A stretch of 64,000 bases of DNA from Mycobacterium sp. 050128 (lineage in GTDB: Bacteria; Actinomycetota; Actinomycetes; Mycobacteriales; Mycobacteriaceae): assembly GCF_036409155.1 (NCBI RefSeq), contig NZ_JAZGLW010000003.1, positions 124,001-188,000 on the forward strand, read 5' to 3'. The notes beneath the pieces were generated by a model that searched no databases, was not told the DNA's origin, and worked only from the letters and a program-made list of their open reading frames with translations. Both the position numbers and the translations under genes were made by a program. Shown one piece after another: positions 1-64,000 of this stretch. The stretch's first letter is position 1; each line of letters opens with the position of its first letter.

Positions 1-111
1 GTAGTCGGCCATCGCGGCCATGCCGTCGATGATCGCCTGGGCTTGGGGCGTAAATGTCGGTTTGGCGAGATCGGTGATGTGGATCGCGTCGCTCACATCC
101 GGACCATACAT
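1..111 (-). CDS. Partial CDS (N-terminal 37 codons), possible sulfotransferase-family protein
   Basis: An open frame enters the left edge on the minus strand and starts at ATG 111-109, or at GTG 96-94, which begins VSDAIHITDLAKPTF. Only the N-terminus is present. The style (ITDLAKPTFTPQAQAIIDGM) resembles the opening of mycobacterial sulfotransferase-like proteins, but no catalytic motif is inside the window, so that name is an inference. It diverges from the DUF1214 gene with a gap of about 52 bp, so the two probably share a promoter region. Confidence 0.4.
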   Translation of the reverse strand, partial: MYGPDVSDAIHITDLAKPTFTPQAQAIIDGMAAMADY

Positions 112-163
112 ATGTCGTTACACATTTTACAAGAGACGTTGTGCTGTATTTTGACGCGCGCTT

Positions 164-1324
164 ATGATGCTGCTCATGGCCAATCTTCAAAGCTCAGCCG
201 CGTGGCGTGAACTGCTCACCGCCTTCGCTGATTTCGAGAATCTGTTCCTCGAAGGCCCCAAGGCGGTGCGCGGAGAATTGGCCGTAGCCGAGGGCTACGA
301 GTTTCTCGCCACGATGCTGGGTTTGTCGTTGGACGTGACGTTGTTCGCGGACCCGGTGGCGCCCCGGTTCCACGATGTGCTGACGCCGTTTCGCCGTGAC
401 CGCCGCTGGGGCGGGGACAACACCGACGCGTATTACAGCTACGTCGTCATCGACCCGCGGCGTACCTACCGCATCAGCGGAACGCCGAACGAGAGCGTGA
501 TGTACTCGGTCGCCGTATACAACGAACCCGAACCCGGGGCATGGCCCAACCGGACCATCGGCGTGCTCTACGACGAGGACATGCCGCTCGATGAGGACGG
601 GTGCTTCTCCTGCGTGCTCGGCCCCGAACGCCCGCGGGACTACGACGGGCCCTTCATTGCTCTCGACGAGGACGCGCATGGGGTGCTCACCCGGGACTAC
701 CACGAAGACCCCGCCCACAGCCGGCGCGTCGATTGGTCGATCGAGGTCGTCTACCACGGCGACTTGCCCGTTCAGCCACTGAAAACCGATGCGGCAGTGG
801 CTCAGTCGTTGCGTTCGGCGCTGCGCTACACCCAGGACATGCTCGCGATCGTGCCGCTGGTGCTGCAAGAGCGCAAGCCGACCGAACTCGCCGACGGGCA
901 AAACCTCTCGCATAATGTTCTTGCCCCGCCGTACCGGGCCGGTGCCGCCACACACGGTTACTCGATGCAAAACGCCGTCTACAGCCTGGGCGCGTACGCC
1001 CTCGAGCCCGGCGAGGCGTTGGTGATCACGTCGCACCACCCGAAGTGCCGGTTCTGGAACCTCACGCTGTGGAACCAGTACATGGCAGCGCCCGACCTCG
1101 AATATGGCCGTGGCGGAATCAATTCCGGCACCGCTGTCCCCAACCGGGACGGCAGCATCACGATCGTGATCAGCCGCGAGGAGCTCGACCACCCCAACGC
1201 CATCTCGACCAAGGATCACCCGGAAGGGTTGATGTCGTTTCGCTGGTTCCACGCCGACGACTTGCCCGAACAGCCGGCCACGGCGGTCGTTCCGGTCGCC
1301 GAGGCGCCGCGCAAGCCGTCCTAG
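164..1324 (+). CDS. DUF1214 domain-containing protein
   Basis: A 386-residue soluble protein whose C-terminal third carries the DUF1214 signature: a stretch on ordering the N- and C-terminal strands, then VPNRDGSITIVISRE and a closing GLMSFRWFHADD. DUF1214/DUF1254 proteins are widespread in mycobacteria and their biochemical role is not established. No signal peptide is visible. Starts at 164, 167 and 176 are all in frame; none has a strong ribosome site. The stop overlaps by 4 bp the stop of the convergent TetR gene. The tail-to-tail pairing with a TetR regulator suggests a small regulated unit, but no substrate can be named. Confidence 0.8.
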   Translation: MMLLMANLQSSAAWRELLTAFADFENLFLEGPKAVRGELAVAEGYEFLATMLGLSLDVTLFADPVAPRFHDVLTPFRRDRRWGGDNTDAYYSYVVIDPRRTYRISGTPNESVMYSVAVYNEPEPGAWPNRTIGVLYDEDMPLDEDGCFSCVLGPERPRDYDGPFIALDEDAHGVLTRDYHEDPAHSRRVDWSIEVVYHGDLPVQPLKTDAAVAQSLRSALRYTQDMLAIVPLVLQERKPTELADGQNLSHNVLAPPYRAGAATHGYSMQNAVYSLGAYALEPGEALVITSHHPKCRFWNLTLWNQYMAAPDLEYGRGGINSGTAVPNRDGSITIVISREELDHPNAISTKDHPEGLMSFRWFHADDLPEQPATAVVPVAEAPRKPS

Positions 1325-1938
1325 CGCTTCTTGCGGGCCGGGGGAGTCCGCACCACCGGCCCGATCCAGTGCCGCAGCACAGCGCGTAACTGTCCCGCCG
1401 ACCGTGGCGGGTCCGGCGGGACCAGAACCATCGACTGGATGATGCGCAGCAGGTACTCGACCAAATCGTCGAAATCCCGGCCACGATAACCCAATGCAGC
1501 CCAATCGATTTCGGTGCGCTCCAGGATCACGCGCGATCGCCGGATGGATTCGCCCAAGACCATCTGCCGACTCATCAGCCGGCTCTGGTCGGTCTCCAGC
1601 AACATCATCAGCACCGGCTCTTTGGGCAATTGCTCCACGAGGTAGGCGACGGCCTCGACCAACAGCTCGACCGGCTCACCATTGCCTGCGGTGAGATCGG
1701 CGATCCGCGCGGTCCAGCCTCCGAGGGCGACGTCGCTTGCCGCCGTTACCAGCTCGTCCAGAGTGGCGAAGTAGCGGTAGATGGTGGGACGCGTGACGCC
1801 GAGGTCGTCCGCGATCACGGACAGGCTGGTGTGTTGCGGTCCCCGCCGCTCCATGCTGCGCAGCGCCGCATCGATGATGCGCTTGCGCGCTTCCTCATCA
1901 TCGGCGGGTGGTGCTCCGCCCCAACCCTTTCGACCCAT
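1321..1938 (-). CDS. TetR family transcriptional regulator
   Basis: A 205-residue protein with an N-terminal helix-turn-helix (residues about 17-62: RKRIIDAALRSMERRG, then TSLSVIADDLGVTRPTIYRYF), the canonical TetR DNA-binding domain, and a variable helical ligand domain. It is convergent with the DUF1214 gene and overlaps its end by 4 bp. Upstream (1939-2023) there is a short dyad GATCAGTGATC near 1970 that could be an autoregulatory site. The ligand is unknown. Confidence 0.85.
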   Translation of the reverse strand: MGRKGWGGAPPADDEEARKRIIDAALRSMERRGPQHTSLSVIADDLGVTRPTIYRYFATLDELVTAASDVALGGWTARIADLTAGNGEPVELLVEAVAYLVEQLPKEPVLMMLLETDQSRLMSRQMVLGESIRRSRVILERTEIDWAALGYRGRDFDDLVEYLLRIIQSMVLVPPDPPRSAGQLRAVLRHWIGPVVRTPPARKKR

Positions 1939-2023
1939 TGCGGACGGCCCTAACGCAGGCCGGCACGGGGATCAGTGATCATACAGAGAGTCTAGTGCTG
2001 TCAAATTAATCTGGCCATTCGTG

Positions 2024-2509
2024 CTATTGGTGGTTTCTCCTTCGGCGTCGACGTCCCTTCGCCTCTTCGGTCCACTCCTTTTCGACCCGTCCGATCTCCA
2101 GCGAAAGTTGCATCAGAGTCGGGTTATCGCAGTGGACTTCGTGGGCGGTGCGAAACTTCGCCGCTTCGCCGGTGGTCGGTAGGTGGGGTCGCAAGCCCTC
2201 GAACCACTCGTCGCCGACCACGTTGGGCGGATCATCGACGCGTGGTCCGCACGACCACTGCCGGTAGGCATCACGAGCCCCGGCCAGGCCGCTGCGCCAC
2301 TGTTGGATCGCATCGCATCGCTGCGAATGTATTTGGCTGCGCATCTGATGTTTGTTGTTGCCGTTTAACGCCATCCCGGGTAGCAGGTTGTCGACGGTCG
2401 ACTTCGCGATGCCCGCGATGCCCATGGCCGAAGCACCCACGACCGTGCCCATCAGGCCCATCGTCATCATGTCCATTGGCTGATCGTTGCACTCGGGGCC
2501 CGGCGACAA
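2024..2509 (-). CDS. Hypothetical protein with Gly/Ala-rich hydrophobic N-terminus
   Basis: A 161-residue protein of unknown function. Residues 12-45 are Met/Gly/Ala-rich and could form one short membrane-associated helix (MGLMGTVVGASAMGIAGIA). The middle is rich in Trp and Arg, and the tail ends in a run of arginines. Internal ATGs near 2476 are alternative starts. It lies alone between a TetR gene and the dehalogenase. I do not recognise the family. Confidence 0.5.
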   Translation of the reverse strand: MSPGPECNDQPMDMMTMGLMGTVVGASAMGIAGIAKSTVDNLLPGMALNGNNKHQMRSQIHSQRCDAIQQWRSGLAGARDAYRQWSCGPRVDDPPNVVGDEWFEGLRPHLPTTGEAAKFRTAHEVHCDNPTLMQLSLEIGRVEKEWTEEAKGRRRRRRNHQ

Positions 2510-2605
2510 CAGGAAAATTGTCCGGCGGACAGGCTCGATGAGCGATCAGGACAGCAGGGTCGTCATGCGCGGTGTCGCACGATTAGCTCAACGCCCGGTG
2601 ACGGT

Positions 2606-3511
2606 TCACAGCAGGGGCTTCTGCCAGGCGAGGACCCGTTCGGCCAGTTCGGGCCCGCTGTCTTCCTGGATGAAGTGACTGGCCCGGATGCTGGCATGAG
2701 GCTGGCCGGCCGCCCCCGGGACGTGCTTGATCAGGGGGCGGTCGGCCTGGCCCAGGATCGGGTCGCGAGCCCCGAAGATGGCGAGGAAGGGTTTCTCCCA
2801 TCGGCCCAGGGCGTCCCAGGCCGCGCGATTGGCCGGAACGGCCGGGTCGTCGGGTGAAGTCGGCACCAATTGCGGAAATGCCCGGGCCCCGGCTTGGTAC
2901 GTCTTGTCCGGAAAGGGGGCGTCATAGCCGGCCCGCACCTTGGGCGGGACCCTGCGGACTGTGCCCGCCGCGACGATGCGACCGGCGGGCAGCACGGGGG
3001 AGTAGCGCGCGAAGGCCCGCCATGCCAGGAACCCCGGAGAGGGCTTCCGCTGGGCCGCGGGCAGAAAGCCGTTCGCCACGACGATGCGCGCGATCCGTTC
3101 GCCCTGCTCGGCGGCGATGCGCAGACCGATCAGCGACCCCCAGTCCTGGACGAACAGCGTGACTTCCTTCAGCCGCAGGCGCTCGAACCACGCCGTCACC
3201 CACTCGACATGGCGCAAGTAGGTGTAATCCTCGATCCGGCTGGGCTTGTCGGATCGGCCAAAGCCGATCAGGTCGGGGGCGAGCACGCGGTTTCCCGCGT
3301 CAACCAGCGGCGGAATCATCGTGCGGTACAGATAGCTCCAGGTGGGCTCGCCGTGCAGCAGCACGATCGGCGGGCCGTCGGCCGGCCCCTCGTCGAGAAA
3401 GTGCATGCGCACCGGCGGGGAATCGCTTGCCGCCACCTCAATGTAGTTCGCTACGAACGGATAGCCTTCCAAGTTTTCGAATCGGGAGTCCGGGGTTCGC
3501 AGCACATCCAT
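2606..3511 (-). CDS. dhmA: Haloalkane dehalogenase (subfamily I, DhmA type)
   Basis: A 301-residue alpha/beta hydrolase that cleaves carbon-halogen bonds hydrolytically. The nucleophile is Asp123 in VQDWGSLIG, the acid is Asp250 in GARDPI, and the base is His279 in SHFIQED. The oxyanion motif [11 protein letters not shown] (residues 53-63) is typical of subfamily I. Length and sequence match the recalled M. tuberculosis Rv2296 product (about 300 residues). The start [11 protein letters not shown] is the family's usual one, and a GGAG site lies just upstream. It sits next to the PatB-like aminotransferase, as Rv2294 and Rv2296 lie close together. The physiological substrate is unknown. Confidence 0.92.
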
Positions 3512-3625
3512 ATTCAGCTCCTCCGGTGAACGGGCACCCCTGCTAGCCTCTCTCCGCTACGCCACTTCGTCCAGTACGAAATTTCCTTGGGGGAGAACCC
3601 GGCAGGCCACTAAACTAGCGAATTT

Positions 3626-4354
3626 ATGGCCATCCGGCGCGGCGTGCTGCTGATCGCGGACATCAGCGGTTACACGGACTACATGAATTGGAACCGGATG
3701 CACCTGGCCCACGCACAATTGGCGGTGGCGCAGCTGCTGGAATCCGTCATCGATGCTGGCAAAGGCCTCAAAGTGGCGGAACTCGAGGGCGACGCCGTCT
3801 TCTTCTGGGGGCCTGACGGTGACGCCAAAGTCCTGGTTTGCGAGCGACTATCGCAGATGCGGCGGTCGTTTTTCGCTCGACGCGAGCGGATCAAACGAGA
3901 CTTCAGCTGCGACTGCGACTCGTGCGGGCAACTGGACAATCTGACGATCAAATTCGTCACTCACGAGGGCGAGGCGGCCGAGCAAAAGATCAAGCGCCAG
4001 CGCAAGCTCGCCAGCGTCGACGTCATCCTCGTGCATCGCATGCTCAAAAACCACGTGCCCGTCTCGGAGTATGTGCTGATGACGGACGCCGTCGTCCAGG
4101 GTCTCGACGAGTCGGTCCGCAAGCTTTGCCTGCCCTTGACCCACGATTTCGAGGGCATCGGAGAAACGTTGACACATTACATCGATCTGTCGGTCTCCGA
4201 GGTGCCACCGCTGGTTGCACAACGCAGCTTGTCCGGACGCCTCGGCGCCAAGGCGAAATTCGAGCTGAATTCGTTGCCCTTCATCCTGGGCTTCAGGAAG
4301 CCCGCCGAGGGATTCCGCAATTTGGGCCGCGGCGCCGAGGAAATTCCCGCATAG
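3626..4354 (+). CDS. DUF2652 (nucleotidyl-cyclase-fold) protein
   Basis: A 242-residue protein starting [20 protein letters not shown], the DUF2652 opening that resembles a class III adenylate cyclase core (IADISGYT, then [10 protein letters not shown]). Residues about 93-102 form a small cysteine cluster, CDCDSC, possibly a metal site. The complete set of cyclase metal and adenine residues cannot be confirmed by eye, so enzymatic activity is not claimed. It lies divergent from dhmA with 114 bp between them, and 23 bp from the convergent end of the aminotransferase gene. Confidence 0.75.
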
Positions 4355-4377
4355 TTGAAAGGCGTTGTCGCGCAGGG

Positions 4378-5577
4378 TTACTGGGCATCGACGAGTGCAC
4401 GGCCCATACGTGATACGGCTTCGGTGAGAATCGCTTGCGAGGTAGCGAAATTCAGCCGCACATGGCCGGCTCCGCCGGTGCCGAACACATGGCCGGAGCT
4501 CAGCGCGACACCGGCGTGGTCAAGAAACCAGCGAGCCGGCCCGGACAGGTCGGCCACCACCGCGAGGCCATCGTCGGCATCTTCGGTAAAGCCGAGACGG
4601 CGGCAGTCGAGCCAGGCCAGGTAAGTGCCCTGGGTGCCTTGATATTCCACTTGTGGAAGGTGTTCGGCGACCAGGTCGCTCAGTAACGTCCGGTTGGCGT
4701 CCAGGCCCTGCAGCAGCGCGTCGAGCCAGTCGTCGCCGGTTCGGAACGCTTCCGCGTGCGCGATGACGCCCAGGTGGCTCGGTCCGTGGCTGACTTCTTC
4801 CGGCATCCGCTGCAGATCCGCCGCCGCCTCCGGTCCGGCGATGGCCAGGGCCGCCTTGAGTCCGGAAAGGTTCCACGCCTTCGAGGCGGAGGTCAGGGCG
4901 AACGCGTCCTCGGCGCCCGGAACACTCAGGTACGGCGTGAATTGCGATCCCGCCAGGATCACTGGCGCGTAAATCTCGTCTGCGACCACCCGCACGCGAG
5001 TCCGCCGCGCGCATTCGGCCACCGCGCGCAACTCGTCGACGGTGTGTACCGTGCCCGTCGGATTGTGGGGATTGCACAGCAAATACGCGACCTTTCGGCC
5101 CGACGCCCGTGCGCGCGTGAACGCTTCCTCCAACGCCTCCAACGCAATTCGCCCGTCGGGATCGAGCGGCGCCTCGATCACCCGCCGACCCGAGTGTGAC
5201 ACGAACGCGTAAAACGGCGCGTAGACCGGAGAATTGACGACGACCGCATCGCCCGGGTCGGTGATAAGCCGCAGCGTCTCAACGACTCCGAGCATGACGT
5301 CGGGGACGATCCTCGTACGGGTGACCTCGAGGTCGTGCCACTGCCAACGCCGCGAAGCGAATTCACCGACGGCCTCGGCGAGTGCGGTGCCCGACGGGTA
5401 GCCGGTATCGCCGATGTCGATCGCCACGCGCAGGGCATCGGCGACGGTGGGTGGGAGCTTGACGTCCATCTCGGCGACCCACAGCGGCAGGACGTCGGCG
5501 GGATACGCGCGCCACTTCATGCTGCTGCGGAGCTGCAGTTGCCCCAGCGTGAGTTCCTCGAGTGGATTGTCCGTCAT
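4378..5577 (-). CDS. PatB/MalY-type PLP-dependent aminotransferase (C-S lyase)
   Basis: A 399-residue fold-type I PLP enzyme. Lys233 in SASKAWN should form the Schiff base, and NPHNPTG (169-175) and ADEIYAP (about 199-205) line the cofactor site. [19 protein letters not shown] near the N-terminus is typical of the MalY/PatB cystathionine beta-lyase branch. It closely resembles the recalled Rv2294 product. Likely roles are beta-C-S lyase or aminotransferase activity in sulfur amino acid metabolism. ATG 5577 is preceded by a GGCGGGA run. Confidence 0.88.
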
Positions 5578-5613
5578 TCCCGCCAGACTAAGCCGCGGGT
5601 GTGGCGTGCCGGC

Positions 5614-6711
5614 TCAGCCGGTCACAAACGCGCCCTTGGGGATCGTCAACGGCAAGTCGACTGAACTCAAAAGTCCGGGCTCGGCGGCGACGACATAGGG
5701 CACGGCGTTGACGACGCGCATGGCGGTGGCGACCATGGCGCCCGCGCCGGACGTCATACCCCCGACGCCGGCCTGCTGCGGATCCTTCAGCGTTGCCGCG
5801 AGGGTGCAGTCGATATCGGGATCACCACTGATCTGGACGCGGTAGGACAGGTCGCCGATACCTTCCGGCCAGTCCGGGGCGACGTCGTGCGCGAGTCGCG
5901 TGACGTGCTCGATGATGATCGCTTCGCGGCCGTCGACGATGCCGGTGGCGCGCATGCGCAGCGCGCCGCACGTTCCCGCCTCGACGGTACCCATCGCGAC
6001 CTCCAGCGTCCGGTTGGTGACCGCGCGGTCGAAATACTCACGGACTTCCTGGACTTCGACTCCGAGCGCGTCGGCGATCAACCGGATCTGCCCCTGCCAT
6101 TCGCCGGCGATCGCGCCCGGGAAGCCGATCCACGGTTGGTAGTCGAGCGGCCGGCCGAAGCCCAACGCGTCGCTCATGATGTCGGGCACGCCGTAGTCGT
6201 CGTACAGGCCGATCTCCCACGCGTGAATCTGGTCGATGGACGACGACTGCGTGGACAACACCAACGGCAGATAGTCGGCGGCAAAGCCCGGCTCGATCCC
6301 CGAGGCGTAGAGCGACGCCTGGCCCTGCTTGGCCGCGGCGACCAGCTGGTCGCGCCACTCGGCGGGTTCGTAGGCGTGCGGATTGACCAGACGCGTCGTG
6401 CTCGTCGTGACCACGTTGATCCCGGCCTCGAGCAGCCGGACGTAGTCAGGGATGGCCAGGGCGTCGCGTTCGGGGCCGCTGGCCGCGTAGATCACGCAGT
6501 CCGGCTTGCACGCGATCAGCGCATCGGCGTCGGTGGTGGCCTTCAGGCCGATCGGCTCACCGTTGGCGAGTTCGCCGGCATCCTTGCCGTCCTTCTCCGG
6601 GGAGTGCACCCACACCCCGACCAATTCCAGATTGGGGCGCCGACCGATCGCGCGGATGGCGATGGAACCGATTCCGCCCGTTGCCCATACCACTACCCGC
6701 TGAGCCGTCAT
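5614..6711 (-). CDS. DapB-fold NAD(P)-dependent reductase (amine dehydrogenase-like)
   Basis: A 365-residue oxidoreductase with an N-terminal Rossmann motif, VVVWATGGIGSIAIRAIG (residues 6-23), and an Asp-rich dehydrodipicolinate-reductase-like core. It belongs to the family also called NAD(P)H-dependent amine dehydrogenases. A related copy lies at 54539-55624; they share GIDPGFA/GIEPGFA, HVNRIGLDAAPDWP/HVTRLAHDVAPDWP and a C-terminal ALNAVP/VVNAVP. Many actinobacteria carry several such paralogues of undefined substrate. It is divergent from the LLM oxidoreductase at 6926, and the shared promoter region contains a putative operator (6833-6848). Confidence 0.78.
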   Translation of the reverse strand: MTAQRVVVWATGGIGSIAIRAIGRRPNLELVGVWVHSPEKDGKDAGELANGEPIGLKATTDADALIACKPDCVIYAASGPERDALAIPDYVRLLEAGINVVTTSTTRLVNPHAYEPAEWRDQLVAAAKQGQASLYASGIEPGFAADYLPLVLSTQSSSIDQIHAWEIGLYDDYGVPDIMSDALGFGRPLDYQPWIGFPGAIAGEWQGQIRLIADALGVEVQEVREYFDRAVTNRTLEVAMGTVEAGTCGALRMRATGIVDGREAIIIEHVTRLAHDVAPDWPEGIGDLSYRVQISGDPDIDCTLAATLKDPQQAGVGGMTSGAGAMVATAMRVVNAVPYVVAAEPGLLSSVDLPLTIPKGAFVTG

Positions 6712-6832
6712 GTCGTTCCTCCTCAGTTGCGTGCGTGATGAAAGCTGAGGCGGCCGTTGCCCTTACGCCGACAGTTACCCAACGTTCGAAACGGAAGCTA
6801 ACAGCCGCGAGCCAACACGGTCAAGGGTTTAA

Positions 6833-6848
6833 GAGAGTAAGTACTATC
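6833..6848. promoter_or_regulatory. Putative operator GAGAGT-AAGT-ACTATC (third copy of a shared dyad)
   Basis: The 16-bp sequence GAGAGTAAGTACTATC matches, with one arm mismatch, the two GATAGT-N4-ACTATC dyads at 9955 and 9978. The 10-mer TACTATCCTA is shared exactly with 9964-9973. It lies between divergent oxidoreductase genes. A TetR-type protein would be a natural reader; the one at 10028 is the nearest candidate. Confidence 0.45.
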
Positions 6849-6867
6849 CTAAAGAACAAATCTTAGG
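6848..6867. promoter_or_regulatory. Imperfect inverted repeat CCTAAAGA-acaaa-TCTTAGG
   Basis: The arms CCTAAAGA and TCTTAGG pair with one bulged base across a 5-base spacer. The site directly abuts the putative operator at 6833-6848, in an A/T-rich patch about 60 bp before the LLM start, so it could be a second protein-binding site or overlap the promoter. Confidence 0.3.
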
Positions 6868-6925
6868 TTAATGTGCGGGGTGTGAGGGTCGACCGGCGGG
6901 AAATCGATCTCCTGGCGGCGCGCTG

Positions 6926-7915
6926 ATGTTCACACTGAGGTTCGACATGCGCGCCCCGGCGTGGGCTGGTCCGGCCGCCGATGTGTACGCGGCGGCCATC
7001 GCCATGTGCGCGTGGGCAGAGACCCGCGGCGGCGTGCTGGCCGTGCTGTCCGAGCACCACGGCACCGACGACGGTCACCTGCCGGCACCGCTCACGCTGG
7101 CGTCGGCGATCGCGGCCAGGACCAATAGCTTGGCGATTCTGCTGGCTGCCGTGCCGATTCCGCTGTGGGATCCTGTCCGGCTCGCCGAAGAGATGAGCGT
7201 GCTGGACCTGATCAGCCGTGGACGGGTGTCCTACGCGTTCGGCGTCGGTCATCGCAGTGAGGAATACGACCACTTCGGCATCGACATGAGCACGCGCGGT
7301 CGAGTCGCCGACGAGATGCTGGCCGTGCTGGGCCCGATGGTGCGGGGCGCATCCGTCGAATACCGAGGCCGCGAGGTCCGCGTCACCCCACCGTGCGCGT
7401 CGCCCAACGGGCCGACGCTGCTGATCGCCGGCGGCAGCAAAGCCGCGGCGCGCCGCGCCGGCCGCCACGGGCTCGGGTTAATCTCCCAGACCGCCTTGCC
7501 CGGCCTCAAGGAGTATTACGAGGAGCAGTGTCGTGCGCACGGGTACGAGCCCGGAATCATCCAATTCCCCCAACCAGATTCTCCGACAGCGGTTTTCGTG
7601 GCCGACGATGTCGATGAGGCATGGGAGGAGCTCGGGCCACACCTGTTGCACGACGCGAAAACAGCGGCGTCCTACCGGCCGCACGACGATTCGGTAGCCA
7701 GCATCACCCGCGCCGACAGCGTGGCGGCACTTCGCGAAGACAACGGCCCGTACCGCATTTTCACGTCCGACGAGGCCGCTGCCTACGTCCGCGGCGGGCA
7801 ACTGCTGCCACTGGCTCCGCTCTGCGGCGGCGTCGCACCCGATGTGGCGTGGCCGTACCTCGAACGCGCCGCGGCCGCCGCGAGGACCTCCGGACCAACC
7901 GGGCAGCGAGAGTGA
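6926..7915 (+). CDS. LLM class flavin-dependent oxidoreductase (copy 1)
   Basis: A 329-residue bacterial-luciferase-like protein: TIM-barrel start MFTLRFDMRAP, SEHHGTDDGHLPAPLTLASAIAAR near residues 45-70, and the LAEEMSVLDLISRGRVSYAFGVG block. It would use FMN or F420 to oxidise or reduce a small organic substrate. The next gene (8046-9020) is a clear paralogue with the same opening (MYTLRFDMRDP), so the pair arose by tandem duplication. The ATG overlaps the TGA of a possible 14-17-codon upstream reading frame (GTG 6882 or 6873), which could couple translation. Confidence 0.85.
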   Translation: MFTLRFDMRAPAWAGPAADVYAAAIAMCAWAETRGGVLAVLSEHHGTDDGHLPAPLTLASAIAARTNSLAILLAAVPIPLWDPVRLAEEMSVLDLISRGRVSYAFGVGHRSEEYDHFGIDMSTRGRVADEMLAVLGPMVRGASVEYRGREVRVTPPCASPNGPTLLIAGGSKAAARRAGRHGLGLISQTALPGLKEYYEEQCRAHGYEPGIIQFPQPDSPTAVFVADDVDEAWEELGPHLLHDAKTAASYRPHDDSVASITRADSVAALREDNGPYRIFTSDEAAAYVRGGQLLPLAPLCGGVAPDVAWPYLERAAAAARTSGPTGQRE

Positions 7916-7961
7916 ATCTGACGACGCTGCGGCGGCGTGTCGCGTCGCAGGATTCACACTC
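7908..7961. terminator. Imperfect 20-bp-arm palindrome, possible hairpin terminator or intergenic repeat
   Basis: Left arm 7908-7927 (gagagtgaatctgacgacgc) and right arm 7942-7961 pair at 16 of 20 positions around a 14-base loop. It overlaps the end of the first LLM gene and has no U-tract, as expected for mycobacterial hairpins. Its GAGTGTGAA core (minus strand) recurs at 11905-11952, so it may instead belong to a dispersed repeat family. Confidence 0.45.
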
Positions 7962-8045
7962 GGCATCCCGACGACGCTGCCGCGTTACGCCTTCGACTGA
8001 GCATGTAACGTGCATCACAACGATTAGGCCATCTAGGAGTTTGCC

Positions 8046-9020
8046 GTGTACACACTGCGCTTCGACATGCGCGACCCCGAGTGGGCTGCGCCCCCCGCCG
8101 ATCTCTACGCCGCGGCGCCCGAGATGTGCGCGTGGGCTGAAGATCACGGTGGTCTGGCCGCCGTTATCTGCGAGCATCACGGGTCGGAGGATGGCTATCT
8201 GCCGTCGCCGTTTTTGCTGGCCTCAGCGGTGGCCGCGCGAACGCAGCGGCTGGCGCTGAACCTAATTCTGATCCTGCCGTTCTATGAAACCGTGCGCCTG
8301 GCAGAGGACATGGCGGTGCTCGACATCATCAGCAACGGGCGGGCGTCGTACATCCTGGCGCTGGGCTACCGGCCCGAGGAGTTCGAGCACTTCGGCGTGC
8401 CGATCAAGAAGCGCGGCCGCGTCTGCGACGAGAAACTGGCGCTGTTACGGCGACTGCTTGCCGGTGAAACGGTCGAAGAAGACGGACGGCGCATCACGGT
8501 GACGCCGCGCCCGCTGACGCCCGGGGGGCCGGGATTGATGTGGGGCGGTGGAACGGTGGCCGCGGCCCGTCGTGCCGGCCGATACGGGCTGGGCATGCTC
8601 GGCAATGCAAACGAGCCCGGCATGCAAGAGGCCTACGAGCAGGCCTGCCGTGAGCACGGCCATCAGCCCGGTCCGACGATGTTTCCCGATCGCAACACCC
8701 CGTCGGTCGTTTTCGTCGCCGACGATCTGGACCAGGCGTGGAAGGAGATCGGGGAGCATCTGCTGCACGACGTGCAAACCTATGCGGCATGGAATCCCGG
8801 CGACGAGACGACGGCGGGATTCTCGCACGTGAAGACGGTCGACGAGCTGCGCGCCAAGCCGACGTCGCACATCATTATCTCTGTGCCAGAGGCGATTTCG
8901 CGAGTCCGCGCCGGCCAGATGCTCAACTTGTCGCCGTTGTGTGGCGGGCTGCCGCCGGACATCGCGTGGCCGTATCTCAAACGGGTGGGCGAAGAGGTGC
9001 TGCCCGAGGCGCTGGGCTGA
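8046..9020 (+). CDS. LLM class flavin-dependent oxidoreductase (copy 2)
   Basis: A 324-residue paralogue of the preceding gene: MYTLRFDMRDPEWAAPPADLYAAAPEMCAWAE, CEHHGSEDGYLPSPF, and the conserved C-terminal LSPLCGGLPPDIAWPYLKR (LAPLCGGVAPDVAWPYLER in copy 1). GTG 8046 is supported by AGGAG at 8035-8039. The reaction is presumably flavin- or F420-dependent oxidation of a hydrophobic substrate. The 130-bp gap with its own palindrome suggests independent expression or a processed operon. It is convergent with the AveC-like gene, with 4 bp between the stops. Confidence 0.85.
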   Translation: MYTLRFDMRDPEWAAPPADLYAAAPEMCAWAEDHGGLAAVICEHHGSEDGYLPSPFLLASAVAARTQRLALNLILILPFYETVRLAEDMAVLDIISNGRASYILALGYRPEEFEHFGVPIKKRGRVCDEKLALLRRLLAGETVEEDGRRITVTPRPLTPGGPGLMWGGGTVAAARRAGRYGLGMLGNANEPGMQEAYEQACREHGHQPGPTMFPDRNTPSVVFVADDLDQAWKEIGEHLLHDVQTYAAWNPGDETTAGFSHVKTVDELRAKPTSHIIISVPEAISRVRAGQMLNLSPLCGGLPPDIAWPYLKRVGEEVLPEALG

Positions 9021-9024
9021 CGGC

Positions 9025-9810
9025 TCACTTGGGTTGGTTCGGTACGCCTGGGTACAGCTGCTCGGTCGGTCCCGCGGTCACATAGCCGCCCAGCTTCGTA
9101 ATGAGATGGGGCGCAAAGACCGCGCCGTACACCAGGTGTCCGACGACGATGACGGCCACGATGGACAGCACCGCGGACTGCCCCCGGCTCTTCGATCTCT
9201 TGTCGGCCCACATATCGATGACATTGCGTCCTTGTTCATCGGTGCGGCCGAGCAGATAGGTGAAGACCATCATCTGGATGCCCATCGCGAGCGAGTCGTA
9301 CAGCGGGTATTGGTGCTTGGTCCCCTCGAAGATCGCCAGGCCGGGAATCACGTAGCCGTAGTAGAAGTTGCCGAGCTGGGCTCCGGTGAAGGCGTTGAAA
9401 AACAGTGCCCAGCAGAACCCGACGACGAGGCCGACCACGAGCAGGGTAATCGGCCTGCGCCAGTTGAACTTTGCACTCAGCCAGCGTCCCAGGGCCGCCG
9501 CGGTGACGGCGGGAATGATGAAGTAGGAGACGTAGCCGACCGGCACCGCCAACGGCAACCCGCCCCACGTCATGTTCAGCGGCCACCAGGACGGCATGCG
9601 GGGCAGCGCCGGCGGAAACTGTGCGTACATCGCCCAGTCGTAGGGTGACTCGATCCACGAGAACGAGATCGCCGAAACGCCGAGCAGCAACAGCGGATGG
9701 ATGCGGCGGCGACGGTAACTCAAATAGATGCCGATCACCAGGAACGTGATGCTCGCGACGTAGGAAAAGTACTGAGCCCCGGCCATCACCGGCGTCATTT
9801 CGGTGTTCAC
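9025..9810 (-). CDS. Spirocyclase AveC-like polytopic membrane protein
   Basis: A 261-residue integral membrane protein with about seven hydrophobic segments (first at about residues 12-32, last at about 212-235). The long aromatic-rich loop with SWIESPYDWAMYAQFPPALPRMPSWWP and the NAFTGAQLGNFYYGY region match the AveC family, whose founding member acts in avermectin spiroketal formation. Mycobacterial homologues have no known function. GTG 9810 overlaps the stop of an upstream 38-codon gene as GTGA, so translation is probably coupled. It is encoded opposite the TetR/P450 pair. Confidence 0.75.
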   Translation of the reverse strand: MNTEMTPVMAGAQYFSYVASITFLVIGIYLSYRRRRIHPLLLLGVSAISFSWIESPYDWAMYAQFPPALPRMPSWWPLNMTWGGLPLAVPVGYVSYFIIPAVTAAALGRWLSAKFNWRRPITLLVVGLVVGFCWALFFNAFTGAQLGNFYYGYVIPGLAIFEGTKHQYPLYDSLAMGIQMMVFTYLLGRTDEQGRNVIDMWADKRSKSRGQSAVLSIVAVIVVGHLVYGAVFAPHLITKLGGYVTAGPTEQLYPGVPNQPK

Positions 9811-9923
9811 TGGCGGCCCTTTTCGATCGGCGCGCCCCGGGCTTCGGGATCGAAGCGGAGTACCAGCCCGAAAATCAGGATGATCAGGCCGAACAGCGTG
9901 CCGAGCATGATGACAGCGCCCAT
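9807..9923 (-). CDS. 38-residue single-span membrane peptide coupled to the AveC-like gene
   Basis: ATG 9923-9921 opens a 38-codon frame that ends in TGA 9809-9807, overlapping the GTG of the AveC-like gene by 4 bp. A GAAAGG ribosome site lies 7 bp upstream. The product starts MGAVIMLGTLFGLIILIFGL and has one hydrophobic helix (residues 2-22), followed by a charged tail containing RFDPEARG. The start, ribosome site, coupling and promoter context support a real gene. A small accessory subunit or stabiliser of the AveC-like protein is an inference. Confidence 0.7.
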   Translation of the reverse strand: MGAVIMLGTLFGLIILIFGLVLRFDPEARGAPIEKGRQ

Positions 9924-9954
9924 GGTGTCACCTTTCGACGATGCGCAACTTTAA

Positions 9955-9970
9955 GGTAGTGGATACTATC
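9955..9970. promoter_or_regulatory. Putative TetR operator, copy 1 (GGTAGT-GGAT-ACTATC)
   Basis: This 16-bp site is part of an exact 15-bp direct repeat, tagtggatactatcc, found at 9957-9971 and 9980-9994. Each copy forms a dyad of the type GATAGT-N4-ACTATC. The sites fill the promoter between the divergent small membrane gene and the TetR gene at 10028, the normal location for a TetR autoregulatory operator. Confidence 0.6.
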
Positions 9971-9971
9971 C

Positions 9972-9981
9972 TATCTAGATA
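9972..9981. promoter_or_regulatory. Perfect 10-bp palindrome TATCTAGATA between operator copies
   Basis: TATCTAGATA is self-complementary and bridges the two 15-bp direct repeats, giving the whole 9955-9994 block overall near-symmetry. It could extend the operator or contain a -10-like element (TAGATA) for one of the divergent promoters. Confidence 0.4.
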
Positions 9982-9993
9982 GTGGATACTATC
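9978..9993. promoter_or_regulatory. Putative TetR operator, copy 2 (GATAGT-GGAT-ACTATC)
   Basis: Here the dyad arms GATAGT and ACTATC are perfect complements across a 4-bp spacer. The centre-to-centre distance from copy 1 is 23 bp, about two helical turns, which would favour cooperative dimer binding on one face of the DNA. Confidence 0.6.
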
Positions 9994-10027
9994 CCCAAGG
10001 CGTGAGGTTTAGGAGGGGTGGACAGCA

Positions 10028-10678
10028 GTGCCCGAGCGAGCGATTAAGCAGCCGATACCGGCGACGGTGGTGCGTCGGCCCCGCGGCGAGCCGCGCAGGC
10101 TGCTGCTCGACGCCGCCCGGGCGCTCTTCGCCGGCCAGGACTACCGCAGCACCACAACGCGTGAAATCGCTCAGGCCGCCGGCGTCACCGAGCACCTGCT
10201 GTTCCGCAATTTCGGCTCGAAGGCGGCGCTGTTCCGCGAGGCACTCGTCGTGCCCTTCGTGAACTTCGTCGACGAGTTCGGCAAGACCTGGCAGTCGGTG
10301 GTCCCCGAGGAGACCGACGAGGAGGAGCTGACTCGGCTGTTCGTATCGCGGCTCTACGACGTGTTCGTCGAACACCAGGGCCTGCTGCTGACGCTGATGG
10401 CGGCCGACAATCTCAGCGACGAGGAAAAGGCCGACGCCGGCATCGCCGAGATCCGCCGGGCGGTCACGGTGCTCGGCCAAATCAGCGTCGAGGGAATGCA
10501 ATTGCGCGGGTTGCGGTCGGACCATCCCGACTTGCCGGCCCACTCAACGGTTTCGATGATCGCGGGAATGGCCGCGCTGCGTTCGACCTACTTCGGGGAC
10601 ACGCCACCGCCGCGGGAGGTGATCGTGGAGGAACTCGTTCAAGCGCTCTTGCACGGCTTCTTGCACCGCAACGACTGA
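10028..10678 (+). CDS. TetR family transcriptional regulator of the AveC/P450/LLM cluster
   Basis: A 216-residue regulator with an N-terminal TetR HTH (RRLLLDAARALFAGQDYRST, then TTREIAQAAGVTEHLLFRNFGSKAALF). GTG 10028 follows AGGAGG (10011-10016). The P450 gene begins 15 bp after its stop, so the two form one transcript. Two operator-like dyads (9955-9993) lie directly upstream and a third lies at 6833. Repression relieved by a substrate of the neighbouring oxidases is the simplest model, by analogy with other TetR-controlled catabolic clusters. Confidence 0.88.
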   Translation: MPERAIKQPIPATVVRRPRGEPRRLLLDAARALFAGQDYRSTTTREIAQAAGVTEHLLFRNFGSKAALFREALVVPFVNFVDEFGKTWQSVVPEETDEEELTRLFVSRLYDVFVEHQGLLLTLMAADNLSDEEKADAGIAEIRRAVTVLGQISVEGMQLRGLRSDHPDLPAHSTVSMIAGMAALRSTYFGDTPPPREVIVEELVQALLHGFLHRND

Positions 10679-10693
10679 GTTAGGGATCCGACT

Positions 10694-11896
10694 ATGACAA
10701 GCGCCAATGCCGTCGAGTTGTATTACGACCCATTCGACGTCGAGATCGATTCGAACCCATATCCGGTGTGGAAGCGCATGCGCGAAGAAGCGCCGCTGTA
10801 CTACAACGAGAAGTACAACTTCTACGCGCTGAGCCGCTATGACGACGTGGTCCGCGAACTGCCGAACTGGGAGACGTACCGCTCAGGCCGGGGCACCACC
10901 GCCGATATCTTATTCGCGAATATCGAAGTGCCACCGGGCATTCTGTTGTTCGAGGATCCTCCGCTGCACGATCTGCACCGCAAACTACTATCCCGTGTTT
11001 TCACGCCCAGGCGCATGTTGGCAGTCGAGTCCATGGTGCGTGGATTCTGCATCCGTGAGCTGGACCCCCTGATCGGCGGGAGCGGGTTCGATTTCATCGC
11101 GGACCTCGGTGCGATGATGCCGATGCGAACCATCGGCTATCTCTTGGGCATCCCCGAAGAGGATCAAGAGAAGATCCGCGATCGGAGCGTCGCCAACATC
11201 GAGCTGTCCAAGGACAGCGACCCCGCCGCAATCGATGCGAACGTCTTCGCGAATTCCATCGCGTTGTTCGCGGAGTACATCGAATGGCGGGCCAGTCATC
11301 CGTCCGACGACCTGATGACCGAACTGCTGCGCGCCGAGATCGATGAGCCGGACGGGACGCGGCGACCGCTATCGCGGACCGAGGTGCTGGCTTATACCGC
11401 GATGATCGCGGGTGCCGGCAACGAAACCACGGCTCGCCTAATCGGTTTCATGGGACAGCTGTTGTCGGATCACCCTGACCAACGCCGTGAGCTCGTCGCG
11501 GACCCGTCACTGATCCCCGGCGCGATCGAGGAGACACTGCGCTACGAGCCGCCGTCTCCGGTGCAGGCCCGCTATGTCGCGCGCGATGCCGAGCACTATG
11601 GTCGCGTGGTTCCCGAGGGGTCGTTCATGCTGCTGCTGAACGCGTCCGCCAACCGCGACGAAAACCACTTCACGGATCCGGATCGTTACGACATCCACCG
11701 CCGCGGAAGTCATCTCAGCTTCGGGCAGGGCCTGCATTTCTGCTTGGGCTCGGCGCTGGCCAGGTTGGAAGCGCGGGTGGCCTTCGAAGAAGTCCTCAAG
11801 CGCTGGCCCGACTGGGAAGTCGACTACGCGAACGCCCAGCGGGCGCATACTGCAAGCGTGCGCGGCTGGGCGCGTTTGCCTGTTCTCGTGGGATAA
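10694..11896 (+). CDS. Cytochrome P450
   Basis: A 400-residue soluble bacterial P450. The heme thiolate is Cys350 in FGQGLHFCLG, the I-helix oxygen-activation motif is AGAGNETT (239-246), and the K-helix ExxR is Glu280-Arg283 in EETLR. It needs ferredoxin and reductase partners, which are not encoded nearby. It is cotranscribed with the TetR gene just upstream. The sequence resembles CYP123-like mycobacterial P450s in its opening, but I cannot assign a CYP family. Confidence 0.9.
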   Translation: MTSANAVELYYDPFDVEIDSNPYPVWKRMREEAPLYYNEKYNFYALSRYDDVVRELPNWETYRSGRGTTADILFANIEVPPGILLFEDPPLHDLHRKLLSRVFTPRRMLAVESMVRGFCIRELDPLIGGSGFDFIADLGAMMPMRTIGYLLGIPEEDQEKIRDRSVANIELSKDSDPAAIDANVFANSIALFAEYIEWRASHPSDDLMTELLRAEIDEPDGTRRPLSRTEVLAYTAMIAGAGNETTARLIGFMGQLLSDHPDQRRELVADPSLIPGAIEETLRYEPPSPVQARYVARDAEHYGRVVPEGSFMLLLNASANRDENHFTDPDRYDIHRRGSHLSFGQGLHFCLGSALARLEARVAFEEVLKRWPDWEVDYANAQRAHTASVRGWARLPVLVG

Positions 11897-11904
11897 GTCA
11901 CGAG

Positions 11905-11952
11905 CGCGAAGTTAGTTTCACACTCGACCGCGAACGTGAAGGTAACTTCGCG
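11905..11952. terminator. Hairpin with 17-bp arms after the P450 gene
   Basis: Arms 11905-11921 (cgcgaagttagtttcac) and 11936-11952 (gtgaaggtaacttcgcg) pair with two mismatches around a 14-base loop. It starts 9 bp after the P450 stop and lies before the convergent hydrolase stop (11978), so it can serve both directions. It shares the GAGTGTGAA core with 7908-7961. Confidence 0.55.
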
Positions 11953-11977
11953 TTCGAAACAGGTTGTGTCGCAACGC

Positions 11978-12967
11978 CTAGAAAATGCTTTGGTCCACCA
12001 GCACCGCGCCGTCGGGCTGGTTGCCGAGGGTGTGCAGCGGAATGTCCTCGTCCTGGACCGTCAGAAGGACAATCTGGGCCAACTGCCGGGCAGCGTCGCA
12101 CTGCACGTAGTGATCGGCGCCCGGCACCACCCAGTAGCGATTTCGACCGGGCTTGGCCTTGAGGTACGTCTGCCACACGTGGTTGGGGACGCGCAGCGGC
12201 GCGACGTTGTCGTGCAGTCCCCACACCACGGTGGTGTTCACGTGGCTGGTGGAAAGTGCTTCAAGCCAACTAGTTTCGTCGGCGGCGCGCTCGTTCAGAT
12301 ACTGGATGGTGTCCGGCAGTACCCGGATTCCGTCGTTGTGGGCAAAACACTTGGCCAGCGCGTCGATTTCAGGGTCGGTCAATTTCCTTCTCGGCATGAA
12401 GGTGCTGGCCCCCATGCCGGCCGCCAGCGTCTCCGGTGTGGTCGCCGCCGCGGTGGCTCGCCCGGTTTCAGGATCGAGCAGCGCGGTTTGGAACAGCGTC
12501 AGATTCGCCAGCGGCAGGTACAGGTTGGCGTTGGTCAAGATGAGGTCGAGAGGCGCGAGCGGCGGGTCCAACGCCGCCAACATGCCCAGCGCGATCATGC
12601 CGACGCTGCTGCCGCGATCATGGGTGAGCATGCGAAATTCGGTCAGTTGCCACACTTCGGTGATCGCGTGCACGAGCAGACGCGCATCGTCGTACAACGA
12701 ATAGACGTACGGCTCGGGCGGTTTGTCCGACAATCCGTAACCCGGAAAGTCCAACAGGTAGATGTCGAAGTCGGAGCTCAGCTCGTGCGCCAACTCGAAG
12801 TAGTCGATGCTCGACGTCGGAAAGCCATGAACGAGCACGAGCGGCGGTGCCCCAGCCGTGCCGCAGCGGCGACTGAACACCCCCACTTCCTGCCCGTCGT
12901 TGGCGGCGGTAGTCGACCGCCAGCGAAGTTCGGTCCCGCCCTTTTGCCACTCCGCGAAGATGTCCAA
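11978..12967 (-). CDS. Alpha/beta hydrolase with Asp nucleophile (epoxide-hydrolase/dehalogenase type)
   Basis: A 329-residue alpha/beta hydrolase. The oxyanion motif HGFPTSSIDY and the nucleophile elbow THDRGSSVG place Asp, not Ser, at the catalytic position, as in epoxide hydrolases and haloalkane or fluoroacetate dehalogenases. The late PGADHYVQCDA supplies the catalytic His. Which reaction it performs cannot be decided by eye. It is convergent with the P450 operon across a hairpin; functional linkage (P450 epoxidation followed by hydrolysis) is plausible but only inferred. Confidence 0.8.
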   Translation of the reverse strand: MDIFAEWQKGGTELRWRSTTAANDGQEVGVFSRRCGTAGAPPLVLVHGFPTSSIDYFELAHELSSDFDIYLLDFPGYGLSDKPPEPYVYSLYDDARLLVHAITEVWQLTEFRMLTHDRGSSVGMIALGMLAALDPPLAPLDLILTNANLYLPLANLTLFQTALLDPETGRATAAATTPETLAAGMGASTFMPRRKLTDPEIDALAKCFAHNDGIRVLPDTIQYLNERAADETSWLEALSTSHVNTTVVWGLHDNVAPLRVPNHVWQTYLKAKPGRNRYWVVPGADHYVQCDAARQLAQIVLLTVQDEDIPLHTLGNQPDGAVLVDQSIF

Positions 12968-13026
12968 GATGCCAGCATCTCAGAGGCGATCGTGGTTAGA
13001 CAACCGATGTTTCGCGATTCGGGCGT

Positions 13027-13545
13027 TCACGGGCAAGTCAGGTGTATCCCGAATGTGATCTGACGCATCCCGGTTTGGCCGGGCATCGTCCCCTGGCCGT
13101 TGCCGGTGATCGTGTATTTCGGGCCGTCTTTGGTGACCATCACCTGGTTCACGGATTGGGTCGGCTGATAGGGCAGCTGGTACTCACCGTCTCCGACTTT
13201 CAGCGAAATCGAAAAGCCGTCAACGCTGGGCGGCTTTTCGTCCGACAGCGCGAAGGACAGCGACGCCGAATCGTCGTGGACGCTGATTCGCGTCGTCAGA
13301 TCGCCCGATTCCGGAGGTGTTGCGTGCGGTGCCGAGGCTGAGCTGGTGCAGCTGACTTTGGCAGTGATCGTGTGGGTGTGCTGGTCCAGCATCAGGATGG
13401 TGTTCGACGGAGGCGCACTCGAGCTCGTCGGCGACGCGGGCTTGCTGCCGCTGTTGGAACAGGCCGGCAGGCCGACGGTCAACACGACCGCGCCGAGCCC
13501 GGCAACCCCGCAGCTGATTCGCCGGCGAGTGTCCGGATTCTTCAT
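13027..13545 (-). CDS. LpqH/19-kDa-type lipoprotein
   Basis: A 172-residue exported lipoprotein: basic N-terminus, hydrophobic core and lipobox LPAC with Cys29, then a Ser/Pro-rich linker. The mature domain contains DQHTHTITAKVSC and PKYTITGNGQGT, matching the mycobacterial 19-kDa antigen family (Myco_19_kDa; compare DGKDQNVTGSVVC and YKITGTATG recalled from LpqH). It is anchored to the outer leaflet of the plasma membrane and is probably surface-exposed and immunogenic. Several LpqH paralogues exist per genome, so lpqH itself is not assigned. Confidence 0.85.
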   Translation of the reverse strand: MKNPDTRRRISCGVAGLGAVVLTVGLPACSNSGSKPASPTSSSAPPSNTILMLDQHTHTITAKVSCTSSASAPHATPPESGDLTTRISVHDDSASLSFALSDEKPPSVDGFSISLKVGDGEYQLPYQPTQSVNQVMVTKDGPKYTITGNGQGTMPGQTGMRQITFGIHLTCP

Positions 13546-13574
13546 CGCAAGTCCTCCTAGAGGTCTTCTCCGAA

Positions 13575-13589
13575 GGCGCGCACCGCGCC
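13575..13589. terminator. Short GC-rich hairpin GGCGCG-cac-CGCGCC
   Basis: Perfect 6-bp GC-only arms close a 3-base loop between the end of the EthD-like gene (13643, minus strand) and the lipoprotein start (13545). It may terminate the SDR-LLM-EthD operon. There is no following U-tract. Confidence 0.35.
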
Positions 13590-13642
13590 GTGCCTACCGT
13601 AGCCGCGAAGGCGCTGTTCAGCGCGTGCCGGGCCCCATCGGG

Positions 13643-14368
13643 CTACCGCCAGGCGTCCCAATGGATCATCGTGCGCAGCGGACCGGCGAATACGGGGCGT
13701 ACCGCGTGCGTTCGCCAGCGTTCTTCGACGAGCGGCGCGAGGGCCGTTGTTGTGCTCAGCGGATCCCCGTCGAGGTAAACGACGGTGATGTATTGGTGGT
13801 CGGCTCGCCATCCCCGGGGTAAATGGCTCCATCCGGTACTCGAACCGAATGTCCAGGCGCCCGCGGTGCCCGGGGTGGCGAGCAATGCCGGAAAGTGTTC
13901 GGCATGCAGCCATTGCAGCCATTCGTTCGAACGGCCGTCGGTGGGCTCCTCGACGATCAACAGGATTCCGCGGTGCGGCCGAAACGGCACGACCTCGGCG
14001 GAAACGAGAGCCTGCGGCGAGGAGTGCCACTGCAGCAGCCGCAATCCCGCGATTTGCAGTAACGGCCGTGCGACGGGGAAGCGACCGTTCTCTCGCAGTT
14101 CACGGCCGAGTGCCACGAAGTCATCGAAGGTTTCTTCGACCGGGTCGCCGACCAGATAGTGCACGACGTTGCCGACTTCGCCCAGTGGTCCGGCCGTCGC
14201 GAGGCGATGGTTGAGGTAATCGCCGTCGGCGATCCAGCGCAATCCGTGCACGATGCCCGGGAGTTGATACTGCTCCGGCATGTGATCAAGCAGGTGCCAA
14301 CGCAGGTAACCGCTTTCGTCGTCGGACGGTGCGGTGAAGCTGAAAATGCCTGCCTTGACCCGGTTCAT
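13643..14368 (-). CDS. Tandem dimeric alpha/beta-barrel (EthD-like) protein
   Basis: A 241-residue protein with two similar halves: YLRWHLLDHMPEQYQLPGI (residues about 21-39) and EWLQWLHAEHFPALLATPG (about 147-165). The W..H..EH/HMPE..PGI pattern is typical of EthD/Dabb-like ferredoxin folds, which often process or bind intermediates of oxidative pathways. The ATG overlaps the TGA of the LLM gene (ATGA), making it the last gene of a three-gene coupled operon. No function can be fixed beyond a fold-based guess. Confidence 0.65.
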   Translation of the reverse strand: MNRVKAGIFSFTAPSDDESGYLRWHLLDHMPEQYQLPGIVHGLRWIADGDYLNHRLATAGPLGEVGNVVHYLVGDPVEETFDDFVALGRELRENGRFPVARPLLQIAGLRLLQWHSSPQALVSAEVVPFRPHRGILLIVEEPTDGRSNEWLQWLHAEHFPALLATPGTAGAWTFGSSTGWSHLPRGWRADHQYITVVYLDGDPLSTTTALAPLVEERWRTHAVRPVFAGPLRTMIHWDAWR

Positions 14369-15243
14369 GCGGCACCGCCGGGGGGATGGAGTTCGGCCAG
14401 GGCGTGCAGGTTCTCCAAATAGTGCTGCAGAGACCTATGGATGAACCAGGTGGTAATGGTGGTCGCGCCGTGCGCGGCGGTGTCGGCGAGTATCTCGCGG
14501 GTGCGGTCGGGATCATTGATCGGGTCCAGCGGTGCCGGCGGCGGCAGCACCACCTCGAAGCCGGCCGGAAGTTCGAAGCGGCCCAGCCATTCTCGGGTCT
14601 GCTGCAACGTCACATTGAAAGGAGCCCACCCGTCGGCCAGGGTGACGGCGCGGCGCAGTGATCGCAGTGTGCGTCCGCCGATCCAGATGGGGACGTGGTC
14701 CTGAACCGCGCACGGGTCGACGACCAGACCGTCGAACGAATAAAACTCACCGTGGTAGGCGGGTTCTGAAACCGACAGGGACGCGCGTAGCGCTCGCAGC
14801 GCGTCGTCGCCGCGCGGTCCGCGGTCGTCGTAAGGGGCACCGAGAAGGTCGAATTCCTCTTTGAGGCTGCCGACGCCGACGCCGAGGATGAGCCGGCCAT
14901 TGCTGACCTTGTCCAACGTGCCATAGCGCTTGGCGATTTCGAGCGGGTGGTGGTAGGCGAGGACTAACACGTTGGTGGCCAACCGGATCCGCTGCGTGCG
15001 CGCGGCCAGGTAGCCCAACGTCGCCAGCGGATCCCAGTACCGCATACCCCGGCGTTGATGTTCCACTGCGGGCAGCGCGATGTGCTCGCTGCAGGTCAGG
15101 TGGTGATAGCCCAACCGGTCTGCGGTTTCGGCGAGCTGGGCCAACTCCTCGATCGAAGCATCCTGCTCCCAGGCGGCGCTGGCGCCGGGCATCGTGATCA
15201 CGACCGGTGTGGACAGCGACAGCTTTACCGACGGGGTACTCAT
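14365..15243 (-). CDS. LLM class F420-dependent oxidoreductase (TIGR03619-like)
   Basis: A 292-residue luciferase-like enzyme: LAETADRLGYHHLTCSEHIALP, GTLDKVSNGRLILGVGVGSLKEEFDLLG, and DHVPIWIGGRTLRSLRRAVTLADGW are the standard motifs of the TIGR03619 subfamily, which in mycobacteria usually uses F420. It is translationally coupled on both sides: its ATG overlaps the SDR stop and its TGA overlaps the EthD-like start. An F420H2-linked redox step in the same small pathway is likely. Confidence 0.85.
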   Translation of the reverse strand: MSTPSVKLSLSTPVVITMPGASAAWEQDASIEELAQLAETADRLGYHHLTCSEHIALPAVEHQRRGMRYWDPLATLGYLAARTQRIRLATNVLVLAYHHPLEIAKRYGTLDKVSNGRLILGVGVGSLKEEFDLLGAPYDDRGPRGDDALRALRASLSVSEPAYHGEFYSFDGLVVDPCAVQDHVPIWIGGRTLRSLRRAVTLADGWAPFNVTLQQTREWLGRFELPAGFEVVLPPPAPLDPINDPDRTREILADTAAHGATTITTWFIHRSLQHYLENLHALAELHPPGGAA

Positions 15244-16022
15244 CCCTGCATATACCCTCCGGCGTCGACGGGGATCGATTGCCCTGTGATGGTTCGGCTC
15301 TCGTCACTGGCCAAGAACAACGCCAGGTTGGCCACATCGTCGGGCGACGAAATATCGCGCAGAGCGACGTCTTTGAGAGACTTCGCGCGCACGGCCTCGA
15401 CCTCGACACCCTGCTCGTCGGCGGTGCGCTGTAACCAATTGCGATAAAGATCTGTATCGATCGCGCCCGGCACGATGCAATTGCACCGGATCCCGTGCGG
15501 ACCGACTTCGAGGGCAACGGTCTTGGTGAAGGCTCGCAGTGATGCCTTCGCAGTCACGTAGTGGGTTTTGCGGACGATGCCGTTATAGCCCGCGGTAGAG
15601 GAGAAGTTCAGGATGACTCCGCTGCGCCGTTGCAGCATCGACTGGTTGAGCACTTCGCGGGTGCACAGCATCGCCGCGGTGACATCAATGGCGATCGTGG
15701 CATTCCAGTTGTCGAGCGTCTGCTCCCAGATCCAGTGGTCTTTCCCCGGCGCGGCGGCGTTATTGCAGAGGATGTCGACCTGTCCGAACTCGCCGACCGC
15801 GCGTGCCACCATGGCCGCGACGTCCTTTTCGTTGGTGACGTCGGCCCGCATCGCGATCGCGCCGGGCCCTGCCGCCGCCGCGGCCTCGCGGACCAGCTCC
15901 TCGCGCCGGGCGGCGAGCAGTACCCGCGCACCCTCGCGGACGAACACCGATCCTAGAACTGGTCCCAGGCCGGTGCTTGCCCCGGTGATAATCGCCACCT
16001 TGCCCGCTAACCTGCCCGTCAT
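15240..16022 (-). CDS. SDR family NAD(P)-dependent oxidoreductase
   Basis: A 260-residue classical short-chain dehydrogenase: cofactor motif TGASTGLG (residues 14-21), NNAA, catalytic Ser in NFSSTAG and Tyr/Lys in HYVTAKASL, and the closing PVDAGGY. It probably interconverts an alcohol and a ketone. First gene of the coupled SDR-LLM-EthD-like operon, divergent from the TetR/P450 pair at 16136, with which it may be co-regulated. Confidence 0.88.
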   Translation of the reverse strand: MTGRLAGKVAIITGASTGLGPVLGSVFVREGARVLLAARREELVREAAAAAGPGAIAMRADVTNEKDVAAMVARAVGEFGQVDILCNNAAAPGKDHWIWEQTLDNWNATIAIDVTAAMLCTREVLNQSMLQRRSGVILNFSSTAGYNGIVRKTHYVTAKASLRAFTKTVALEVGPHGIRCNCIVPGAIDTDLYRNWLQRTADEQGVEVEAVRAKSLKDVALRDISSPDDVANLALFLASDESRTITGQSIPVDAGGYMQG

Positions 16023-16075
16023 TGGGCAAATATTACATAGCGGATTCGTTGGTTACGGAGCCCGATACCGGGTAG

Positions 16076-16094
16076 ATTCGAACGGTGCTCGAAT
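16076..16094. promoter_or_regulatory. Putative operator ATTCGA-N7-TCGAAT
   Basis: Perfect 6-bp arms flank a 7-bp spacer in the 113-bp region between the divergent SDR operon and the TetR gene at 16136. Size and position suit a TetR operator. Only one copy was found. Confidence 0.4.
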
Positions 16095-16135
16095 TACTTT
16101 CTAACGACGATCGAAACTGACGGGGGAATGACGTA

Positions 16136-16723
16136 GTGGTTGCAACCGGGAATCAGGCCACAGCGCCGGCCGGCGCACGCCGCGCCTACGGGGGCCTCGA
16201 TCGCGACGAGGTGGTGGTCGCGTTGCGTGACTTGGCGAAGCGGGTGGGCGTGCAGCGCGTGACAATGCGCGAACTGGCCACTGAGCTCGGCGCCGCCGTG
16301 CCCTCGGTGTACTACCACGTCCCCAGTAAGCAGACGGCTCTCGAGCTGGTTGCCGAGTCCGTACTCGCAGAGATCCCCCTCCCGGAAGGGGGACGATGGG
16401 ACGCCAGGCTGATCGAGCTCTATTGCGCCGCGAGGGAAATGATCCTGGGAGTCCCCGGTGTCGCGAGCATCCTGCAGACCAGCGTCGGGAACGAGCCCGC
16501 GCGCCGTCTGGATCGACACAGCCGCGGCCTGCTCGCCGAGGCGGGCCTCGCGAAACCCGCTGCGGCCGCTGCTCATACGGTCTTGTACACGTACCTGCTG
16601 GGCTCGATTGCTCTGCAGGAAACACGCTCCGCGGACGCTACACCCCGTGTTAAACGCCAGCTGGCCAACCACTTTCGCGCCGGTCTCGATGTGATCGTCG
16701 CCGGAATCAAGTCGTCGTCCTAG
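16136..16723 (+). CDS. TetR family transcriptional regulator
   Basis: A 195-residue protein with HTH around residues 35-60 (TMRELATELGAAVPSVYYHVPSKQTALELVAE) preceded by a longer-than-usual N-terminal arm. The GTG start at 16136 follows a GGGGGAA ribosome site. The P450 begins 8 bp after its stop. Divergent from the SDR-LLM-EthD operon, so it is the likely regulator of both transcripts through the dyad at 16076. Confidence 0.87.
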   Translation: MVATGNQATAPAGARRAYGGLDRDEVVVALRDLAKRVGVQRVTMRELATELGAAVPSVYYHVPSKQTALELVAESVLAEIPLPEGGRWDARLIELYCAAREMILGVPGVASILQTSVGNEPARRLDRHSRGLLAEAGLAKPAAAAAHTVLYTYLLGSIALQETRSADATPRVKRQLANHFRAGLDVIVAGIKSSS

Positions 16724-16731
16724 GTGCTTAG

Positions 16732-17991
16732 ATGAGTATTCCCAAGCCGAATGTGTTGGGGTCCCTGGTTGTCGAGAACCAGCAGACCGCTTCCGATCGC
16801 GATGCCGCGGCGGTGCTCGATCCCGACACCTTCGTCGGCGGTGCCCCGTTCGACGCGTTGACGCGGTTACGGGCCGACGCACCGGTGCACCCGGTGCAGT
16901 TACCCGGACTACCCAGGGCATGGCTACTCACCAAGCACGCCGATGTGCGACTGGTCAGCCGCGACACCGATACCTTCACCAGCAGCAAGGGCAACACACT
17001 CGTGGAGGTCGAGGCGGCACCGAACTCGGCGCTACTGCCCGGCATCGACCCGCCGCGTCACGTCCTGTACCGCAAGCTGATCAACCAGGGCTTCACCGTC
17101 CGCAATGTGCAGCGGCTGGAACCACACATGCGTAAGGTCGCCCAAGACATCGTCGCCGACATCACGGCCAAGGGTGAATTCGATGCCGTGACAGACATTT
17201 CCGCGGAGATGTCGTTACAGGTGATCGCCGACGTGCTCGGGGTGCCCGCCGAAGACCGGATGGAGGTTTTCCGGTGGAGTAACGCCATCGGCAGCCTGGG
17301 CATCGAAGACCCCGACTACGCTCCGACTCCGGAAGCCCTTGGGCAGGCCGCTGCCGAAATGTTCTCCTACTGCGGCGAATTGGTAGCCCACCGACGCAAG
17401 TACGGGCTCACCGACGACATTTTGTCGGCGCTGCTGGCCGCGGAGGTCGACGGCGAAAAGCTGAACCGCGACCAGCTGAACGAGTTCTTCCTGCTGCTGG
17501 CGATCGCCGGCAACGAAACCACCCGCAATACCCTGAGTCACGGGGTGTTGGCGCTGTCAGAGCACCCGGAGCAGCAGGCCCTGCTTGCCCGTGATCGCGA
17601 GGCCGTCAAGCCCGCCGTGGAGGAACTGCTGCGCTGGGCCTCACCGGTCATGCATTTTCGTCGTACCGTCACCCGCGACGTCGAAATCCGTGGCCAGCAC
17701 GTTCCCGCCGGCGATTGGGTATTGCTGCACTACCTGTCGGCCAATCGCGACGAGGAGGTCTTCGATCGGGCCGGCGAATTCGACGTCACTCGCCCGGACG
17801 CCGGTCATGCCGCGTTCGGCGGCGGAGGAGTGCACTTCTGTCTCGGCGCTCAGCTCGCCCGGCTGGAATTGCGGGTCATGCTCGAAGAGCTGTACCCAAA
17901 TGTGCCGGGCCTGACGGTCACTGGGCCGCCCGACCGGTTACGCTCGTCGTTCTTCCACGGCATCAAGCGCCTGCCGTGTAGTGCGCGTTGA
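16732..17991 (+). CDS. Cytochrome P450 (CYP124/125/142-like)
   Basis: A 419-residue P450. The thiolate is Cys370 in FGGGGVHFCLG, the I-helix is AIAGNETTRN (257-266), and the K-helix is EELLRW (297-302). FGGGGxHFCLG and RNTLSHGVLAL are shared with the CYP124/CYP125/CYP142 group, which hydroxylates methyl-branched lipids and sterol side chains, so a lipid-like substrate is likely. Cotranscribed with TetR. Its last 54 bp overlap the convergent hydrolase gene. Confidence 0.9.
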   Translation: MSIPKPNVLGSLVVENQQTASDRDAAAVLDPDTFVGGAPFDALTRLRADAPVHPVQLPGLPRAWLLTKHADVRLVSRDTDTFTSSKGNTLVEVEAAPNSALLPGIDPPRHVLYRKLINQGFTVRNVQRLEPHMRKVAQDIVADITAKGEFDAVTDISAEMSLQVIADVLGVPAEDRMEVFRWSNAIGSLGIEDPDYAPTPEALGQAAAEMFSYCGELVAHRRKYGLTDDILSALLAAEVDGEKLNRDQLNEFFLLLAIAGNETTRNTLSHGVLALSEHPEQQALLARDREAVKPAVEELLRWASPVMHFRRTVTRDVEIRGQHVPAGDWVLLHYLSANRDEEVFDRAGEFDVTRPDAGHAAFGGGGVHFCLGAQLARLELRVMLEELYPNVPGLTVTGPPDRLRSSFFHGIKRLPCSAR

Positions 17992-18777
17992 GGTTACGCC
18001 TTCCAGCCAGGCGTGAATTCGTGCGGCCACCAAGGCCCATTCGGGCTCGACCATCATGTTGTGGCCCATGTTGGGAAAGATCTCTGCGGTGGTGCCGTAG
18101 GCCCGTGCGGTCTGATGCACTTCCCGCGGGGTGAAGCACCCGTCGTCTTCGGCGCCCAGGACCAATACCGGAGCCTTGACCCGATCAGGTTTGGGCAGGT
18201 TGAGCAGCAACATATCGAGGAACCATCTGCCCGCATATTCTTCGCCCAGCGGTGCGGTGTAGCGCACCACGTCGGCCTCCGGGGTGTATCGAGAATAGAA
18301 CTGTTCGCGGGTTAATTTGGGCGTGCCGCCTACGGCGTGTAACGACTTGGTAGTCAACAGAGTTCGCGCGGTATGCCACGGATGCCGCCTGCCGAGGCGC
18401 AACATGAATCCGGTGACCCCGCTCGGTGGTGCGGAGGCGAGCAACACGGCGGCTGGAGCGTCGTGTGACTCCAGGTACTTCTGGACCACGAACCCGCCCA
18501 ACGAGTGCCCGATCACTATCGGCGCAGTAGGCAATTCGGTGGCAACGGATGCGACATCGTCGACGTAGTCGGCGATCGAACAGAAGAGATTTCGCTTCGG
18601 CTCGGCGCTCTTTCCGTGGCTGCGAAGGCTCACCGCGAGCGACCGATAGCCCTTGTCCGCGAAGAAGTCCAAGAAGTACTCGTCCCAATACCAAGCGCCA
18701 TGCCAGGCGCCGTGGACAAAAAGCACCGGCGGTTTCGCAGAATCGCGGCCCGGTCTCTTTTCGATCACCTCGAGCAT
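17938..18777 (-). CDS. Alpha/beta hydrolase (Ser nucleophile)
   Basis: A 279-residue alpha/beta hydrolase with HGAWHGAWYWDEYF near the oxyanion hole, nucleophile elbow GHSLGG, and a C-terminal His in MGHNMMVEPEW. The HGAWHG opening is typical of lysophospholipase-like or plant-MES-like esterases. The final 18 codons lie antisense to the P450 C-terminus, an unusually deep tail-to-tail overlap of 54 bp. The substrate is unknown. Confidence 0.83.
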   Translation of the reverse strand: MLEVIEKRPGRDSAKPPVLFVHGAWHGAWYWDEYFLDFFADKGYRSLAVSLRSHGKSAEPKRNLFCSIADYVDDVASVATELPTAPIVIGHSLGGFVVQKYLESHDAPAAVLLASAPPSGVTGFMLRLGRRHPWHTARTLLTTKSLHAVGGTPKLTREQFYSRYTPEADVVRYTAPLGEEYAGRWFLDMLLLNLPKPDRVKAPVLVLGAEDDGCFTPREVHQTARAYGTTAEIFPNMGHNMMVEPEWALVAARIHAWLEGVTSTRTTRQALDAVEERRA

Positions 18778-18879
18778 GGGCAGACTCCTTTGTCGCGCCC
18801 TGAGACTAGCTTCTGGTCACCCGTAACGAGGGAAAAAGACGATAATGGTGGGTGCCGCCGAACCTGAGGAGTGTCCGAC

Positions 18880-19731
18880 GTGACGGTGGATTCGTCCGAA
18901 CAGCGCACGCTGGTCTTGACGGCCTTCCCCGTCGAGGCAGATGAGGTGCTGTCCCACACCACGCTCGACCTCGACCCCGTAGTGGTCGCCGACCGTCGGC
19001 ATTTCTATCTCGGCTCGATTCGCGGCAAGAAGGTCATCGTGGCGATGACCGGCATTGGCATGGTCAACGCTACCGAGGCCACCGATACCGCGCTGACCTA
19101 CTTCTCCAGCACCGTTGGCGCGGTGGTGTTTTCGGGTGTGGCGGGCGGTGCCGGGCGGACCGGCATCGCCGATGTGGCCGTACCGGCGCGCTGGACGCTG
19201 GACAACGGCGCAACATTCCACCCCGTCGATGCCGACATGTTGACTGTTGCCGAGACCCTTTCCGTCACATTGGAAAGCGCGAAACGGATGCGGCATGAGC
19301 CGCAGCTGCTGGTCGGTGGTGACGGCTGCAGCTACGACAACAACAATGGGCGGGCATTCCCGAATATCCCGCTCGGTGGCGCGGTGTTCGGCTGCCAACC
19401 GCGAACGGCACCGGATCGCTCCGTCTTCCACACCGGCAACTTCTTTCAGGCCGCGTGGCCATGGCTGAGGCACGGCCTGATCAGCAACGCGAAGGTCGTT
19501 TCGGCGGCGGATCCGGCATTCGATGCCACAGACAGTGAGACCGCGGCGGCGCAGGCCGTCGCGGACGCGCGTGGCGTGCCGTTCCTAGGGATACGCGGAA
19601 TGTCGGACGGACCGGGTGATCCACTTCGGTTGCCGGGCTTTCCGTTTCAGTTCTTCGTCTACAAGCGGGTCGCCGCCGTCAACGCCGCGCGAGTGACGGC
19701 GGCGTTCCTGCGGCGCTGGCCGGGTGCCTGA
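18880..19731 (+). CDS. Phosphorylase-superfamily nucleosidase-like protein
   Basis: A 283-residue protein with [30 protein letters not shown] and [11 protein letters not shown], the N-terminal motifs of the MTA/SAH nucleosidase (PNP_UDP_1) superfamily, and a late [10 protein letters not shown] segment where the catalytic Asp lies. GTG 18880 is 8 bp after GAGGAG, which decides against the earlier GTG 18871. It may correspond in position to Rv2293c of M. tuberculosis, between the Rv2294 and Rv2291 homologues. The substrate is not certain; an insertion around residues 145-175 ([15 protein letters not shown]) departs from the classical MTAN length. Confidence 0.72.
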
Positions 19732-19732
19732 T

Positions 19733-20587
19733 CTATTCGGGCCCGCGAGCGACCGGGTGACTCGGATCCGACGACCATTCGGACCACGACCCCGGATACA
19801 GCGCGGTCTCGCGACCCATCGCCGCGAGCGCCGCGACCGCGATGGTGGCGGTCACGCCCGACCCGCAGTAGGCGCCCAACGGGCCGGTGCTGTCGATGCC
19901 GCGATCGGACAATTGCTGGGCGAGCGCATAGTCACCAAGAAACGTGCCGTCGGCCGCCAGCACCGAGCCGCTGGGCAGGTTCCGTGCCCCCGGGATGTGA
20001 CCCGCGACGGCGTCGACGGGTTCGACCTCGCCGCGATAGCGATCGGGTGCGCGCGCATCGAGCAGCGTCACGGCGCCCGCGCCGGCTTGTTCGGCCGTCA
20101 CGGTGGGCAGAGCTCCGGCATACAAATCCTCGTGGGGCACAGTCACATTCCCCGCCTGCGGGGTGACCTCGCCCGTCTCAAGGCTTCGCCCGGCTGCCCG
20201 CCATGCGCCCAGTCCGCCGTCCAAGATGCGGACGTTCGCTAGCCCGGCCGCGGTCAACACCCACCAGGCGCGCGCAGAACCCGCTCGATTCCAGTCGTCA
20301 TAGACCACGACCAACGAGCCCTGCCGGATACCCCAACGGCGTGCGGCGTCCTGCAGGCTTCGTCCCGACGGCAGCGGGTGACGGCCGCGGCCGGACACGG
20401 TGTGATCGCTGAGTTCGTCGTCGAGCGACACATAGACGGCGCCCGGGAGGTGGCCGTCCAGGTAGGTCGCGCGCCCGTCGGGTTGGTCGAGCCGCCAACG
20501 GACATCCAATATGGTCAGCGGATCGTCGGCCTCGATCAGGTCGGCCAGCTCCGTGGCGGTGATCAACACCCGGTCGCGCGCTTCCAC
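19733..20587 (-). CDS. sseB: Thiosulfate/3-mercaptopyruvate sulfurtransferase (two rhodanese domains)
   Basis: A 284-residue tandem rhodanese that transfers sulfane sulfur. The inactive N-terminal domain opens ITATELADLIEADDPLTILD and contains the YDDWNRAGSARAWWVL block. The active loop in the second domain is YCGSGVTA, with Cys241. GTG 20587 is preceded by GAGGAGG at 6-bp spacing, so the longer upstream reading is rejected. Length and sequence match recalled SseB (Rv2291, 284 residues). Convergent with the nucleosidase-like gene, one base apart. Confidence 0.9.
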   Translation of the reverse strand: MEARDRVLITATELADLIEADDPLTILDVRWRLDQPDGRATYLDGHLPGAVYVSLDDELSDHTVSGRGRHPLPSGRSLQDAARRWGIRQGSLVVVYDDWNRAGSARAWWVLTAAGLANVRILDGGLGAWRAAGRSLETGEVTPQAGNVTVPHEDLYAGALPTVTAEQAGAGAVTLLDARAPDRYRGEVEPVDAVAGHIPGARNLPSGSVLAADGTFLGDYALAQQLSDRGIDSTGPLGAYCGSGVTATIAVAALAAMGRETALYPGSWSEWSSDPSHPVARGPE

Positions 20588-20711
20588 GGTCCACCTCCTC
20601 GTCGTCTCCCGGTCGTCTCCAGCGAGACTAGCCCTCGGACCGAAAGCGTCTCGTCTCAGCAAACAACGGCGTAGGGTCGGCGATCATCACCGGCCGTCGA
20701 TGGGAGCCGAT

Positions 20712-21176
20712 ATGGGCAACGTCTATCGGGTAGCGCTGGCGGCGGGCGTCGCGCTTGCTGTCGTGACGGCGATTCCGGCCAATGCGATGCCAAATACCCA
20801 GTGCACGCTGGCGACACCGGTGACGGAAGTGCACAGCCTGTCGCAGTTACCGCCGGAGCTCGTCAAACTCTTGCCGCCCATCGCCGACGTCGGCGCGCCG
20901 TTCAACAAGACCGATTCGGTCAACGATCCGTCGTTGCCGTTCCGGCGCCTGATCCGCGCCGGCAACCGCGACGCCGACTGGTTCCTCTGGTACGAGCACG
21001 GCGGCGCGGGCTACTTCTGGCAAGCAGTGGTGGCGCGCGTCGTTCCCGGCAGCCCGCCGAGCGTGCTCGCGAATGCGGGAACCATCACCGACACCCTGTG
21101 CAGTCTCACCGACGGCGCCCTTGCCGGCCACGTGCCGCCCTACCCACCCGGCTCGTGGGGTGCGTCCGACTTCTAG
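20712..21176 (+). CDS. Secreted protein of unknown function
   Basis: A 154-residue protein with a clear signal peptide (MGNVYRVALAAGVALAVVTA, cleavage near AIPANA-MP). The mature part has two cysteines (CTLATPV and DTLCSLTDG) that could pair, and YEHGGAGYFWQAVVARV. I do not recognise the family, though such small disulfide proteins are common in mycobacterial exports. Divergent from sseB. The stop overlaps that of mgtA by 4 bp, tail to tail. Confidence 0.7.
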   Translation: MGNVYRVALAAGVALAVVTAIPANAMPNTQCTLATPVTEVHSLSQLPPELVKLLPPIADVGAPFNKTDSVNDPSLPFRRLIRAGNRDADWFLWYEHGGAGYFWQAVVARVVPGSPPSVLANAGTITDTLCSLTDGALAGHVPPYPPGSWGASDF

Positions 21177-22315
21177 GCGGTGTTCTCGGTGTCGTCGTCC
21201 GGGCCGCCGATGACGGGCCCCAACGTCGCCAGCATGCCGGCCGCCGCCCGCTGCCAGGTGAAGTTCTCCGCACGGCGCCGCGCGGAGGTCCGGCGGTGGT
21301 ATTCGGGGAGGCTGATGACCGTGCCGACGGCCCTGGCGATGGCCTCGGGGTGGTTGTCGGCCGACGCGCCGCTGTCCGGGGTGATGATCTCGGTGAGCGC
21401 CGAGGTGCGAGAAACCACCGCCGGAGTGCCGCATGCCAGCGATTCCAGCGCGGCCAACCCGAATGTTTCGTGCGGCCCCGGGGCCAGGGTGACATCCGCG
21501 GAGGCCAGCAGCCCGGCGACGGTGTCCCGGTTGGAGACGAACCCGGTGAAGTCGATCGGCAGCCCGGTGGCCTGACGCTGCAGCTTGGCCCGCATCGGTC
21601 CCTCGCCCATGACGACCAATCGGGCATCGACGCCGAAGTCGCACAGCGCGGCCAGCGCGTCGATGCTGCGGTCGGCCCGCTTCTCCACCGACAACCGGCC
21701 GCAGTGGACCAGCAGAAGCTGATTGGGCGTGGCCCACTGCCGGCGGACCAGCGGAGAGTGCCGACTGGGGTGGAAGGTCTTCAGATCGACACCCAGCGGC
21801 ACGGTGACGACGTTCTTGGCGCCGATGCGGTCGAATTCCTCGCGCGCGAATCCGGTAGTGCAGACGACGGTGTCATAGTCGGCGGCGGTGCGGCCATTGG
21901 CAAAGTCGGCGAGGCTGCGCGCCGGCCGCTTCGGAAGTACTTGTCCGGCAAGGCGATCCAGTCGCTCATGCGAGATCATCACGGTCGTGGCGCCGTGGTC
22001 GCGGCCCCAGCGGCCCAGTGACCTCAGTGTCAGCCGGTCGGAAACTTCCAGCGCGTCAGGTTGCAGTGCTTCCAGCAGCGCCTTGACCGGACCCGGCATC
22101 ACCGCGCGGTAACCGCCGGTGAAGGGAATCAGCCAGGCGGGCATAGTGATTCGCACCACACCCGTCGGCAGCAGGGTACGTTCTGCGCGTGGACCGGGAA
22201 CGACCAAGAACACTTCGTGCCCGTTGGCGCTGTATTCCGCGCCCAGCCGATCCACCGCGGTACGAAGGCCGCCGGACCGCGGGCCATAGAAATTGGCGAC
22301 CTGTACAACACGCAT
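21173..22315 (-). CDS. mgtA: GDP-mannose-dependent alpha-mannosyltransferase MgtA
   Basis: A 380-residue GT-B (GT4) glycosyltransferase: N-terminal VVQVANFYGPRSGGLRTAVD, central LVHCGRLSVEKRADRSIDAL, and donor-site PHETFGLAALESLACGTPAVV with the EX7E motif. This closely matches recalled M. tuberculosis MgtA (Rv0557), which mannosylates glucuronosyl-diacylglycerol during lipomannan-like glycolipid synthesis. ATG 22315 (MRVVQVANF) is preferred; an upstream ATG at 22345 is possible. In M. tuberculosis this gene lies far from sseB, so its place here is a rearrangement. Confidence 0.88.
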   Translation of the reverse strand: MRVVQVANFYGPRSGGLRTAVDRLGAEYSANGHEVFLVVPGPRAERTLLPTGVVRITMPAWLIPFTGGYRAVMPGPVKALLEALQPDALEVSDRLTLRSLGRWGRDHGATTVMISHERLDRLAGQVLPKRPARSLADFANGRTAADYDTVVCTTGFAREEFDRIGAKNVVTVPLGVDLKTFHPSRHSPLVRRQWATPNQLLLVHCGRLSVEKRADRSIDALAALCDFGVDARLVVMGEGPMRAKLQRQATGLPIDFTGFVSNRDTVAGLLASADVTLAPGPHETFGLAALESLACGTPAVVSRTSALTEIITPDSGASADNHPEAIARAVGTVISLPEYHRRTSARRRAENFTWQRAAAGMLATLGPVIGGPDDDTENTA

Positions 22316-22500
22316 AAGCAGAGGACACGCGGCGCTTGTGTGCACTCAACGATGCAGAACTGACGTGTGCCTTAACAGTCCATGAATTCCCCTGCTAAAC
22401 GGTGGTAATGAGATTGGCTGCGCGCTCACGACTTTGACTGTGCGGCCAGGGCGGCGACACGCCGGGCGGCGCCGACCTGGACGCACGCTCAACAGTGGAT

Positions 22501-23679
22501 TCAGCGTTTTCCCCAGTCCCAGCGCGGTGTGCTGAGCAGGTCCTGGCCGGTGATTCGGGTTTCACCCCAGTCCTTGTAGAGCTCGATCTCGACGGCTTCG
22601 CTGCCATCGCTGTCGGCGACCGGAACCGTGTCGAGAAACTGCAGCAACGACCGCGAGTGCGTCACGACCACAACCTGAGTCTGCTCGGCCGCGGCGCGGA
22701 TCAGCGAGGCAAGCGGTCGTACCAGGTCGGGATGCAGCGAGGTCTCCGGCTCGTTGAGCACCATCAGCGACGGCACTTCCGGGCTCAACAGCGCGGCGGC
22801 CCACAGCAGGAATCGCAGTGTGCCATCGGATAATTCGGCCGCGCGCAACGGACGCAGCATGCCGCGCTGGCGCAGCTGAAGGTCGAATAACCCGTCGTGG
22901 ATCGCGACCGAGATCGTGGCGCCGTCGAAAGCGTCTGCGATTACCCGGCTTAACTCGTCGGATCCCGATTCGAGGATGGTTTGGATCGCCGCGGCCAGGT
23001 CGCTGCCGTCGTCGGTCAGCACCGGGGTGCGTGTGCCCACCTGCGGATGCCGGGCTTGCGCTCCGCCGTCGACGCGGAACCCGTCGTAGAACCGCCACCC
23101 GCGCAGTCGCTCCCGCACCGCCGCGAGTTCGGGAAGCGCGTGCGGGTTGGCGTACTCGGCAAGCACGCTGCGGTACAGGGGCAACGATCGGCTCAGTTCG
23201 TCAAAGCCGTTGTCGGCGTTGACGGCCTCGGCAAAAGCCCGTGATCGGCTCACCAGCGTTGCGCTGGGCCGCAGCACCGGCCCGGCGAATATTATTTCCC
23301 GCTTGATCTCGGGGTCGCGGACGAAGACCGACGGCCCGGCCGACTGCGGGATGCCGAGGTCGACAAGATAGCCGAAATCATCTGCAGCGAAGCCCATTTC
23401 GAGCGAGACAGGCCGAGTGCGTACGGTGCCTTGTGTCTTCTGGGAACGTCGCGCGCCCTTCAGTTGCTCGGGCCCGGCCCACAGCACCGATTGCAACCCG
23501 CCCTCGCGGGCCAGTGAGCCGATGACCTCGCCCCGGCCGCAGTCCGCCAACAGCCGCAGCGCGCGGTAGACCGACGACTTTCCGACGCCGTTGGCGCCGG
23601 TAATGAGCGACAGCCGCCCCAGCGGCAGGATGACCTCGCGCAGCGAGCGATACCCGCGGATCGCGACCGTCTGCAACAT
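22501..23679 (-). CDS. AAA family ATPase (SMC/RecF-like, AAA_21)
   Basis: A 392-residue predicted ATPase. Walker A is GANGVGKSS (residues about 29-37), the signature-like AELSDGTLRFL precedes Walker B SLMVLNEPETSLHPD, and THSRSLL is the H-loop. The first acidic Walker B residue is Asn (LNEPE), which is common in this COG4637-like family. No nuclease partner (such as an OLD TOPRIM domain) is attached or adjacent. The role is unknown; relatives act in DNA repair or phage defence, but nothing here proves that. Confidence 0.82.
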   Translation of the reverse strand: MLQTVAIRGYRSLREVILPLGRLSLITGANGVGKSSVYRALRLLADCGRGEVIGSLAREGGLQSVLWAGPEQLKGARRSQKTQGTVRTRPVSLEMGFAADDFGYLVDLGIPQSAGPSVFVRDPEIKREIIFAGPVLRPSATLVSRSRAFAEAVNADNGFDELSRSLPLYRSVLAEYANPHALPELAAVRERLRGWRFYDGFRVDGGAQARHPQVGTRTPVLTDDGSDLAAAIQTILESGSDELSRVIADAFDGATISVAIHDGLFDLQLRQRGMLRPLRAAELSDGTLRFLLWAAALLSPEVPSLMVLNEPETSLHPDLVRPLASLIRAAAEQTQVVVVTHSRSLLQFLDTVPVADSDGSEAVEIELYKDWGETRITGQDLLSTPRWDWGKR

Positions 23680-23713
23680 GTCGCCGACTGTACGGTCACC
23701 CTCTGACGCGTTG

Positions 23714-25303
23714 TCAGTTGTCGGCGGGGTCGAGCAGTTGCACCTCTTCGAGGTCCATCTCGGACTGCAGCTCGCGCAACACCATGTCGTCGATGACCCG
23801 TTGATTGCGTAGCCCGATGATGGCCCGGCGTTTGTGCTCGAGCACCCCGAGACGCACCCGCCGAACCAGGTCGTCGCGCTTGGCCAGGTCCCCGGTCGAC
23901 GTGCCGTCTTCGCACTCCGTCACGAGCGCGGCGTGCTCGTCGTATTCCTTTTGCAGGCGGCTCAGCATTTTCGGGCTGACGCCGAGTTCGCCCGCCACCA
24001 CCGGCAGCGCGTCCAGCGCGGCCTTGGCGCCGACACTGCGAGCCAATTGGAGTTCCTGGGCGTAGGCGACGTCTTCGGGCATGTTCGCCCACCGAACGAC
24101 GGCGGGCAGCGTGATGCCTTGGACCAGCACGGTGGTGAGGATGACGACGACCACGACGAAGATGAGCAGGCTGCGGTCGGGGAACGGCGCCCCGCTCAGC
24201 GTGGTCGCCGGGACGGCGAGCGCCGCGGCAAGCGAGACCGCGCCGCGGAATCCGGCCCACGCGGTCACGAAGCGCTGACGCCAGGGGACGCGACGGGCCC
24301 GCTGTGCCTCGCGGCGGTCGATCACACGCAGCAGCAGCGTGGTGAATTCGCCCCAGAAAATCCGGGACAGGATGACGACGGCGGTGACGGCGAAGGCGAT
24401 GAACAAAGCGTGGCGGATGCCGCCGTCGACGCCGTTGATGCCGCGCACCGCGCCCGGGATCTGCACTCCGACGAACACCCACAGCGAACCGTTGATCAGG
24501 AACGTCGCCATGTCCCAGAAGCCGTAGGACAGCATGCGGGAACGAGCCCGGATCACCACCGGCCCCGCGTAGGCCAGCACCAGGGCCGATACCAGCACCG
24601 CGACCACACCGCTGCAGTCAATCGCCTGGGCCAGCAAGAACGCCGCGAACGGCGTCAGCAGGCTCATGGCACCTTCTTCTTGCGGCGCGTCGATTCGCTT
24701 GCGCGCCAGGGTCACCAACCCGCCGACCAGTAATCCTGCGGCGATACCGCCGAGGTAGGAGCCGACGAAGCGCAGGACCAGATCGGTCGGGCCGATTTCG
24801 GCCCCGCCGATCGCGACGTGGATGGTCACGAAGAACAGCACCAGCGCCGTCCCGTCGTTGATGAGACTCTCGGCGCGCAGCACGGTCAGCGTCCGGCGCG
24901 GCAATTTTTTCGCCAGGCCGGCCACGGCGGCGGCGTCGGTGGGGGAGAGCACGGCGCCCAGGACCGCGGCCGCGTGGGATTCCATGCCGAGGGCGCGTGC
25001 CGTCCACGACACGGCGACCGCGGTGACGATCACCAGGATGACGGACAGGAAGATGATGATCCGCAGGTTGGCGCGGACCTCGCGCAGGCTGGTGCCCAGG
25101 CCCTCCCAATACAGGATCGCCGGCAAGAACAGCAGCAAGACGATCTCGCCGTTGATGTGGATGTGGGCGAAGGCGGGAATCAGGCCCAGCAGCGTGCCCA
25201 GAAAAATGAGCAGCACCGGCGGCCCCACGCGATAGCGCCGGCCCAGCACCGTTCCGGCGATGACGGCCGACACCAGCGCAACGATGACTTCGAGCCCAAA
25301 CAC
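23714..25303 (-). CDS. yjcE: Na+/H+ antiporter (CPA1 family)
   Basis: A 529-residue transporter with about 12 membrane spans and a C-terminal cytosolic helical tail (from about residue 420). VLGAVLSPTDAAAVAGLAKKLP and ESLINDGTALVLF carry the conserved Asp residues of CPA1 exchangers, and TAWAGFRGAVSLAAALAVP is the other family hallmark. It matches recalled Rv2287 (YjcE), including the ending ELQSEMDLEEVQLLDPAD. It exports Na+ or another cation for H+ and contributes to pH or salt homeostasis. Relatives in M. tuberculosis lie near sseB, consistent with synteny. Confidence 0.92.
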   Translation of the reverse strand: MFGLEVIVALVSAVIAGTVLGRRYRVGPPVLLIFLGTLLGLIPAFAHIHINGEIVLLLFLPAILYWEGLGTSLREVRANLRIIIFLSVILVIVTAVAVSWTARALGMESHAAAVLGAVLSPTDAAAVAGLAKKLPRRTLTVLRAESLINDGTALVLFFVTIHVAIGGAEIGPTDLVLRFVGSYLGGIAAGLLVGGLVTLARKRIDAPQEEGAMSLLTPFAAFLLAQAIDCSGVVAVLVSALVLAYAGPVVIRARSRMLSYGFWDMATFLINGSLWVFVGVQIPGAVRGINGVDGGIRHALFIAFAVTAVVILSRIFWGEFTTLLLRVIDRREAQRARRVPWRQRFVTAWAGFRGAVSLAAALAVPATTLSGAPFPDRSLLIFVVVVVILTTVLVQGITLPAVVRWANMPEDVAYAQELQLARSVGAKAALDALPVVAGELGVSPKMLSRLQKEYDEHAALVTECEDGTSTGDLAKRDDLVRRVRLGVLEHKRRAIIGLRNQRVIDDMVLRELQSEMDLEEVQLLDPADN

Positions 25304-25394
25304 GTGCCCATCCTGCCGTATGGGACGGCGTCTAGTTACTTGGGCCGAAACACGTCACAAACACGTAATGGCGCAACGGGTTCGACGAGCTGCC

Positions 25395-26465
25395 TTACGA
25401 GCAGTCGCAGCAGTCTCCACAGTCGCAGCAGCACTCGCAGCCATCGCAGCAGCAGATGCAGGTGCCGTCACCGCGCCCGCCCTTGCGCTTGTTCCCGGGG
25501 TTAGGGGTTTCGCCCTCGGGGTTTTCGCCGGTCGGATAGCCGGCACCGACGGGCTGGTTGCCGAAGTTGATGCCTTCCTGCTGGCCGTGCGGGGTGCCGC
25601 AGGTGGGATGGCCGGACCGGCTGAAGGTGCGCGAGATCGCCCGTCGTACCTCGCGGGTCAGCAACCGCTGGGCCAGGCGGCCGTCGGTGAACTCGACTTC
25701 GGCCAAGGCCAATTCGATGCCCAGCGCCGCGTCGTCGCACAGGACGCGGGCCTGCTCCAGCGGAGTTTCGGTGGCGGCCAACGGGTTCCACTTACCGCGG
25801 GCGAGGTCGTCGTCGTAATCCTCGACCGCGTCGAGCAGGTGCGCGATTCGTCCGAACAGCTGACCGATCTCGCGCAGCGGTGCCTGGTTGCCCGTGCGGC
25901 CGGCCAACACCGCGGTGTGGGCGAACGCTGCGGCGACCGCGGTTTCGGTGGGCTCGGTCACGATTAAGAGCGAGCTGCCCGGCCCGGCCGCCGCCTCGAG
26001 ATCGGCCTGGCGGTCCATCGCCGCGACCAGCACGCCCGTGTCGAAGCCCAGGGTGTGGCCGGTGTCGGTGCCCTGGCGCACCCAGCGCTCGGCGATGCGG
26101 CGCGCGGCCGGTCGCACACCGGCGGCACCGACCATGCCGTCGTGGTCGTCGACGTGATCGCGGACCCGGGCCGCGGCCAGGGCCAGCGACACGACGGCGG
26201 CCAGTCGTGCGCAGTCGCCGGTGGCCACGTCGGCGCGCCGCATGCCACGCCCGGGGCACGGCCCGGCCTTGCGGCGGGTGGGCTGCTCGGGGGATTGCGC
26301 CTCGACCAGCAACGACACCACGAGGCCGTCGTAATTGGTGGCGATCCGCGCGGACTGCCCGTAGTCGTCGCGGAGTGCCAGACACAGTCCGCACAGTTGG
26401 GCGGTCCAGGCTGCTGCGAGCTCACTGCCGAGTCGATGACGGCAGGGCCGGATGATGCCGAACAT
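25395..26465 (-). CDS. DUF5685 family protein with cysteine-rich tail
   Basis: A 356-residue protein opening MFGIIRPCRHRLGSEL...CGLCLALRDDYG, characteristic of actinobacterial DUF5685 proteins. A helical body contains DAVEDYDDDLARGKWNP, recalling the Asp-rich motif of prenyl-synthase folds. The last 22 residues hold 12 cysteines interspersed with Asp, Gly and Glu, a metallothionein-like tail after a Gly/Pro/Asn-rich linker. Metal binding is the obvious inference. Function in the family is undefined. It follows the antiporter end-to-start with a gap of about 90 bp. Confidence 0.75.
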   Translation of the reverse strand: MFGIIRPCRHRLGSELAAAWTAQLCGLCLALRDDYGQSARIATNYDGLVVSLLVEAQSPEQPTRRKAGPCPGRGMRRADVATGDCARLAAVVSLALAAARVRDHVDDHDGMVGAAGVRPAARRIAERWVRQGTDTGHTLGFDTGVLVAAMDRQADLEAAAGPGSSLLIVTEPTETAVAAAFAHTAVLAGRTGNQAPLREIGQLFGRIAHLLDAVEDYDDDLARGKWNPLAATETPLEQARVLCDDAALGIELALAEVEFTDGRLAQRLLTREVRRAISRTFSRSGHPTCGTPHGQQEGINFGNQPVGAGYPTGENPEGETPNPGNKRKGGRGDGTCICCCDGCECCCDCGDCCDCS

Positions 26466-26616
26466 GCACAGAAGCTACCCGACCCACAGCAAACGCGCGC
26501 CCAAAAACGCCGGCCTTACCTGGGCGCGGGCAAAGATTGCGGCAAGGGAAAGTCGCGCTGCCAACATGGTGATCATCACAATCCCTCGGCTAGGACGCAT
26601 TCCGCGCCCCGCCATA

Positions 26617-27069
26617 ATGGTGGTGATGACTTTCGTGAAGATCAGGCTCTCCGTGACCGTCGCGATTCTCGTCTCGTCGATGTTGGTGGGTTGCCACTTC
26701 GAGAGCAGAAACCCGCCGACGGCCAAGTCGCTTGTGGTTCCGATGGAACAGGTGCTGAAGCAGAACAGCATCACCCAGAACGTGACCCTGGCGGTGGGCA
26801 ACACACTCAAACTGCAGTTGGGCGCGAATTACAGCACCCCGTTCCGGTGGCAGGTTGACACGAAGATCGCCGACGGTTCGATCATCGAGCAAACCAGTCA
26901 CCAGTACATGCAGCCGAGCAGCGACGCGATGGGCGCGCCCGGCACCGAGGTGTGGATGTTCACGGCGCTGAAGCCGGGGACGACGACGATTTCCACCTAT
27001 TACTCAAGCTTCGTGGGCAAGAACACCGCGCCGGTGTGCCAGTACACCGCGGTCGTGACTGTGCAGTAA
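26617..27069 (+). CDS. Chagasin-like (I42) protease-inhibitor lipoprotein
   Basis: A 150-residue exported protein. The signal peptide MVVMTFVKIRLSVTVAILVS ends in a lipobox, MLVGC. The mature domain has VGNTLKLQLGANYSTPFRW and GAPGTEVWMFTALKPGTTTI, matching the three inhibitory loops of chagasin-type cysteine-protease inhibitors (compare GTxGTxxxxFKAxKxG). It would sit on the outer membrane leaflet and inhibit papain-like peptidases, possibly host or amoebal. ATG 26617 is chosen because upstream in-frame codons overlap the DUF5685 start and look non-coding. Confidence 0.72.
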   Translation: MVVMTFVKIRLSVTVAILVSSMLVGCHFESRNPPTAKSLVVPMEQVLKQNSITQNVTLAVGNTLKLQLGANYSTPFRWQVDTKIADGSIIEQTSHQYMQPSSDAMGAPGTEVWMFTALKPGTTTISTYYSSFVGKNTAPVCQYTAVVTVQ

Positions 27070-27108
27070 ACCACTGCGGACGAGCCGCGCCTCAGCTACC
27101 GTCTGGCT

Positions 27109-27588
27109 GTGCTTGGCTTCCTCCGCAAGTGGTCGCAATTGACCAATCTGCCTGCCGAGCTGCACGACGAGCTCGAGGCCGAGGGGCTTATCTTCCTGGC
27201 CGGTCGGGTCGGCGTCGTGCGGCACTTCAGTGGGCATGTCCCGGGCGTCTTTTCGTCCTCGGGTGTCTCGCGCTACAGGGGTGCGTTCGCGTTCAGCGCC
27301 GCGCGGATCGTCGCCACCTTCCCGACGCGTGGGGACGCCAATCTGCGGTCCATCGACTGTCCCTGGGACACCAACAAGGGTCCGGCCGCGGCGACGATCA
27401 CCAAGAAGGGACTGCTGATCGACATCGATCTGCGTGGTGTGGATCGCGCCTTCAGCGGGTCGATGAAACTGCATTACAAGCGGCACGTGCCCGACGAGGT
27501 GCTGGATCGGCTGCCGACCACCTCACTGCGGTTCCCGGTTGACCCGGTATTCGTGTATCGCGCCGCGGGAGTGCGTCCCAAGTCGTAG
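27109..27588 (+). CDS. Conserved hypothetical protein
   Basis: A 159-residue soluble protein (GTG start) with no signal peptide or known motif. ELEAEGLIFLAGRVGVVRHFSGHVPG and YKRHVPDEVLDRLP suggest a beta-rich fold. Its stop is 9 bp from the start of the DsbA-like gene, so it is probably the first gene of a three-gene operon (27109-28953) with mycothiol-type enzymes. Confidence 0.65.
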   Translation: MLGFLRKWSQLTNLPAELHDELEAEGLIFLAGRVGVVRHFSGHVPGVFSSSGVSRYRGAFAFSAARIVATFPTRGDANLRSIDCPWDTNKGPAAATITKKGLLIDIDLRGVDRAFSGSMKLHYKRHVPDEVLDRLPTTSLRFPVDPVFVYRAAGVRPKS

Positions 27589-27597
27589 GGTCAATAG

Positions 27598-28299
27598 ATG
27601 AACACCGTCGTGGATTTCCACTTCGACCCGATGTGCCCCTTCGCCTTCCAGACGTCGTTGTGGATCCGCGATGTGCGTGAACAACTGGGCATCGCCGTCA
27701 ATTGGCGGTTCTTCAGCCTGGAAGAGATCAACCGGGTCGACGGCAAGAAGCATCCCTGGGAGCGCGACTGGTCCTACGGCTGGTCGTTGATGCGGATCGG
27801 CGCGCTGCTGCGTCGAACCGACATGGCGTTGCTCGACCGGTGGTACGCGGCGATCGGCCGCGAATTGCACACCCTCGGCGGCAGGCCGCACGAGCCCGCG
27901 GTGGCGCGAAAGTTGTTGAGCGACATCGGCGTCGACGACGCGAATCTCGATGCGGCACTTGACGACCCGACCACCCACGACGAGGTTCGCGCCGAGCATC
28001 AGCGAGTGCTAAATGCGGGTGGCTACGGTGTCCCGACGCTGTTCATCGACGAACAGTGCCTGTTCGGCCCGGTATTGGTAGATCCGCCGACCGGCCCCGC
28101 GGCGCTGAAACTGTGGGACGTCGTGACCGGGATGGCCGAGCTGCCGCACGTCTACGAGCTGCAACGGCCCAAGTCGGCCGCCGACGTCGAGCTGATCGGG
28201 AAGAGTATGCGTCCGTACCTCGACGGTCGCGATTGGGTCAGCATCGATCGCGGTGAAGTCATCGACGTCGACCGGCTCACCAGTGGATCTTCGGGCTGA
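27598..28299 (+). CDS. DsbA-fold protein related to mycothiol-dependent nitroreductase, with CPFA active site
   Basis: A 233-residue thioredoxin/DsbA-fold protein. [12 protein letters not shown] is where relatives carry CPWC, and GVPTLFID supplies the cis-Pro loop. [20 protein letters not shown] and LPHVYELQR align with recalled Rv2466c, the mycothiol-dependent nitroreductase. The resolving cysteine is absent (CPFA), so it may work by a monothiol, mycothiol-linked mechanism. It lies between a hypothetical gene and a mycothiol-superfamily DinB-like gene with 9-bp gaps. Confidence 0.78.
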
Positions 28300-28308
28300 A
28301 ATACCGCG

Positions 28309-28953
28309 ATGGCCGACGTTTGGCTGGACACGCAAGAGCGCCTAGAGCTTTGCGATCTGTTCGACGAGCTCGGCCCGTCGGTCCCGACGCTTCTCGAAGG
28401 CTGGACCGCCCGCGATCTCGCCGCCCATCTCGTGTTGCGCGAACGTGATCTGCTTGCCGGGCCTTGCCTCGTGTTACCCGGGCCGTTTGGCCGGTTCGCC
28501 GAGCGGCGCAGAGCGGGATTGGCTCGCCGCGAGGACTTCTCGTGGCTCATCTCTCGAATCCGGTCCGGGCCGCCCGTCGGGTTCTTCCGCATCGGATGGG
28601 TTCGCGCGATGGCGAATCTCAATGAGTTCTTCGTTCATCACGAGGACCTGCGCCGAGCGAATGGGCAAGGCGCTCGGAACCTCACGCCCCCGATGGATGC
28701 CGCACTGTGGCGAAATGTCCGCCGGGGTGGTCGCTTTCTGAGTAGACGTCTTGAGGGCGTTGGGCTCGAAATCCGGTGGGCCGGAACCAACGAGCGGGTG
28801 ACGGCGGTAGCAGGAGATCCCGCGGCTCTGCTCACCGGAGAGCCGGGGGAGCTCCTGCTCTACGTCTTTGGGCGTCAAGCGGTTGCGCACGTCGACGTGA
28901 GCGGCCCGGCGGAGGCGGTGGCGGCGGTGCGTCACACGCACTTCGGTATGTGA
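28309..28953 (+). CDS. TIGR03085-like DinB/maleylpyruvate-isomerase-fold metal-binding protein
   Basis: A 214-residue four-helix-bundle protein. LLEGWTARDLAAHLVLRERD provides the first metal His and NLNEFFVHHEDLRRANG the others, the pattern of the TIGR03085 group in the mycothiol-dependent maleylpyruvate isomerase superfamily. Members are presumed mycothiol transferases, though most are uncharacterised. The stop directly abuts that of the convergent LLM gene (28953/28954) with no intervening base. Confidence 0.82.
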   Translation: MADVWLDTQERLELCDLFDELGPSVPTLLEGWTARDLAAHLVLRERDLLAGPCLVLPGPFGRFAERRRAGLARREDFSWLISRIRSGPPVGFFRIGWVRAMANLNEFFVHHEDLRRANGQGARNLTPPMDAALWRNVRRGGRFLSRRLEGVGLEIRWAGTNERVTAVAGDPAALLTGEPGELLLYVFGRQAVAHVDVSGPAEAVAAVRHTHFGM

Positions 28954-29967
28954 CTACTGACGCAGCTGGCGCGCGATCTCTCCATAGCGCTCGAAACGGT
29001 CGTGATCGCCCAGGGCGTTGTAAAGGGCTACGCGCGTGGCGATTCCGCCGTACTTCTGGGTCAGCGCGTCGGCCAGGCCATCCCACGTCGACTCGGTGGC
29101 GAACGCCGCGATGTGCTCGTCGCTGATCTGGGCCGCCATGCCCGCGAAATCGCCGGCCTTCTGCTTCTCGCGGATGCGGGCCGTGGTGCCCTCGAACCCG
29201 GCCTCGTCCCAGATGAACGCGTAGTTGGGGGTGCTGCCATAGAAGGCCATGCTGGTGCGCACCGTCTCGCGTTGCGAGTCGCGGTCCTCGTCGCTGTCGC
29301 CGACGATCGTCATGGCCGGGATGATGATCGCGATGTCCGACGGTGAGCGCCCGGCCTTCTCCGCGCCGGCGGTGATGTTCGGCAGCACATGACGTTTGAG
29401 GTAGCCGAGCTCGCCGAGCGGATGGACGTGTACCCCGTCGGCCACTTCGCCGGCCATCCGCAGCATCCACGGATTGACCGCCGCCACATCGACTTTCGGA
29501 TCGGGCTCGTCGATCGGGCCCGCGCTCCACTGCGGCGTGATGAAGTCGAGGTCGTAGAACTCGCCATGGTGATCGAGCTTGCCGGTGCGGAATGCCGCGA
29601 AGCACGCCTTGACTGCCAGCACGTAGTCGCGCAGCCGCGGGCCGGGGCGTTCGAAGGCAACGCCGTAGCGGCGCACGACATGCGTGCGCACCTGGGTGCC
29701 CAGACCCAGCCGGAAGTTGCCGCCGGTCGCCTCCTGTAGCTCCCACGCCGCGGCGGCGGTGACGAATGGGCTGCGCGGGAAGGCCACCGCGACACCGGTG
29801 GACAGCTGGAGTCCGGGAGCGGCCTGCGACGCCACCGCGGCGTTGAGGTAGGCGGTGCGGCCGGTCTCGGTGAACAGCATGCCGGAGAAGCCCGCGGCCT
29901 GAGCGCGCTGGGCCACGCCGCCGATCTGAGTCAACGGTTGCGGAACCGTCATCACGTCAATGTGCAC
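28954..29967 (-). CDS. LLM class F420-dependent oxidoreductase (TIGR03617-like)
   Basis: A 337-residue luciferase-like enzyme. MTVPQPLTQIGGVAQRAQAAGFSGMLFTETGRTAYLNAA and NFRLGLGTQVRTHVVRRYGVAFERP are typical of TIGR03617, an F420-associated subgroup. GTG 29967 is the annotated-type start. It is zero bases from the stop of the TIGR03085-like gene. The substrate is unknown. Confidence 0.87.
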   Translation of the reverse strand: MHIDVMTVPQPLTQIGGVAQRAQAAGFSGMLFTETGRTAYLNAAVASQAAPGLQLSTGVAVAFPRSPFVTAAAAWELQEATGGNFRLGLGTQVRTHVVRRYGVAFERPGPRLRDYVLAVKACFAAFRTGKLDHHGEFYDLDFITPQWSAGPIDEPDPKVDVAAVNPWMLRMAGEVADGVHVHPLGELGYLKRHVLPNITAGAEKAGRSPSDIAIIIPAMTIVGDSDEDRDSQRETVRTSMAFYGSTPNYAFIWDEAGFEGTTARIREKQKAGDFAGMAAQISDEHIAAFATESTWDGLADALTQKYGGIATRVALYNALGDHDRFERYGEIARQLRQ

Positions 29968-29992
29968 GGCGCAACCCTATGCCTTGGCGTGA

Positions 29993-32296
29993 TTACTGCG
30001 CCGCGAGCGTGGCGTTCTGAGGAACACGCGGAATCTCGGTGGCGGGCACCGGGGGACAGAAGAAGTTGCCCTGCACCGCGTCGCAACCGTATTCCTTAAG
30101 CCGCAGGGCTGTTTCCGCGTCTCCGACACCTTCGGCGATCGTCGCGATGCCGAATTTCGTCGTCAACTCGATCACCGACCGGGCAATCGTGGCGGCGCGT
30201 TCGTCGTGCAGGATCGGCGCGATGAAGAGGCGGTCGAGTTTGACATCGTCGATGGGCAGTTCGCGCAGGTAGGTGAGTGAGGCGTAACCGCTGCCGAAGT
30301 CGTCGATCGCCACCCGGATGCCGGACTCGCGCAAGCGATTGAGTACCGCGCGGGCCTTCGCGAGGTCGGCCACCAACAGGTCCTCGGTGATCTCGACGGT
30401 GAGCGAACTGGCGGACATGCCGCGCGCCTCGAGCACCGACATGATGCGGTCGGGCAGCGCGTCTTCGTCCAGCGAGGGTGCCCACAGGTTGATCGCGACG
30501 GGGATGGCCGCGCCGGCCGCGTACCAATCCGACGCGTCGGCGACCGCCCGTGACAGCACCAGATCCGTCACAGCGTCCATGAGCCCGTGGTCGCGGACCA
30601 ACGGTAAGAACTCGCCGGGCTCCAGCGTGCCGAGTTCGGGATGCTCCCATCGCACCAATGCTTCGGCGCCACAGACGGATCCGGTCGTCATGTCGAATTT
30701 CGGCTGGTACAGCAGCGTCAGCAGGCGATCGTCGATGGCCCGTCGCAACTCGCCCAGCAGTTGCAGACGGGCCATGCTGTCGTCGTGTGTCGGGTGTCTG
30801 CCGAGCTGGGCCGCCATGCCGGGAGTGAAAGTCTGCACATCGGTCGAGCTGGCATGTTGGGCCCAGCTGCGGGCCGCGCTGGCCTGGTCGAGAAGCTCGC
30901 CCGGGATCAGGGCCGAGCCAGGTTCGGATCCAGACGAGGCCAGGCCGATGTTGAGGTGTATGTGCAGCCGATGATTCTCGAGTTCGAGAGGCTCCGCGAA
31001 GGCATAGACGAGTTTTCTGGCGACCTGTGCGGCGACCTCGGAGCGGTCTTCGACCAGGATGGCGAAGTCGTCCCCGTTCATCCGCGCGACCGTGTCGGCG
31101 GGCCGCACGTTGACGTGGAGCCGCTCACCGACACTGCGCAGTAGCTCGTCGCCGACCGCATACCCGAGCGTGTCATTCACCATCTTGAAATCACTGATAT
31201 TGAGCGCAATTACGCTGACCGGGACGCCAGAGTAAATGTGCAGCCGGGCCGCGTGCGCGAGCCGATCGTCGAATAGTCGCTGATTGGCTAACCCCGTCAG
31301 CGGGTCCCGCAGGGCCACTTCGGACAGTGCGGCGGCCAGATGTTGTTTGCGGTCGAGCAATAACAAGTGGCGGGCGACCGTGGTTAGGAATAGCACCACG
31401 CAGACCGAAAAGATGACCGCTTCGGCCTGGCTACTGGGCCAAAAGTGCACAGCTCCGACGGCAATCGCCAACAGCACGGGCCCATATGGCAGCCACAGCG
31501 ACGTTCTCGATAATGTCTGAGAGAAGCCGAGGTCGAGCTCGGGGCCGGGTCGAGACGCAATTGCCGACAGCGCGACAAAGTAGATACCGGCGGCCCATCC
31601 AAAAATGACCCAGTTATTGGGGACACGGTCGGGATGATTATCCCAGACGTGGATGATTCCGGCCGTCGCAATGGCCGCCCAGCCCAGGGTCATAAATGTC
31701 GGGGAGAGTTTGCGGCCCGGTTCGGCTTTCCGCACGGTCACGGTCGACATCACGAAAAGCCCGACATACACCGCGGTGGCGGCGGCCAACAACATCAAGG
31801 GCATGGTGACGATTTGTTCGGGTCGGCCGAAGTGCCCCAGCACCAGAATGGACAGCACGATCAACAACGACGCGGCGACGAGGATGCCGTCGAGCAGCAG
31901 GCCGATTCCGAATCGAGAGTCGTCGCGGCTGGGAATCGTGACGGCGGTGGCCAGCGCGCCGAGGGGCAACACGACGAAGCCCAGGTTGGCCGCCGAGATG
32001 CCCATCATCGGTGGAATTCCGCCGAGGGCGACGTACCACCAGACCGCCTGGCCGGCTGTCCAGGCGGACAAGCCGATGCTCAGCACCGTCCACGCGAGCC
32101 GTTGGCGCCCTCGAGAGGACCGGGCGGCGACCACTGCGCAGCCGTTCGAAAACACGCTCAGAATCCAGAGTCCGACCGGACCGGTGAGCGCTCGATCCGA
32201 AGGGCCACTTCTGGTGAACAACAACACGCCGTACACGAGCAGACCGACAGTCGCCAACAGAGCGAGCGCAGTTCGGCGTCGTGTCAGTGAGAACAT
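29993..32296 (-). CDS. Membrane GGDEF/EAL protein with degenerate GGDEF
   Basis: About 767 residues. Eight to ten hydrophobic spans occupy the N-terminal third. The GGDEF domain reads MNGDDF (residues 424-428 counting from ATG 32347), which is degenerate and probably not a cyclase. The EAL domain has GAEALVRWEHP (E562-L564), EITEDLL, IDDFGSGYASLTYLRELPIDDVKLDRLF and TIAEGV, so a c-di-GMP phosphodiesterase is expected, with the GGDEF perhaps binding GTP as a sensor. ATG 32296 (MFSLTRRR) is favoured over 32347. It is a membrane-linked second-messenger regulator. Confidence 0.87.
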   Translation of the reverse strand: MFSLTRRRTALALLATVGLLVYGVLLFTRSGPSDRALTGPVGLWILSVFSNGCAVVAARSSRGRQRLAWTVLSIGLSAWTAGQAVWWYVALGGIPPMMGISAANLGFVVLPLGALATAVTIPSRDDSRFGIGLLLDGILVAASLLIVLSILVLGHFGRPEQIVTMPLMLLAAATAVYVGLFVMSTVTVRKAEPGRKLSPTFMTLGWAAIATAGIIHVWDNHPDRVPNNWVIFGWAAGIYFVALSAIASRPGPELDLGFSQTLSRTSLWLPYGPVLLAIAVGAVHFWPSSQAEAVIFSVCVVLFLTTVARHLLLLDRKQHLAAALSEVALRDPLTGLANQRLFDDRLAHAARLHIYSGVPVSVIALNISDFKMVNDTLGYAVGDELLRSVGERLHVNVRPADTVARMNGDDFAILVEDRSEVAAQVARKLVYAFAEPLELENHRLHIHLNIGLASSGSEPGSALIPGELLDQASAARSWAQHASSTDVQTFTPGMAAQLGRHPTHDDSMARLQLLGELRRAIDDRLLTLLYQPKFDMTTGSVCGAEALVRWEHPELGTLEPGEFLPLVRDHGLMDAVTDLVLSRAVADASDWYAAGAAIPVAINLWAPSLDEDALPDRIMSVLEARGMSASSLTVEITEDLLVADLAKARAVLNRLRESGIRVAIDDFGSGYASLTYLRELPIDDVKLDRLFIAPILHDERAATIARSVIELTTKFGIATIAEGVGDAETALRLKEYGCDAVQGNFFCPPVPATEIPRVPQNATLAAQ

Positions 32297-32488
32297 TTCT
32301 CCTGCCCTGTCGTATGCGGTTGTCCGAAGCAGGATAAGCCACAGCAAGGGCGTCCGTGCTCTCTATTGTGGCCCTTTTAACAATTTCGCTGAAAAGTCTT
32401 CGGGTCGTTACGAGGTGGGTTGCCGGTTATACCAGAACTACTCGGATGATTGCGATTCGGGAATGCAGTCGAAATCAGTGATGCGGCG

Positions 32489-33874
32489 TCACTTGTGTTC
32501 TGCGGCAAAGACGACATCGGGGTTGAGGATGCCGGCCGGATCGAAGGACTCCTTGATCCGATGCAGCAGGTCGACTTTGACCGGGTCTTCGAGCTCGCGC
32601 CAGTAGGGAGCCTTGGCGCGGCCCAGGCCGTGCTCGCCGGAGATCGCTCCGCCCAATTCCATTGCGAGAGCGAAGATGTCGGTTAGCAGCTGCTTGCGCG
32701 TGTCGGGGTCTTTGCAGAAGATCGCCAGGTGCACGTTGCCGTCGCCGGCGTGACCACAGCCCGCCGCACCGCCGCCGGCCGCCGTCGCCAGGCCGCGCAC
32801 GGCCTCGAGGAACTTCGGCATGGCCCCGCGCGGCACGACGGTATCGATCAGGTCGTCGGCGCCGATCGCCTTCAATGTCCAGAACGCGTTCTCGCGCGCC
32901 TCGATCAGCTTGCGTGCCGAACCGCCTTCCAGCACATAGGCATCGACGGCGCCCAGCTCGGCGAGCAGCTCACCGGCCCGCTCGACATCCTCGTCGAGTC
33001 GGTCCGCGGTCCGGTTCTCAAGTCCCACAACGAGATACGCCTGACAGCTGTCGCGGATCTTGTCCGGGATACCGAGTTCGAGGTTCTGCGTGTGCACGAG
33101 CGCGGCCATCGTCAGATTGTCGATGTATTCAAGGATGTAGGGCCCCAGGCCGCTGGCGATGACCTGCGGCACCGCCTCCATGACCTGGTCGAAATCGGCG
33201 AACGGCGCGAGCACGGTGGCGCTGTGGTCAAGGCGCGGATGCAGCTTGACGATCACCTCGGTGGCCAACGCGAGCGTGCCTTCGGAGCCGACGATGAGTT
33301 GGGTCAGGTCGTAGCCGGTGGACACCTTGGCGATCTTGCCGCCGGTGCGGATGATCTCGCCGGTCGGCAGCACCGCCTGCAGCCCCAGCACGTTGTGGCG
33401 GGCGATCCCGTATTTGACCGCGCGCATGCCGCCGGCGTTGGTCCCGACGTTGCCGCCGACGCTGGACGACAGCTCGCCGGGCTGGACCATGTAGCGCAGG
33501 CCTGCTGCTGCGGTGGCGGCGTCGAGCTCGGTGAGCGTCACGCCGGGTTGGACGACGGCGACCTGATTGGTGGTGTCGACCTCGAGGACGTTATTCATGC
33601 GTTCGAACGAGATGACCAGCCCGTCTTTGCTCGGCATCGCCGCACCCGACAAGCCGGTCCCGGATCCGCGAGCCGTCACCGGAACCTGGTGCTCCGTAGC
33701 CACTTTCAGCAGCTGGGCCACCTCTTCGGCGGTGGCCGGTTTGGCAACGTACGCCGGACGCTGCGGCGGATGATTCAGCTCCTCGTCGTGCCAATAGTCG
33801 TCGGGGATGGCGTCGCCTTCGAGGAGGTTGTGGGTTCCGACGATTTCGGCGAGGCGGTTCGCGATGTCGCTCAT
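32489..33874 (-). CDS. FAD-linked oxidase (GlcD/D-lactate dehydrogenase type)
   Basis: A 461-residue flavoenzyme of the FAD_binding_4 fold: PVTARGSGTGLSGAAMPSKD and QPGELSSSVGGNVGTNAGGM bind FAD, and GCGHAGDGNVHLAIF and SGEHGLGRAKAPYW belong to the C-terminal catalytic domain. It oxidises a 2-hydroxy acid such as D-lactate or glycolate. ATG 33874 overlaps the PhyH stop (ATGA); the open frame further upstream is antisense to PhyH and rejected. Size, strand and order fit recalled Rv2280. Confidence 0.88.
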   Translation of the reverse strand: MSDIANRLAEIVGTHNLLEGDAIPDDYWHDEELNHPPQRPAYVAKPATAEEVAQLLKVATEHQVPVTARGSGTGLSGAAMPSKDGLVISFERMNNVLEVDTTNQVAVVQPGVTLTELDAATAAAGLRYMVQPGELSSSVGGNVGTNAGGMRAVKYGIARHNVLGLQAVLPTGEIIRTGGKIAKVSTGYDLTQLIVGSEGTLALATEVIVKLHPRLDHSATVLAPFADFDQVMEAVPQVIASGLGPYILEYIDNLTMAALVHTQNLELGIPDKIRDSCQAYLVVGLENRTADRLDEDVERAGELLAELGAVDAYVLEGGSARKLIEARENAFWTLKAIGADDLIDTVVPRGAMPKFLEAVRGLATAAGGGAAGCGHAGDGNVHLAIFCKDPDTRKQLLTDIFALAMELGGAISGEHGLGRAKAPYWRELEDPVKVDLLHRIKESFDPAGILNPDVVFAAEHK

Positions 33875-34719
33875 TGCGGATTTTCTAGCAGTCGCAAGGG
33901 GTGCAGGCCGTCGACCGCGCCGACGAACGGCGGATGGATGCTGTAGCCGATCATGCGTTGGATGTCGGCGGAGAGCCGTCGCGCGACGTCCTGCGGCACC
34001 GACAGTGTGAAGGCCTCCATCGTCCGCAGCCAGGGTTGGCAGTACTGGGCGGTGACGGCAAGCCGTGACTGGTCGGTGGTGTTGGCGCCGCCGCCGTGCC
34101 AGAGCGTTCCGACGAAGAAGACGCAGGAGCCGGCGGGCATGACGACGGGCATTGAAGTGTCGTCGGGCCCGGGCGGGCGGGCGGGCCAACGATGGCTGCC
34201 GGGGAAGACCACGGTCGAGCCATTGTCGGCGGTGAAGTCGTCGATCGCCCAGATGGTCGCGGCGGCCAATGGGTCTCGCGGCCGGGAAATCGGGTAGAAC
34301 CCGTCGTCATGGTGAGGCAGCTGCGCGGACTCGCCGGGCTGAATGTTGATGGCCTGCAACGCCGAAAGCAGATAGTTGGGCATCAGCAGCCGATCGAGCA
34401 CCGCCAGCACGCGCGGATGCTCGACCAGCCGGTCGCACTGGCGGGTCCGGCTCAGCACGCTGTAGATGCGCTGGGTGCGTCGTCCTTCGAAGGCGTTGCG
34501 CCCGGTGTGCTCCAGCCACGGTGTGACGGTATCGCGGATTTGCCGGCATTCGTCGGCGCTGAGCAGGTTCTCCCAGATGACATAGCCGTCGCGATCGAGG
34601 GCCGCCATGTCGGCGTCGACGATCGCGGAGTCGACGGAAGCGCCGCTGCTCGGTGTCCATTTGTGCCGGCCCGCCAGGTCGTTCTTGAGGTCGTCCAGCG
34701 TCGTGACGGGGTCGTCCAT
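33871..34719 (-). CDS. Phytanoyl-CoA dioxygenase (PhyH) family protein
   Basis: A 282-residue Fe(II)/2-oxoglutarate dioxygenase. The metal motif is HHDDGFY (H-x-D) with the distal His in TLWHGGGANTT, and the Arg for 2-oxoglutarate is in QSRLAV. Members hydroxylate CoA esters or small metabolites. ATG 34719 (MDDPVTTL) is preferred over 34755. The stop overlaps the start of the FAD-linked oxidase by 4 bp, so hydroxylation and 2-hydroxyacid oxidation may be sequential steps; that is inference. Confidence 0.83.
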   Translation of the reverse strand: MDDPVTTLDDLKNDLAGRHKWTPSSGASVDSAIVDADMAALDRDGYVIWENLLSADECRQIRDTVTPWLEHTGRNAFEGRRTQRIYSVLSRTRQCDRLVEHPRVLAVLDRLLMPNYLLSALQAINIQPGESAQLPHHDDGFYPISRPRDPLAAATIWAIDDFTADNGSTVVFPGSHRWPARPPGPDDTSMPVVMPAGSCVFFVGTLWHGGGANTTDQSRLAVTAQYCQPWLRTMEAFTLSVPQDVARRLSADIQRMIGYSIHPPFVGAVDGLHPLRLLENPQ

Positions 34720-34898
34720 GTCTCCGACAGTGGACCTGCTTTGACCGCTGGTCAAGGAGGCCGCGCGGGGTGGCGCGACGTTTCAGTTTCGGGATCTCGG
34801 GTTAAACCAGGAGACTGCCATCAATTGCGGAACCGAACGGCGGGATCGACCTGAAGCTCGACGGTACTCAGCGTCACCGCGCCCAGGACACTGACGGG

Positions 34899-36041
34899 GT
34901 GCCCACTTCCACGGGCGCGGTTGTCGTCGGCGGTCGCTACGAACTGCGCGGTCTGCTTGGTCGCGGCGCGATGGCCGAGGTGCGCGACGGATGGGATATG
35001 AAATTGAGCCGCCCCGTCGCGGTCAAGCTGCTCTATCCCGGGGCAAATGCTCGGCCGGACAGCCGTCCCCGGTTCGAGATGGAGGCGCGGGCGGCCGCGC
35101 AGCTGACCGGTCGGCACGTCGTGGTGGTCCACGACGTGGGGGAGCACGACGGGTTGCCGTTCATCGTGATGGAGCGGCTGCCGGGAATGTCGCTGGCCGA
35201 CCACATCGCGCGGGGGCCGCTGCCGGTGCCGTTCGTCCATGCCGTCCTCGACGGGGTTCTCGACGCGCTTGCCGAGGCGCACAACATCGGCATTCTGCAC
35301 CGCGACGTCAAGCCGGGCAACATCTTGTTCACCGCCGCCGGCGAACCCAAGCTCGCCGATTTCGGCATCGCCAAGACATCCGGCGCTGCTTACACGCGGG
35401 CCGGCGAAATCATCGGCAGCATGGCCTATTTGAGCCCCGACCGGCTGGCCGCCAAGCCGGCCACGGTGGCCGACGACCTGTATGCGCTCGGCGTGGTGGG
35501 GTATGAGGCGATGACCGCCCGGCGGCCGTTTCCGCAGGAGGACCTCGGTCCGTTGGCCCACGCGATTCTGCACGAGTCGCCGCCGCCGATTGCCGCGCTG
35601 CGCCCGGATGTGCCACCGAACCTTGCCGCCACGGTCGAACGGGCGATGGCGCGCGACCCGGCATGGCGATTCGAGCATGCCAACGCGATGCGAGCCGCGC
35701 TGACCGGCGTGTTTCCCCTGCCGTCTCCCGTGCGGGTGCCCACTCGGGTCATGCAGGCGCCGCTGCCCGCGCTGACGGGCTACACCCCCGCGGGCCCCGG
35801 CCCGTCGCGACGCAAACTGTGGATCGCGGCGATTATCGCCTTGTTCGTGCTGGGGTTCATCTTGCTCATGATCGACCCGCCGTTCGCGTCGACGCCGCCG
35901 GCGCCGGTCAACACAACGACGCCCACGCCGCCACCGACGACCACCAGCCTCACCACCACCACACCGAGCAGCAGCCTCGAGGAACCGCCGCCGCCACCGC
36001 CGAAGCGGCCGAAGAAGCACAAAGGCGGCGAAGGACCCTGA
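34899..36041 (+). CDS. Transmembrane Ser/Thr protein kinase
   Basis: A 380-residue Hanks-type kinase. P-loop LLGRGAMAEV (19-28), Lys43 in AVKLL, Glu62, HRDVKPGN (Asp136) and DFG (154-156) are present. The usual APE motif reads SPD (YLSPDRL, 178-183). One membrane span covers about 307-325, then a short Thr/Pro-rich external tail with basic end; there is no PASTA or other sensor. Start is GTG 34899. The external tail could sense cell-wall state. Divergent from the PhyH operon. Confidence 0.88.
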   Translation: MPTSTGAVVVGGRYELRGLLGRGAMAEVRDGWDMKLSRPVAVKLLYPGANARPDSRPRFEMEARAAAQLTGRHVVVVHDVGEHDGLPFIVMERLPGMSLADHIARGPLPVPFVHAVLDGVLDALAEAHNIGILHRDVKPGNILFTAAGEPKLADFGIAKTSGAAYTRAGEIIGSMAYLSPDRLAAKPATVADDLYALGVVGYEAMTARRPFPQEDLGPLAHAILHESPPPIAALRPDVPPNLAATVERAMARDPAWRFEHANAMRAALTGVFPLPSPVRVPTRVMQAPLPALTGYTPAGPGPSRRKLWIAAIIALFVLGFILLMIDPPFASTPPAPVNTTTPTPPPTTTSLTTTTPSSSLEEPPPPPPKRPKKHKGGEGP

Positions 36042-36048
36042 GCGTCGC

Positions 36049-37302
36049 TTAGCCGCGCCTGGTTCCGGGCGTGAACGTAACCGGCAGCTTGCTCAGGCCC
36101 GTCATGCTCGGGTTGCCCAAATATTGATGGGCGTTTTGGGAGTCGACCCGGTAGTCGGGGATGCGGTCGAGGACCGCCTTGACCATCACCTCGGACATCA
36201 GTCGCGCCAGGTGCGAGCCAATGCATCTGTGGGGTCCGAGCCCAAAGGCTAAGTGGCGGTTAGGGCTTCGGTCCAGGATGACGTCGTCGGGATTGTCGAA
36301 TTCTTTTTCGTCGTGGTTCGCCGAGACCCAGCTGATGATGAGCCGATCGTTCTTCTTCAGCTGTTGGCCGTTGAGCTCGACGTCTTTGGTGACCGTGCGG
36401 CTCAGCGAGCGGTTGACGGTGAAGTAGCGCAGGAATTCGTCGGTGGCGGTGCGGTAGAGCTCGGGGTGGTTTATCAGTTGTTGTCTGAGTTCCGGGTGCG
36501 TGCCGAGGTGTTTGAGCGTGAGCGCGGTTTGCGAGGTGGTGGTGTCGACACCGCCGGCGATCAGGTTCCAGAGGATGTTGAGCAGCTGTTCGTCGGTGAG
36601 GTGCTGCCCGTCGAACTCGAATTGAATCAGGAAGCTGGTCAAGTCTTCTCGTTTATCGGCGCGTCGTTGCGCGGCGTGCTGCAGGACTTCTTCCATCATG
36701 GCCGGGACTTTGCCGATGGCTTCGGCGTATTCGGGGCTGTCTTGCGGGACCGCCATGACGTTGTGGAACATGCTGGCGTAGATGTGCCAGTTGTCGAGCG
36801 GCAGGCCCATCAACTTCATCGTGAGGATGGCCGGCACCGGGCTGGCGTAGTCGAGCACCAGATCCATCTCGCCGTTTTCGATGTGCTTGTCGAGGAACTG
36901 GTGGGCTTTTTCCTCCATGAACGGCTTCATCTTTTCGACGGCGCCGGGGGAGAAGAACGGGGCGAGTGCGTGCCGAAGGGCCAGGTGATAGGGGCCGTCT
37001 ATTTCACCGATACCGAGCGCCGGCTGACCCTCGGGGCGCGGGACGCCCATTTCGCCTTGGTAATCGACGCCGTCTTCCGAGTTCGGTTCGTACTTGTGGG
37101 CGAAGGTGTCGCCGTCCCTTGCCGTCGTGCTCACGGCGTCGTAGCTGCTCAGATACCAGAAGCCGTCGTATTTCGTGTTCCACGCGACCGGACACTTTTG
37201 CCTGAGATCGGCGTTGACGGTGTCCTGGTTGAGGTTGAACTCGTCGGAGTGATGGTCGAAGTCGACTATCGCGTCTGCTGCGACGCCGGGGCGGTGAGTC
37301 AA
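36049..37302 (-). CDS. Cytochrome P450
   Basis: A 417-residue P450 with Cys360 in FGLGPHRCIGSHLAR, I-helix AGGVDTTTSQ (249-258) and K-helix DEFLRYF. GPHRCIG differs from the CYP124-like pair in this window. The opening (DFDHHSDEFNLNQDTVNADLRQKCPVAW) resembles P450s acting on small aromatics or terpenes; no CYP family is assigned. It is 8 bp from the kinase stop, convergent, and divergent from the VOC gene at 37368. Confidence 0.9.
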   Translation of the reverse strand: MTHRPGVAADAIVDFDHHSDEFNLNQDTVNADLRQKCPVAWNTKYDGFWYLSSYDAVSTTARDGDTFAHKYEPNSEDGVDYQGEMGVPRPEGQPALGIGEIDGPYHLALRHALAPFFSPGAVEKMKPFMEEKAHQFLDKHIENGEMDLVLDYASPVPAILTMKLMGLPLDNWHIYASMFHNVMAVPQDSPEYAEAIGKVPAMMEEVLQHAAQRRADKREDLTSFLIQFEFDGQHLTDEQLLNILWNLIAGGVDTTTSQTALTLKHLGTHPELRQQLINHPELYRTATDEFLRYFTVNRSLSRTVTKDVELNGQQLKKNDRLIISWVSANHDEKEFDNPDDVILDRSPNRHLAFGLGPHRCIGSHLARLMSEVMVKAVLDRIPDYRVDSQNAHQYLGNPSMTGLSKLPVTFTPGTRRG

Positions 37303-37367
37303 TGGGTTGCCTTCCTGGCTATCTTTGCATTATTACGCTTTTGGGCCGGGCGACTGAAGTAGGAGCA

Positions 37368-37820
37368 ATGACTAGCTACCGAACGACCTTCAATCACGTG
37401 GGCTTATGCGTCGCGGATACCGAGCGGTCGCGCCGGTTTTACGAGGAAGTGCTCGGTTTCCAGTACTGGTGGGAGCTCGAACCGCCGGACAACATGACGG
37501 CGCAGGTGGTGCAGCTTCCCGAGCCGCTCGGCGTGAAGGCGACGTATCTGGTGCGCGATGGCTTTGTGCTGGAGTTGATCGATTACTCCAAGCGGCAGGT
37601 GCACGCCGGGCCGACGCGCGTCATGGATGAGGTTGGGCTGACCCACATTTCGCTGTCGGTGTCCGATCTGGGAGCCGTGTTGGCGAAGGTTCCGCAGTTC
37701 GGGGGATCTGTGGTCGAGGAGGCGGTGTCGGAAATGATGGGCATCATCCGCGACCCCGATGGGCAGATCATCGAGTTGGTCACGGATGGATGGCTGGCGG
37801 CGCTACCGCCGAAGCCGTAG
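37368..37820 (+). CDS. VOC-superfamily (glyoxalase/bleomycin-resistance fold) protein
   Basis: A 150-residue metal-dependent fold: FNHVGLCVADTERSRRFYEEVLGFQYWWEL at the N-terminus, THISLSVSDLGAVLAKV in the second half, and closing IIRDPDGQIIELV with the metal-binding Glu. ATG 37368 follows AGGAG at 37361-37365. It could be a dioxygenase, isomerase or epimerase; the substrate is unknown. Divergent from the P450 by 65 bp, so shared regulation is likely. Confidence 0.83.
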   Translation: MTSYRTTFNHVGLCVADTERSRRFYEEVLGFQYWWELEPPDNMTAQVVQLPEPLGVKATYLVRDGFVLELIDYSKRQVHAGPTRVMDEVGLTHISLSVSDLGAVLAKVPQFGGSVVEEAVSEMMGIIRDPDGQIIELVTDGWLAALPPKP

Positions 37821-37890
37821 TGCGAGACGGCTGCTCAAACGCGCCCGCTCTCGAGCCCCCAATCACCTGCTGATACGCGGCTAAACGCTT

Positions 37891-38805
37891 TCACGCGACT
37901 GTGAACTGCCGATAGCGGAAAGCCAACCGCCTGGGGTCCGGCCGCTCGGTTCGCTTTGCTGGGAGTTTCATCAGCCTGCGTCCATGATGGTGCTGCAACC
38001 CATGTCTCAGCATCGGGCCATCGATCTCATCGAGGAGTCGATCGCGGATCTCGACGACGAGGTCTGGCCGGATAGCAAGAATGTTGTTGTCGTAGGCCGC
38101 GTGGTGAATTTTGCACAAAGCCAAGCCATTTGCTATGACGGGCTCGCCCATTGGACCGGCGACGCTATCGGGAACTATATGCGCAGCGTCGAGGAGCTCG
38201 CGATGATGCAGGTTGCAAACCGCGCACCTACTTTCGTAGGCCAGCATGACTTGGCTCGCAAAGACGGGCTGGTGAAGTCGACGCTTCGTCTCGGCCAAAA
38301 GGTAGCGACGCAATGCCGATTCCATCGGCGAGTCCACATCGACTCCCAATTGCTCGGCCGTCAACGCCATAACGAATTGTGCTTCGCTCTGCTCCTCCGC
38401 TAACAAAAAGACGGGAGCGACTACGTTGAATTGGCCGGGTGCGACTCCAACGAACCAAATGAGTGGAGCTCCGAGGCGGACCGCATTTCTCAAACTTTCG
38501 TTCTCGGTAGTTCCCAGTTGATCACGCCGGAGCTTATACCGGTGCAAGCCGTCCGTTCCCGTCGAGTCTTCATAGGGGCGTACGCCTCCCTTGGGAAAAA
38601 CCGTCAGAATGGACAACGCCGTCGACCAACCCGAAGGCTTACGAATCCCACGCCCCCGGTCAATGAGCGGAAATCGGGTGTCGCCGATATGGAAGTCGTT
38701 GGCCAGCGCATCACGACTGATCGGCACCGTACCACCGAGGGAACGCTGGTGAACCCATTCGATGGCAAGGGCACGCACGGTATCTTCGCTGACTGCCGCG
38801 ACCAC
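37891..38805 (-). CDS. Orphan HNH endonuclease (McrA-like restriction family)
   Basis: A 304-residue protein. The C-terminal HNH nuclease has CAVCNLHHRELLDAAHIVPDS, then NGLALCKIHHAAYDNNILAI, giving the two zinc Cys pairs and the H-N-H catalytic residues. The N-terminal domain (residues 1-190) resembles that of putative HNH restriction enzymes that cut modified DNA. No methylase is nearby, as expected for a modification-dependent type. GTG 38805 is the start. The gene is less GC-rich than its neighbours, consistent with horizontal arrival. Confidence 0.8.
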   Translation of the reverse strand: MVAAVSEDTVRALAIEWVHQRSLGGTVPISRDALANDFHIGDTRFPLIDRGRGIRKPSGWSTALSILTVFPKGGVRPYEDSTGTDGLHRYKLRRDQLGTTENESLRNAVRLGAPLIWFVGVAPGQFNVVAPVFLLAEEQSEAQFVMALTAEQLGVDVDSPMESALRRYLLAETKRRLHQPVFASQVMLAYESRCAVCNLHHRELLDAAHIVPDSVAGPMGEPVIANGLALCKIHHAAYDNNILAIRPDLVVEIRDRLLDEIDGPMLRHGLQHHHGRRLMKLPAKRTERPDPRRLAFRYRQFTVA

Positions 38806-39101
38806 TCCGCCATTCTGCAGCTTGGGAGCCGCTCATACTGGCATACGAGCGTGACAGTCGACGGCATGTGATGCTCGTTTGCGCGCCACGCCAGCTCGTG
38901 GTCACGCAACAGTGTCTGGTGCGAGCGCGGGCCACGCTACGCCGCAGGTTCAAGCAGCAAATTTCATCCCGCTGCTATGACGCGATTTCTGCGCGCCTTC
39001 GGTGGCTGGGTATGAAAACGGCAACTCGATGACGCCCGTCGAGTGACCCTCCCGAGGTGATACCGGCATCGGCGGCAGAGAACCGTCGGGAGACTCGGGG
39101 G

Positions 39102-39383
39102 ATGACGCATATGGTTCGTTCGGTACTCGTCGGGGCTGCAATATTGATGGGAGCCCTTACCTGTGCGCCGCCTATCGCGAGCGCCAAGCCCATAGTCGTG
39201 GCCCCTCTTTCGCCATTGCGCCCGCTCCCGTCGTGCGGCGGCTACGTCAACGTCGATGGGAATTGCGTACCATCTCCGGACCACACACGGAGCAATCTTC
39301 CCGACGGGGATGGCACATACAGCCACTCCCAACACAAGCAAGGGTCCGGCTCATGGCACGGCGGCACCGGTCGGTCGAAGTAA
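39102..39383 (+). CDS. Small secreted protein related to DUF3761
   Basis: A 93-residue exported protein with signal peptide MTHMVRSVLVGAAILMGALT ending near IASA-KP. The mature part has CGGYVNVDGNCVPSPD and DGDGTYSHSQHKQGSGSWHGG, clearly related to the DUF3761 repeat (CRDGTYSFSQHRSGTCSHHGG), though two of the usual cysteines are changed to Gly and Ser. Function of the family is unknown. ATG 39102 follows a GGGG run. Confidence 0.7.
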   Translation: MTHMVRSVLVGAAILMGALTCAPPIASAKPIVVAPLSPLRPLPSCGGYVNVDGNCVPSPDHTRSNLPDGDGTYSHSQHKQGSGSWHGGTGRSK

Positions 39384-39548
39384 GTCCTGCTCACCTCGCA
39401 GTTACGCGCGCAGCCAGTGGCACTTGACGCAAGTCCAAAGCCCGAGGGCGGGATGTATCCCGAAGGAGGATCAGGATTGGCACCGGCCTGCTGACTCCTC
39501 CCGGCTGTGCTGTGATGTTGCTAAGGACGATCACGTCAGGAGCAGCGG

Positions 39549-40577
39549 GTGGCGCTATCCGAATACGAGCAGGAACAGCTCGCGAAGGTCACCGCGCATA
39601 AGGAGCGTGTCCTCGGTCGTAAGTCACGCCGACTCCTGCCGTTCGATGTCAGAGGCATTGGTCCCGGGCTGGTCAACAAGCTGGTGAAGGCGCCAGGAGT
39701 CAAAACGGTGACCGAACCCGTCGTGTCCGTGGTGGACGCAACGGCCGAGGGTGTCGGCAAGGTTATGAGTAGGACCAGTCAACTCACGACGTCGGATACT
39801 CGCGTCGTCAGTGCGTACGCGAAAAAGGGGCACGCAGTACAAAACCTCGACGACATCGGGAAGCTCGACCTGAAGACCATCGACGACGTGGCGTCCTTCA
39901 CGCTCCTGCATCACGCCTACTCACTATCGGCAGCCGCAGAAGGTGCAGCAGCCGGCCTCGTCATCAGCGGCGGCGAGGCGGTGACAGCCGCGGGGGCGGC
40001 GGCAACTGCTGGAGCCGCGGCCGTTCCCGGATTGGGCGCGGTCGCGACGGCGATGGGTGTCGATGCCGCAGCGTTGTTGACCGCGTGCACAGGAGTGGTG
40101 GCTCAGCATGCGCTCTATTACGGCTACGACCCGCGTGAACCCGCCGAAGAGATATTCATGATGCAAGTGATCGGGTTGGGATTGGCAGGCTCGGTAGCGG
40201 CGAAAGCCGCTGCCTACCAACAGCTTGCAACCTTGACCGAGAGCCTTGCTCGCGACAAGGCCTGGCAGGAACTCGACCAACAGACATTCGCCAAAGTGGT
40301 TCAGAAGTTCGCCGTGAACTTCGCCGAGTCGCTGGCGACCAAAAAGCTCGGTCAGCTGGTGCCCGTCATCGGAGTCGGTATCGGCGCAGCCCTGAACTGG
40401 AAGGCGGTCAACGCGATTGCCGATGCTGCCTATTGGGCGTACCGCGAGCGCTTCTTGTACGAAAAGGGCGGCGAAGTCGACTCCATCGCAATTAATGTCG
40501 ATCGCGCCGAAGATGATCTACCGGCGATTGATGTTGTCGACATCCTGAAGTCGGAAGGCGTCCACCCCGGCGAGTGA
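39549..40577 (+). CDS. EcsC family protein
   Basis: A 342-residue protein. The EcsC domain covers most of it: an opening YEQEQLAKVTAHK, Gly/Ala-rich hydrophobic middle (residues about 130-185) that could insert into a membrane, and the closing KKLGQLVPVIGVGIGAALNW, the family signature. GTG 39549 follows AGGAG. Relatives of EcsC accompany ABC exporters in Firmicutes, but no ABC genes are here. The HD gene follows after 13 bp. Confidence 0.8.
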   Translation: MALSEYEQEQLAKVTAHKERVLGRKSRRLLPFDVRGIGPGLVNKLVKAPGVKTVTEPVVSVVDATAEGVGKVMSRTSQLTTSDTRVVSAYAKKGHAVQNLDDIGKLDLKTIDDVASFTLLHHAYSLSAAAEGAAAGLVISGGEAVTAAGAAATAGAAAVPGLGAVATAMGVDAAALLTACTGVVAQHALYYGYDPREPAEEIFMMQVIGLGLAGSVAAKAAAYQQLATLTESLARDKAWQELDQQTFAKVVQKFAVNFAESLATKKLGQLVPVIGVGIGAALNWKAVNAIADAAYWAYRERFLYEKGGEVDSIAINVDRAEDDLPAIDVVDILKSEGVHPGE

Positions 40578-40590
40578 AAGGACGGACGCG

Positions 40591-41061
40591 TTGGACCCCA
40601 TTGCTGTGGCAGACGCAATTGCGGCCGAGGCGCATGCGGGCCAGGTCGACAAGGCCGGCATGCCCTACGTGGGACACGTCCGCCGGGTGGCGTCCTACGT
40701 CGATCCGACCAACACCGAGGCCGTGGTTGCGGCCTTGCTGCACGACGTCATCGAGGACACCGACATCGACGCGGCGGAACTGAGCGATCGCGGCATTCCG
40801 CAGGCGGCAATCGACGCGATCGAGCTGCTCACCCGCCGCAGCGACCAGCCGTCGGCCAGTTACTACCAGCGCATCAGCGAGCACCCGACCGCCCGGGAAG
40901 TGAAGCTCGCGGATCTGGCCGACAACACCGACCCCGAACGCATGGCGACCCTGACCGAGTCCGACCGTGCCCGACTGACAAATAAGTACGCGGGCGCCTA
41001 CGCCGCGCTCGGCGCCGACTTCGACGACGGTACCCGGCGCAGATCGCTTGCGGTGCAATGA
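40591..41061 (+). CDS. Small HD-domain phosphohydrolase
   Basis: A 156-residue protein with AHAGQVDKAGMPYVGHVRRVA and ALLHDVIEDTDI, the HD motif shared with the (p)ppGpp hydrolase domain of RelA/SpoT, ending LADLADNTDPERM. It could be a nucleotide phosphohydrolase. It starts at TTG 40591 with AAAGGA upstream, in one transcript with the EcsC gene. Confidence 0.8.
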   Translation: MDPIAVADAIAAEAHAGQVDKAGMPYVGHVRRVASYVDPTNTEAVVAALLHDVIEDTDIDAAELSDRGIPQAAIDAIELLTRRSDQPSASYYQRISEHPTAREVKLADLADNTDPERMATLTESDRARLTNKYAGAYAALGADFDDGTRRRSLAVQ

Positions 41062-41063
41062 AT

Positions 41064-41255
41064 TTAGTTGTCGACGTATGGCGCGATCGTGTCCACGAGC
41101 GCGTTGACGGCGCCGGTTTGGGACTCAGTGGAAGCCAGATGCAGCGTCCACGTCAGCGGCGGGCTGAGCGGTATGACCTGCTGTTGGCAGTTGATGACGG
41201 CCACTTCCCGGCGCGGATCGGCGGCCGAGTTCTGTCGTACCCTGCTGCGATGATG
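41064..41255 (-). pseudogene. Remnant: C-terminal fragment without start, possibly LysR-type regulator
   Basis: On the minus strand a frame of about 60 codons ends at TAA 41066-41064 and reads NSAADPRREVAVINCQQQVI, then PLSPPLTWTLHLASTESQTG. Codon bias is coding-like, but upstream the frame meets TGA near 41256-41258 and no start precedes it. The 13E12-type gene begins immediately beyond. A decayed gene cut by that insertion is the simplest reading. The LysR label is weak. Confidence 0.5.
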
Positions 41256-41260
41256 GGGTC

Positions 41261-42514
41261 ATGTCTCGGACCGCATCGTCTAGCGCCGTTGTATCGCGTC
41301 CCGATGAGCGGCTTGAGGTGTTGTTCGACGAGTTGGCGGAGTTGACCGGTCAGCGCAACGCCATCGACGGGCGCATCGTGGAGATCGCCGCCGATATAGA
41401 TCGCAACGAGCTGTGCGGCGTCACCGGCGCGCGGTCGGTGGCGGCGCTGATGGCCTGGAAGACCGGCTCATCATCGGCAAACGCCCACACGATCGCCACC
41501 GTCGCGCACAAGCTGGCGGAGTTTCCCCGCTGCGCACAGGGCATGAAGGAGGGGCGACTGTCGCTGGATCAGGTCGGGGTGATCGCGGCGCGGGCGGGCG
41601 AGGGATCCGATGAGCACTATGCGGAGCTGGCCGCGGTGGCGACGGTCAGCCAGTTGCGCACCGCGGTCAAGCTGGAACCGCGACCCGAACCCGATTCTGC
41701 CCGGCAAAGCCCGCAGGCCTCGATCACCCAGACCTCCGACGAGGAGTTCACGTGTTGGCGGATCAAACTTCCGCACCTGGACGCGGCGAAATTCGACGCG
41801 GCACTGGCGTCTCATCGTGATGCGCTGTTGGCCGAGTGGAAGCACGACCACGACAATGGTGACCGCGGCTGCGATCAGGTGCCGCCGTTGCCGGGCACTG
41901 TCGAGGCGTTTATGCGCCTGGTCGAGACGGGTTGGGACGCCGAGGCGGCCCGCCGGCCACACGGGCAGCACACCACTGTGGTGGTGCACCTCGATGTGGA
42001 GCAGCGCGCCGCGGCGCTGCATTTGGGTCCGTTACTCACCGACGCCGAACGCCGCTACCTGACCTGTGATGCCAACGGTGAAGTCTGGTTCGAACGGAAC
42101 GGCGAGGTCATCGGCGCCGGGCGAGCGACCCGGGTGGTCAACCGGCGGCTTCGGCGTGCGCTCGAGCACCGCCATCCCACGTGCGCGGTTCCCGGGTGTG
42201 GCGCCACCCGCGGTCTACACGCACACCACATCCGCCACTGGGAAGACGGCGGCCCCACCGAGTTGGCCAACCTGGTCTTGGTGTGCCCGTATCACCATCG
42301 GTTGCACCATCGGGGCGTTATCACCATCAACGGAACCGCAGACGATCTCATCATCACCGACAGCTCCGGCCGACCGCTGCGCGCAGGATCGCTCGCGCGC
42401 CCGCCCAACCGTCCCCTGCCCGATGTCTCGCCGTGTCCCGGTCCCACCGGCGAACGCGCCCAGTGGTGGTGGTATCAACCCTTCCAGCCGCAACCACCAC
42501 CAACAACCAACTAG
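41261..42514 (+). CDS. 13E12-repeat-family protein (DUF222 plus HNH endonuclease)
   Basis: A 417-residue protein. N-terminal DUF222 (residues about 15-260, LFDELAELTGQRNAIDGRIVEIAADIDR) is followed by a C-terminal HNH nuclease: CAVPGCGATRGLHAHHIRHWEDGGPTELANLVLVCPYHHRLHH. This is the mycobacterial REP13E12 family, thought to be mobile or intron-like elements. The zinc Cys pairs and the HNH His residues look intact. Its start overlaps the end of a decayed gene on the opposite strand, consistent with insertion. Confidence 0.85.
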   Translation: MSRTASSSAVVSRPDERLEVLFDELAELTGQRNAIDGRIVEIAADIDRNELCGVTGARSVAALMAWKTGSSSANAHTIATVAHKLAEFPRCAQGMKEGRLSLDQVGVIAARAGEGSDEHYAELAAVATVSQLRTAVKLEPRPEPDSARQSPQASITQTSDEEFTCWRIKLPHLDAAKFDAALASHRDALLAEWKHDHDNGDRGCDQVPPLPGTVEAFMRLVETGWDAEAARRPHGQHTTVVVHLDVEQRAAALHLGPLLTDAERRYLTCDANGEVWFERNGEVIGAGRATRVVNRRLRRALEHRHPTCAVPGCGATRGLHAHHIRHWEDGGPTELANLVLVCPYHHRLHHRGVITINGTADDLIITDSSGRPLRAGSLARPPNRPLPDVSPCPGPTGERAQWWWYQPFQPQPPPTTN

Positions 42515-42906
42515 GTAGCTCACCGCCGGTCATGACCAGCACCGGATCAACGCTCAAACGGGTTGGGGCATCAAGAAATTCGTTCGCGATACGCGCAGCA
42601 ACTGCATCGTGAAATTCAACGTTGACAGCCTTGTCTGGCACCCGCGTTCGCTAGAGCCGGCGTGCTCGAATGCGACCACGTTGCCGTCGAGCAGCGGGCA
42701 CCCCCAACGCACCCGCACTGGGACCCGCACCGACGCCCCGCGTCGCGCGATGAAGTAAATGCCCCCACCCGACGTCCGGCAAAATCGTGAGCCGCGCAGC
42801 GTTCACGGCAAGGGACCCATTCCCGGCCGAACTCGCACCGGACGGGCCCGGGACCGCGGACAATTCGACAGCTAAAGTGACCATCAGCTCTCAGGAGGAC
42901 ACAAGA
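42515..42906. other. 392-bp intergenic region, mostly without recognisable genes
   Basis: Between the 13E12-type gene and the oxidoreductase operon. A plus-strand stretch around 42550-42655 reads INAQTGWGIKKFVRDTRSNC and looks weakly coding, but it has no start and stops early, so it may be a remnant. The last 40 bp hold the promoter region and AGGAGG (42893-42898) of the next gene. Confidence 0.4.
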
Positions 42907-43872
42907 ATGCGGGCCTTGCGTTTCGACACGTTCGGTGACCCCTCCGTCCTGCACATTGCGGATCTGCCCGAGCCGACGGCAACGGCGCGGGAAGCGGTCA
43001 TCCGCGTCGAGGCCGCCTCAGTCAACCCTTCCGATGTGAAAAACGTTGCCGGACTGATGGACTGGACGGTGCTGCCGCGCACCCCCGGACGCGACTTCGC
43101 CGGGGTGGTCGTCGGTGGCCCACCCGGATGGGAAGGTGCCGAAGTGTGGGGCACCGGCGGCGACGTCGGCTTCACCCGCGACGGCTCACACGCCGAGCTC
43201 ATCAAGGTGCCCGTCGAAGCGCTGGCGCGCAAGCCCGAGCGGCTGAGCTTCGAGGAGGCCGCCACCGTCGGCGTCAACTTCGTCACCGCGTGGGCCGGCG
43301 CGGTCGAGACGGCACGACTCGCTAAAGGCGAAACGATCGCCATCTTCGGAGTCTCCGGGGGAGTGGGCGGCGCCGTCGCGCAGATCGCACACGCGCTCGG
43401 CGCCCGGGTGATCGGCGTGGGCCGACGCAAACCCGACCCGGAAACCCCCGCCGCCACAGTCATCGACGAATTCGTCGTCCTCGATGATGACGCCGCCGCG
43501 GAGATCCGACGCATCACCCAAGGCAATGGCGTCCAAGTCGTGTACGACGCGGTCGGCGGGGTCACCACACAGGCCGCGCTGGCTTCGCTCGCCCGGCGCG
43601 GCCGGCTGGTCATCATCAGCGCCGTGGGCTCGCCAAAGGTCGAGATCGACATAAGGGCGTTGTACCGCAACGAAACCCGCATCCTGGGCGTCGACAGCGG
43701 CAAACTCAGCGTCGTTGACTGCGCGCAGCTACTGCGGAAGATGTTGCCCTACTTCGAATCCGGCGAGTTTCGGCCCCGACCCATCGTCGCCCGCCACGAC
43801 CTCGACGACAGCACAGCAGCCTATAACGCGGTCGCCAGCCACATTCCGGGCCGCGTCGTGATCAAACCTTAA
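42907..43872 (+). CDS. Zinc-independent MDR oxidoreductase (quinone-reductase-like)
   Basis: A 321-residue medium-chain reductase: MRALRFDTFGDPSVL start, NPSDVKNVAG, and NADPH motif IFGVSGGVGGAVAQIAHALGA (residues about 149-169). Catalytic zinc Cys residues are absent, typical of quinone oxidoreductase or enoyl reductase types. ATG 42907 is set by AGGAGG at 8-bp spacing. First gene of an aromatic-ring-type operon with the intradiol dioxygenase, so a maleylacetate- or quinone-related reduction is plausible. Confidence 0.83.
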   Translation: MRALRFDTFGDPSVLHIADLPEPTATAREAVIRVEAASVNPSDVKNVAGLMDWTVLPRTPGRDFAGVVVGGPPGWEGAEVWGTGGDVGFTRDGSHAELIKVPVEALARKPERLSFEEAATVGVNFVTAWAGAVETARLAKGETIAIFGVSGGVGGAVAQIAHALGARVIGVGRRKPDPETPAATVIDEFVVLDDDAAAEIRRITQGNGVQVVYDAVGGVTTQAALASLARRGRLVIISAVGSPKVEIDIRALYRNETRILGVDSGKLSVVDCAQLLRKMLPYFESGEFRPRPIVARHDLDDSTAAYNAVASHIPGRVVIKP

Positions 43873-43886
43873 GAGAGGCAACCACA

Positions 43887-44756
43887 ATGGCAACCGATCT
43901 GACCGAACACACCATCACCGACGAAGTGTTGAAGACCTTCGACACGTCCACCGACGAACGTTTCCGCCAACTCTTCCGGAGCCTGGTGCAGCACCTACAC
44001 GACTTCGCCCGCGAGGTGCGGCTGACCGGAGACGAGTGGTTCACCGCGATGGACTTCATCGAACGGCTCGGCAAAATCTCCAGCCCCACCCGCCAGGAGG
44101 TGGTGCTGCTCTCCGACATCCTCGGCCTGTCGATGCTGCTGGACAAGATCAACGAGCAGACCGGCGGATCGTCCACCGACTCGGCGCTGCTCGGCCCGTT
44201 CTTTGTCAAAGGTCGTCCGACCGCACCCAATGGCGCCGACATCGCCAATGGTGTTGCGGGAACACCGATGTTCATGACCGGCCGGGTCGTCGACGAACAG
44301 GGCAGGCCGATCGCCGGCGCGCAGGTGGACACCTGGCACAGCGATGGCACCGGCTTCTATGACGTGCAAATGACCGAACCACTGCACGGCGAATTCGCCA
44401 TGCGCGCGCTGCTGACCACGGATCACAACGGCAAGTTCTGGTATCGCTCGATCACGCCGCGCTACTACCCGGTGCCCACCGACGGCCCGTGCGGGGAAAT
44501 CCTGCGTGCGGCCAACCGATCCGTGATGCGACCCCAACATGTGCACTTCTGGTTCCACGCCGACGGCTACCAACCACTGATCACGCAGCTGTTCCTCAAG
44601 GACGACCCCTACATCGATTGCGATGCCGTGTTCTCGGCGCAGGAGTCCCTGAAAGCCGATTTCGTGGGCCACGAACCCGGGATCGCGCCGGACGGAACGA
44701 CAGTCGACGAACCCTTCGTCACGCTGGACTGGACGTTCACGCTCGCGGCACAGTGA
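43887..44756 (+). CDS. Intradiol dioxygenase (hydroxyquinol/catechol 1,2-dioxygenase)
   Basis: A 289-residue Fe(III) intradiol ring-cleavage enzyme. Ligands are Tyr158 (GFYDV), Tyr194 (RYYPVP), His218 and His220 (RPQHVHFWF). The N-terminal helical domain (DEVLKTFDTSTDERFRQLFRSLVQHLHDF) is that of catechol and hydroxyquinol dioxygenases. It adds O2 between vicinal hydroxyls to make a muconate or maleylacetate. It starts 14 bp after the reductase. The next two genes are carboxymuconolactone decarboxylase family. Confidence 0.9.
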   Translation: MATDLTEHTITDEVLKTFDTSTDERFRQLFRSLVQHLHDFAREVRLTGDEWFTAMDFIERLGKISSPTRQEVVLLSDILGLSMLLDKINEQTGGSSTDSALLGPFFVKGRPTAPNGADIANGVAGTPMFMTGRVVDEQGRPIAGAQVDTWHSDGTGFYDVQMTEPLHGEFAMRALLTTDHNGKFWYRSITPRYYPVPTDGPCGEILRAANRSVMRPQHVHFWFHADGYQPLITQLFLKDDPYIDCDAVFSAQESLKADFVGHEPGIAPDGTTVDEPFVTLDWTFTLAAQ

Positions 44757-44760
44757 AACG

Positions 44761-45297
44761 ATGACACGAATCGCGCTCGCCGACCTTGACCAGCAGCCGC
44801 AGCCCATCCGCGAGTGGGCCGCCCGTCGCGGCAACCTCAACGTCTTCCGGCTACTCGCCAACGCGCCCAACGTATTTCCCGGGTGGACACAACAGATGGA
44901 CGAGCTGTACGCCAGCCCGACCTTCAGCGCGCGGATGCGCGAAGTGATCGTCCTACGCGTGGCCAACCTGCAGGGCTGCGCCTACGAACTTGCGCAGCAC
45001 CTCCCGCTGGGCCGCGCCGCCGGGCTGACCGAACACCAGCTCGAGGCACTGGCCAACGGCGACCTCGACGACGCCGGCTTCAGCGTCGACGAACGCGCGG
45101 CACTCGACGTCGTCACCGAGTTGTGCACCACCCACCATCTTCGCGACGAGTCCTTCGCCGCGGCCCAGGCCGTCTTCGGCGACGCGGCGCTGACGGAATT
45201 GCTCACGCTCGTCGGCTGCTACTACGGGCTGGCGCTGGTGCTCAACGCGGTCGATCTGGAGATCGACGCCCCGGTTCGCGAAGGCGAAGTCGAATGA
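44761..45297 (+). CDS. Carboxymuconolactone decarboxylase family protein (copy 1)
   Basis: A 178-residue AhpD/CMD-fold protein: GNLNVFRLLANAPNVFPGW, MREVIVLRVANLQGCAYELAQHLPLG. In this family a Cys/His pair (here C and H in GCAYELAQH) or Glu is catalytic. It starts 4 bp after the dioxygenase stop. Related copy 2 follows with an ATGA overlap. Likely a ring-cleavage product decarboxylase or a peroxidase-like relative. Confidence 0.83.
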   Translation: MTRIALADLDQQPQPIREWAARRGNLNVFRLLANAPNVFPGWTQQMDELYASPTFSARMREVIVLRVANLQGCAYELAQHLPLGRAAGLTEHQLEALANGDLDDAGFSVDERAALDVVTELCTTHHLRDESFAAAQAVFGDAALTELLTLVGCYYGLALVLNAVDLEIDAPVREGEVE

Positions 45298-45848
45298 CGC
45301 GGATCCCGTATCGTCGGCCAGAGGACATGAACGAGCAAGCTCGCGAATTGACCTTGGAGCGCGGCAATCTCAACGTCTATCGAACGATGGCGAACGCCGA
45401 GAACGTGTACACCGGCTGGATGATGGCCGGCCGTGGTGGCCTGACGAGTCCGGTGGTGCCGCGGCGGCTGCGCGAATTGGTAACGCTGCGCACCGCCTAT
45501 CTGATGGACAGCGCCTACGAACTCGGCCAGCACCGAGACGTCGCGCTCGAAGGTGGCGTCACCGCCGACGAGATCACCGTCGTCACCACCGCGTCCGATT
45601 GGGAGACAGGCTATTTCGAGGGAACCGAACTCGCGGTCTTGCAGCTGACCACCGAACTTGTCAGCACGCGCGCCGTCCAGGCCCCGCTCTTCGATCAGGT
45701 GCAGACGGCACTGGGGCCGGAGGCCACCGTCGAAGTACTGATGATTATCAGCAGATACGCGGGCCTGGCGCTGATGCTCAATGCGCTCGACGTCGACCTC
45801 GACGACACCGCGCGGCTGCCGCCGCTGCCAATTGACGGGCGGGACTAA
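45294..45848 (+). CDS. Carboxymuconolactone decarboxylase family protein (copy 2)
   Basis: A 184-residue paralogue of the preceding gene. ATG 45294 overlaps its stop (ATGA). Here the equivalent position reads MDSAYELGQHRDVAL, so the Cys in copy 1 is replaced by Ser and only the His remains. The pair may form a heterocomplex with one catalytically altered subunit. It belongs to the same transcript and is followed after 18 bp by TetR. Confidence 0.82.
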   Translation: MTRIPYRRPEDMNEQARELTLERGNLNVYRTMANAENVYTGWMMAGRGGLTSPVVPRRLRELVTLRTAYLMDSAYELGQHRDVALEGGVTADEITVVTTASDWETGYFEGTELAVLQLTTELVSTRAVQAPLFDQVQTALGPEATVEVLMIISRYAGLALMLNALDVDLDDTARLPPLPIDGRD

Positions 45849-45866
45849 TTTTCCACAAGTCTAACG

Positions 45867-46466
45867 ATGCGGACCTTATTGCCCGTAACGTTGGACGACG
45901 TGGCCGCGCGTAAGCGCTCGACGCGCCTGTCAGCCGACGACTGGCTGCAGGCCGGCTACACCTTGCTCGCCGAGGAGGGGGCGCGCGCCCTCAAGATCGA
46001 ACGCCTCTGCCAACAAGTCGGCGCCACCCGCGGCAGCTTCTACTGGCACTTCGAGGACATGGACGGCTACCGCGGCGCACTTGTCGACTCGTGGAACGCG
46101 TTCCGCGAGGAGGATCGGCAAATCCTGGCCGAGATCGACACGCTTCCGCCCCGGGAACGCTTGTCCGCCATGATGATTTCCTTGGTCAGGCCGCAACACT
46201 GGATGCTCGAACGCGCGATGCGGGAGTGGGCCCGCACCGATCAAACCGCCGCCGCGAACATTCGCGACGCGGATCGCCGCCTGCTTCGCGCCGTCACAAA
46301 GGCCTACGGCGAGTGCGGATTCAGCCATGAGGACGCCAAACTGCGCGCGGAGCTGACCTTCGCGGCGGGCATCGGACTACTACACCTCACCGCCTCGCCC
46401 GGCCAAGCGCAGAAGCTGGCTCGACACGAGCGCTTCCTGGACCTGATGCTGGCGGATTCGAAGTGA
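45867..46466 (+). CDS. TetR family transcriptional regulator of the aromatic operon
   Basis: A 199-residue protein with HTH in ARALKIERLCQQVGATRGSFYWHFEDMDGYRGALV. It ends the five-gene run (42907-46466), so autoregulation via the operon promoter upstream of 42907 is expected. No clear dyad was found there. A strong palindrome lies just downstream (46577-46600). Confidence 0.86.
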   Translation: MRTLLPVTLDDVAARKRSTRLSADDWLQAGYTLLAEEGARALKIERLCQQVGATRGSFYWHFEDMDGYRGALVDSWNAFREEDRQILAEIDTLPPRERLSAMMISLVRPQHWMLERAMREWARTDQTAAANIRDADRRLLRAVTKAYGECGFSHEDAKLRAELTFAAGIGLLHLTASPGQAQKLARHERFLDLMLADSK

Positions 46467-46470
46467 AGTA

Positions 46471-46573
46471 ATCAGACCATCGCGATTGGCGAGATCTCGG
46501 CGCCATTCGCCAACGACCCGGCCAACTCCCGGCTCACGTCACAGTCGAGCACGACATGGCCCGCGGCAGTGTC
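46471..46573 (-). pseudogene. Possible gene remnant (about 33 codons) behind an orphan palindrome
   Basis: A minus-strand frame reads AAGHVVLDCDVSRELAGSLA and ends at a TGA near 46471. It has coding-like composition but no in-frame start. It lies just downstream of the palindrome at 46577-46600, which looks like a promoter or operator, so a gene may have decayed here. I do not recognise the protein. Confidence 0.3.
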
Positions 46574-46576
46574 ACG

Positions 46577-46600
46577 TTTACATACTTTTTAGTATGTAAA
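46577..46600. promoter_or_regulatory. Perfect 10-bp-arm palindrome with T4 spacer
   Basis: Arms TTTACATACT (46577-46586) and AGTATGTAAA (46591-46600) are exact inverted repeats around TTTT. The A/T-rich sequence stands out in GC-rich DNA and resembles a TetR-type operator more than a terminator, but it lies between convergent genes (TetR at 45867 and the cutinase). Confidence 0.55.
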
Positions 46601-46605
46601 TCCGG

Positions 46606-47370
46606 TCAGTCGCCGAAGCCGCCGCCGGTGGGCGCGTGCACAACGACGGCCGGTCCGGTGGGGGTCGCGTCGAGTCGACTGGCGGCGAACGCCGCACCCT
46701 TGTCGATATACGCTCCGCCGTCGGCGTAGGTGTCGTGGGCGGCGAAGTTCATGCCGTCCGAACACACCGGGTCGTCCGTGGCGCAGACCTTGAGGGTCTT
46801 GCCCGCGTAGCTCGGTCCGATGACCAGCGGCGGTTGGCCCAGGAAGTTCATGGCCCGCACGTTGGGCGTGCCGAAGAGCACCACCGCGGCGACGTGGTCG
46901 GCGATTTCGGGCGCCAGTGGCTTGGGCACGGTCGCCGGATCGACGCCATCGGGCACCGACGCCGAGGTGACGAAGCCCATCACGGCCGCGCCCTGGGAAA
47001 AGCCGCTGAGCACCATCTTGGTCTTGGGGCAGCTGTTCGCCATCGACACGACGTGCGTGCCGGCGTCCCGAATGCCGTCGAGCCCGGTCTGCCACTCATT
47101 GCTGGCGGGGTAGTTGACGGCATAGACGTCGACGGACTTGCCACCTTCGCGCCCACGCAAGTTATCGACGAAGGCCTGCCCGGTCGGACCGATACCTTCG
47201 GGCTCGCCGGTGCCGCGCGCGAACACCACTTGGGCGTCCGGACACGGCTCGGCCAAAGCCGACGGAGTAGGGGAGACAAGGAAACTGGTGCCAAGGCCCA
47301 CGGCTGCTATCGCGGTGGGTTTGACGAATCGAGTGATGTGACCGGCGATCATGCCGAAATAAATTCCCAT
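46606..47370 (-). CDS. Secreted cutinase-family serine esterase
   Basis: About 254 residues. Signal peptide (MIAGHITRFVKPTAIAAVGL, cleavage near SALA-EP), then DAQVVFARGTGEPEGIG, nucleophile elbow GFSQGAAV, CATDDPVCSDG (Asp) and NFAAHDTYADGGAY (His). Mycobacterial cutinase-like proteins hydrolyse lipids or phospholipids outside the cell. Starts at 47370 and 47352 are both possible; neither has a strong ribosome site. Confidence 0.88.
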   Translation of the reverse strand: MGIYFGMIAGHITRFVKPTAIAAVGLGTSFLVSPTPSALAEPCPDAQVVFARGTGEPEGIGPTGQAFVDNLRGREGGKSVDVYAVNYPASNEWQTGLDGIRDAGTHVVSMANSCPKTKMVLSGFSQGAAVMGFVTSASVPDGVDPATVPKPLAPEIADHVAAVVLFGTPNVRAMNFLGQPPLVIGPSYAGKTLKVCATDDPVCSDGMNFAAHDTYADGGAYIDKGAAFAASRLDATPTGPAVVVHAPTGGGFGD

Positions 47371-47612
47371 CGGTGCCCATCCCAAACATCTGAGTTCCAC
47401 GACCAGTTGACCACCGTTGCCAATGACCACAAAAGCGACACGCAGAAGTGTGGCAGTGGTCTTATTTGGCGCGATATCCCCGGTCAATACCGAAGGACTG
47501 CTGGCCGGTCCCGACGTCGTGCCTTTACCAATCAATCGGCTTGATCTCGAGGATAGCGCGGGATTGTTACCATCGCGCGGTGAGCGATCCTGCGCATCGA
47601 GGGTTCGCCCGG

Positions 47613-48356
47613 GTGAAATCTGTTTCTAGACGCGACGTCTTGAAACTTGCCGGTGTGGCCCCTGCATTGCTCGGTGTGACAACGCTTGTTGCCCCGCGGG
47701 CGTCCGCCGGGCTCGCCGGCTCATCGGTCTTCCTCGACGCGGGCCACAACGCCGTGAATGACGCCTCGATAAATGAGCAAGTTCCAAATGGCCGGGGCGG
47801 CACCAAAGCGTGCCAAACGTCGGGCGCCGCGACGAACGGCGGCTATCCGGAGCATGCGTTCAATTGGGCCGTGGTCGGCCTGATCAATGACTCGCTGCGG
47901 CAAATGGGCGTGAATACCGCGCTGTCTCGCGACAACGACAGCTCCGTTGGGCCTTGCGTCGACCAACGCGCCGCACAGGCGAATGCGATGCATCCCAATG
48001 CGATCGTGAGCATTCACGCCGACGGTGGTCCGGCGTCCGGCAGCGGATTTCACGTCAACTACTCGGCCCCACCGCTCAACGACGTCCAGGCGGGCCCGGC
48101 CGTGCAACTGGCACATACGATGCGAGATGCCCTGGTGCAAGCGGGTTTTCACCCATCCACCTATGTCGGGGCGGATGGTCTCTACGGGCGCGCAGACCTG
48201 GCCGGCCTGAACCTGGCCCAGTACCCGGCGGTGCTCATCGAACTCGGCAACATGAGGAATCCGGACGAAGCGGCGCTGATGGAAAGCGCGGACGGGCGGG
48301 CGAAGTACGCCGCAGCCGTCACACAGGGGATCGTCGCGTTTCTGAACGGCCGGTGA
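47613..48356 (+). CDS. Tat-exported N-acetylmuramoyl-L-alanine amidase (Ami1/Rv3717-like)
   Basis: A 247-residue amidase_3 enzyme. SRRDVLKLAG is a twin-arginine signal, followed by a hydrophobic stretch ending RASA. The catalytic domain has FLDAGHN, GYPEHAFNW, SIHADGGPASGSGFHVNYSA and LIELGNMRN, supplying the zinc His/Glu residues. It closely resembles recalled Rv3717 (Ami1), which cleaves the stem peptide from peptidoglycan during division. GTG 47613 follows GAGGG; GTG 47580 is the alternative. Ami1 itself has a Sec-type signal as I recall, so the Tat signal is a difference. Confidence 0.85.
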   Translation: MKSVSRRDVLKLAGVAPALLGVTTLVAPRASAGLAGSSVFLDAGHNAVNDASINEQVPNGRGGTKACQTSGAATNGGYPEHAFNWAVVGLINDSLRQMGVNTALSRDNDSSVGPCVDQRAAQANAMHPNAIVSIHADGGPASGSGFHVNYSAPPLNDVQAGPAVQLAHTMRDALVQAGFHPSTYVGADGLYGRADLAGLNLAQYPAVLIELGNMRNPDEAALMESADGRAKYAAAVTQGIVAFLNGR

Positions 48357-48359
48357 AAC

Positions 48360-49142
48360 TCAGCCCGGGACGGCTTCTTTGGGGACATCCGTGGGCCAAT
48401 CGGCGAGCGTGTCCAGATAGAGCTGACGCACCTCGGCAATGCGATCCGGCAACGTCTCCAGCGTCCACCCGTCGACCGCGATCGGCGGCAGCACGGCGAC
48501 GTCGACTGTGCCCGGGGTGATCTTGAGCGAGTTCTTCGCGGCGATGATCTCGGCGTTGCGGATCACGATCGGCACGATCGGAATGCCCGCGGCCATCGCG
48601 ATCCGGAACGCCCCCTTCTTGAACGGCCCCACCCCGGTCATGGCGTCGCGCGAGGTGCCTTCCGGGGCGATCAGGATGGACAGGCCGTCCTTCGCGCGTT
48701 CCTCGACTTCGCGCAGGGTTTGCACCGCGGCGGCCGGGTCGTCTCGGTCGAGGAAGACGCCCTCGTTGAACTTGAGCAGCGTGCCGATGATCGGGTCGCT
48801 CGCCAGTTCCTTCTTCGCGATTTTGATCCAGTCGTCGCGCAGTAATGCGGCGGCGATGAAGGGGTCGACTCCGTTGCGGTGGTTGTAGAGGAATACGGCC
48901 GGGCGCTGCGCCGTCAAATTCTCGGTGCCGATCACGCGGTAGCGAATGCCGTTGGTGGCGAGCAATAACCGGGGCCAGGTGGACCGGAAGAAGTTCAGCC
49001 CGCGCCGACGGCTGCGGGTCAGCAGGCCAACGCCCAGCGCGCCCGCGCCGACCGGCAACGCCAGGCCGAAGCCGGCCACCAGATTTCCCTGCCTGCGAAG
49101 GCGGACGCCGCGCGACGTTTCCGGCAAACCTGTCGTCGTCAT
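48360..49142 (-). CDS. 1-acyl-sn-glycerol-3-phosphate acyltransferase (PlsC family)
   Basis: A 260-residue membrane-associated acyltransferase. NHRNGVD is the HX4D motif, and APEGTSR is the glycerophosphate-binding motif. A hydrophobic stretch at about 20-42 anchors it. ATG 49142 follows GGGAGG at 6-7 bp, which rejects the longer reading frame. It makes phosphatidic acid or acylates a related acceptor. Convergent with the amidase, 3 bp apart. Confidence 0.88.
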   Translation of the reverse strand: MTTTGLPETSRGVRLRRQGNLVAGFGLALPVGAGALGVGLLTRSRRRGLNFFRSTWPRLLLATNGIRYRVIGTENLTAQRPAVFLYNHRNGVDPFIAAALLRDDWIKIAKKELASDPIIGTLLKFNEGVFLDRDDPAAAVQTLREVEERAKDGLSILIAPEGTSRDAMTGVGPFKKGAFRIAMAAGIPIVPIVIRNAEIIAAKNSLKITPGTVDVAVLPPIAVDGWTLETLPDRIAEVRQLYLDTLADWPTDVPKEAVPG

Positions 49143-49291
49143 TTCAAGCCTCCCAGGATGTCGCGCTGCATCCACGCGGCAGGCCGATTGTAAGGAGCTA
49201 TTCAGCGAGCCGCATCCGCACCGTGGCAGCGAAAAGTTATGGTAAACAGCAGGTTTGGCCATGATGAACGCAAAGGGTGGGTGAAACGTCG

Positions 49292-49618
49292 CTACACCAG
49301 CTGTGCGGCCGTGGCCATGACGATGAGCAGCATTGTGGCTATCCCGATGATGTAGACGGGGCGACGTGGGCTGATGTGAGCCGGGAGTGGTCGGCGCTGC
49401 AGTATCGCCTGGCGCCGGAACGCGATCAGGTAGGTACACATCGCCGCAAGCAGAGCCACGCCCGCCGGGATCAACGGCAGCCAGTCCCGTGCGCCGTGGA
49501 TTTCCTTGATGGCCAGCAGCACGCCGTTGGCCAGGAACGCGAACGATGTCCGGGACCAGGCGAGCGTCGTGCGTTCGGCCTGTAGCCCGCGAACCGGATT
49601 GCCGTGCGCCGCCGTCAA
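49292..49618 (-). CDS. DUF202 membrane protein (copy 2)
   Basis: A 108-residue protein with about three spans. The family hallmark [20 protein letters not shown] opens the domain. It starts at TTG 49618, which overlaps the TGA of copy 1 as TTGA, so translation must be coupled. It corresponds in pairing and order to the recalled Rv2272/Rv2273 pair. Function is unknown. Confidence 0.8.
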
Positions 49619-49998
49619 CCCCAGACGACCTTCAGAACGACCAACCCGAGTGCGACGAGCCCGACCAGGCTGAGACCCACCGCGAGGTAGGCCGGCGAGG
49701 GATGCCGGGGCAGCGGGTCGCCGCGGCGCATCGCGTGATCCGCCTGCTGCCAGCGCAGCAGCCCCATCCCGCTGGTGAGGATCGCCAGCACCACGAGGCC
49801 GAGGCCGAGTAGCCGGCGGGCACCGGGCACCGTCATCTCCGGAACGAGCTGCACCAGGGCGACCGCGGCGGCGAGCAGACCCAGCGCGGTGCGCTGCCAG
49901 GCCAGGAAGGTGCGTTCGTTGGCCATGGTGAACCGGTAGTCGGGCTCGATCTCTTCCGCGCGGTCTGGGTGGCCCTCGGTGACGGCCTTGTCGGACAC
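49615..49998 (-). CDS. DUF202 (YidH-type) membrane protein (copy 1)
   Basis: A 127-residue protein: acidic N-terminus, [21 protein letters not shown] signature, then about three membrane spans. Start is GTG 49998. Stop overlaps the TTG of copy 2. Paired DUF202 proteins may form a hetero-oligomer in the plasma membrane; the function of the family is not known. Confidence 0.83.
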
Positions 49999-50093
49999 GG
50001 CTACCTCGCAGGGCTGACGGGAACAAGCATTGCTTTACCGATGATTTTAACTAACCGCGGGGTTGACCACGCCGCCTTCTGCCGCGCCGTTGC

Positions 50094-50816
50094 ATGATGA
50101 AGGTTGTGGTTAAGGCGTTGTTGTTCGACGTGCAGGGCACCGCGACGGATTTCCATTCGACCGTCTGCGGCGAAGCGCAACTGATCAGCGCGGGACGTCA
50201 CCCGGATATCGATTGGCCCGACCTGGTCCGCCGTTGGCGGGCAGGCTACTTCGCAGTGCTCGAGGACGCGCGCAGCCGCCAGAGTGGATGGGTTTCGGTG
50301 CACTCGGTATACCGCGCCGCGCTGGATACCCTGCTGGACGAGTGCCGCATCGGCTTCACCGATGCCGAGCGCGAGGATCTCACGCTGGCCTGGCAACGAC
50401 TCGAGCCCTGGCCGGATGTCGCCCCCGGGCTCTCCTGGCTGAAGAGCGACTTCACGTTGGCGACGCTGTCGAATGCCGACGTGTCCGCGGTCATCAATAT
50501 CTCCAAGCGCGCGCGATTGCCCTGGGATGCGATCTTCGCCGCCGAGATGGCCGGGGTTTTCAAGCCGGACCCGGCGATCTATCGGATGGGCGCGACCTAC
50601 CTGGGCCTGGAACCCGCCGAGATCATGATGGTGGCCAGCCACAAATACGACCTCCGCGCGGCGGCCGAACTCGGCTTTCGCACGGCGTTCATCGCGCGGC
50701 CGCTGGAATTCGGCGCCGACGGCGATCCTGATGTGGAGTATTCGGACGAGTTCGACATCAACGCCTCGGACTTCCTCGACCTCGCCGATCAGCTGGGCGT
50801 CTGGTGGCCGTCTTAA
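50094..50816 (+). CDS. HAD family hydrolase (2-haloacid dehalogenase type II-like)
   Basis: A 240-residue HAD protein. Motif I is LFDVQGTATD (nucleophile Asp, with Gln in place of the second Asp as is usual for dehalogenases), motif II LSNADV, motif III FKPDPAIY and motif IV MVASHKYDLRAAAELGFRTAFI, the last being characteristic of L-2-haloacid dehalogenases. It could remove halogen from small 2-haloacids, but other HAD reactions are possible. dhmA in the same window would make haloalcohols, so a linked role is speculative. Confidence 0.82.
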   Translation: MMKVVVKALLFDVQGTATDFHSTVCGEAQLISAGRHPDIDWPDLVRRWRAGYFAVLEDARSRQSGWVSVHSVYRAALDTLLDECRIGFTDAEREDLTLAWQRLEPWPDVAPGLSWLKSDFTLATLSNADVSAVINISKRARLPWDAIFAAEMAGVFKPDPAIYRMGATYLGLEPAEIMMVASHKYDLRAAAELGFRTAFIARPLEFGADGDPDVEYSDEFDINASDFLDLADQLGVWWPS

Positions 50817-50835
50817 CGCATCCGCACGGCGACCT

Positions 50836-51402
50836 CTAGCTGGCTTGGGTGAAAGCCGGCGGCGCGGTATTGGTCAGCGCCGGGTCCGGCTTCTCCGAGG
50901 ACATCGACAACAGGCCGCGCACCGCGCGGGCGGCCAGCAGCCAGTTCGACGGCTTCTTCATGTCCAGCCCGCCGAGGAGCTGTTTGACCATCGTCAGCGT
51001 GTCGAAGTAAATGCGTTCGCAGACAAGCGTTTCGGTGTCGTCGAACACGAAGTACGCGTTCATGCGCACCCGGAAGCGACTGCCGGTGGGCGGAACCTTG
51101 CCGAGGAAACCCCGATGCGTGCCCATCAACCAGAACTCGACGATCACCGCGTCGGCACTGTGCCGCAGCGCGATGATCTCGTGGTCCTGATCGGGAAACG
51201 CGGTGCGCGTGTAGTGGTAGTAGCCGCGCACCGCATCGTTTCCGTCGTGGATGACCATTTGCGGGATCAGCTCGTAGTGGGGGTGCGGGAAGGTCGCCAG
51301 CACGTCGTCCCAGTCCTGGCGAACCTCGTCGTGAAAGTGGTCGAGCACGAGTTTCTGGCGCGCGGCCAGCACGTCGGGGGCGGGAAACGCGGGGGCGGTC
51401 AT
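50836..51402 (-). CDS. SnoaL-like/NTF2-fold protein
   Basis: A 188-residue protein with an NTF2-like cone fold: DDVLATFPHPHYELI, AVRGYYHYTRTAFPDQDHEIIAL and VEFWLMGTHRGFLGKVPPTGSRF. Such folds bind hydrophobic ligands or act as cyclases and isomerases. It follows cyp124 by 37 bp on the same strand and may act on its product or be an ester cyclase relative; this is inference. Confidence 0.75.
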   Translation of the reverse strand: MTAPAFPAPDVLAARQKLVLDHFHDEVRQDWDDVLATFPHPHYELIPQMVIHDGNDAVRGYYHYTRTAFPDQDHEIIALRHSADAVIVEFWLMGTHRGFLGKVPPTGSRFRVRMNAYFVFDDTETLVCERIYFDTLTMVKQLLGGLDMKKPSNWLLAARAVRGLLSMSSEKPDPALTNTAPPAFTQAS

Positions 51403-51439
51403 CGGGCCAGCGTAATCCCGGGCCGCGCAGGAAACGGGC

Positions 51440-52735
51440 TTAACTCGGGGTAGTCCAGGACACCGGCAGGGTCTTGATGCCGTGGATGAATTGGGACAGC
51501 AACCGCGCCGGCTTGCCGGTCACGGTGATGTCGGGGATCTCGCGGCGCAGTTCGTCGAAGACGACCCGGATCTCGCGACGAGCCAGGTTGGCGCCCAAGC
51601 AGAAATGCGCGCCGCCGCCACCGAAACCCAGATGCGGATTCGGGTTGCGCGCGACATCGAAAGCCCACGGATTGTCGAACCGTGACTCGTCGCGGTTGGC
51701 CGAGTTGTAGTACAGCGCAACCTTGTCGCCTTCGGCCATCTTGACACCGCTCAACTCGAAATCCCGCGTCAGGGTGCGGCGCATATAGACCACCGGGGAG
51801 GCCCACCGCACGATCTCCTCGACCGCGGTGGGCGTCAGGGCCTCGAAGTCGGACCACCACCTGTCCCGTTGCTCGGGGAAGCGGGACAAGGCCAGCACGC
51901 CATGGCTGATCGCGTTGCGCGTGGTTTCGTTGCCGGCCACCACCAAGAGGATGAAGAACGACGCGATCTCCTGGGAACTAAGCCGATCGCCGTCGACCTC
52001 GGCTTCCACCAGAGCCGTGGTCAGATCGTCGTGGTGGTTGGACCGGCGGTCGTCGGCCAGCGCGGTCGCATAGGCGCCGATGTCCATCGACACCTGCATG
52101 AACTCTTCGAAATCCAAGGTCAGATCGGGGTCGCCGAACCCGAGAATCACGTTGGTCCAGTGAAAGATTCGCTGATGGTCCTCTTCGGGGATGCCCATCA
52201 TGTCGCAGATGACCTGCAGCGGCAGCGGCCCCGCCAGCTCGGTGACGAGGTCGGCCTGGCCGTCGGGATGGTTGGCGGTCAGCGAGGTGACCAAACGGTG
52301 GGCCCGCTCCTGGACCGAAGCCTCAATGCGGGCAACGACTTTCGGGGTGAACGCCCGGCTGACGATCGAGCGCAGCCGCTGGTGTCGCGGGTCGTCCATC
52401 ACGATCATCGAGCCGAAATACTCGGCCAATTCCGGTGTCTGGTCGTTGACCGTGATGCCGCTGGCGGAGCTGAAGATATCGGGATGACGGCTGGCGAAGT
52501 GGACATCGTCGAGCTTGGTCAGCGCCCAATACCCATTGCCGGTCTCAAAGCCCTCGTACTGAATCGGCGACCAAAACGAGATCGGGGCCTCCCGGCGCAA
52601 GGTGGCGAAAGCCGCGTCGCGCAGGTCGTCGTTGCGCACCCAGAAATCGAGCGACTCGAGCTGGACTTCGGCAAGCGGGACTTCGGGCGGGGGTGTCCCA
52701 TTCGGTCGCGACGCAATTCCGGTCTCAATGCTCAC
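51440..52735 (-). CDS. cyp124: Cytochrome P450 CYP124 (methyl-branched lipid omega-hydroxylase)
   Basis: A 431-residue P450. Cys379 in FGGGGAHFCLG, I-helix VVAGNETTRN and K-helix EEIVRW are present. It aligns closely with recalled M. tuberculosis CYP124A1 (Rv2266), for example in MIVMDDPRHQRLRSIVSRAF and FHWTNVILGFGDPDL. It hydroxylates the omega position of methyl-branched lipids and cholesterol-derived side chains. The MFS (Rv2265-like) and Hsp70-like (Rv2264c-like) neighbours confirm synteny. Confidence 0.95.
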   Translation of the reverse strand: MSIETGIASRPNGTPPPEVPLAEVQLESLDFWVRNDDLRDAAFATLRREAPISFWSPIQYEGFETGNGYWALTKLDDVHFASRHPDIFSSASGITVNDQTPELAEYFGSMIVMDDPRHQRLRSIVSRAFTPKVVARIEASVQERAHRLVTSLTANHPDGQADLVTELAGPLPLQVICDMMGIPEEDHQRIFHWTNVILGFGDPDLTLDFEEFMQVSMDIGAYATALADDRRSNHHDDLTTALVEAEVDGDRLSSQEIASFFILLVVAGNETTRNAISHGVLALSRFPEQRDRWWSDFEALTPTAVEEIVRWASPVVYMRRTLTRDFELSGVKMAEGDKVALYYNSANRDESRFDNPWAFDVARNPNPHLGFGGGGAHFCLGANLARREIRVVFDELRREIPDITVTGKPARLLSQFIHGIKTLPVSWTTPS

Positions 52736-52753
52736 GTGGCCTTCCCTTCGACT

Positions 52754-52800
52754 TTGAAAGGGACGTTGAAAAGGACGTTGAAAGGGATTTGAAAGGGATA
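52754..52800. repeat. Four imperfect 11-12-bp tandem repeats upstream of cyp124
   Basis: Units TTGAAAGGGACG, TTGAAAAGGACG, TTGAAAGGGATT and TTGAAAGGGATA run back to back. They lie 20-65 bp before the cyp124 start, in its leader, about one helical turn apart, so they could bind a regulator or form a slippage-prone leader. They are within a short gap before the MmpS-like gene. Confidence 0.6.
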
Positions 52801-52833
52801 TGAAGAGGTGACACTGGGGAGCCTAGACCCGGA

Positions 52834-53190
52834 TCAGTGCGTGCAGACGGTTCTCGCGGGAACGCCCGTCGTCGCCGTCGCGGCGCTGACCAGATTGCCG
52901 TCCATCAAAATCTTGCAGGAGATGGGACCCGGCCCCTGCGCGCTGATCGCGAACACCTGCCCACCGAACGCGGTGAACTCCGTCGACCAGGGCAGCGGTG
53001 CGTTGACTTGGTGCAGCTGACCGGTGTCGGTTTGGTAGTAGATGAATTGGGCGACCGCCGGGCCATTGACTTCGTAACGGACCTGAGGCATCTGAGGAAT
53101 GGCGTGCGCGACGCCGCAGGCGTTTGCGAACCCGAAACCGATAGCCAGCAGCATCGACGGTGCGGCGAGGTGCGTTCTCATGAATTGCAT
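52834..53190 (-). CDS. Secreted MmpS-domain protein without MmpL partner
   Basis: A 118-residue protein: signal peptide MQFMRTHLAAPSMLLAIGFG ending near AHA-IP, then QVRYEVNGPAVAQFIYYQTD, NAPLPWSTEFTAFGGQ, PISCKILMDGNLVS and a final Cys, matching the external domain of mycobacterial MmpS proteins. MmpS proteins usually pair with an MmpL transporter; no MmpL is adjacent, and the membrane anchor here is a cleavable signal. It may be a free lipid-binding version. Confidence 0.75.
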   Translation of the reverse strand: MQFMRTHLAAPSMLLAIGFGFANACGVAHAIPQMPQVRYEVNGPAVAQFIYYQTDTGQLHQVNAPLPWSTEFTAFGGQVFAISAQGPGPISCKILMDGNLVSAATATTGVPARTVCTH

Positions 53191-53237
53191 CGTGTCACCA
53201 CCGGCGGCGGTAGGGAAGCGGTTGGCGTCGCACGCCT

Positions 53238-54446
53238 TCAGGACACCGGCCCGGTGCGGCGCCGGCGAACGGCCAGGGCGCCCAGCAGAACAACAGCGCA
53301 TGCCGCTCCGGCCACACCCGAGATCAGCAACGGCAGCCGACCGTCGGCGCCCCACAAGAAGCCCGCCCACAGCCCCGCAGCGAGCACCGCGCACCCGCTG
53401 AGCCCCTGAAAGACGCCCTGGGCGCTCGATTGCAGCGCTTCCCCGACGAGCGTCGATATCCAGGCCTTCGCGACACCGTCATAACAGGCGGTGAACAGCC
53501 CGTACGCGACGATCAGGGCCGAGGCGATCGCCGCGTCTGTGGTGACGCCCAGGCCGACATACCCGATCGCGAAGAACACCAGACCGGCACCATAGGTGAC
53601 TGGACGACCGAAACGGTCCGCCAGCCACCCGGCCGGGAAGCTCGCCACCGCGTAGACCAGGTTGTAGCCGACGTAGGCCAAGATGACGCCGGCCACCGAG
53701 AAGCCGATCTCCTTGAGCCGCAACAGAAGTAGCGCGTCAGGGAAGTTCACGAGGCTGAACACCACCAGAAAGGAAACCACCGCCCAGTACCGGCCGGGCA
53801 GCAGGCGGGCCTGGGAGAACACCCGCACCCGGGTTGCTCGCGGCACGTCTCGCGGTCGTTCCCGGACCCAGGCGATCACCAGCACGCTGAGCACAGCGGG
53901 GATCACCGCCAGATAGAGGACCGGACCGATCTGGTGGTTGAACAGCTCGTATCCGGCCAGCCCGAGCAGCGGCCCGATGACCGCACCGAGCGTGTCCCAC
54001 GCGCGGTGGAACCCGAACACCCGGCCACGCTCGGCCGAATCGATTCCGTCGATCAGCAGGGCATCGCGCGGCGCACCGCGCAGTCCCTTGCCCAGTCGGT
54101 CGACAACCCGCCCGAGCAACACTCCGGGCCACGCGCTGGCGACGGCAACGAAGACCTTGCCAAGTGCTGCCATCCCGTATCCGGTCGCGATCAGCGGTCG
54201 GCGGGAAAACCGGTCGCCCAACGGACCCGACACCAGCTTGGTGATGGACGCGGCGCCCTCCGCGGCGCCTTCCACCGCCCCGACGACCGACGGCGGCGCA
54301 CCCAGAACGCTCGTCAAGTAAATCGGCAGCAGCGGGTAAAGCAGCTCGCTCGCGGCATCTTGCAGCAGTGACACCAGCGACAGCACCCACACATTCCGGG
54401 TGAGCCAGGTCGGGCCCTTACGAATAACCGCGTCGGTGCGACTCAT
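53238..54446 (-). CDS. MFS transporter
   Basis: A 402-residue protein with 12 predicted spans. GPLGDRFSRRPLIATGYGM and DRLGKGLRGAPRDAL are the MFS loop 2-3 and related motifs, and AWISTLVGEALQSSAQGVFQGL is a further family feature. Its place beside cyp124 and the Hsp70-like gene matches recalled Rv2265. The substrate is unknown; drug or metabolite export is typical. Confidence 0.87.
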   Translation of the reverse strand: MSRTDAVIRKGPTWLTRNVWVLSLVSLLQDAASELLYPLLPIYLTSVLGAPPSVVGAVEGAAEGAASITKLVSGPLGDRFSRRPLIATGYGMAALGKVFVAVASAWPGVLLGRVVDRLGKGLRGAPRDALLIDGIDSAERGRVFGFHRAWDTLGAVIGPLLGLAGYELFNHQIGPVLYLAVIPAVLSVLVIAWVRERPRDVPRATRVRVFSQARLLPGRYWAVVSFLVVFSLVNFPDALLLLRLKEIGFSVAGVILAYVGYNLVYAVASFPAGWLADRFGRPVTYGAGLVFFAIGYVGLGVTTDAAIASALIVAYGLFTACYDGVAKAWISTLVGEALQSSAQGVFQGLSGCAVLAAGLWAGFLWGADGRLPLLISGVAGAACAVVLLGALAVRRRRTGPVS

Positions 54447-54538
54447 CGCGGCATCACTGTTCGCACAGTCAGATGTTAGGTGCCATCCCGGTCGCCCACT
54501 TAATGTGAAGCGGGGGGCTGGTGACCGGAAGGTTGGGT

Positions 54539-55624
54539 ATGTCGATTAGCGGCTCAAAGCGCGTGGTGGTGTTCGGTACCGGCTTCGTGGGCAGGATGGT
54601 GATCCCCGAGATCGTGAAGCACCCGCTGTTTGAGTTGGTGGGCGTCGGCGTCAGCAATCCGGACAAGGTCGGTCGCGACGTCGGCGACATCTGCGGCATG
54701 TCCGAGAAGGTCGGCATTACCGCCACCGACGACATGGACGCGCTGATCGCGCAGAAGCCCGACGCGCTGGTGCACTACGGCCCGACGGCGATGCACGCCA
54801 AAGAGAACATCAAGCTGATCACCAGCTTCCTGCGCGCCGGCATCGACGTGTGCTCGACGGCCATGACGCCGTGGGTGTGGCCGACGATGCACCTGAACCC
54901 GCCGAACTGGATCGAGCCGATCACCGAAGCGTGCGAGCTCGGTGAGTCGTCCTGCTTCACCACCGGCATCGATCCGGGATTCGCCAACGACATGTTCCCG
55001 ATGACGCTGATGGGCCTGTGCTCCGAGATCCGCAAGGTGCGGGCGTCCGAGCTGCTCGACTACACGAACTACGAGGGCGACTACGAGTTCGAGATGGGCA
55101 TCGGCCGCGAGCCCGAATTCAAGCCGATGCTCGAAGACCGCGACATGCTGATCTTCGCCTGGGGTGCGACCGTCCCGATGATCGCGCACGCCGCCGGGAT
55201 CATGCTCGACGAGATCACCACCACCTGGGACAAGTGGGTGACACCGACCGAACGTAACTCCGCGCGCGGCGTCATCAAGCCCGGGCACGTCGCCGCGGTG
55301 CGGTTCACCATCAACGGCGTCTATCAGGGCGAGACCCGCATCCAGCTCGAGCACGTCAACCGCATCGGGCTCGACGCCGCCCCCGACTGGCCGACCGGTC
55401 ATGACAACGACGTCTACCGGGTGGACATCGAAGGAACCCCGAGCATCTTCCAGGAGACCGCGTTCCGATTCACCGACGGCTCCGGGCGGGACGCCGCCGC
55501 GGCCGGGTGCCTGGCGACCGGGCTGCGGGCACTGAATGCGGTGCCGGCGGTCAATGACTTGCGGCCCGGCTGGGTCACCCCGCTGGATCTTCCGCTGATT
55601 GCCGGAGCCGGCAATATACGGTGA
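54539..55624 (+). CDS. DapB-fold NAD(P)-dependent reductase (amine dehydrogenase-like, paralogue)
   Basis: A 361-residue enzyme with N-terminal Rossmann motif VVVFGTGFVGRMVIPEI. It shares GIDPGFAN, AAPDWPTGHDN and the family core with the gene at 5614-6711. ATG 54539 follows GGAAGG by 6 bp, so the upstream GTG 54521 is less likely. The substrate is unknown. Divergent from the MFS gene by about 90 bp. Confidence 0.8.
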   Translation: MSISGSKRVVVFGTGFVGRMVIPEIVKHPLFELVGVGVSNPDKVGRDVGDICGMSEKVGITATDDMDALIAQKPDALVHYGPTAMHAKENIKLITSFLRAGIDVCSTAMTPWVWPTMHLNPPNWIEPITEACELGESSCFTTGIDPGFANDMFPMTLMGLCSEIRKVRASELLDYTNYEGDYEFEMGIGREPEFKPMLEDRDMLIFAWGATVPMIAHAAGIMLDEITTTWDKWVTPTERNSARGVIKPGHVAAVRFTINGVYQGETRIQLEHVNRIGLDAAPDWPTGHDNDVYRVDIEGTPSIFQETAFRFTDGSGRDAAAAGCLATGLRALNAVPAVNDLRPGWVTPLDLPLIAGAGNIR

Positions 55625-55758
55625 CCAGGGCTTATACTGAGGCCGAGTCGTTATACAGCTCACGCATAGCCGGCGCAGAGATTGGCTATATGTATAACCG
55701 ACAAAATCGGGGATAGGCGGATGCGGGGGCATACCGCTGGATAACGGGGATTGGGGCC

Positions 55759-57585
55759 ATGTCAGACGGAGCTACGCCCGCGCTGGGGCTCTCGATCGGC
55801 GCCACCAACTTCGCCGCGGTCACCGCCGACCAGGCCATCACGCGCAAGCCCGTCATGACGCTGTTTCGCGAGCGCGTGCCCGAGATCGGGGTGCCGGGTG
55901 AGAACCCCCGGCTGGACCAGCCGGGCCTGGTGATCACCGACTTCGTTGATCGCGTCGGCGACCCGATCGGCATCGTGGCGGCCGACGGCTCCGTGCACCG
56001 CAGCGAGGTGTTGGCCGCCGACGGGCTGCGTGCCCTGGCCTACGCCGCCACCAACGGCGCCGACCTGCCGGAAAACGTCGCGGTGACGCACCCCGCGCAC
56101 TGGGGATCGAACGCCGTCGACGCGCTGGGTTCCGCGCTGAGCCGGGTGCCCGAATGGGCGAACCGCGACCGGCCGCTGACGTTGATCCCGGATGCCGCCG
56201 CGACGCTGTTCGCCGCGCGGGCCAACCCCGGCATCCCGGCACGCGGCACCGTGGCGGTGTGCGACTTCGGCGGCAGCGGCAGCAGCATCACGCTGATGGA
56301 CGCCGCGGGCGACTATCAGCCGCTCGCGCCGACCGTGCGGCACCTCGACTTCTCCGGTGACCTGATCGATCAGGCGCTGTTGACGACCGTGTTGGCCAAC
56401 CTGCCCAGCGCCGATTCCTTCGATCCATCCGGCACCTCGGCGATCGGTCCGCTGAGTCGGCTGCGCACCGGATGCCGCACCGCCAAGGAGCAGCTGTCGT
56501 CGAGCACGGTCGCGACGCTGGCCGAGGGGCTGCCGGGGATTCCCGGCGAAATCCGGCTCACCCGCAACGAACTCGACGACGCGATCCGTACCTCCCTGAC
56601 CAATTTCGTTGCGGTGTTGGATGAAACGCTGGCGCGCAACGGGATTCGTGATCTGGTCGCGGTGGTGTCGGTCGGCGGCGGCGCCAACATCCCGGCGGTC
56701 ACCACGATGCTCTCCGGCCACTTGAGGGTTCCGGTCGTGACGACGCCGCGGCCGCACCTGGCTCCGGCCATCGGTGGGGCGTTGCGTGCGACGCGTGGGC
56801 CGACGGAGACCAGCGCGACGTTACTGACCCCGTCGGTATCCCGCGCGACCGCGGCCGCCGTGGCGGCGGCACCAGCAGCACCGGTGGCGGTCGAGGAGCG
56901 GCAGTCCGTGCTCACTCACACCTCGGAACCGGTATCGAGTCTGATGCCGGCGCTGGCGTGGTCGGAGGCCGGCGACGAGTCGCAAATGATGCCCGCTGCG
57001 TCCGGGCAGATCCCGAATCATGTTGGCGGGTCCGGGTATACGTCGGCGCGTCCGGCGTTGAACTTCGAGCAACCCGGGCAGCCACGCCGGGAGAAGAAGT
57101 CCCCGGTCGTTCCCTGGTCGCGGTTGCCGGGCATGGTCGTCATCGGTACGGCTGTGGCGGTACTGCTGGTCGGCATCGCGTTGGCGATCGGCCTGTCCGA
57201 CGACAAACCGGCCACGACGCCCAACCCGGGTGTCAAGACGACTCCGGCTACCGCGCCGTCTGCCAAGGGAGCTGCTCCGCAACCCGCGCCGCCGAGCCAG
57301 GCGCCGATGACGGGTCAGGCCGCGCCCCAACCGGCCGCACCGCCGCCCACGGCCGACGCTCCCGCTCCGGCGGACGCTCCCGCTCCAGTCGACACACCCC
57401 CGCCCGCGGCGATCGATACTCCGGTCCCGGCGGCACCACCGCCACCTCCCGTTGACGCGCCGGCACCGCCGCCGGTCCCCGCGATACCGGCACCCGCACC
57501 TCGCGTCCCGCCGATTCCCGCGATTCCGCCCATCCCGCGAATCCCCGGACTGGGCTTGCCAATTCCCGGACTTAGTGGCCCGTAA
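55759..57585 (+). CDS. Hsp70-like ATPase-domain protein with proline-rich external tail (Rv2264c-like)
   Basis: A 608-residue protein. The N-terminal half has actin/Hsp70 ATPase features: GLSIGATNFAAVT, VAVCDFGGSGSSITLMDAA and VVSVGGGANIPAVTTML. There is no Hsp70 peptide-binding domain; instead a linker, one membrane span (about 455-480) and a roughly 120-residue Pro/Ala-rich tail outside. It matches recalled Rv2264c in order, strand and proline-rich character. Role unknown; possibly a cell-envelope scaffold with cytosolic ATPase. Confidence 0.82.
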   Translation: MSDGATPALGLSIGATNFAAVTADQAITRKPVMTLFRERVPEIGVPGENPRLDQPGLVITDFVDRVGDPIGIVAADGSVHRSEVLAADGLRALAYAATNGADLPENVAVTHPAHWGSNAVDALGSALSRVPEWANRDRPLTLIPDAAATLFAARANPGIPARGTVAVCDFGGSGSSITLMDAAGDYQPLAPTVRHLDFSGDLIDQALLTTVLANLPSADSFDPSGTSAIGPLSRLRTGCRTAKEQLSSSTVATLAEGLPGIPGEIRLTRNELDDAIRTSLTNFVAVLDETLARNGIRDLVAVVSVGGGANIPAVTTMLSGHLRVPVVTTPRPHLAPAIGGALRATRGPTETSATLLTPSVSRATAAAVAAAPAAPVAVEERQSVLTHTSEPVSSLMPALAWSEAGDESQMMPAASGQIPNHVGGSGYTSARPALNFEQPGQPRREKKSPVVPWSRLPGMVVIGTAVAVLLVGIALAIGLSDDKPATTPNPGVKTTPATAPSAKGAAPQPAPPSQAPMTGQAAPQPAAPPPTADAPAPADAPAPVDTPPPAAIDTPVPAAPPPPPVDAPAPPPVPAIPAPAPRVPPIPAIPPIPRIPGLGLPIPGLSGP

Positions 57586-58032
57586 CTACTTTGAACCGGG
57601 CGTAGGCCGCTTTTCGCCCTTGTTTTCCTCGGCGGCGAGTTTTCTGAGCTCTTCGTTCAAGGTCTTGTCTTTCTCGACTTGCTCCTGCCACTCTGAGTCG
57701 CCTGAACGATCGTCGCCCGATTCACCGCTGTACTTCGGGCTGCCATCCTCGTCGATCCAATCGTTGACCGCCGTACCCGAGATTGCTCCGCCGGAACCCG
57801 GCAGCACCAGCGTAGGCCGGTCCTCGTAGGCCACCATCATCTCCGCGGCTTTTTGCTTCGCGTCGTCGTCAGGCTCGGGCTTCTCGGATAACTGCCCGGT
57901 CTCCTCGGATACCTGCTGCTCGTCGTGTTGACCGGCTGCTTTGTCTTGACCGGCTGCTTTGTCTTGACCGGCTGCTTCGTCTTGACCGGCTGCTTTGTCT
58001 TGACCGGCTGTTTTGTCGTCCTGCACGCTCAT
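57586..58032 (-). CDS. Acidic repeat-bearing protein of unknown function
   Basis: A 148-residue hydrophilic protein. ATG 58032 follows AAAGGGGGAA. Residues about 6-35 are five near-identical hexapeptides of the AAGQDK type encoded by an 18-bp tandem repeat. A middle segment (PTLVLPGSGGAISGTAVNDW) is hydrophobic enough for a short ordered element; the tail is charged, with helical EELRKLAAEENKGE. No signal peptide. Stop directly abuts that of the Hsp70-like gene (57585/57586). Confidence 0.7.
   Translation of the reverse strand: MSVQDDKTAGQDKAAGQDEAAGQDKAAGQDKAAGQHDEQQVSEETGQLSEKPEPDDDAKQKAAEMMVAYEDRPTLVLPGSGGAISGTAVNDWIDEDGSPKYSGESGDDRSGDSEWQEQVEKDKTLNEELRKLAAEENKGEKRPTPGSK
57928..58017. repeat. 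Five-unit 18-bp tandem repeat (VNTR) inside a coding gene
   Basis: Units of TTGACCGGCTGCTTTGTC (plus strand) span 57928-58017; the third has one base change (TTCGTC) and the fifth has another (GTTTTGTC). The 18-bp length keeps frame and gives six-residue repeats. Copy number may vary between strains. Confidence 0.85.
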
Positions 58033-58164
58033 CCGTGTTCCCCCTTTGAGTCGCAGTGTCGACCGCAACTCGCTGTCGGTTACCCGTTGCCGCGCTGTGT
58101 CGAAACTCTCGTTGCCGCAATCATTTCTGCCTGACCAGCGGTCATGGGGATGGCGATAGCGCAT

Positions 58165-58180
58165 ATGCACCGGGGTGCAT
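58165..58180. promoter_or_regulatory. Inverted repeat ATGCACC-GG-GGTGCAT
   Basis: Perfect 7-bp arms around a 2-bp centre lie between the SDR gene end (58228) and the repeat protein start (58032), both on the minus strand. It could be an operator for the repeat protein or a short hairpin. Confidence 0.4.
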
Positions 58181-58227
58181 TTGACGGAAGTACGCAGTGC
58201 CCGCCGCGAAAAGCTATGCAGCAGTTG

Positions 58228-59184
58228 CTAGTTGGTCGCCGGATAGCTGACTTTGGTGAGTTCTTCGGAGATCTCCCACAGTCGCCGGCAATCGTCGTCG
58301 TTGCGGGCACGCGCGGGCGTTTTGGCTACTTTCACGCCACCGCCGGCCATCTCCATGAAGCCGCGGGGTCCGTAGAACTCGCCGCCCTCGGCCTGCGGCG
58401 TGGCCGCCGCGTACAGGGCGGGCAGGATCCCGTCGTCGATCTCCTGCCACAGGAACGGCGTAAAACGCCATGACGCCTTGTACAAGCGCTCCATCAGCGC
58501 CGGCCTTTCGCGGCCGTACGACGGTCCGCTGATTTGCAGGTTGGTCTTGGTCAGGCCGGGGTGTGCGGCGTTGGAGACGATGCCCCAGCCGCCGGCGCGG
58601 CTGCGCTTGTCCAGCTCGCGGGCGAACATCAGCACCGCGATCTTCGACTGGCCGTAGGCCGACATCGCCGCATAGGACTTTTCGAACTGCAAATCGTCGA
58701 AGTGGATCTTGCCGCTTTGGCTGGCCGCGAGGCTGCTCAGCGAGACGACGCGGGCACGCTGCGCGGCGCGCAACAGTGGCAGCACATGCCCGGTCAGCGC
58801 GAAGTGCCCGAGATGGTTACTGCCGAACTGCAATTCGAAGCCGTCGGCGGTGGTGTCGCGTTCCGGGGGCGTCATCACCCCGGCGTTGTTGATCAGAATG
58901 TCGATCGGGCGGCCCTCGGCGTTGAGTTGCTCGCCCAGCGCGGCGACCGACGCCAGCGACGACAGATCGAGGGATTTGATGGTCAGCTTCGCGTCGGGCA
59001 CGCTGTGGCGGATCTCTTCGATCGCCGCCTCACCCTTGGCCCGATTGCGGATGGCCATGACCACATCGGCGCCGGCCGCGCTGAGCCGTCTGGCCAACCC
59101 GAAGCCCAGACCGCTGTTCGCTCCGGTGATGACGACCAGCTTCCCGGTGAGGTCCGGCACGGTGGCGACGAGATCGTTCGACAT
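58228..59184 (-). CDS. SDR family oxidoreductase (Rv2263-like)
   Basis: A 318-residue short-chain dehydrogenase of the retinol-dehydrogenase/light-dependent protochlorophyllide-reductase type: [37 protein letters not shown] and [12 protein letters not shown] (Tyr/Lys). ATG 59184 ([12 protein letters not shown]) gives about the same length as recalled Rv2263. It reduces or oxidises a hydrophobic carbonyl or alcohol, NADP-linked. Order relative to the Hsp70-like and MFS genes is conserved. Confidence 0.88.
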
Positions 59185-59241
59185 GGGTCCCAGTGTGCTC
59201 TTTCGCTGGCCCCGGGTCACTAGCGGTGACACACTCCGGGG

Positions 59242-59982
59242 ATGTGGAGCAGATTGCCCGCCAAGATTTCATTTATCTCCGCCGTCGTCGTCACCATCAT
59301 GTCGCTGGCCGGCATCGTCGTCGCCATCGTGCTCAACGTATTTTTCCTGGACGATTACAACGCGTACGGCGAGGTGCCGGTCCCCGGGTCGGGCAGGCTG
59401 CATCTGCCGGAGGGTGAAGTCACCGTCAGCCTGCACACCGTCGTGATCGGCAGTCCCAACGGCGGGTTGCCGGTGCCGCCGCTCGGCGTCACGATCTCGC
59501 CGCCCGACGGCGTCGCGCAGCCGACGATGACGGAAAACATCGGCAGCACAACCTCAGTCAACAACGACGCGCACGTGCGGGTGTGGGTGGCGCAGATTCC
59601 GGCCGACGGCACCTACGACATCACGACGGACGGCCAGGTCAACGGATTCATCGCACCGCGACTCGCCTTCGGCCACTCGAGCTCCTACGGATTTCTGATC
59701 TGGCTGTTCGTCGGCATGTTCGTGGTGGGGCTGGCCGCTTCGATTCTGGCGGGGCGTTGGCTGCGCAGCACCCGACGCAAGGCGGCGACGGCCGTCGTGC
59801 AGGGGTCATGGCCGGTCGTTTCGGTGGCGACACCCCAGCAGCCGCCCACCACGGCGCAGGAACCCAGCGACGAGGGCGCTCGGCTCGAGCGCCTGAAAAC
59901 GCTTGCGGCGCTTCGCGATTCCGGGGCGTTGACCGAGGAGGAGTTCCAGGCCGAGAAGCGGCGGATCTTCGACGGGCACTGA
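59242..59982 (+). CDS. Two-span membrane protein with SHOCT domain
   Basis: A 246-residue protein. Spans at about 8-34 and 152-175 flank a periplasmic-side domain of about 110 residues with [21 protein letters not shown]. The C-terminal [20 protein letters not shown] and following KRRIF form the SHOCT (short C-terminal) oligomerisation module. Function is unknown. Convergent with the MBL gene, 15 bp apart, and divergent from the SDR. Confidence 0.82.
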
Positions 59983-59997
59983 GCGGCCCCACCGGCA

Positions 59998-60621
59998 TTA
60001 GTGGCCGCGGGCGACCCACTCCTCGTAGTGCACGATCTCGTCGCCGATGATGGTGCTGTCGCCGTGGCCGGTGTGCACGACGGTCTCATCCGGCAACGCG
60101 CCCAAGCGCTCGGAGATGGACTTCAGAATGGTCGGGAAGTCGGAGTACGAACGGCCCGTCGCGCCGGGGCCGCCGGAGAACAGGGTGTCGCCGCTGAACA
60201 CCACTCCGAGGTCGTGCACGTACCAACACACCGATCCGGGGGAGTGTCCGGGCGTGTGTATCGCGGTCAGTTCGGTGCCGTCGATCTTCAGCTTTTCCCC
60301 ATCGGACACGGCGCGAAAGTCGCTGTCCGGGTGGGTCATTCGCCAAAGAACCTCATCGGCGGGGTGCAGCAGCACCGGTGCGTCCAGTGTCTTGCCGAGT
60401 TCGGGTGCCACCGTGACGTGGTCGTTGTGGCCGTGGGTGCACACCACCGCCACCACGTGGCGCCCGCCGACGGCTTCGACGATGGGTGCCGCGTCGTGGG
60501 CCGCATCGAACACCACGACATTGGAGTTGTCGCCGATGACCCAGATGTTGTTATCGACTTCCCAACTGCCACCGTCGAGTTCGAAGGTGCCGTGGGTAAC
60601 CACGCGGTCGATTTGAACCAT
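59998..60621 (-). CDS. Metallo-beta-lactamase-fold hydrolase (Rv2260-like)
   Basis: A 207-residue glyoxalase-II-like enzyme. CTHGHNDHVTV is the HxHxDH metal motif, and TPGHSPGS, SGDTLF and VHTGHGDST supply the others. ATG 60621 overlaps the last base of the mscR stop (TGATG), so it is coupled to the formaldehyde dehydrogenase. It probably hydrolyses the thioester made by that enzyme (S-formylmycothiol), as expected for this pairing. Confidence 0.87.
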   Translation of the reverse strand: MVQIDRVVTHGTFELDGGSWEVDNNIWVIGDNSNVVVFDAAHDAAPIVEAVGGRHVVAVVCTHGHNDHVTVAPELGKTLDAPVLLHPADEVLWRMTHPDSDFRAVSDGEKLKIDGTELTAIHTPGHSPGSVCWYVHDLGVVFSGDTLFSGGPGATGRSYSDFPTILKSISERLGALPDETVVHTGHGDSTIIGDEIVHYEEWVARGH

Positions 60622-61718
60622 CAGAGCATCACCACCGAACGCAATACCTTGCCGCCGTGCATCTTCTCGAATGCCTCCTCGATGCCGTCTAGCCCGATTC
60701 GTTCGGAAACAAACTTCTCGAGCGGGAGCCGGCCCTGCAGATAGAGGTCGATCAGGGTGGGGAAGTCGCGTTCGGGCAGGCAGTCGCCGTACCACGAGGA
60801 CTTCAACGATCCGCCGCGGGAGAAGAAGTCGACCAGCGGCATCTCCAGCTTCATGTCCGGCGTCGGCACGCCCACCAACACCACCGTTCCGGCGAGATCG
60901 CGGGCGTAGAAGGCCTGCTTCCAGGTCTCGGGCCGGCCGACCGCGTCGATGATGACGTCGACGCCGAAGCCGTCGGTGAGGTCCTGGATGGTTTCGACCA
61001 AGTCCTTTCCGGGGTTGAGCTCGCGGGCATTGACGGTGTGGGTGGCGCCGAACTCGCGGGCCCAGTCCAGCTTGGTGTTATCGGTGTCGACCGCGATGAT
61101 CTTCTTCGCACCGACCAGCGCGGCTCCGGCCACCGCCGCGTCACCCACACCGCCGCAGCCGATCACCGCCACGGTGTCGTCGCGAGTGACGGCGCCGGTG
61201 TTGATCGCCGCGCCGATCCCGGCCATCACTCCGCAGCCCAGCAGCCCGGCTACCGCGGGGTCGGCCTCTGGATTGACCTTGGTGCACTGGCCGGCGGCCA
61301 CCAGTGTCTTGTCGGCGAAAGCCCCGATGCCCAGCGCGGGCGTCAGCTCGGTGCCGTCGGTCAGCGTCATCTTCTGGGTGGCGTTGAACGTGTCGAAGCA
61401 CAGCTGCGGCTTGCCCCGCTTGCAGGCGCGGCACTGGCCGCAGACCGCGCGCCAGTTCAGGATCACGAAGTCGCCCGGCGCCACCGACGTCACGTCCGGC
61501 CCGACGGCTTCGACCGTGCCCGCGGCCTCGTGGCCGAGCAGGAACGGGTACTCGTCGTTGATGCCGCCCTCCCGGTAAGTCAGGTCGGTATGGCAGACCC
61601 CGCAGGCGATCACATCCACCAGGGCCTCGCCGGGGCCGGGGTCCGGGACGACGATGTCCACCAATTCGACGGGTTGGCCCTTCTTGCGTGAAATCACTCC
61701 GCGCACTGTCTGACTCAT
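60621..61718 (-). CDS. mscR: Mycothiol-dependent formaldehyde dehydrogenase / S-nitrosomycothiol reductase
   Basis: A 365-residue zinc MDR enzyme. Catalytic zinc site GVCHTD and GHEAAG, structural zinc loop [15 protein letters not shown], and NAD motif [15 protein letters not shown] are intact. The sequence matches the mycothiol-dependent formaldehyde dehydrogenase group (recalled as Rv2259, MscR/AdhE2). It oxidises S-hydroxymethylmycothiol to S-formylmycothiol and reduces S-nitrosomycothiol. The coupled MBL hydrolase follows. ATG 61718 gives the family's usual N-terminus. Confidence 0.92.
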
Positions 61719-61821
61719 GGGCTCCAACCTACTGTGGGGGCCATACACTCGGCAGCTCGGTGTCCACCCATCAGCAAGCGCCGTTCCGGGGGCGGTGAAC
61801 CGGGTGTAGCGTCTGCAGAGC

Positions 61822-62916
61822 GTGACGACACTCGACAAGAGTTCGGACGGCGCACCGCGCCAAAGTCAAGAGACTGTCGAAGATTTCGCGGGACGAATGG
61901 TCTCGACAATCGACAGCGCGAGCCTGGCAATCCTGCTGAGTATCGGACACCAGACCGGTCTGCTGGACACGATGGCCGGACTCGGTTCGGCCACCAGCGC
62001 GCAGATCGCCGACGCCGCGGGCCTCAACGAGCGTTACGTCCGGGAGTGGTTGGGCGGCATGACGACCGGACATGTCGTCGACTACGACCCGGGCACCGGA
62101 ACCTACTCGCTGCCGGCCCATCGCGCGGCGGTGCTGACCCGTGCCGCCGGGCCCGACAACCTGGCTTTGGTGGCGATGTTCCTGCCGCAGCTCGGCGAGG
62201 TGGAGCAGAAAATCATCGGCTGTTTCCGCGCGGGCGGCGGGCTGCCCTATAGCGAGTTTCCCCGCTTCCACGCGCTGATGGCCGAGCAGAGCGCCGCGGT
62301 GTTCGACATCGCGCTGGTCGATGTCGTGCTGCCGTTGGTCGACGGCCTCCCGGACCGGCTGCGCTCCGGCGCCGACGTCGCCGATTTCGGGTGCGGCAGC
62401 GGTCACGCGATCAACGTGATGGCAAAGGCCTTTCCGGCGAGCCGGTTCACCGGTATCGATTTCTCCGAGCAGGCCATCGCGACGGGTATCGCCGAGGCGG
62501 CCAGCCTCGGCCTGACCAATGCGAGCTTCGAGGCCCACAACCTGACCGATCTGGACAAGACGGACGCCTACGACGTCATCACCGTCTTCGACGCGATCCA
62601 CGACCAGGCGCAGCCGGCCCGGGTGCTGGAGAACATCCAACGCGCGCTGCGACCCGGCGGTGTGTTCTTGATGGCCGACATCAAGGCATCCAGCCGGCTC
62701 GAGGAGAACGTCGACCTCCCGATGAGCACCTACCTCTATACCGTCTCGCTGATGCACTGCATGACGGTGTCGCTGGCGCTGGGCGGCGCCGGACTCGGTA
62801 CGGCCTGGGGCACGCAGCTGGCCACCTCGATGCTCGTCGACGCCGGGTTCGACGACGTCCGGGTGCTCGAGATCGACTCCGACCCGATCAACAACTACTA
62901 CATCGCCACGAAGTGA
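61822..62916 (+). CDS. SAM-dependent methyltransferase with winged-helix N-terminus (Rv2258c-like)
   Basis: A 364-residue protein. The N-terminal part ([20 protein letters not shown]) is a winged-helix dimerisation domain that earlier led to annotation as a regulator. The SAM motif is [15 protein letters not shown] and [13 protein letters not shown], followed by [13 protein letters not shown]. It matches recalled Rv2258c closely. The methyl acceptor is unknown. GTG 61822. Divergent from mscR. Confidence 0.92.
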
Positions 62917-62956
62917 CCGTTAGTCGCTGATAGGCATTAACCTCTTGGCGGTGACC

Positions 62957-63250
62957 ATGCACCAGGACTACGACGCCATCCGCGCGGAGGAGATCCAACC
63001 GGGTGACAACATCGAGTTCCCTGCCGAGCACCCGGACGTGCAGTGGCGCGTCGAAGAGGAGAGGGCAACCAAGCCGCCTTCTAACGAGCCAGGCGTGCTG
63101 TGGTACATCGAGGAGCAGGTGGGCGAGGTGTTTCCCAGCCCGTTGGGTGATCTTTACAAATTCACGGTGAAGGCGGTGGGGGCGGCGGGCGTCGAAGTCG
63201 GTGTCCTCATCCGGGGCCATGTGCCCGTCCGCCGCTACCGGCGACGTTAG
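62957..63250 (+). CDS. Small hypothetical protein
   Basis: A 97-residue protein (ATG 62957; GTG 62951 and TTG 62945 also in frame) with DYDAIRAEEIQPGDNIEF and DVQWRVEEERATKP, a beta-rich OB- or SH3-like composition. No signal peptide. It lies between the methyltransferase and the serine hydrolase on the same strand. I do not recognise the family. Confidence 0.6.
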   Translation: MHQDYDAIRAEEIQPGDNIEFPAEHPDVQWRVEEERATKPPSNEPGVLWYIEEQVGEVFPSPLGDLYKFTVKAVGAAGVEVGVLIRGHVPVRRYRRR

Positions 63251-63266
63251 TGACCCGCCCGATCTG

Positions 63267-64000
63267 ATGGCCGCTCTCGACGCGCTCGACGACTGGCCGG
63301 TGTCGGCTGCCGCCGCCGCGGTGGTCGGACCCGGCGGGGTGCTGGCCACGCACGGCGACACCGAGCGGGTGTTCACGCTGGCGTCGGTCACCAAGCCGGT
63401 GGTGGCCCGCGCCGCGCAGGTCGCGATCGAAGAGGGCGTCGTCGAGCTGGACACTCCGGCCGGCCCGCCCGGCGCGACGGTCCGGCATCTGCTGTCCCAC
63501 GCGTCGGGCCTGGCGATGCTGGACGGCCGGGTGCTGGCCAAGCCCGGCACCCGGCGCATGTATTCCAACTACGGCTTCGCCGTGCTGGCCGAGACTGTGG
63601 AGCGCGAGTCGGGCATCGACTTCAGCCGCTACCTCACCGAGGCGGTGTGCGAGCCGCTGAACATGGGCGCGACCCGGCTGGCCGGCGGCGCGGCGGAGGC
63701 CGGGTACGGGGCGACCTCGACGGTCGCGGATCTGGCGGCGTTCGCCGGCGACCTGTTGCGCCCGTCGACCGTGTCGGCCGAGATGCACGCCGAGGCGACG
63801 ACCGTGCAGTTTCCCGGCCTGGACGGGGTGCTGCCCGGCTACGGCGTGCAGCGGCCCAACGATTGGGGCCTGGGTTTCGAGATCCGGGACGGGAAATCGC
63901 CGCACTGGACCGGGGCGCGCAACTCGGCGCGAACCTACGGCCATTTCGGCCAAGCAGGCGGTTTCATCTGGGCAGATCCCGACGTGGACTTGGCGCTGGT
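63267..64000 (+). CDS. Serine hydrolase of the beta-lactamase/penicillin-binding family, truncated by window edge (Rv2257c-like)
   Basis: An open frame starts at ATG 63267 (MAALDALDDWPVSAAAAAVV) and runs past the right edge without a stop. SVTKP is the SxxK nucleophile motif, YSNYG the YxN motif, and HFGQAGG the third (HxG) motif, all of class C beta-lactamase-like hydrolases. It sits 16 bp after the small hypothetical gene. Position and strand match recalled Rv2257c. No lipobox or signal is evident, so it may be cytosolic. Confidence 0.82.
   Translation, partial: MAALDALDDWPVSAAAAAVVGPGGVLATHGDTERVFTLASVTKPVVARAAQVAIEEGVVELDTPAGPPGATVRHLLSHASGLAMLDGRVLAKPGTRRMYSNYGFAVLAETVERESGIDFSRYLTEAVCEPLNMGATRLAGGAAEAGYGATSTVADLAAFAGDLLRPSTVSAEMHAEATTVQFPGLDGVLPGYGVQRPNDWGLGFEIRDGKSPHWTGARNSARTYGHFGQAGGFIWADPDVDLAL

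What the first reader, a model, noticed from the sequence alone, without database searches (positions are those of the whole stretch)
5614..11896. Predicted AveC/LLM/P450 regulon sharing a GATAGT-N4-ACTATC operator
Three dyads (6833-6848, 9955-9970, 9978-9993) occur only in the two divergent promoter regions of this cluster, and TACTATCCTA is shared exactly between the two regions. They connect a DapB-fold reductase, two LLM oxidoreductases, a spirocyclase-like membrane protein, a small membrane peptide, a TetR and a P450. Together these could form an undescribed oxidative or cyclising pathway acting on a hydrophobic substrate.
Basis: partly seen in the sequence, partly recalled or inferred. 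Interest (0 to 1): 0.85.

Follow-up and report, generated by a model that had tools for sequence, protein, structure and literature searches.

The report
TetR-controlled oxidation gene cluster in mycobacteria
A small family of mycobacterial genes for oxidising and perhaps reshaping an unknown oily compound appears to be switched by its own repressor protein through a short palindromic DNA site that is kept in dozens of related species; the way of switching is ordinary, the gene set and its substrate are undescribed.

Summary
Three copies of GATAGT-N4-ACTATC (1, 1 and 0 mismatches) are the only matches with up to 2 mismatches in the window, all in the two divergent promoter gaps. Comparison makes the regulon prediction strong. 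In 80 related loci, all 66 with the adjacent TetR gene have a site within 1 mismatch of RATAGTN4ACTATY in the TetR/AveC gap; none of the 14 without it does. The LLM/DapB gap keeps a site in 25 of 27 loci, 0.09 expected. Across 148 same-genus genomes, 58 of 73 exact sites lie in the TetR gap, 3 before an unlinked DapB gene, 12 elsewhere; control 14. The better operator is RATAGTGNNCACTATY. A conserved 38-aa membrane micropeptide overlaps the AveC start. The DapB-fold proteins lack the catalytic glutamate of native amine dehydrogenases. The AveC model has no clear structural match. Binding, repression, inducer and chemistry are untested. This is an undescribed regulon of an ordinary kind (local TetR autorepression) over an unassigned P450/LLM/AveC pathway; no spirocyclase activity is shown.

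The parts
4378..5577 (-). PLP-dependent enzyme (PatB C-S lyase/aminotransferase-like), 36 bp downstream of DapB1 on the same strand; probable second gene of the DapB1 unit in this clade
   Evidence: Pfam Aminotran_1_2 5.7e-34; NCBIfam PatB 262.6 bits, below its cut-off of 340; present in 32 of 81 loci including the window. Co-transcription inferred.
5614..6711 (-). DapB1: DapB-fold NAD(P)-dependent oxidoreductase, 365 aa
   Evidence: PF19328 6.1e-15; related to native amine dehydrogenases but without their catalytic Glu
6833..6848 (.). operator 1, DapB1/LLM1 divergent gap
   Evidence: site with up to 2 mismatches in 25 of 27 homologous gaps, 0.09 expected
6926..7915 (+). LLM1, luciferase-like oxidoreductase, 329 aa
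   Evidence: PF00296 1.9e-35
7964..7995 (+). 32-bp stretch matching L044 (M. triplex) just upstream of its LLM2; about 1 kb that holds DapB2 there is absent between LLM1 and LLM2 here
   Evidence: blastn; DapB2 present in 28 of 81 loci, the window not among them
8046..9020 (+). LLM2, luciferase-like oxidoreductase, 324 aa
   Evidence: PF00296 1.2e-35
9025..9810 (-). AveC-like membrane protein, 261 aa
   Evidence: PF17198 1.9e-79, 266.8 bits against cut-off 26.6; AlphaFold2 model mean pLDDT 86.6
9807..9923 (-). 38-aa micropeptide with one hydrophobic stretch, stop overlapping the AveC start (GTGA)
   Evidence: in 79 of 80 loci, 722 synonymous against 274 non-synonymous codon changes relative to the window; 4-nt overlap with AveC in 57 of 73 distinct peptides
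9955..9970 (.). operator 2, 31 nt before the micropeptide start
9978..9993 (.). operator 3, 34 nt before the TetR start, 23 bp in register from operator 2
10028..10678 (+). TetR-family regulator, 216 aa
   Evidence: PF00440 2.7e-16; ortholog at E<=1e-50 in 67 of 148 same-genus genomes
10694..11896 (+). cytochrome P450, 400 aa, 15 bp after tetR
   Evidence: PF00067 2.9e-21; FGQGLHFCLG and AGNETT seen in the translation; best solved chains 6gmf and CYP130

Best explanation
The cluster is a small TetR regulon. The TetR at 10028-10678 binds as a dimer to RATAGTGNNCACTATY operators that sit just upstream of, or over, the start of both divergent promoter pairs. It represses its own gene with the P450, the micropeptide-AveC pair, and in cis the DapB1(-PatB) and LLM1-(DapB2)-LLM2 units (in trans where DapB1 lies elsewhere). 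A hydrophobic substrate or intermediate lifts it off and the whole oxidation/cyclisation set is made together. Shown: operators, their conservation, their near-confinement to these genes, co-occurrence with this TetR, gene order, peptide coding. Inferred: binding, repression rather than activation, the inducer, and the chemistry (P450 hydroxylation, LLM oxidation, DapB-fold redox step, AveC-type dehydration or cyclisation of a keto-alcohol). The confidence below is for the regulon, not for the chemistry.
For: (a) 66 of 66 loci with adjacent TetR have a site with up to 1 mismatch to RATAGTN4ACTATY, 0 of 14 without. (c) Of 148 same-genus genomes, 56 of 67 with the TetR ortholog and 6 of 81 without it have an exact site (cross-tabulated in 58). 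(d) Of 73 exact sites, 58 are in the TetR gap, 3 before an unlinked DapB1, 12 elsewhere; control 14. (e) Where DapB1 is unlinked, 11 of 18 TetR-positive genomes examined have a site with up to 1 mismatch before it, and 0 of 3 TetR-negative genomes do. (f) A recognition-helix residue shifts with the outer operator base: Tyr with A-containing sites in 55 of 55, His/Ala with G-only sites in 55 of 56 distinct protein-site sets.
Against: No binding or expression data. In TetR-less loci the micropeptide-AveC pair often follows another gene on the same strand (an SDR start visible in 7 of 14), so they may simply lack a promoter there and (a) is confounded. (e) is not significant alone (Fisher p 0.09); 7 of 18 TetR-positive genomes lack the unlinked DapB1 site, and three of the 11 positives first came to notice through their exact motif. 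(f) is essentially one split on the tree (2-3 changes, 2 independent pairs on supported branches), so it carries the weight of one event. L281 (G177) has only a 2-mismatch site in the TetR gap. The related loci are not independent samples. No sigma-70-type promoter match was found in either gap, so repression by occlusion is inferred from position only. Two of the 12 off-cluster sites lie beside other TetR genes (L179, L222), so similar palindromes serve other TetRs. In the window's genome the motif with up to 2 mismatches is only twofold over control (62 against 32).
Confidence: 0.85

Rival explanations
1. TetR controls only its own divergent promoter (tetR-P450 and micropeptide-AveC); the LLM/DapB site is a decayed or independent palindrome bound by something else.
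For: The LLM/DapB sites are imperfect: GATAGT is invariant but the right half is RCTYTC in 25 of 25. 7 of 18 TetR-positive genomes with unlinked DapB1 have no such site.
Against: 25 of 27 linked gaps keep it, and 11 of 18 unlinked DapB1 promoters carry a site of A-type form (AATAGT...), 3 of them exact.
Confidence: 0.1
2. TetR acts as an activator of these genes rather than a repressor.
For: Sites lie 31-34 nt before the start codons of two transcription units; no promoter consensus was found there, so the position relative to -10/-35 is unknown.
Against: Most characterised TetR proteins are repressors (abstract start of PMC3511530 in the listing); sites this close to the start codon suit occlusion (inference).
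Confidence: 0.08
3. The palindromes are conserved for another reason (RNA hairpin, recombination site, another regulator); TetR is a bystander.
For: In TetR-less loci the divergent promoter often seems to be gone too, so TetR and promoter are confounded.
Against: Sites also stand before unlinked DapB1 genes in TetR-positive genomes. Six of 81 TetR-negative genomes have an exact site, none with an AveC or DapB relative in the stretch read around it. The outer half-site base changes with a recognition-helix residue.
Confidence: 0.04

Closest known systems
Local TetR-family autorepressor systems of mycobacteria, e.g. KstR (PMC1995591, one passage read) and the families surveyed in PMC4482099 (one passage read)
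   Same: TetR with a palindromic operator in its own divergent gap and lipid/P450-type target genes (KstR part partly recalled)
   Different: Operator sequence differs from the KstR sites printed in the passage of PMC1995591; the four half-site strings searched do not occur in the main text of PMC4482099; target set (AveC/LLM/DapB) differs
Mce3R of M. tuberculosis (PMC11667970, title and start of abstract in the listing; PDB 9b7y)
   Same: Best PDB hit of the TetR (4.4e-12), over the DNA-binding domain only, residues 13-74; regulates lipid-related genes
   Different: Mce3R is a double TetR binding a non-palindromic sequence (title and abstract); this one is a single 216-aa TetR with a palindromic site
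AveC spirocyclase/dehydratase of avermectin biosynthesis (activity recalled), Pfam PF17198
   Same: Same Pfam family, E 1.9e-79
   Different: No polyketide synthase among the genes scanned; neighbours are P450, LLM and DapB-fold genes; activity not tested
Native amine dehydrogenases (PMC11164908, passages read; PDB 6g1h, 6iaq, 6iau)
   Same: Same fold family, E 3.5e-21 to 6.9e-8
   Different: The Glu-Glu pair that holds the catalytic Glu is absent in 57 of 57 DapB1 and 41 of 41 DapB2-class distinct matches; PMC11164908 places Glu-less members mainly in group G5 and reports G5 enzymes without it as inactive on its tested substrates

Membership tests
TetR-family transcriptional regulator | TetR_N helix-turn-helix above Pfam cut-off | tested here: met
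   59.5 bits against 24
TetR-family transcriptional regulator | Palindromic operator linked to the gene across species | tested here: met
   66 of 66 loci with TetR, 0 of 14 without
TetR-family transcriptional regulator | Ligand-relieved DNA binding | not testable with these tools
   needs EMSA and ligand screen
AveC-like (PF17198) | Profile match above cut-off | tested here: met
   266.8 bits against 26.6
AveC spirocyclase | Spiroketal-forming or dehydratase activity | not testable with these tools
   no biochemical data; no solved relative by sequence up to E=1
AveC spirocyclase | Known solved fold shared | tested here: inconclusive
Native amine dehydrogenase | Catalytic glutamate at P3 | tested here: not met
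   TTSTTRLVNP stands where the solved relatives have (A/S/G)EE(M/A); that this pair holds P3 is recalled, the need for P3 Glu is from PMC11164908
Luciferase-like monooxygenase superfamily (PF00296) | Profile match above cut-off | tested here: met
   123.2 and 123.8 bits against 27.9
Luciferase-like monooxygenase superfamily (PF00296) | Assignment to an F420- or FMN-dependent subfamily | tested here: inconclusive
   no NCBIfam cut-off reached; sub-threshold hits to both kinds
Cytochrome P450 | Haem-thiolate motif FxxGxxxCxG | tested here: met
   FGQGLHFCLG read in the translation; Pfam 76.2 bits against 22.8

The most novel reading that the evidence does not exclude
The regulon encodes an undescribed mycobacterial pathway in which an AveC-family membrane enzyme works with a dedicated 38-aa membrane micropeptide as an obligate subunit, converting a keto-alcohol made by the P450, LLM and Glu-less DapB-fold enzymes of the same regulon into a cyclised or dehydrated lipid-like product; a second AveC-P450-SDR-ALDH operon that often lies beside it would be part of the same pathway.
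Probability: 0.3. Interest if true: 0.65.

Novelty: new member of a known kind. Interest (0 to 1): 0.45.

Why it matters
A defined operator and a defined gene set turn a group of 'unknown oxidoreductases' found in many non-tuberculous and environmental mycobacteria into one testable unit: the inducer of the TetR would point to the substrate. If the micropeptide is needed for AveC, it would be a new small subunit of a poorly understood membrane enzyme family. The Glu-less DapB-fold pair gives a natural context for a kind of protein (group G5 of PMC11164908) whose reaction is open there.

Tried and rejected
Split-AveC idea: that the micropeptide is the detached first helix of AveC, since paralogs have an extra N-terminal helix, often followed by a DPRV motif. 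Profile comparison gave 2.8% probability and the paralog model was weak (pLDDT 64.2); not supported.

DapB1 as an amine dehydrogenase: rejected, catalytic Glu absent.

Recognition-helix covariation as strong independent evidence: downgraded to one evolutionary event (there L192 and L210 were coded non-Tyr by my pattern, recoded).

Other regulon members by exact motif: the 12 off-cluster sites are at control level. Two lie beside other TetR genes (L179, L222). The gene left of the L160 site, which I first took for a TetR, is a pyridoxamine-phosphate-oxidase-like protein.

Unlinked DapB1 set: 18 TetR-positive genomes were examined. G156, G279 and G245 were left out because their DapB1 match is cut or partial, G194 and G202 because contigs are split; of these G202 (L244) has a 1-mismatch site and G194 (L251) has too little upstream DNA to tell.

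Literature: 'AveC-like'+mycobacteria 0 papers; AveC+Mycobacterium+TetR+P450, spirocyclase+Mycobacterium, AveC+P450+mycobacteria and 'spirocyclase AveC' gave no paper on this cluster in the listings. PMC10876796 only lists a spirocyclase/P450/SDR/ALDH/CbbQ gene set among strain-specific genes (passage); PMC5819568 lists an indel in an AveC-family protein (passages). Half-site strings with TetR (44 and 60 papers, 20 listed each) gave no matching operator in the two opened: EMSA probes of PMC6016246 and a KstR motif table of PMC1995591 (passages). The library holds open-licence PMC papers only, so absence elsewhere in print is not shown.

Full report
WHAT WAS CHECKED. The three dyads are real and are the only matches to GATAGT-N4-ACTATC with up to 2 mismatches in the 64-kb window (0.40 expected). 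The 10-mer TACTATCCTA occurs exactly at 6842 and 9964 and nowhere else in the window. In the whole genome the degenerate motif is only about twofold enriched: 62 places with up to 2 mismatches against 32 for the reversed pattern. There is one exact site and four with 1 mismatch; three of these five are in this cluster, and the other two fall inside ORFs picked by my script. A single genome would therefore leave room for doubt; comparison removes most of it.

THE GENES. Pfam assigns DAP_DH_C to 5614-6711, Bac_luciferase to 6926-7915 and 8046-9020, AveC_like (PF17198) to 9025-9810, TetR_N to 10028-10678 and p450 to 10694-11896. A 38-aa peptide lies at 9807-9923 on the minus strand; its stop overlaps the AveC start. 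The PLP-enzyme gene at 4378-5577 follows DapB1 by 36 bp on the same strand and is found in 32 of 81 loci including the window, so it probably belongs to the left-hand unit in this clade. The alpha/beta hydrolase gene at 11978-12967 is a frequent neighbour (37 of 81) but convergent, so I leave it out of the regulon.

CONSERVATION OF CLUSTER AND OPERATOR. A scan of the genome-contig collection (84,980 species) confirmed 194 related AveC stretches; the best 80, at 71% identity or more, were kept (records nearest the window may be left out). In these 80 loci the TetR ortholog is adjacent in 66. All 66 have a site within 1 mismatch of RATAGTNNNNACTATY in the TetR/AveC gap (44 exact, 22 with 1); of the 14 without TetR none has one (best 3-4 mismatches). 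In the 1.55 Mb of those loci only 4 places with up to 2 mismatches lie outside the two gaps. These loci are related to each other and are not independent samples.

THE OPERATOR REDEFINED. Over 82 sites chosen for fit to the outer half-sites, the middle is also constrained: position 10 is C in 82, position 8 is T in 76 and position 7 is A or G in 77. The site reads RATAGTRTSCACTATY in gene orientation, i.e. RATAGTGNNCACTATY with 7-bp half-sites. In the window there are two sites 23 bp apart in register (9955/9978; likewise 9823/9846 in L044), one 31 nt before the micropeptide start and one 34 nt before the TetR start; the same 23-bp spacing is seen in L100 and L102. No sigma-70-type promoter match was found in either gap, so promoter occlusion is an inference from position.

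GENOME-WIDE TEST. In 148 same-genus genomes an exact RATAGTN4ACTATY occurs 73 times in 62 genomes, the reversed control 14 times. The TetR ortholog (E<=1e-50) is in 67 of 148. An exact site is in 56 of the 67 and in 6 of the other 81. One of the 73 sites is the window's own; for the other 72 I fetched about 8 kb on each side where the contig allowed (2 kb on one side for L163). In all, 58 lie in the TetR gap (one of them, L218, without an AveC match), 3 in the gap before a DapB1 gene about 19 kb from the AveC cluster (L163, L169, L170), and 12 elsewhere, which is about control level. Two of those 12 are next to other TetR genes (L179, L222). Among 18 TetR-positive genomes examined with unlinked DapB1, 11 have a site with up to 1 mismatch before DapB1 (8 plus the three exact ones); 7 do not (G254, G277, G165, G189, G249, G215, G236). 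Of 3 TetR-negative genomes with DapB1 (G029, G171, G231), none does. This last contrast is not significant alone (p 0.09). Five further genomes were left out as cut or split (see Tried and rejected).

SPECIFICITY RESIDUE. In the TetR recognition helix (V-T/S-E-x-L-L-F-R and close variants) residue x is Tyr in 55 of 111 distinct protein-site sets, all with A/T-type or mixed outer bases, and His or Ala in 56, of which 55 have only G/C-type sites; L053 has one mixed second site. A 112th set (L281) had no site with up to 1 mismatch; its best in that gap has 2, while its DapB1 gap keeps the window's GAGAGTAAGTACTATC. On a tree built without the helix the change is essentially one split, so it counts as one event, consistent with but not proof of direct reading.

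WHAT THE GENES SAY ABOUT FUNCTION. The commonest arrangement among the 81 loci is TetR-P450 // micropeptide-AveC, LLM2-DapB2-LLM1 // DapB1-PatB (10 of 81). DapB2 is in 28 of 81 loci and two P450 copies in 11 of 81. The window lacks DapB2: against L044 (M. triplex) about 1 kb is missing between LLM1 and LLM2, with a 32-bp match to L044 left at 7964-7995. DapB1 and DapB2 resemble native amine dehydrogenases but lack their Glu-Glu motif in 57 of 57 and 41 of 41 distinct matches (one of the 41 is DapB1-like at this place). The amine-dehydrogenase survey PMC11164908 (passages read) places Glu-less members mainly in group G5 and reports those without the Glu as inactive on its substrates. The LLM proteins reach no NCBIfam cut-off, so the cofactor is open. 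The AveC model is good (pLDDT 86.6) but matches no solved structure convincingly. The micropeptide is kept in 79 of 80 loci with 722 synonymous against 274 non-synonymous codon changes relative to the window, where a neutral single change would be synonymous in 29%; 57 of 73 distinct peptides overlap AveC by 4 nt. In at least 18 of the 80 loci an AveC paralog (24-30% identity) lies in the fetched 10-kb flanks. In L163/L164 that paralog is in an operon-like row with SDR, aldehyde dehydrogenase (by sequence only) and P450 genes, near a double-TetR regulator and a VWA/CbbQ pair. In 7 of the 14 TetR-less loci an SDR start like that of this row is visible just upstream of the micropeptide-AveC pair on the same strand. 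This suggests that both AveC modules serve one pathway on a hydrophobic compound; the compound is unknown.

VERDICT. The regulon prediction is well supported and its mechanism is most likely ordinary local TetR autorepression with extension to a second divergent unit. No paper on the pathway turned up in the open-licence searches, and its chemistry is not shown. I rate it a new member of a known kind, of moderate interest; the micropeptide-AveC pair and the Glu-less DapB enzymes are the parts most worth a specialist's time.

Noticed in passing
L163:4519-13132 and L164:6350-7267: Near the AveC cluster lies a second module, annotated in full only here: double TetR_N regulator, nitroreductase, SDR, VWA protein, CbbQ/NorQ AAA ATPase, Peripla_BP_6 protein and a 381-aa AveC paralog, followed by P450 and SDR genes. 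The AAA/VWA pair beside P450 genes is unexplained.
   Followed up: partly
L179:8001-8016 and L222:8001-8016: Near-identical palindromes (GATAGTCGCTACTATC, GATAGTAGTTACTATC) stand directly before other TetR genes, so this half-site seems to be used by more than one TetR family.
   Followed up: partly
L214:8001 and 9486 (G273): Two exact GATAGTN4ACTATC sites 1.5 kb apart in a genome without the TetR ortholog, near a stretch resembling the TetR at 34% identity.
   Followed up: no
window 3626-4354: DUF2652 protein gene next to the PLP-enzyme gene, present in 30 of 81 loci; role unknown.
   Followed up: no
G085:C1:3251509-3251619: A short AveC match (62% identity over residues 212-248, open frame of 75 aa) in a genome without a full ortholog, perhaps a decayed copy.
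   Followed up: no
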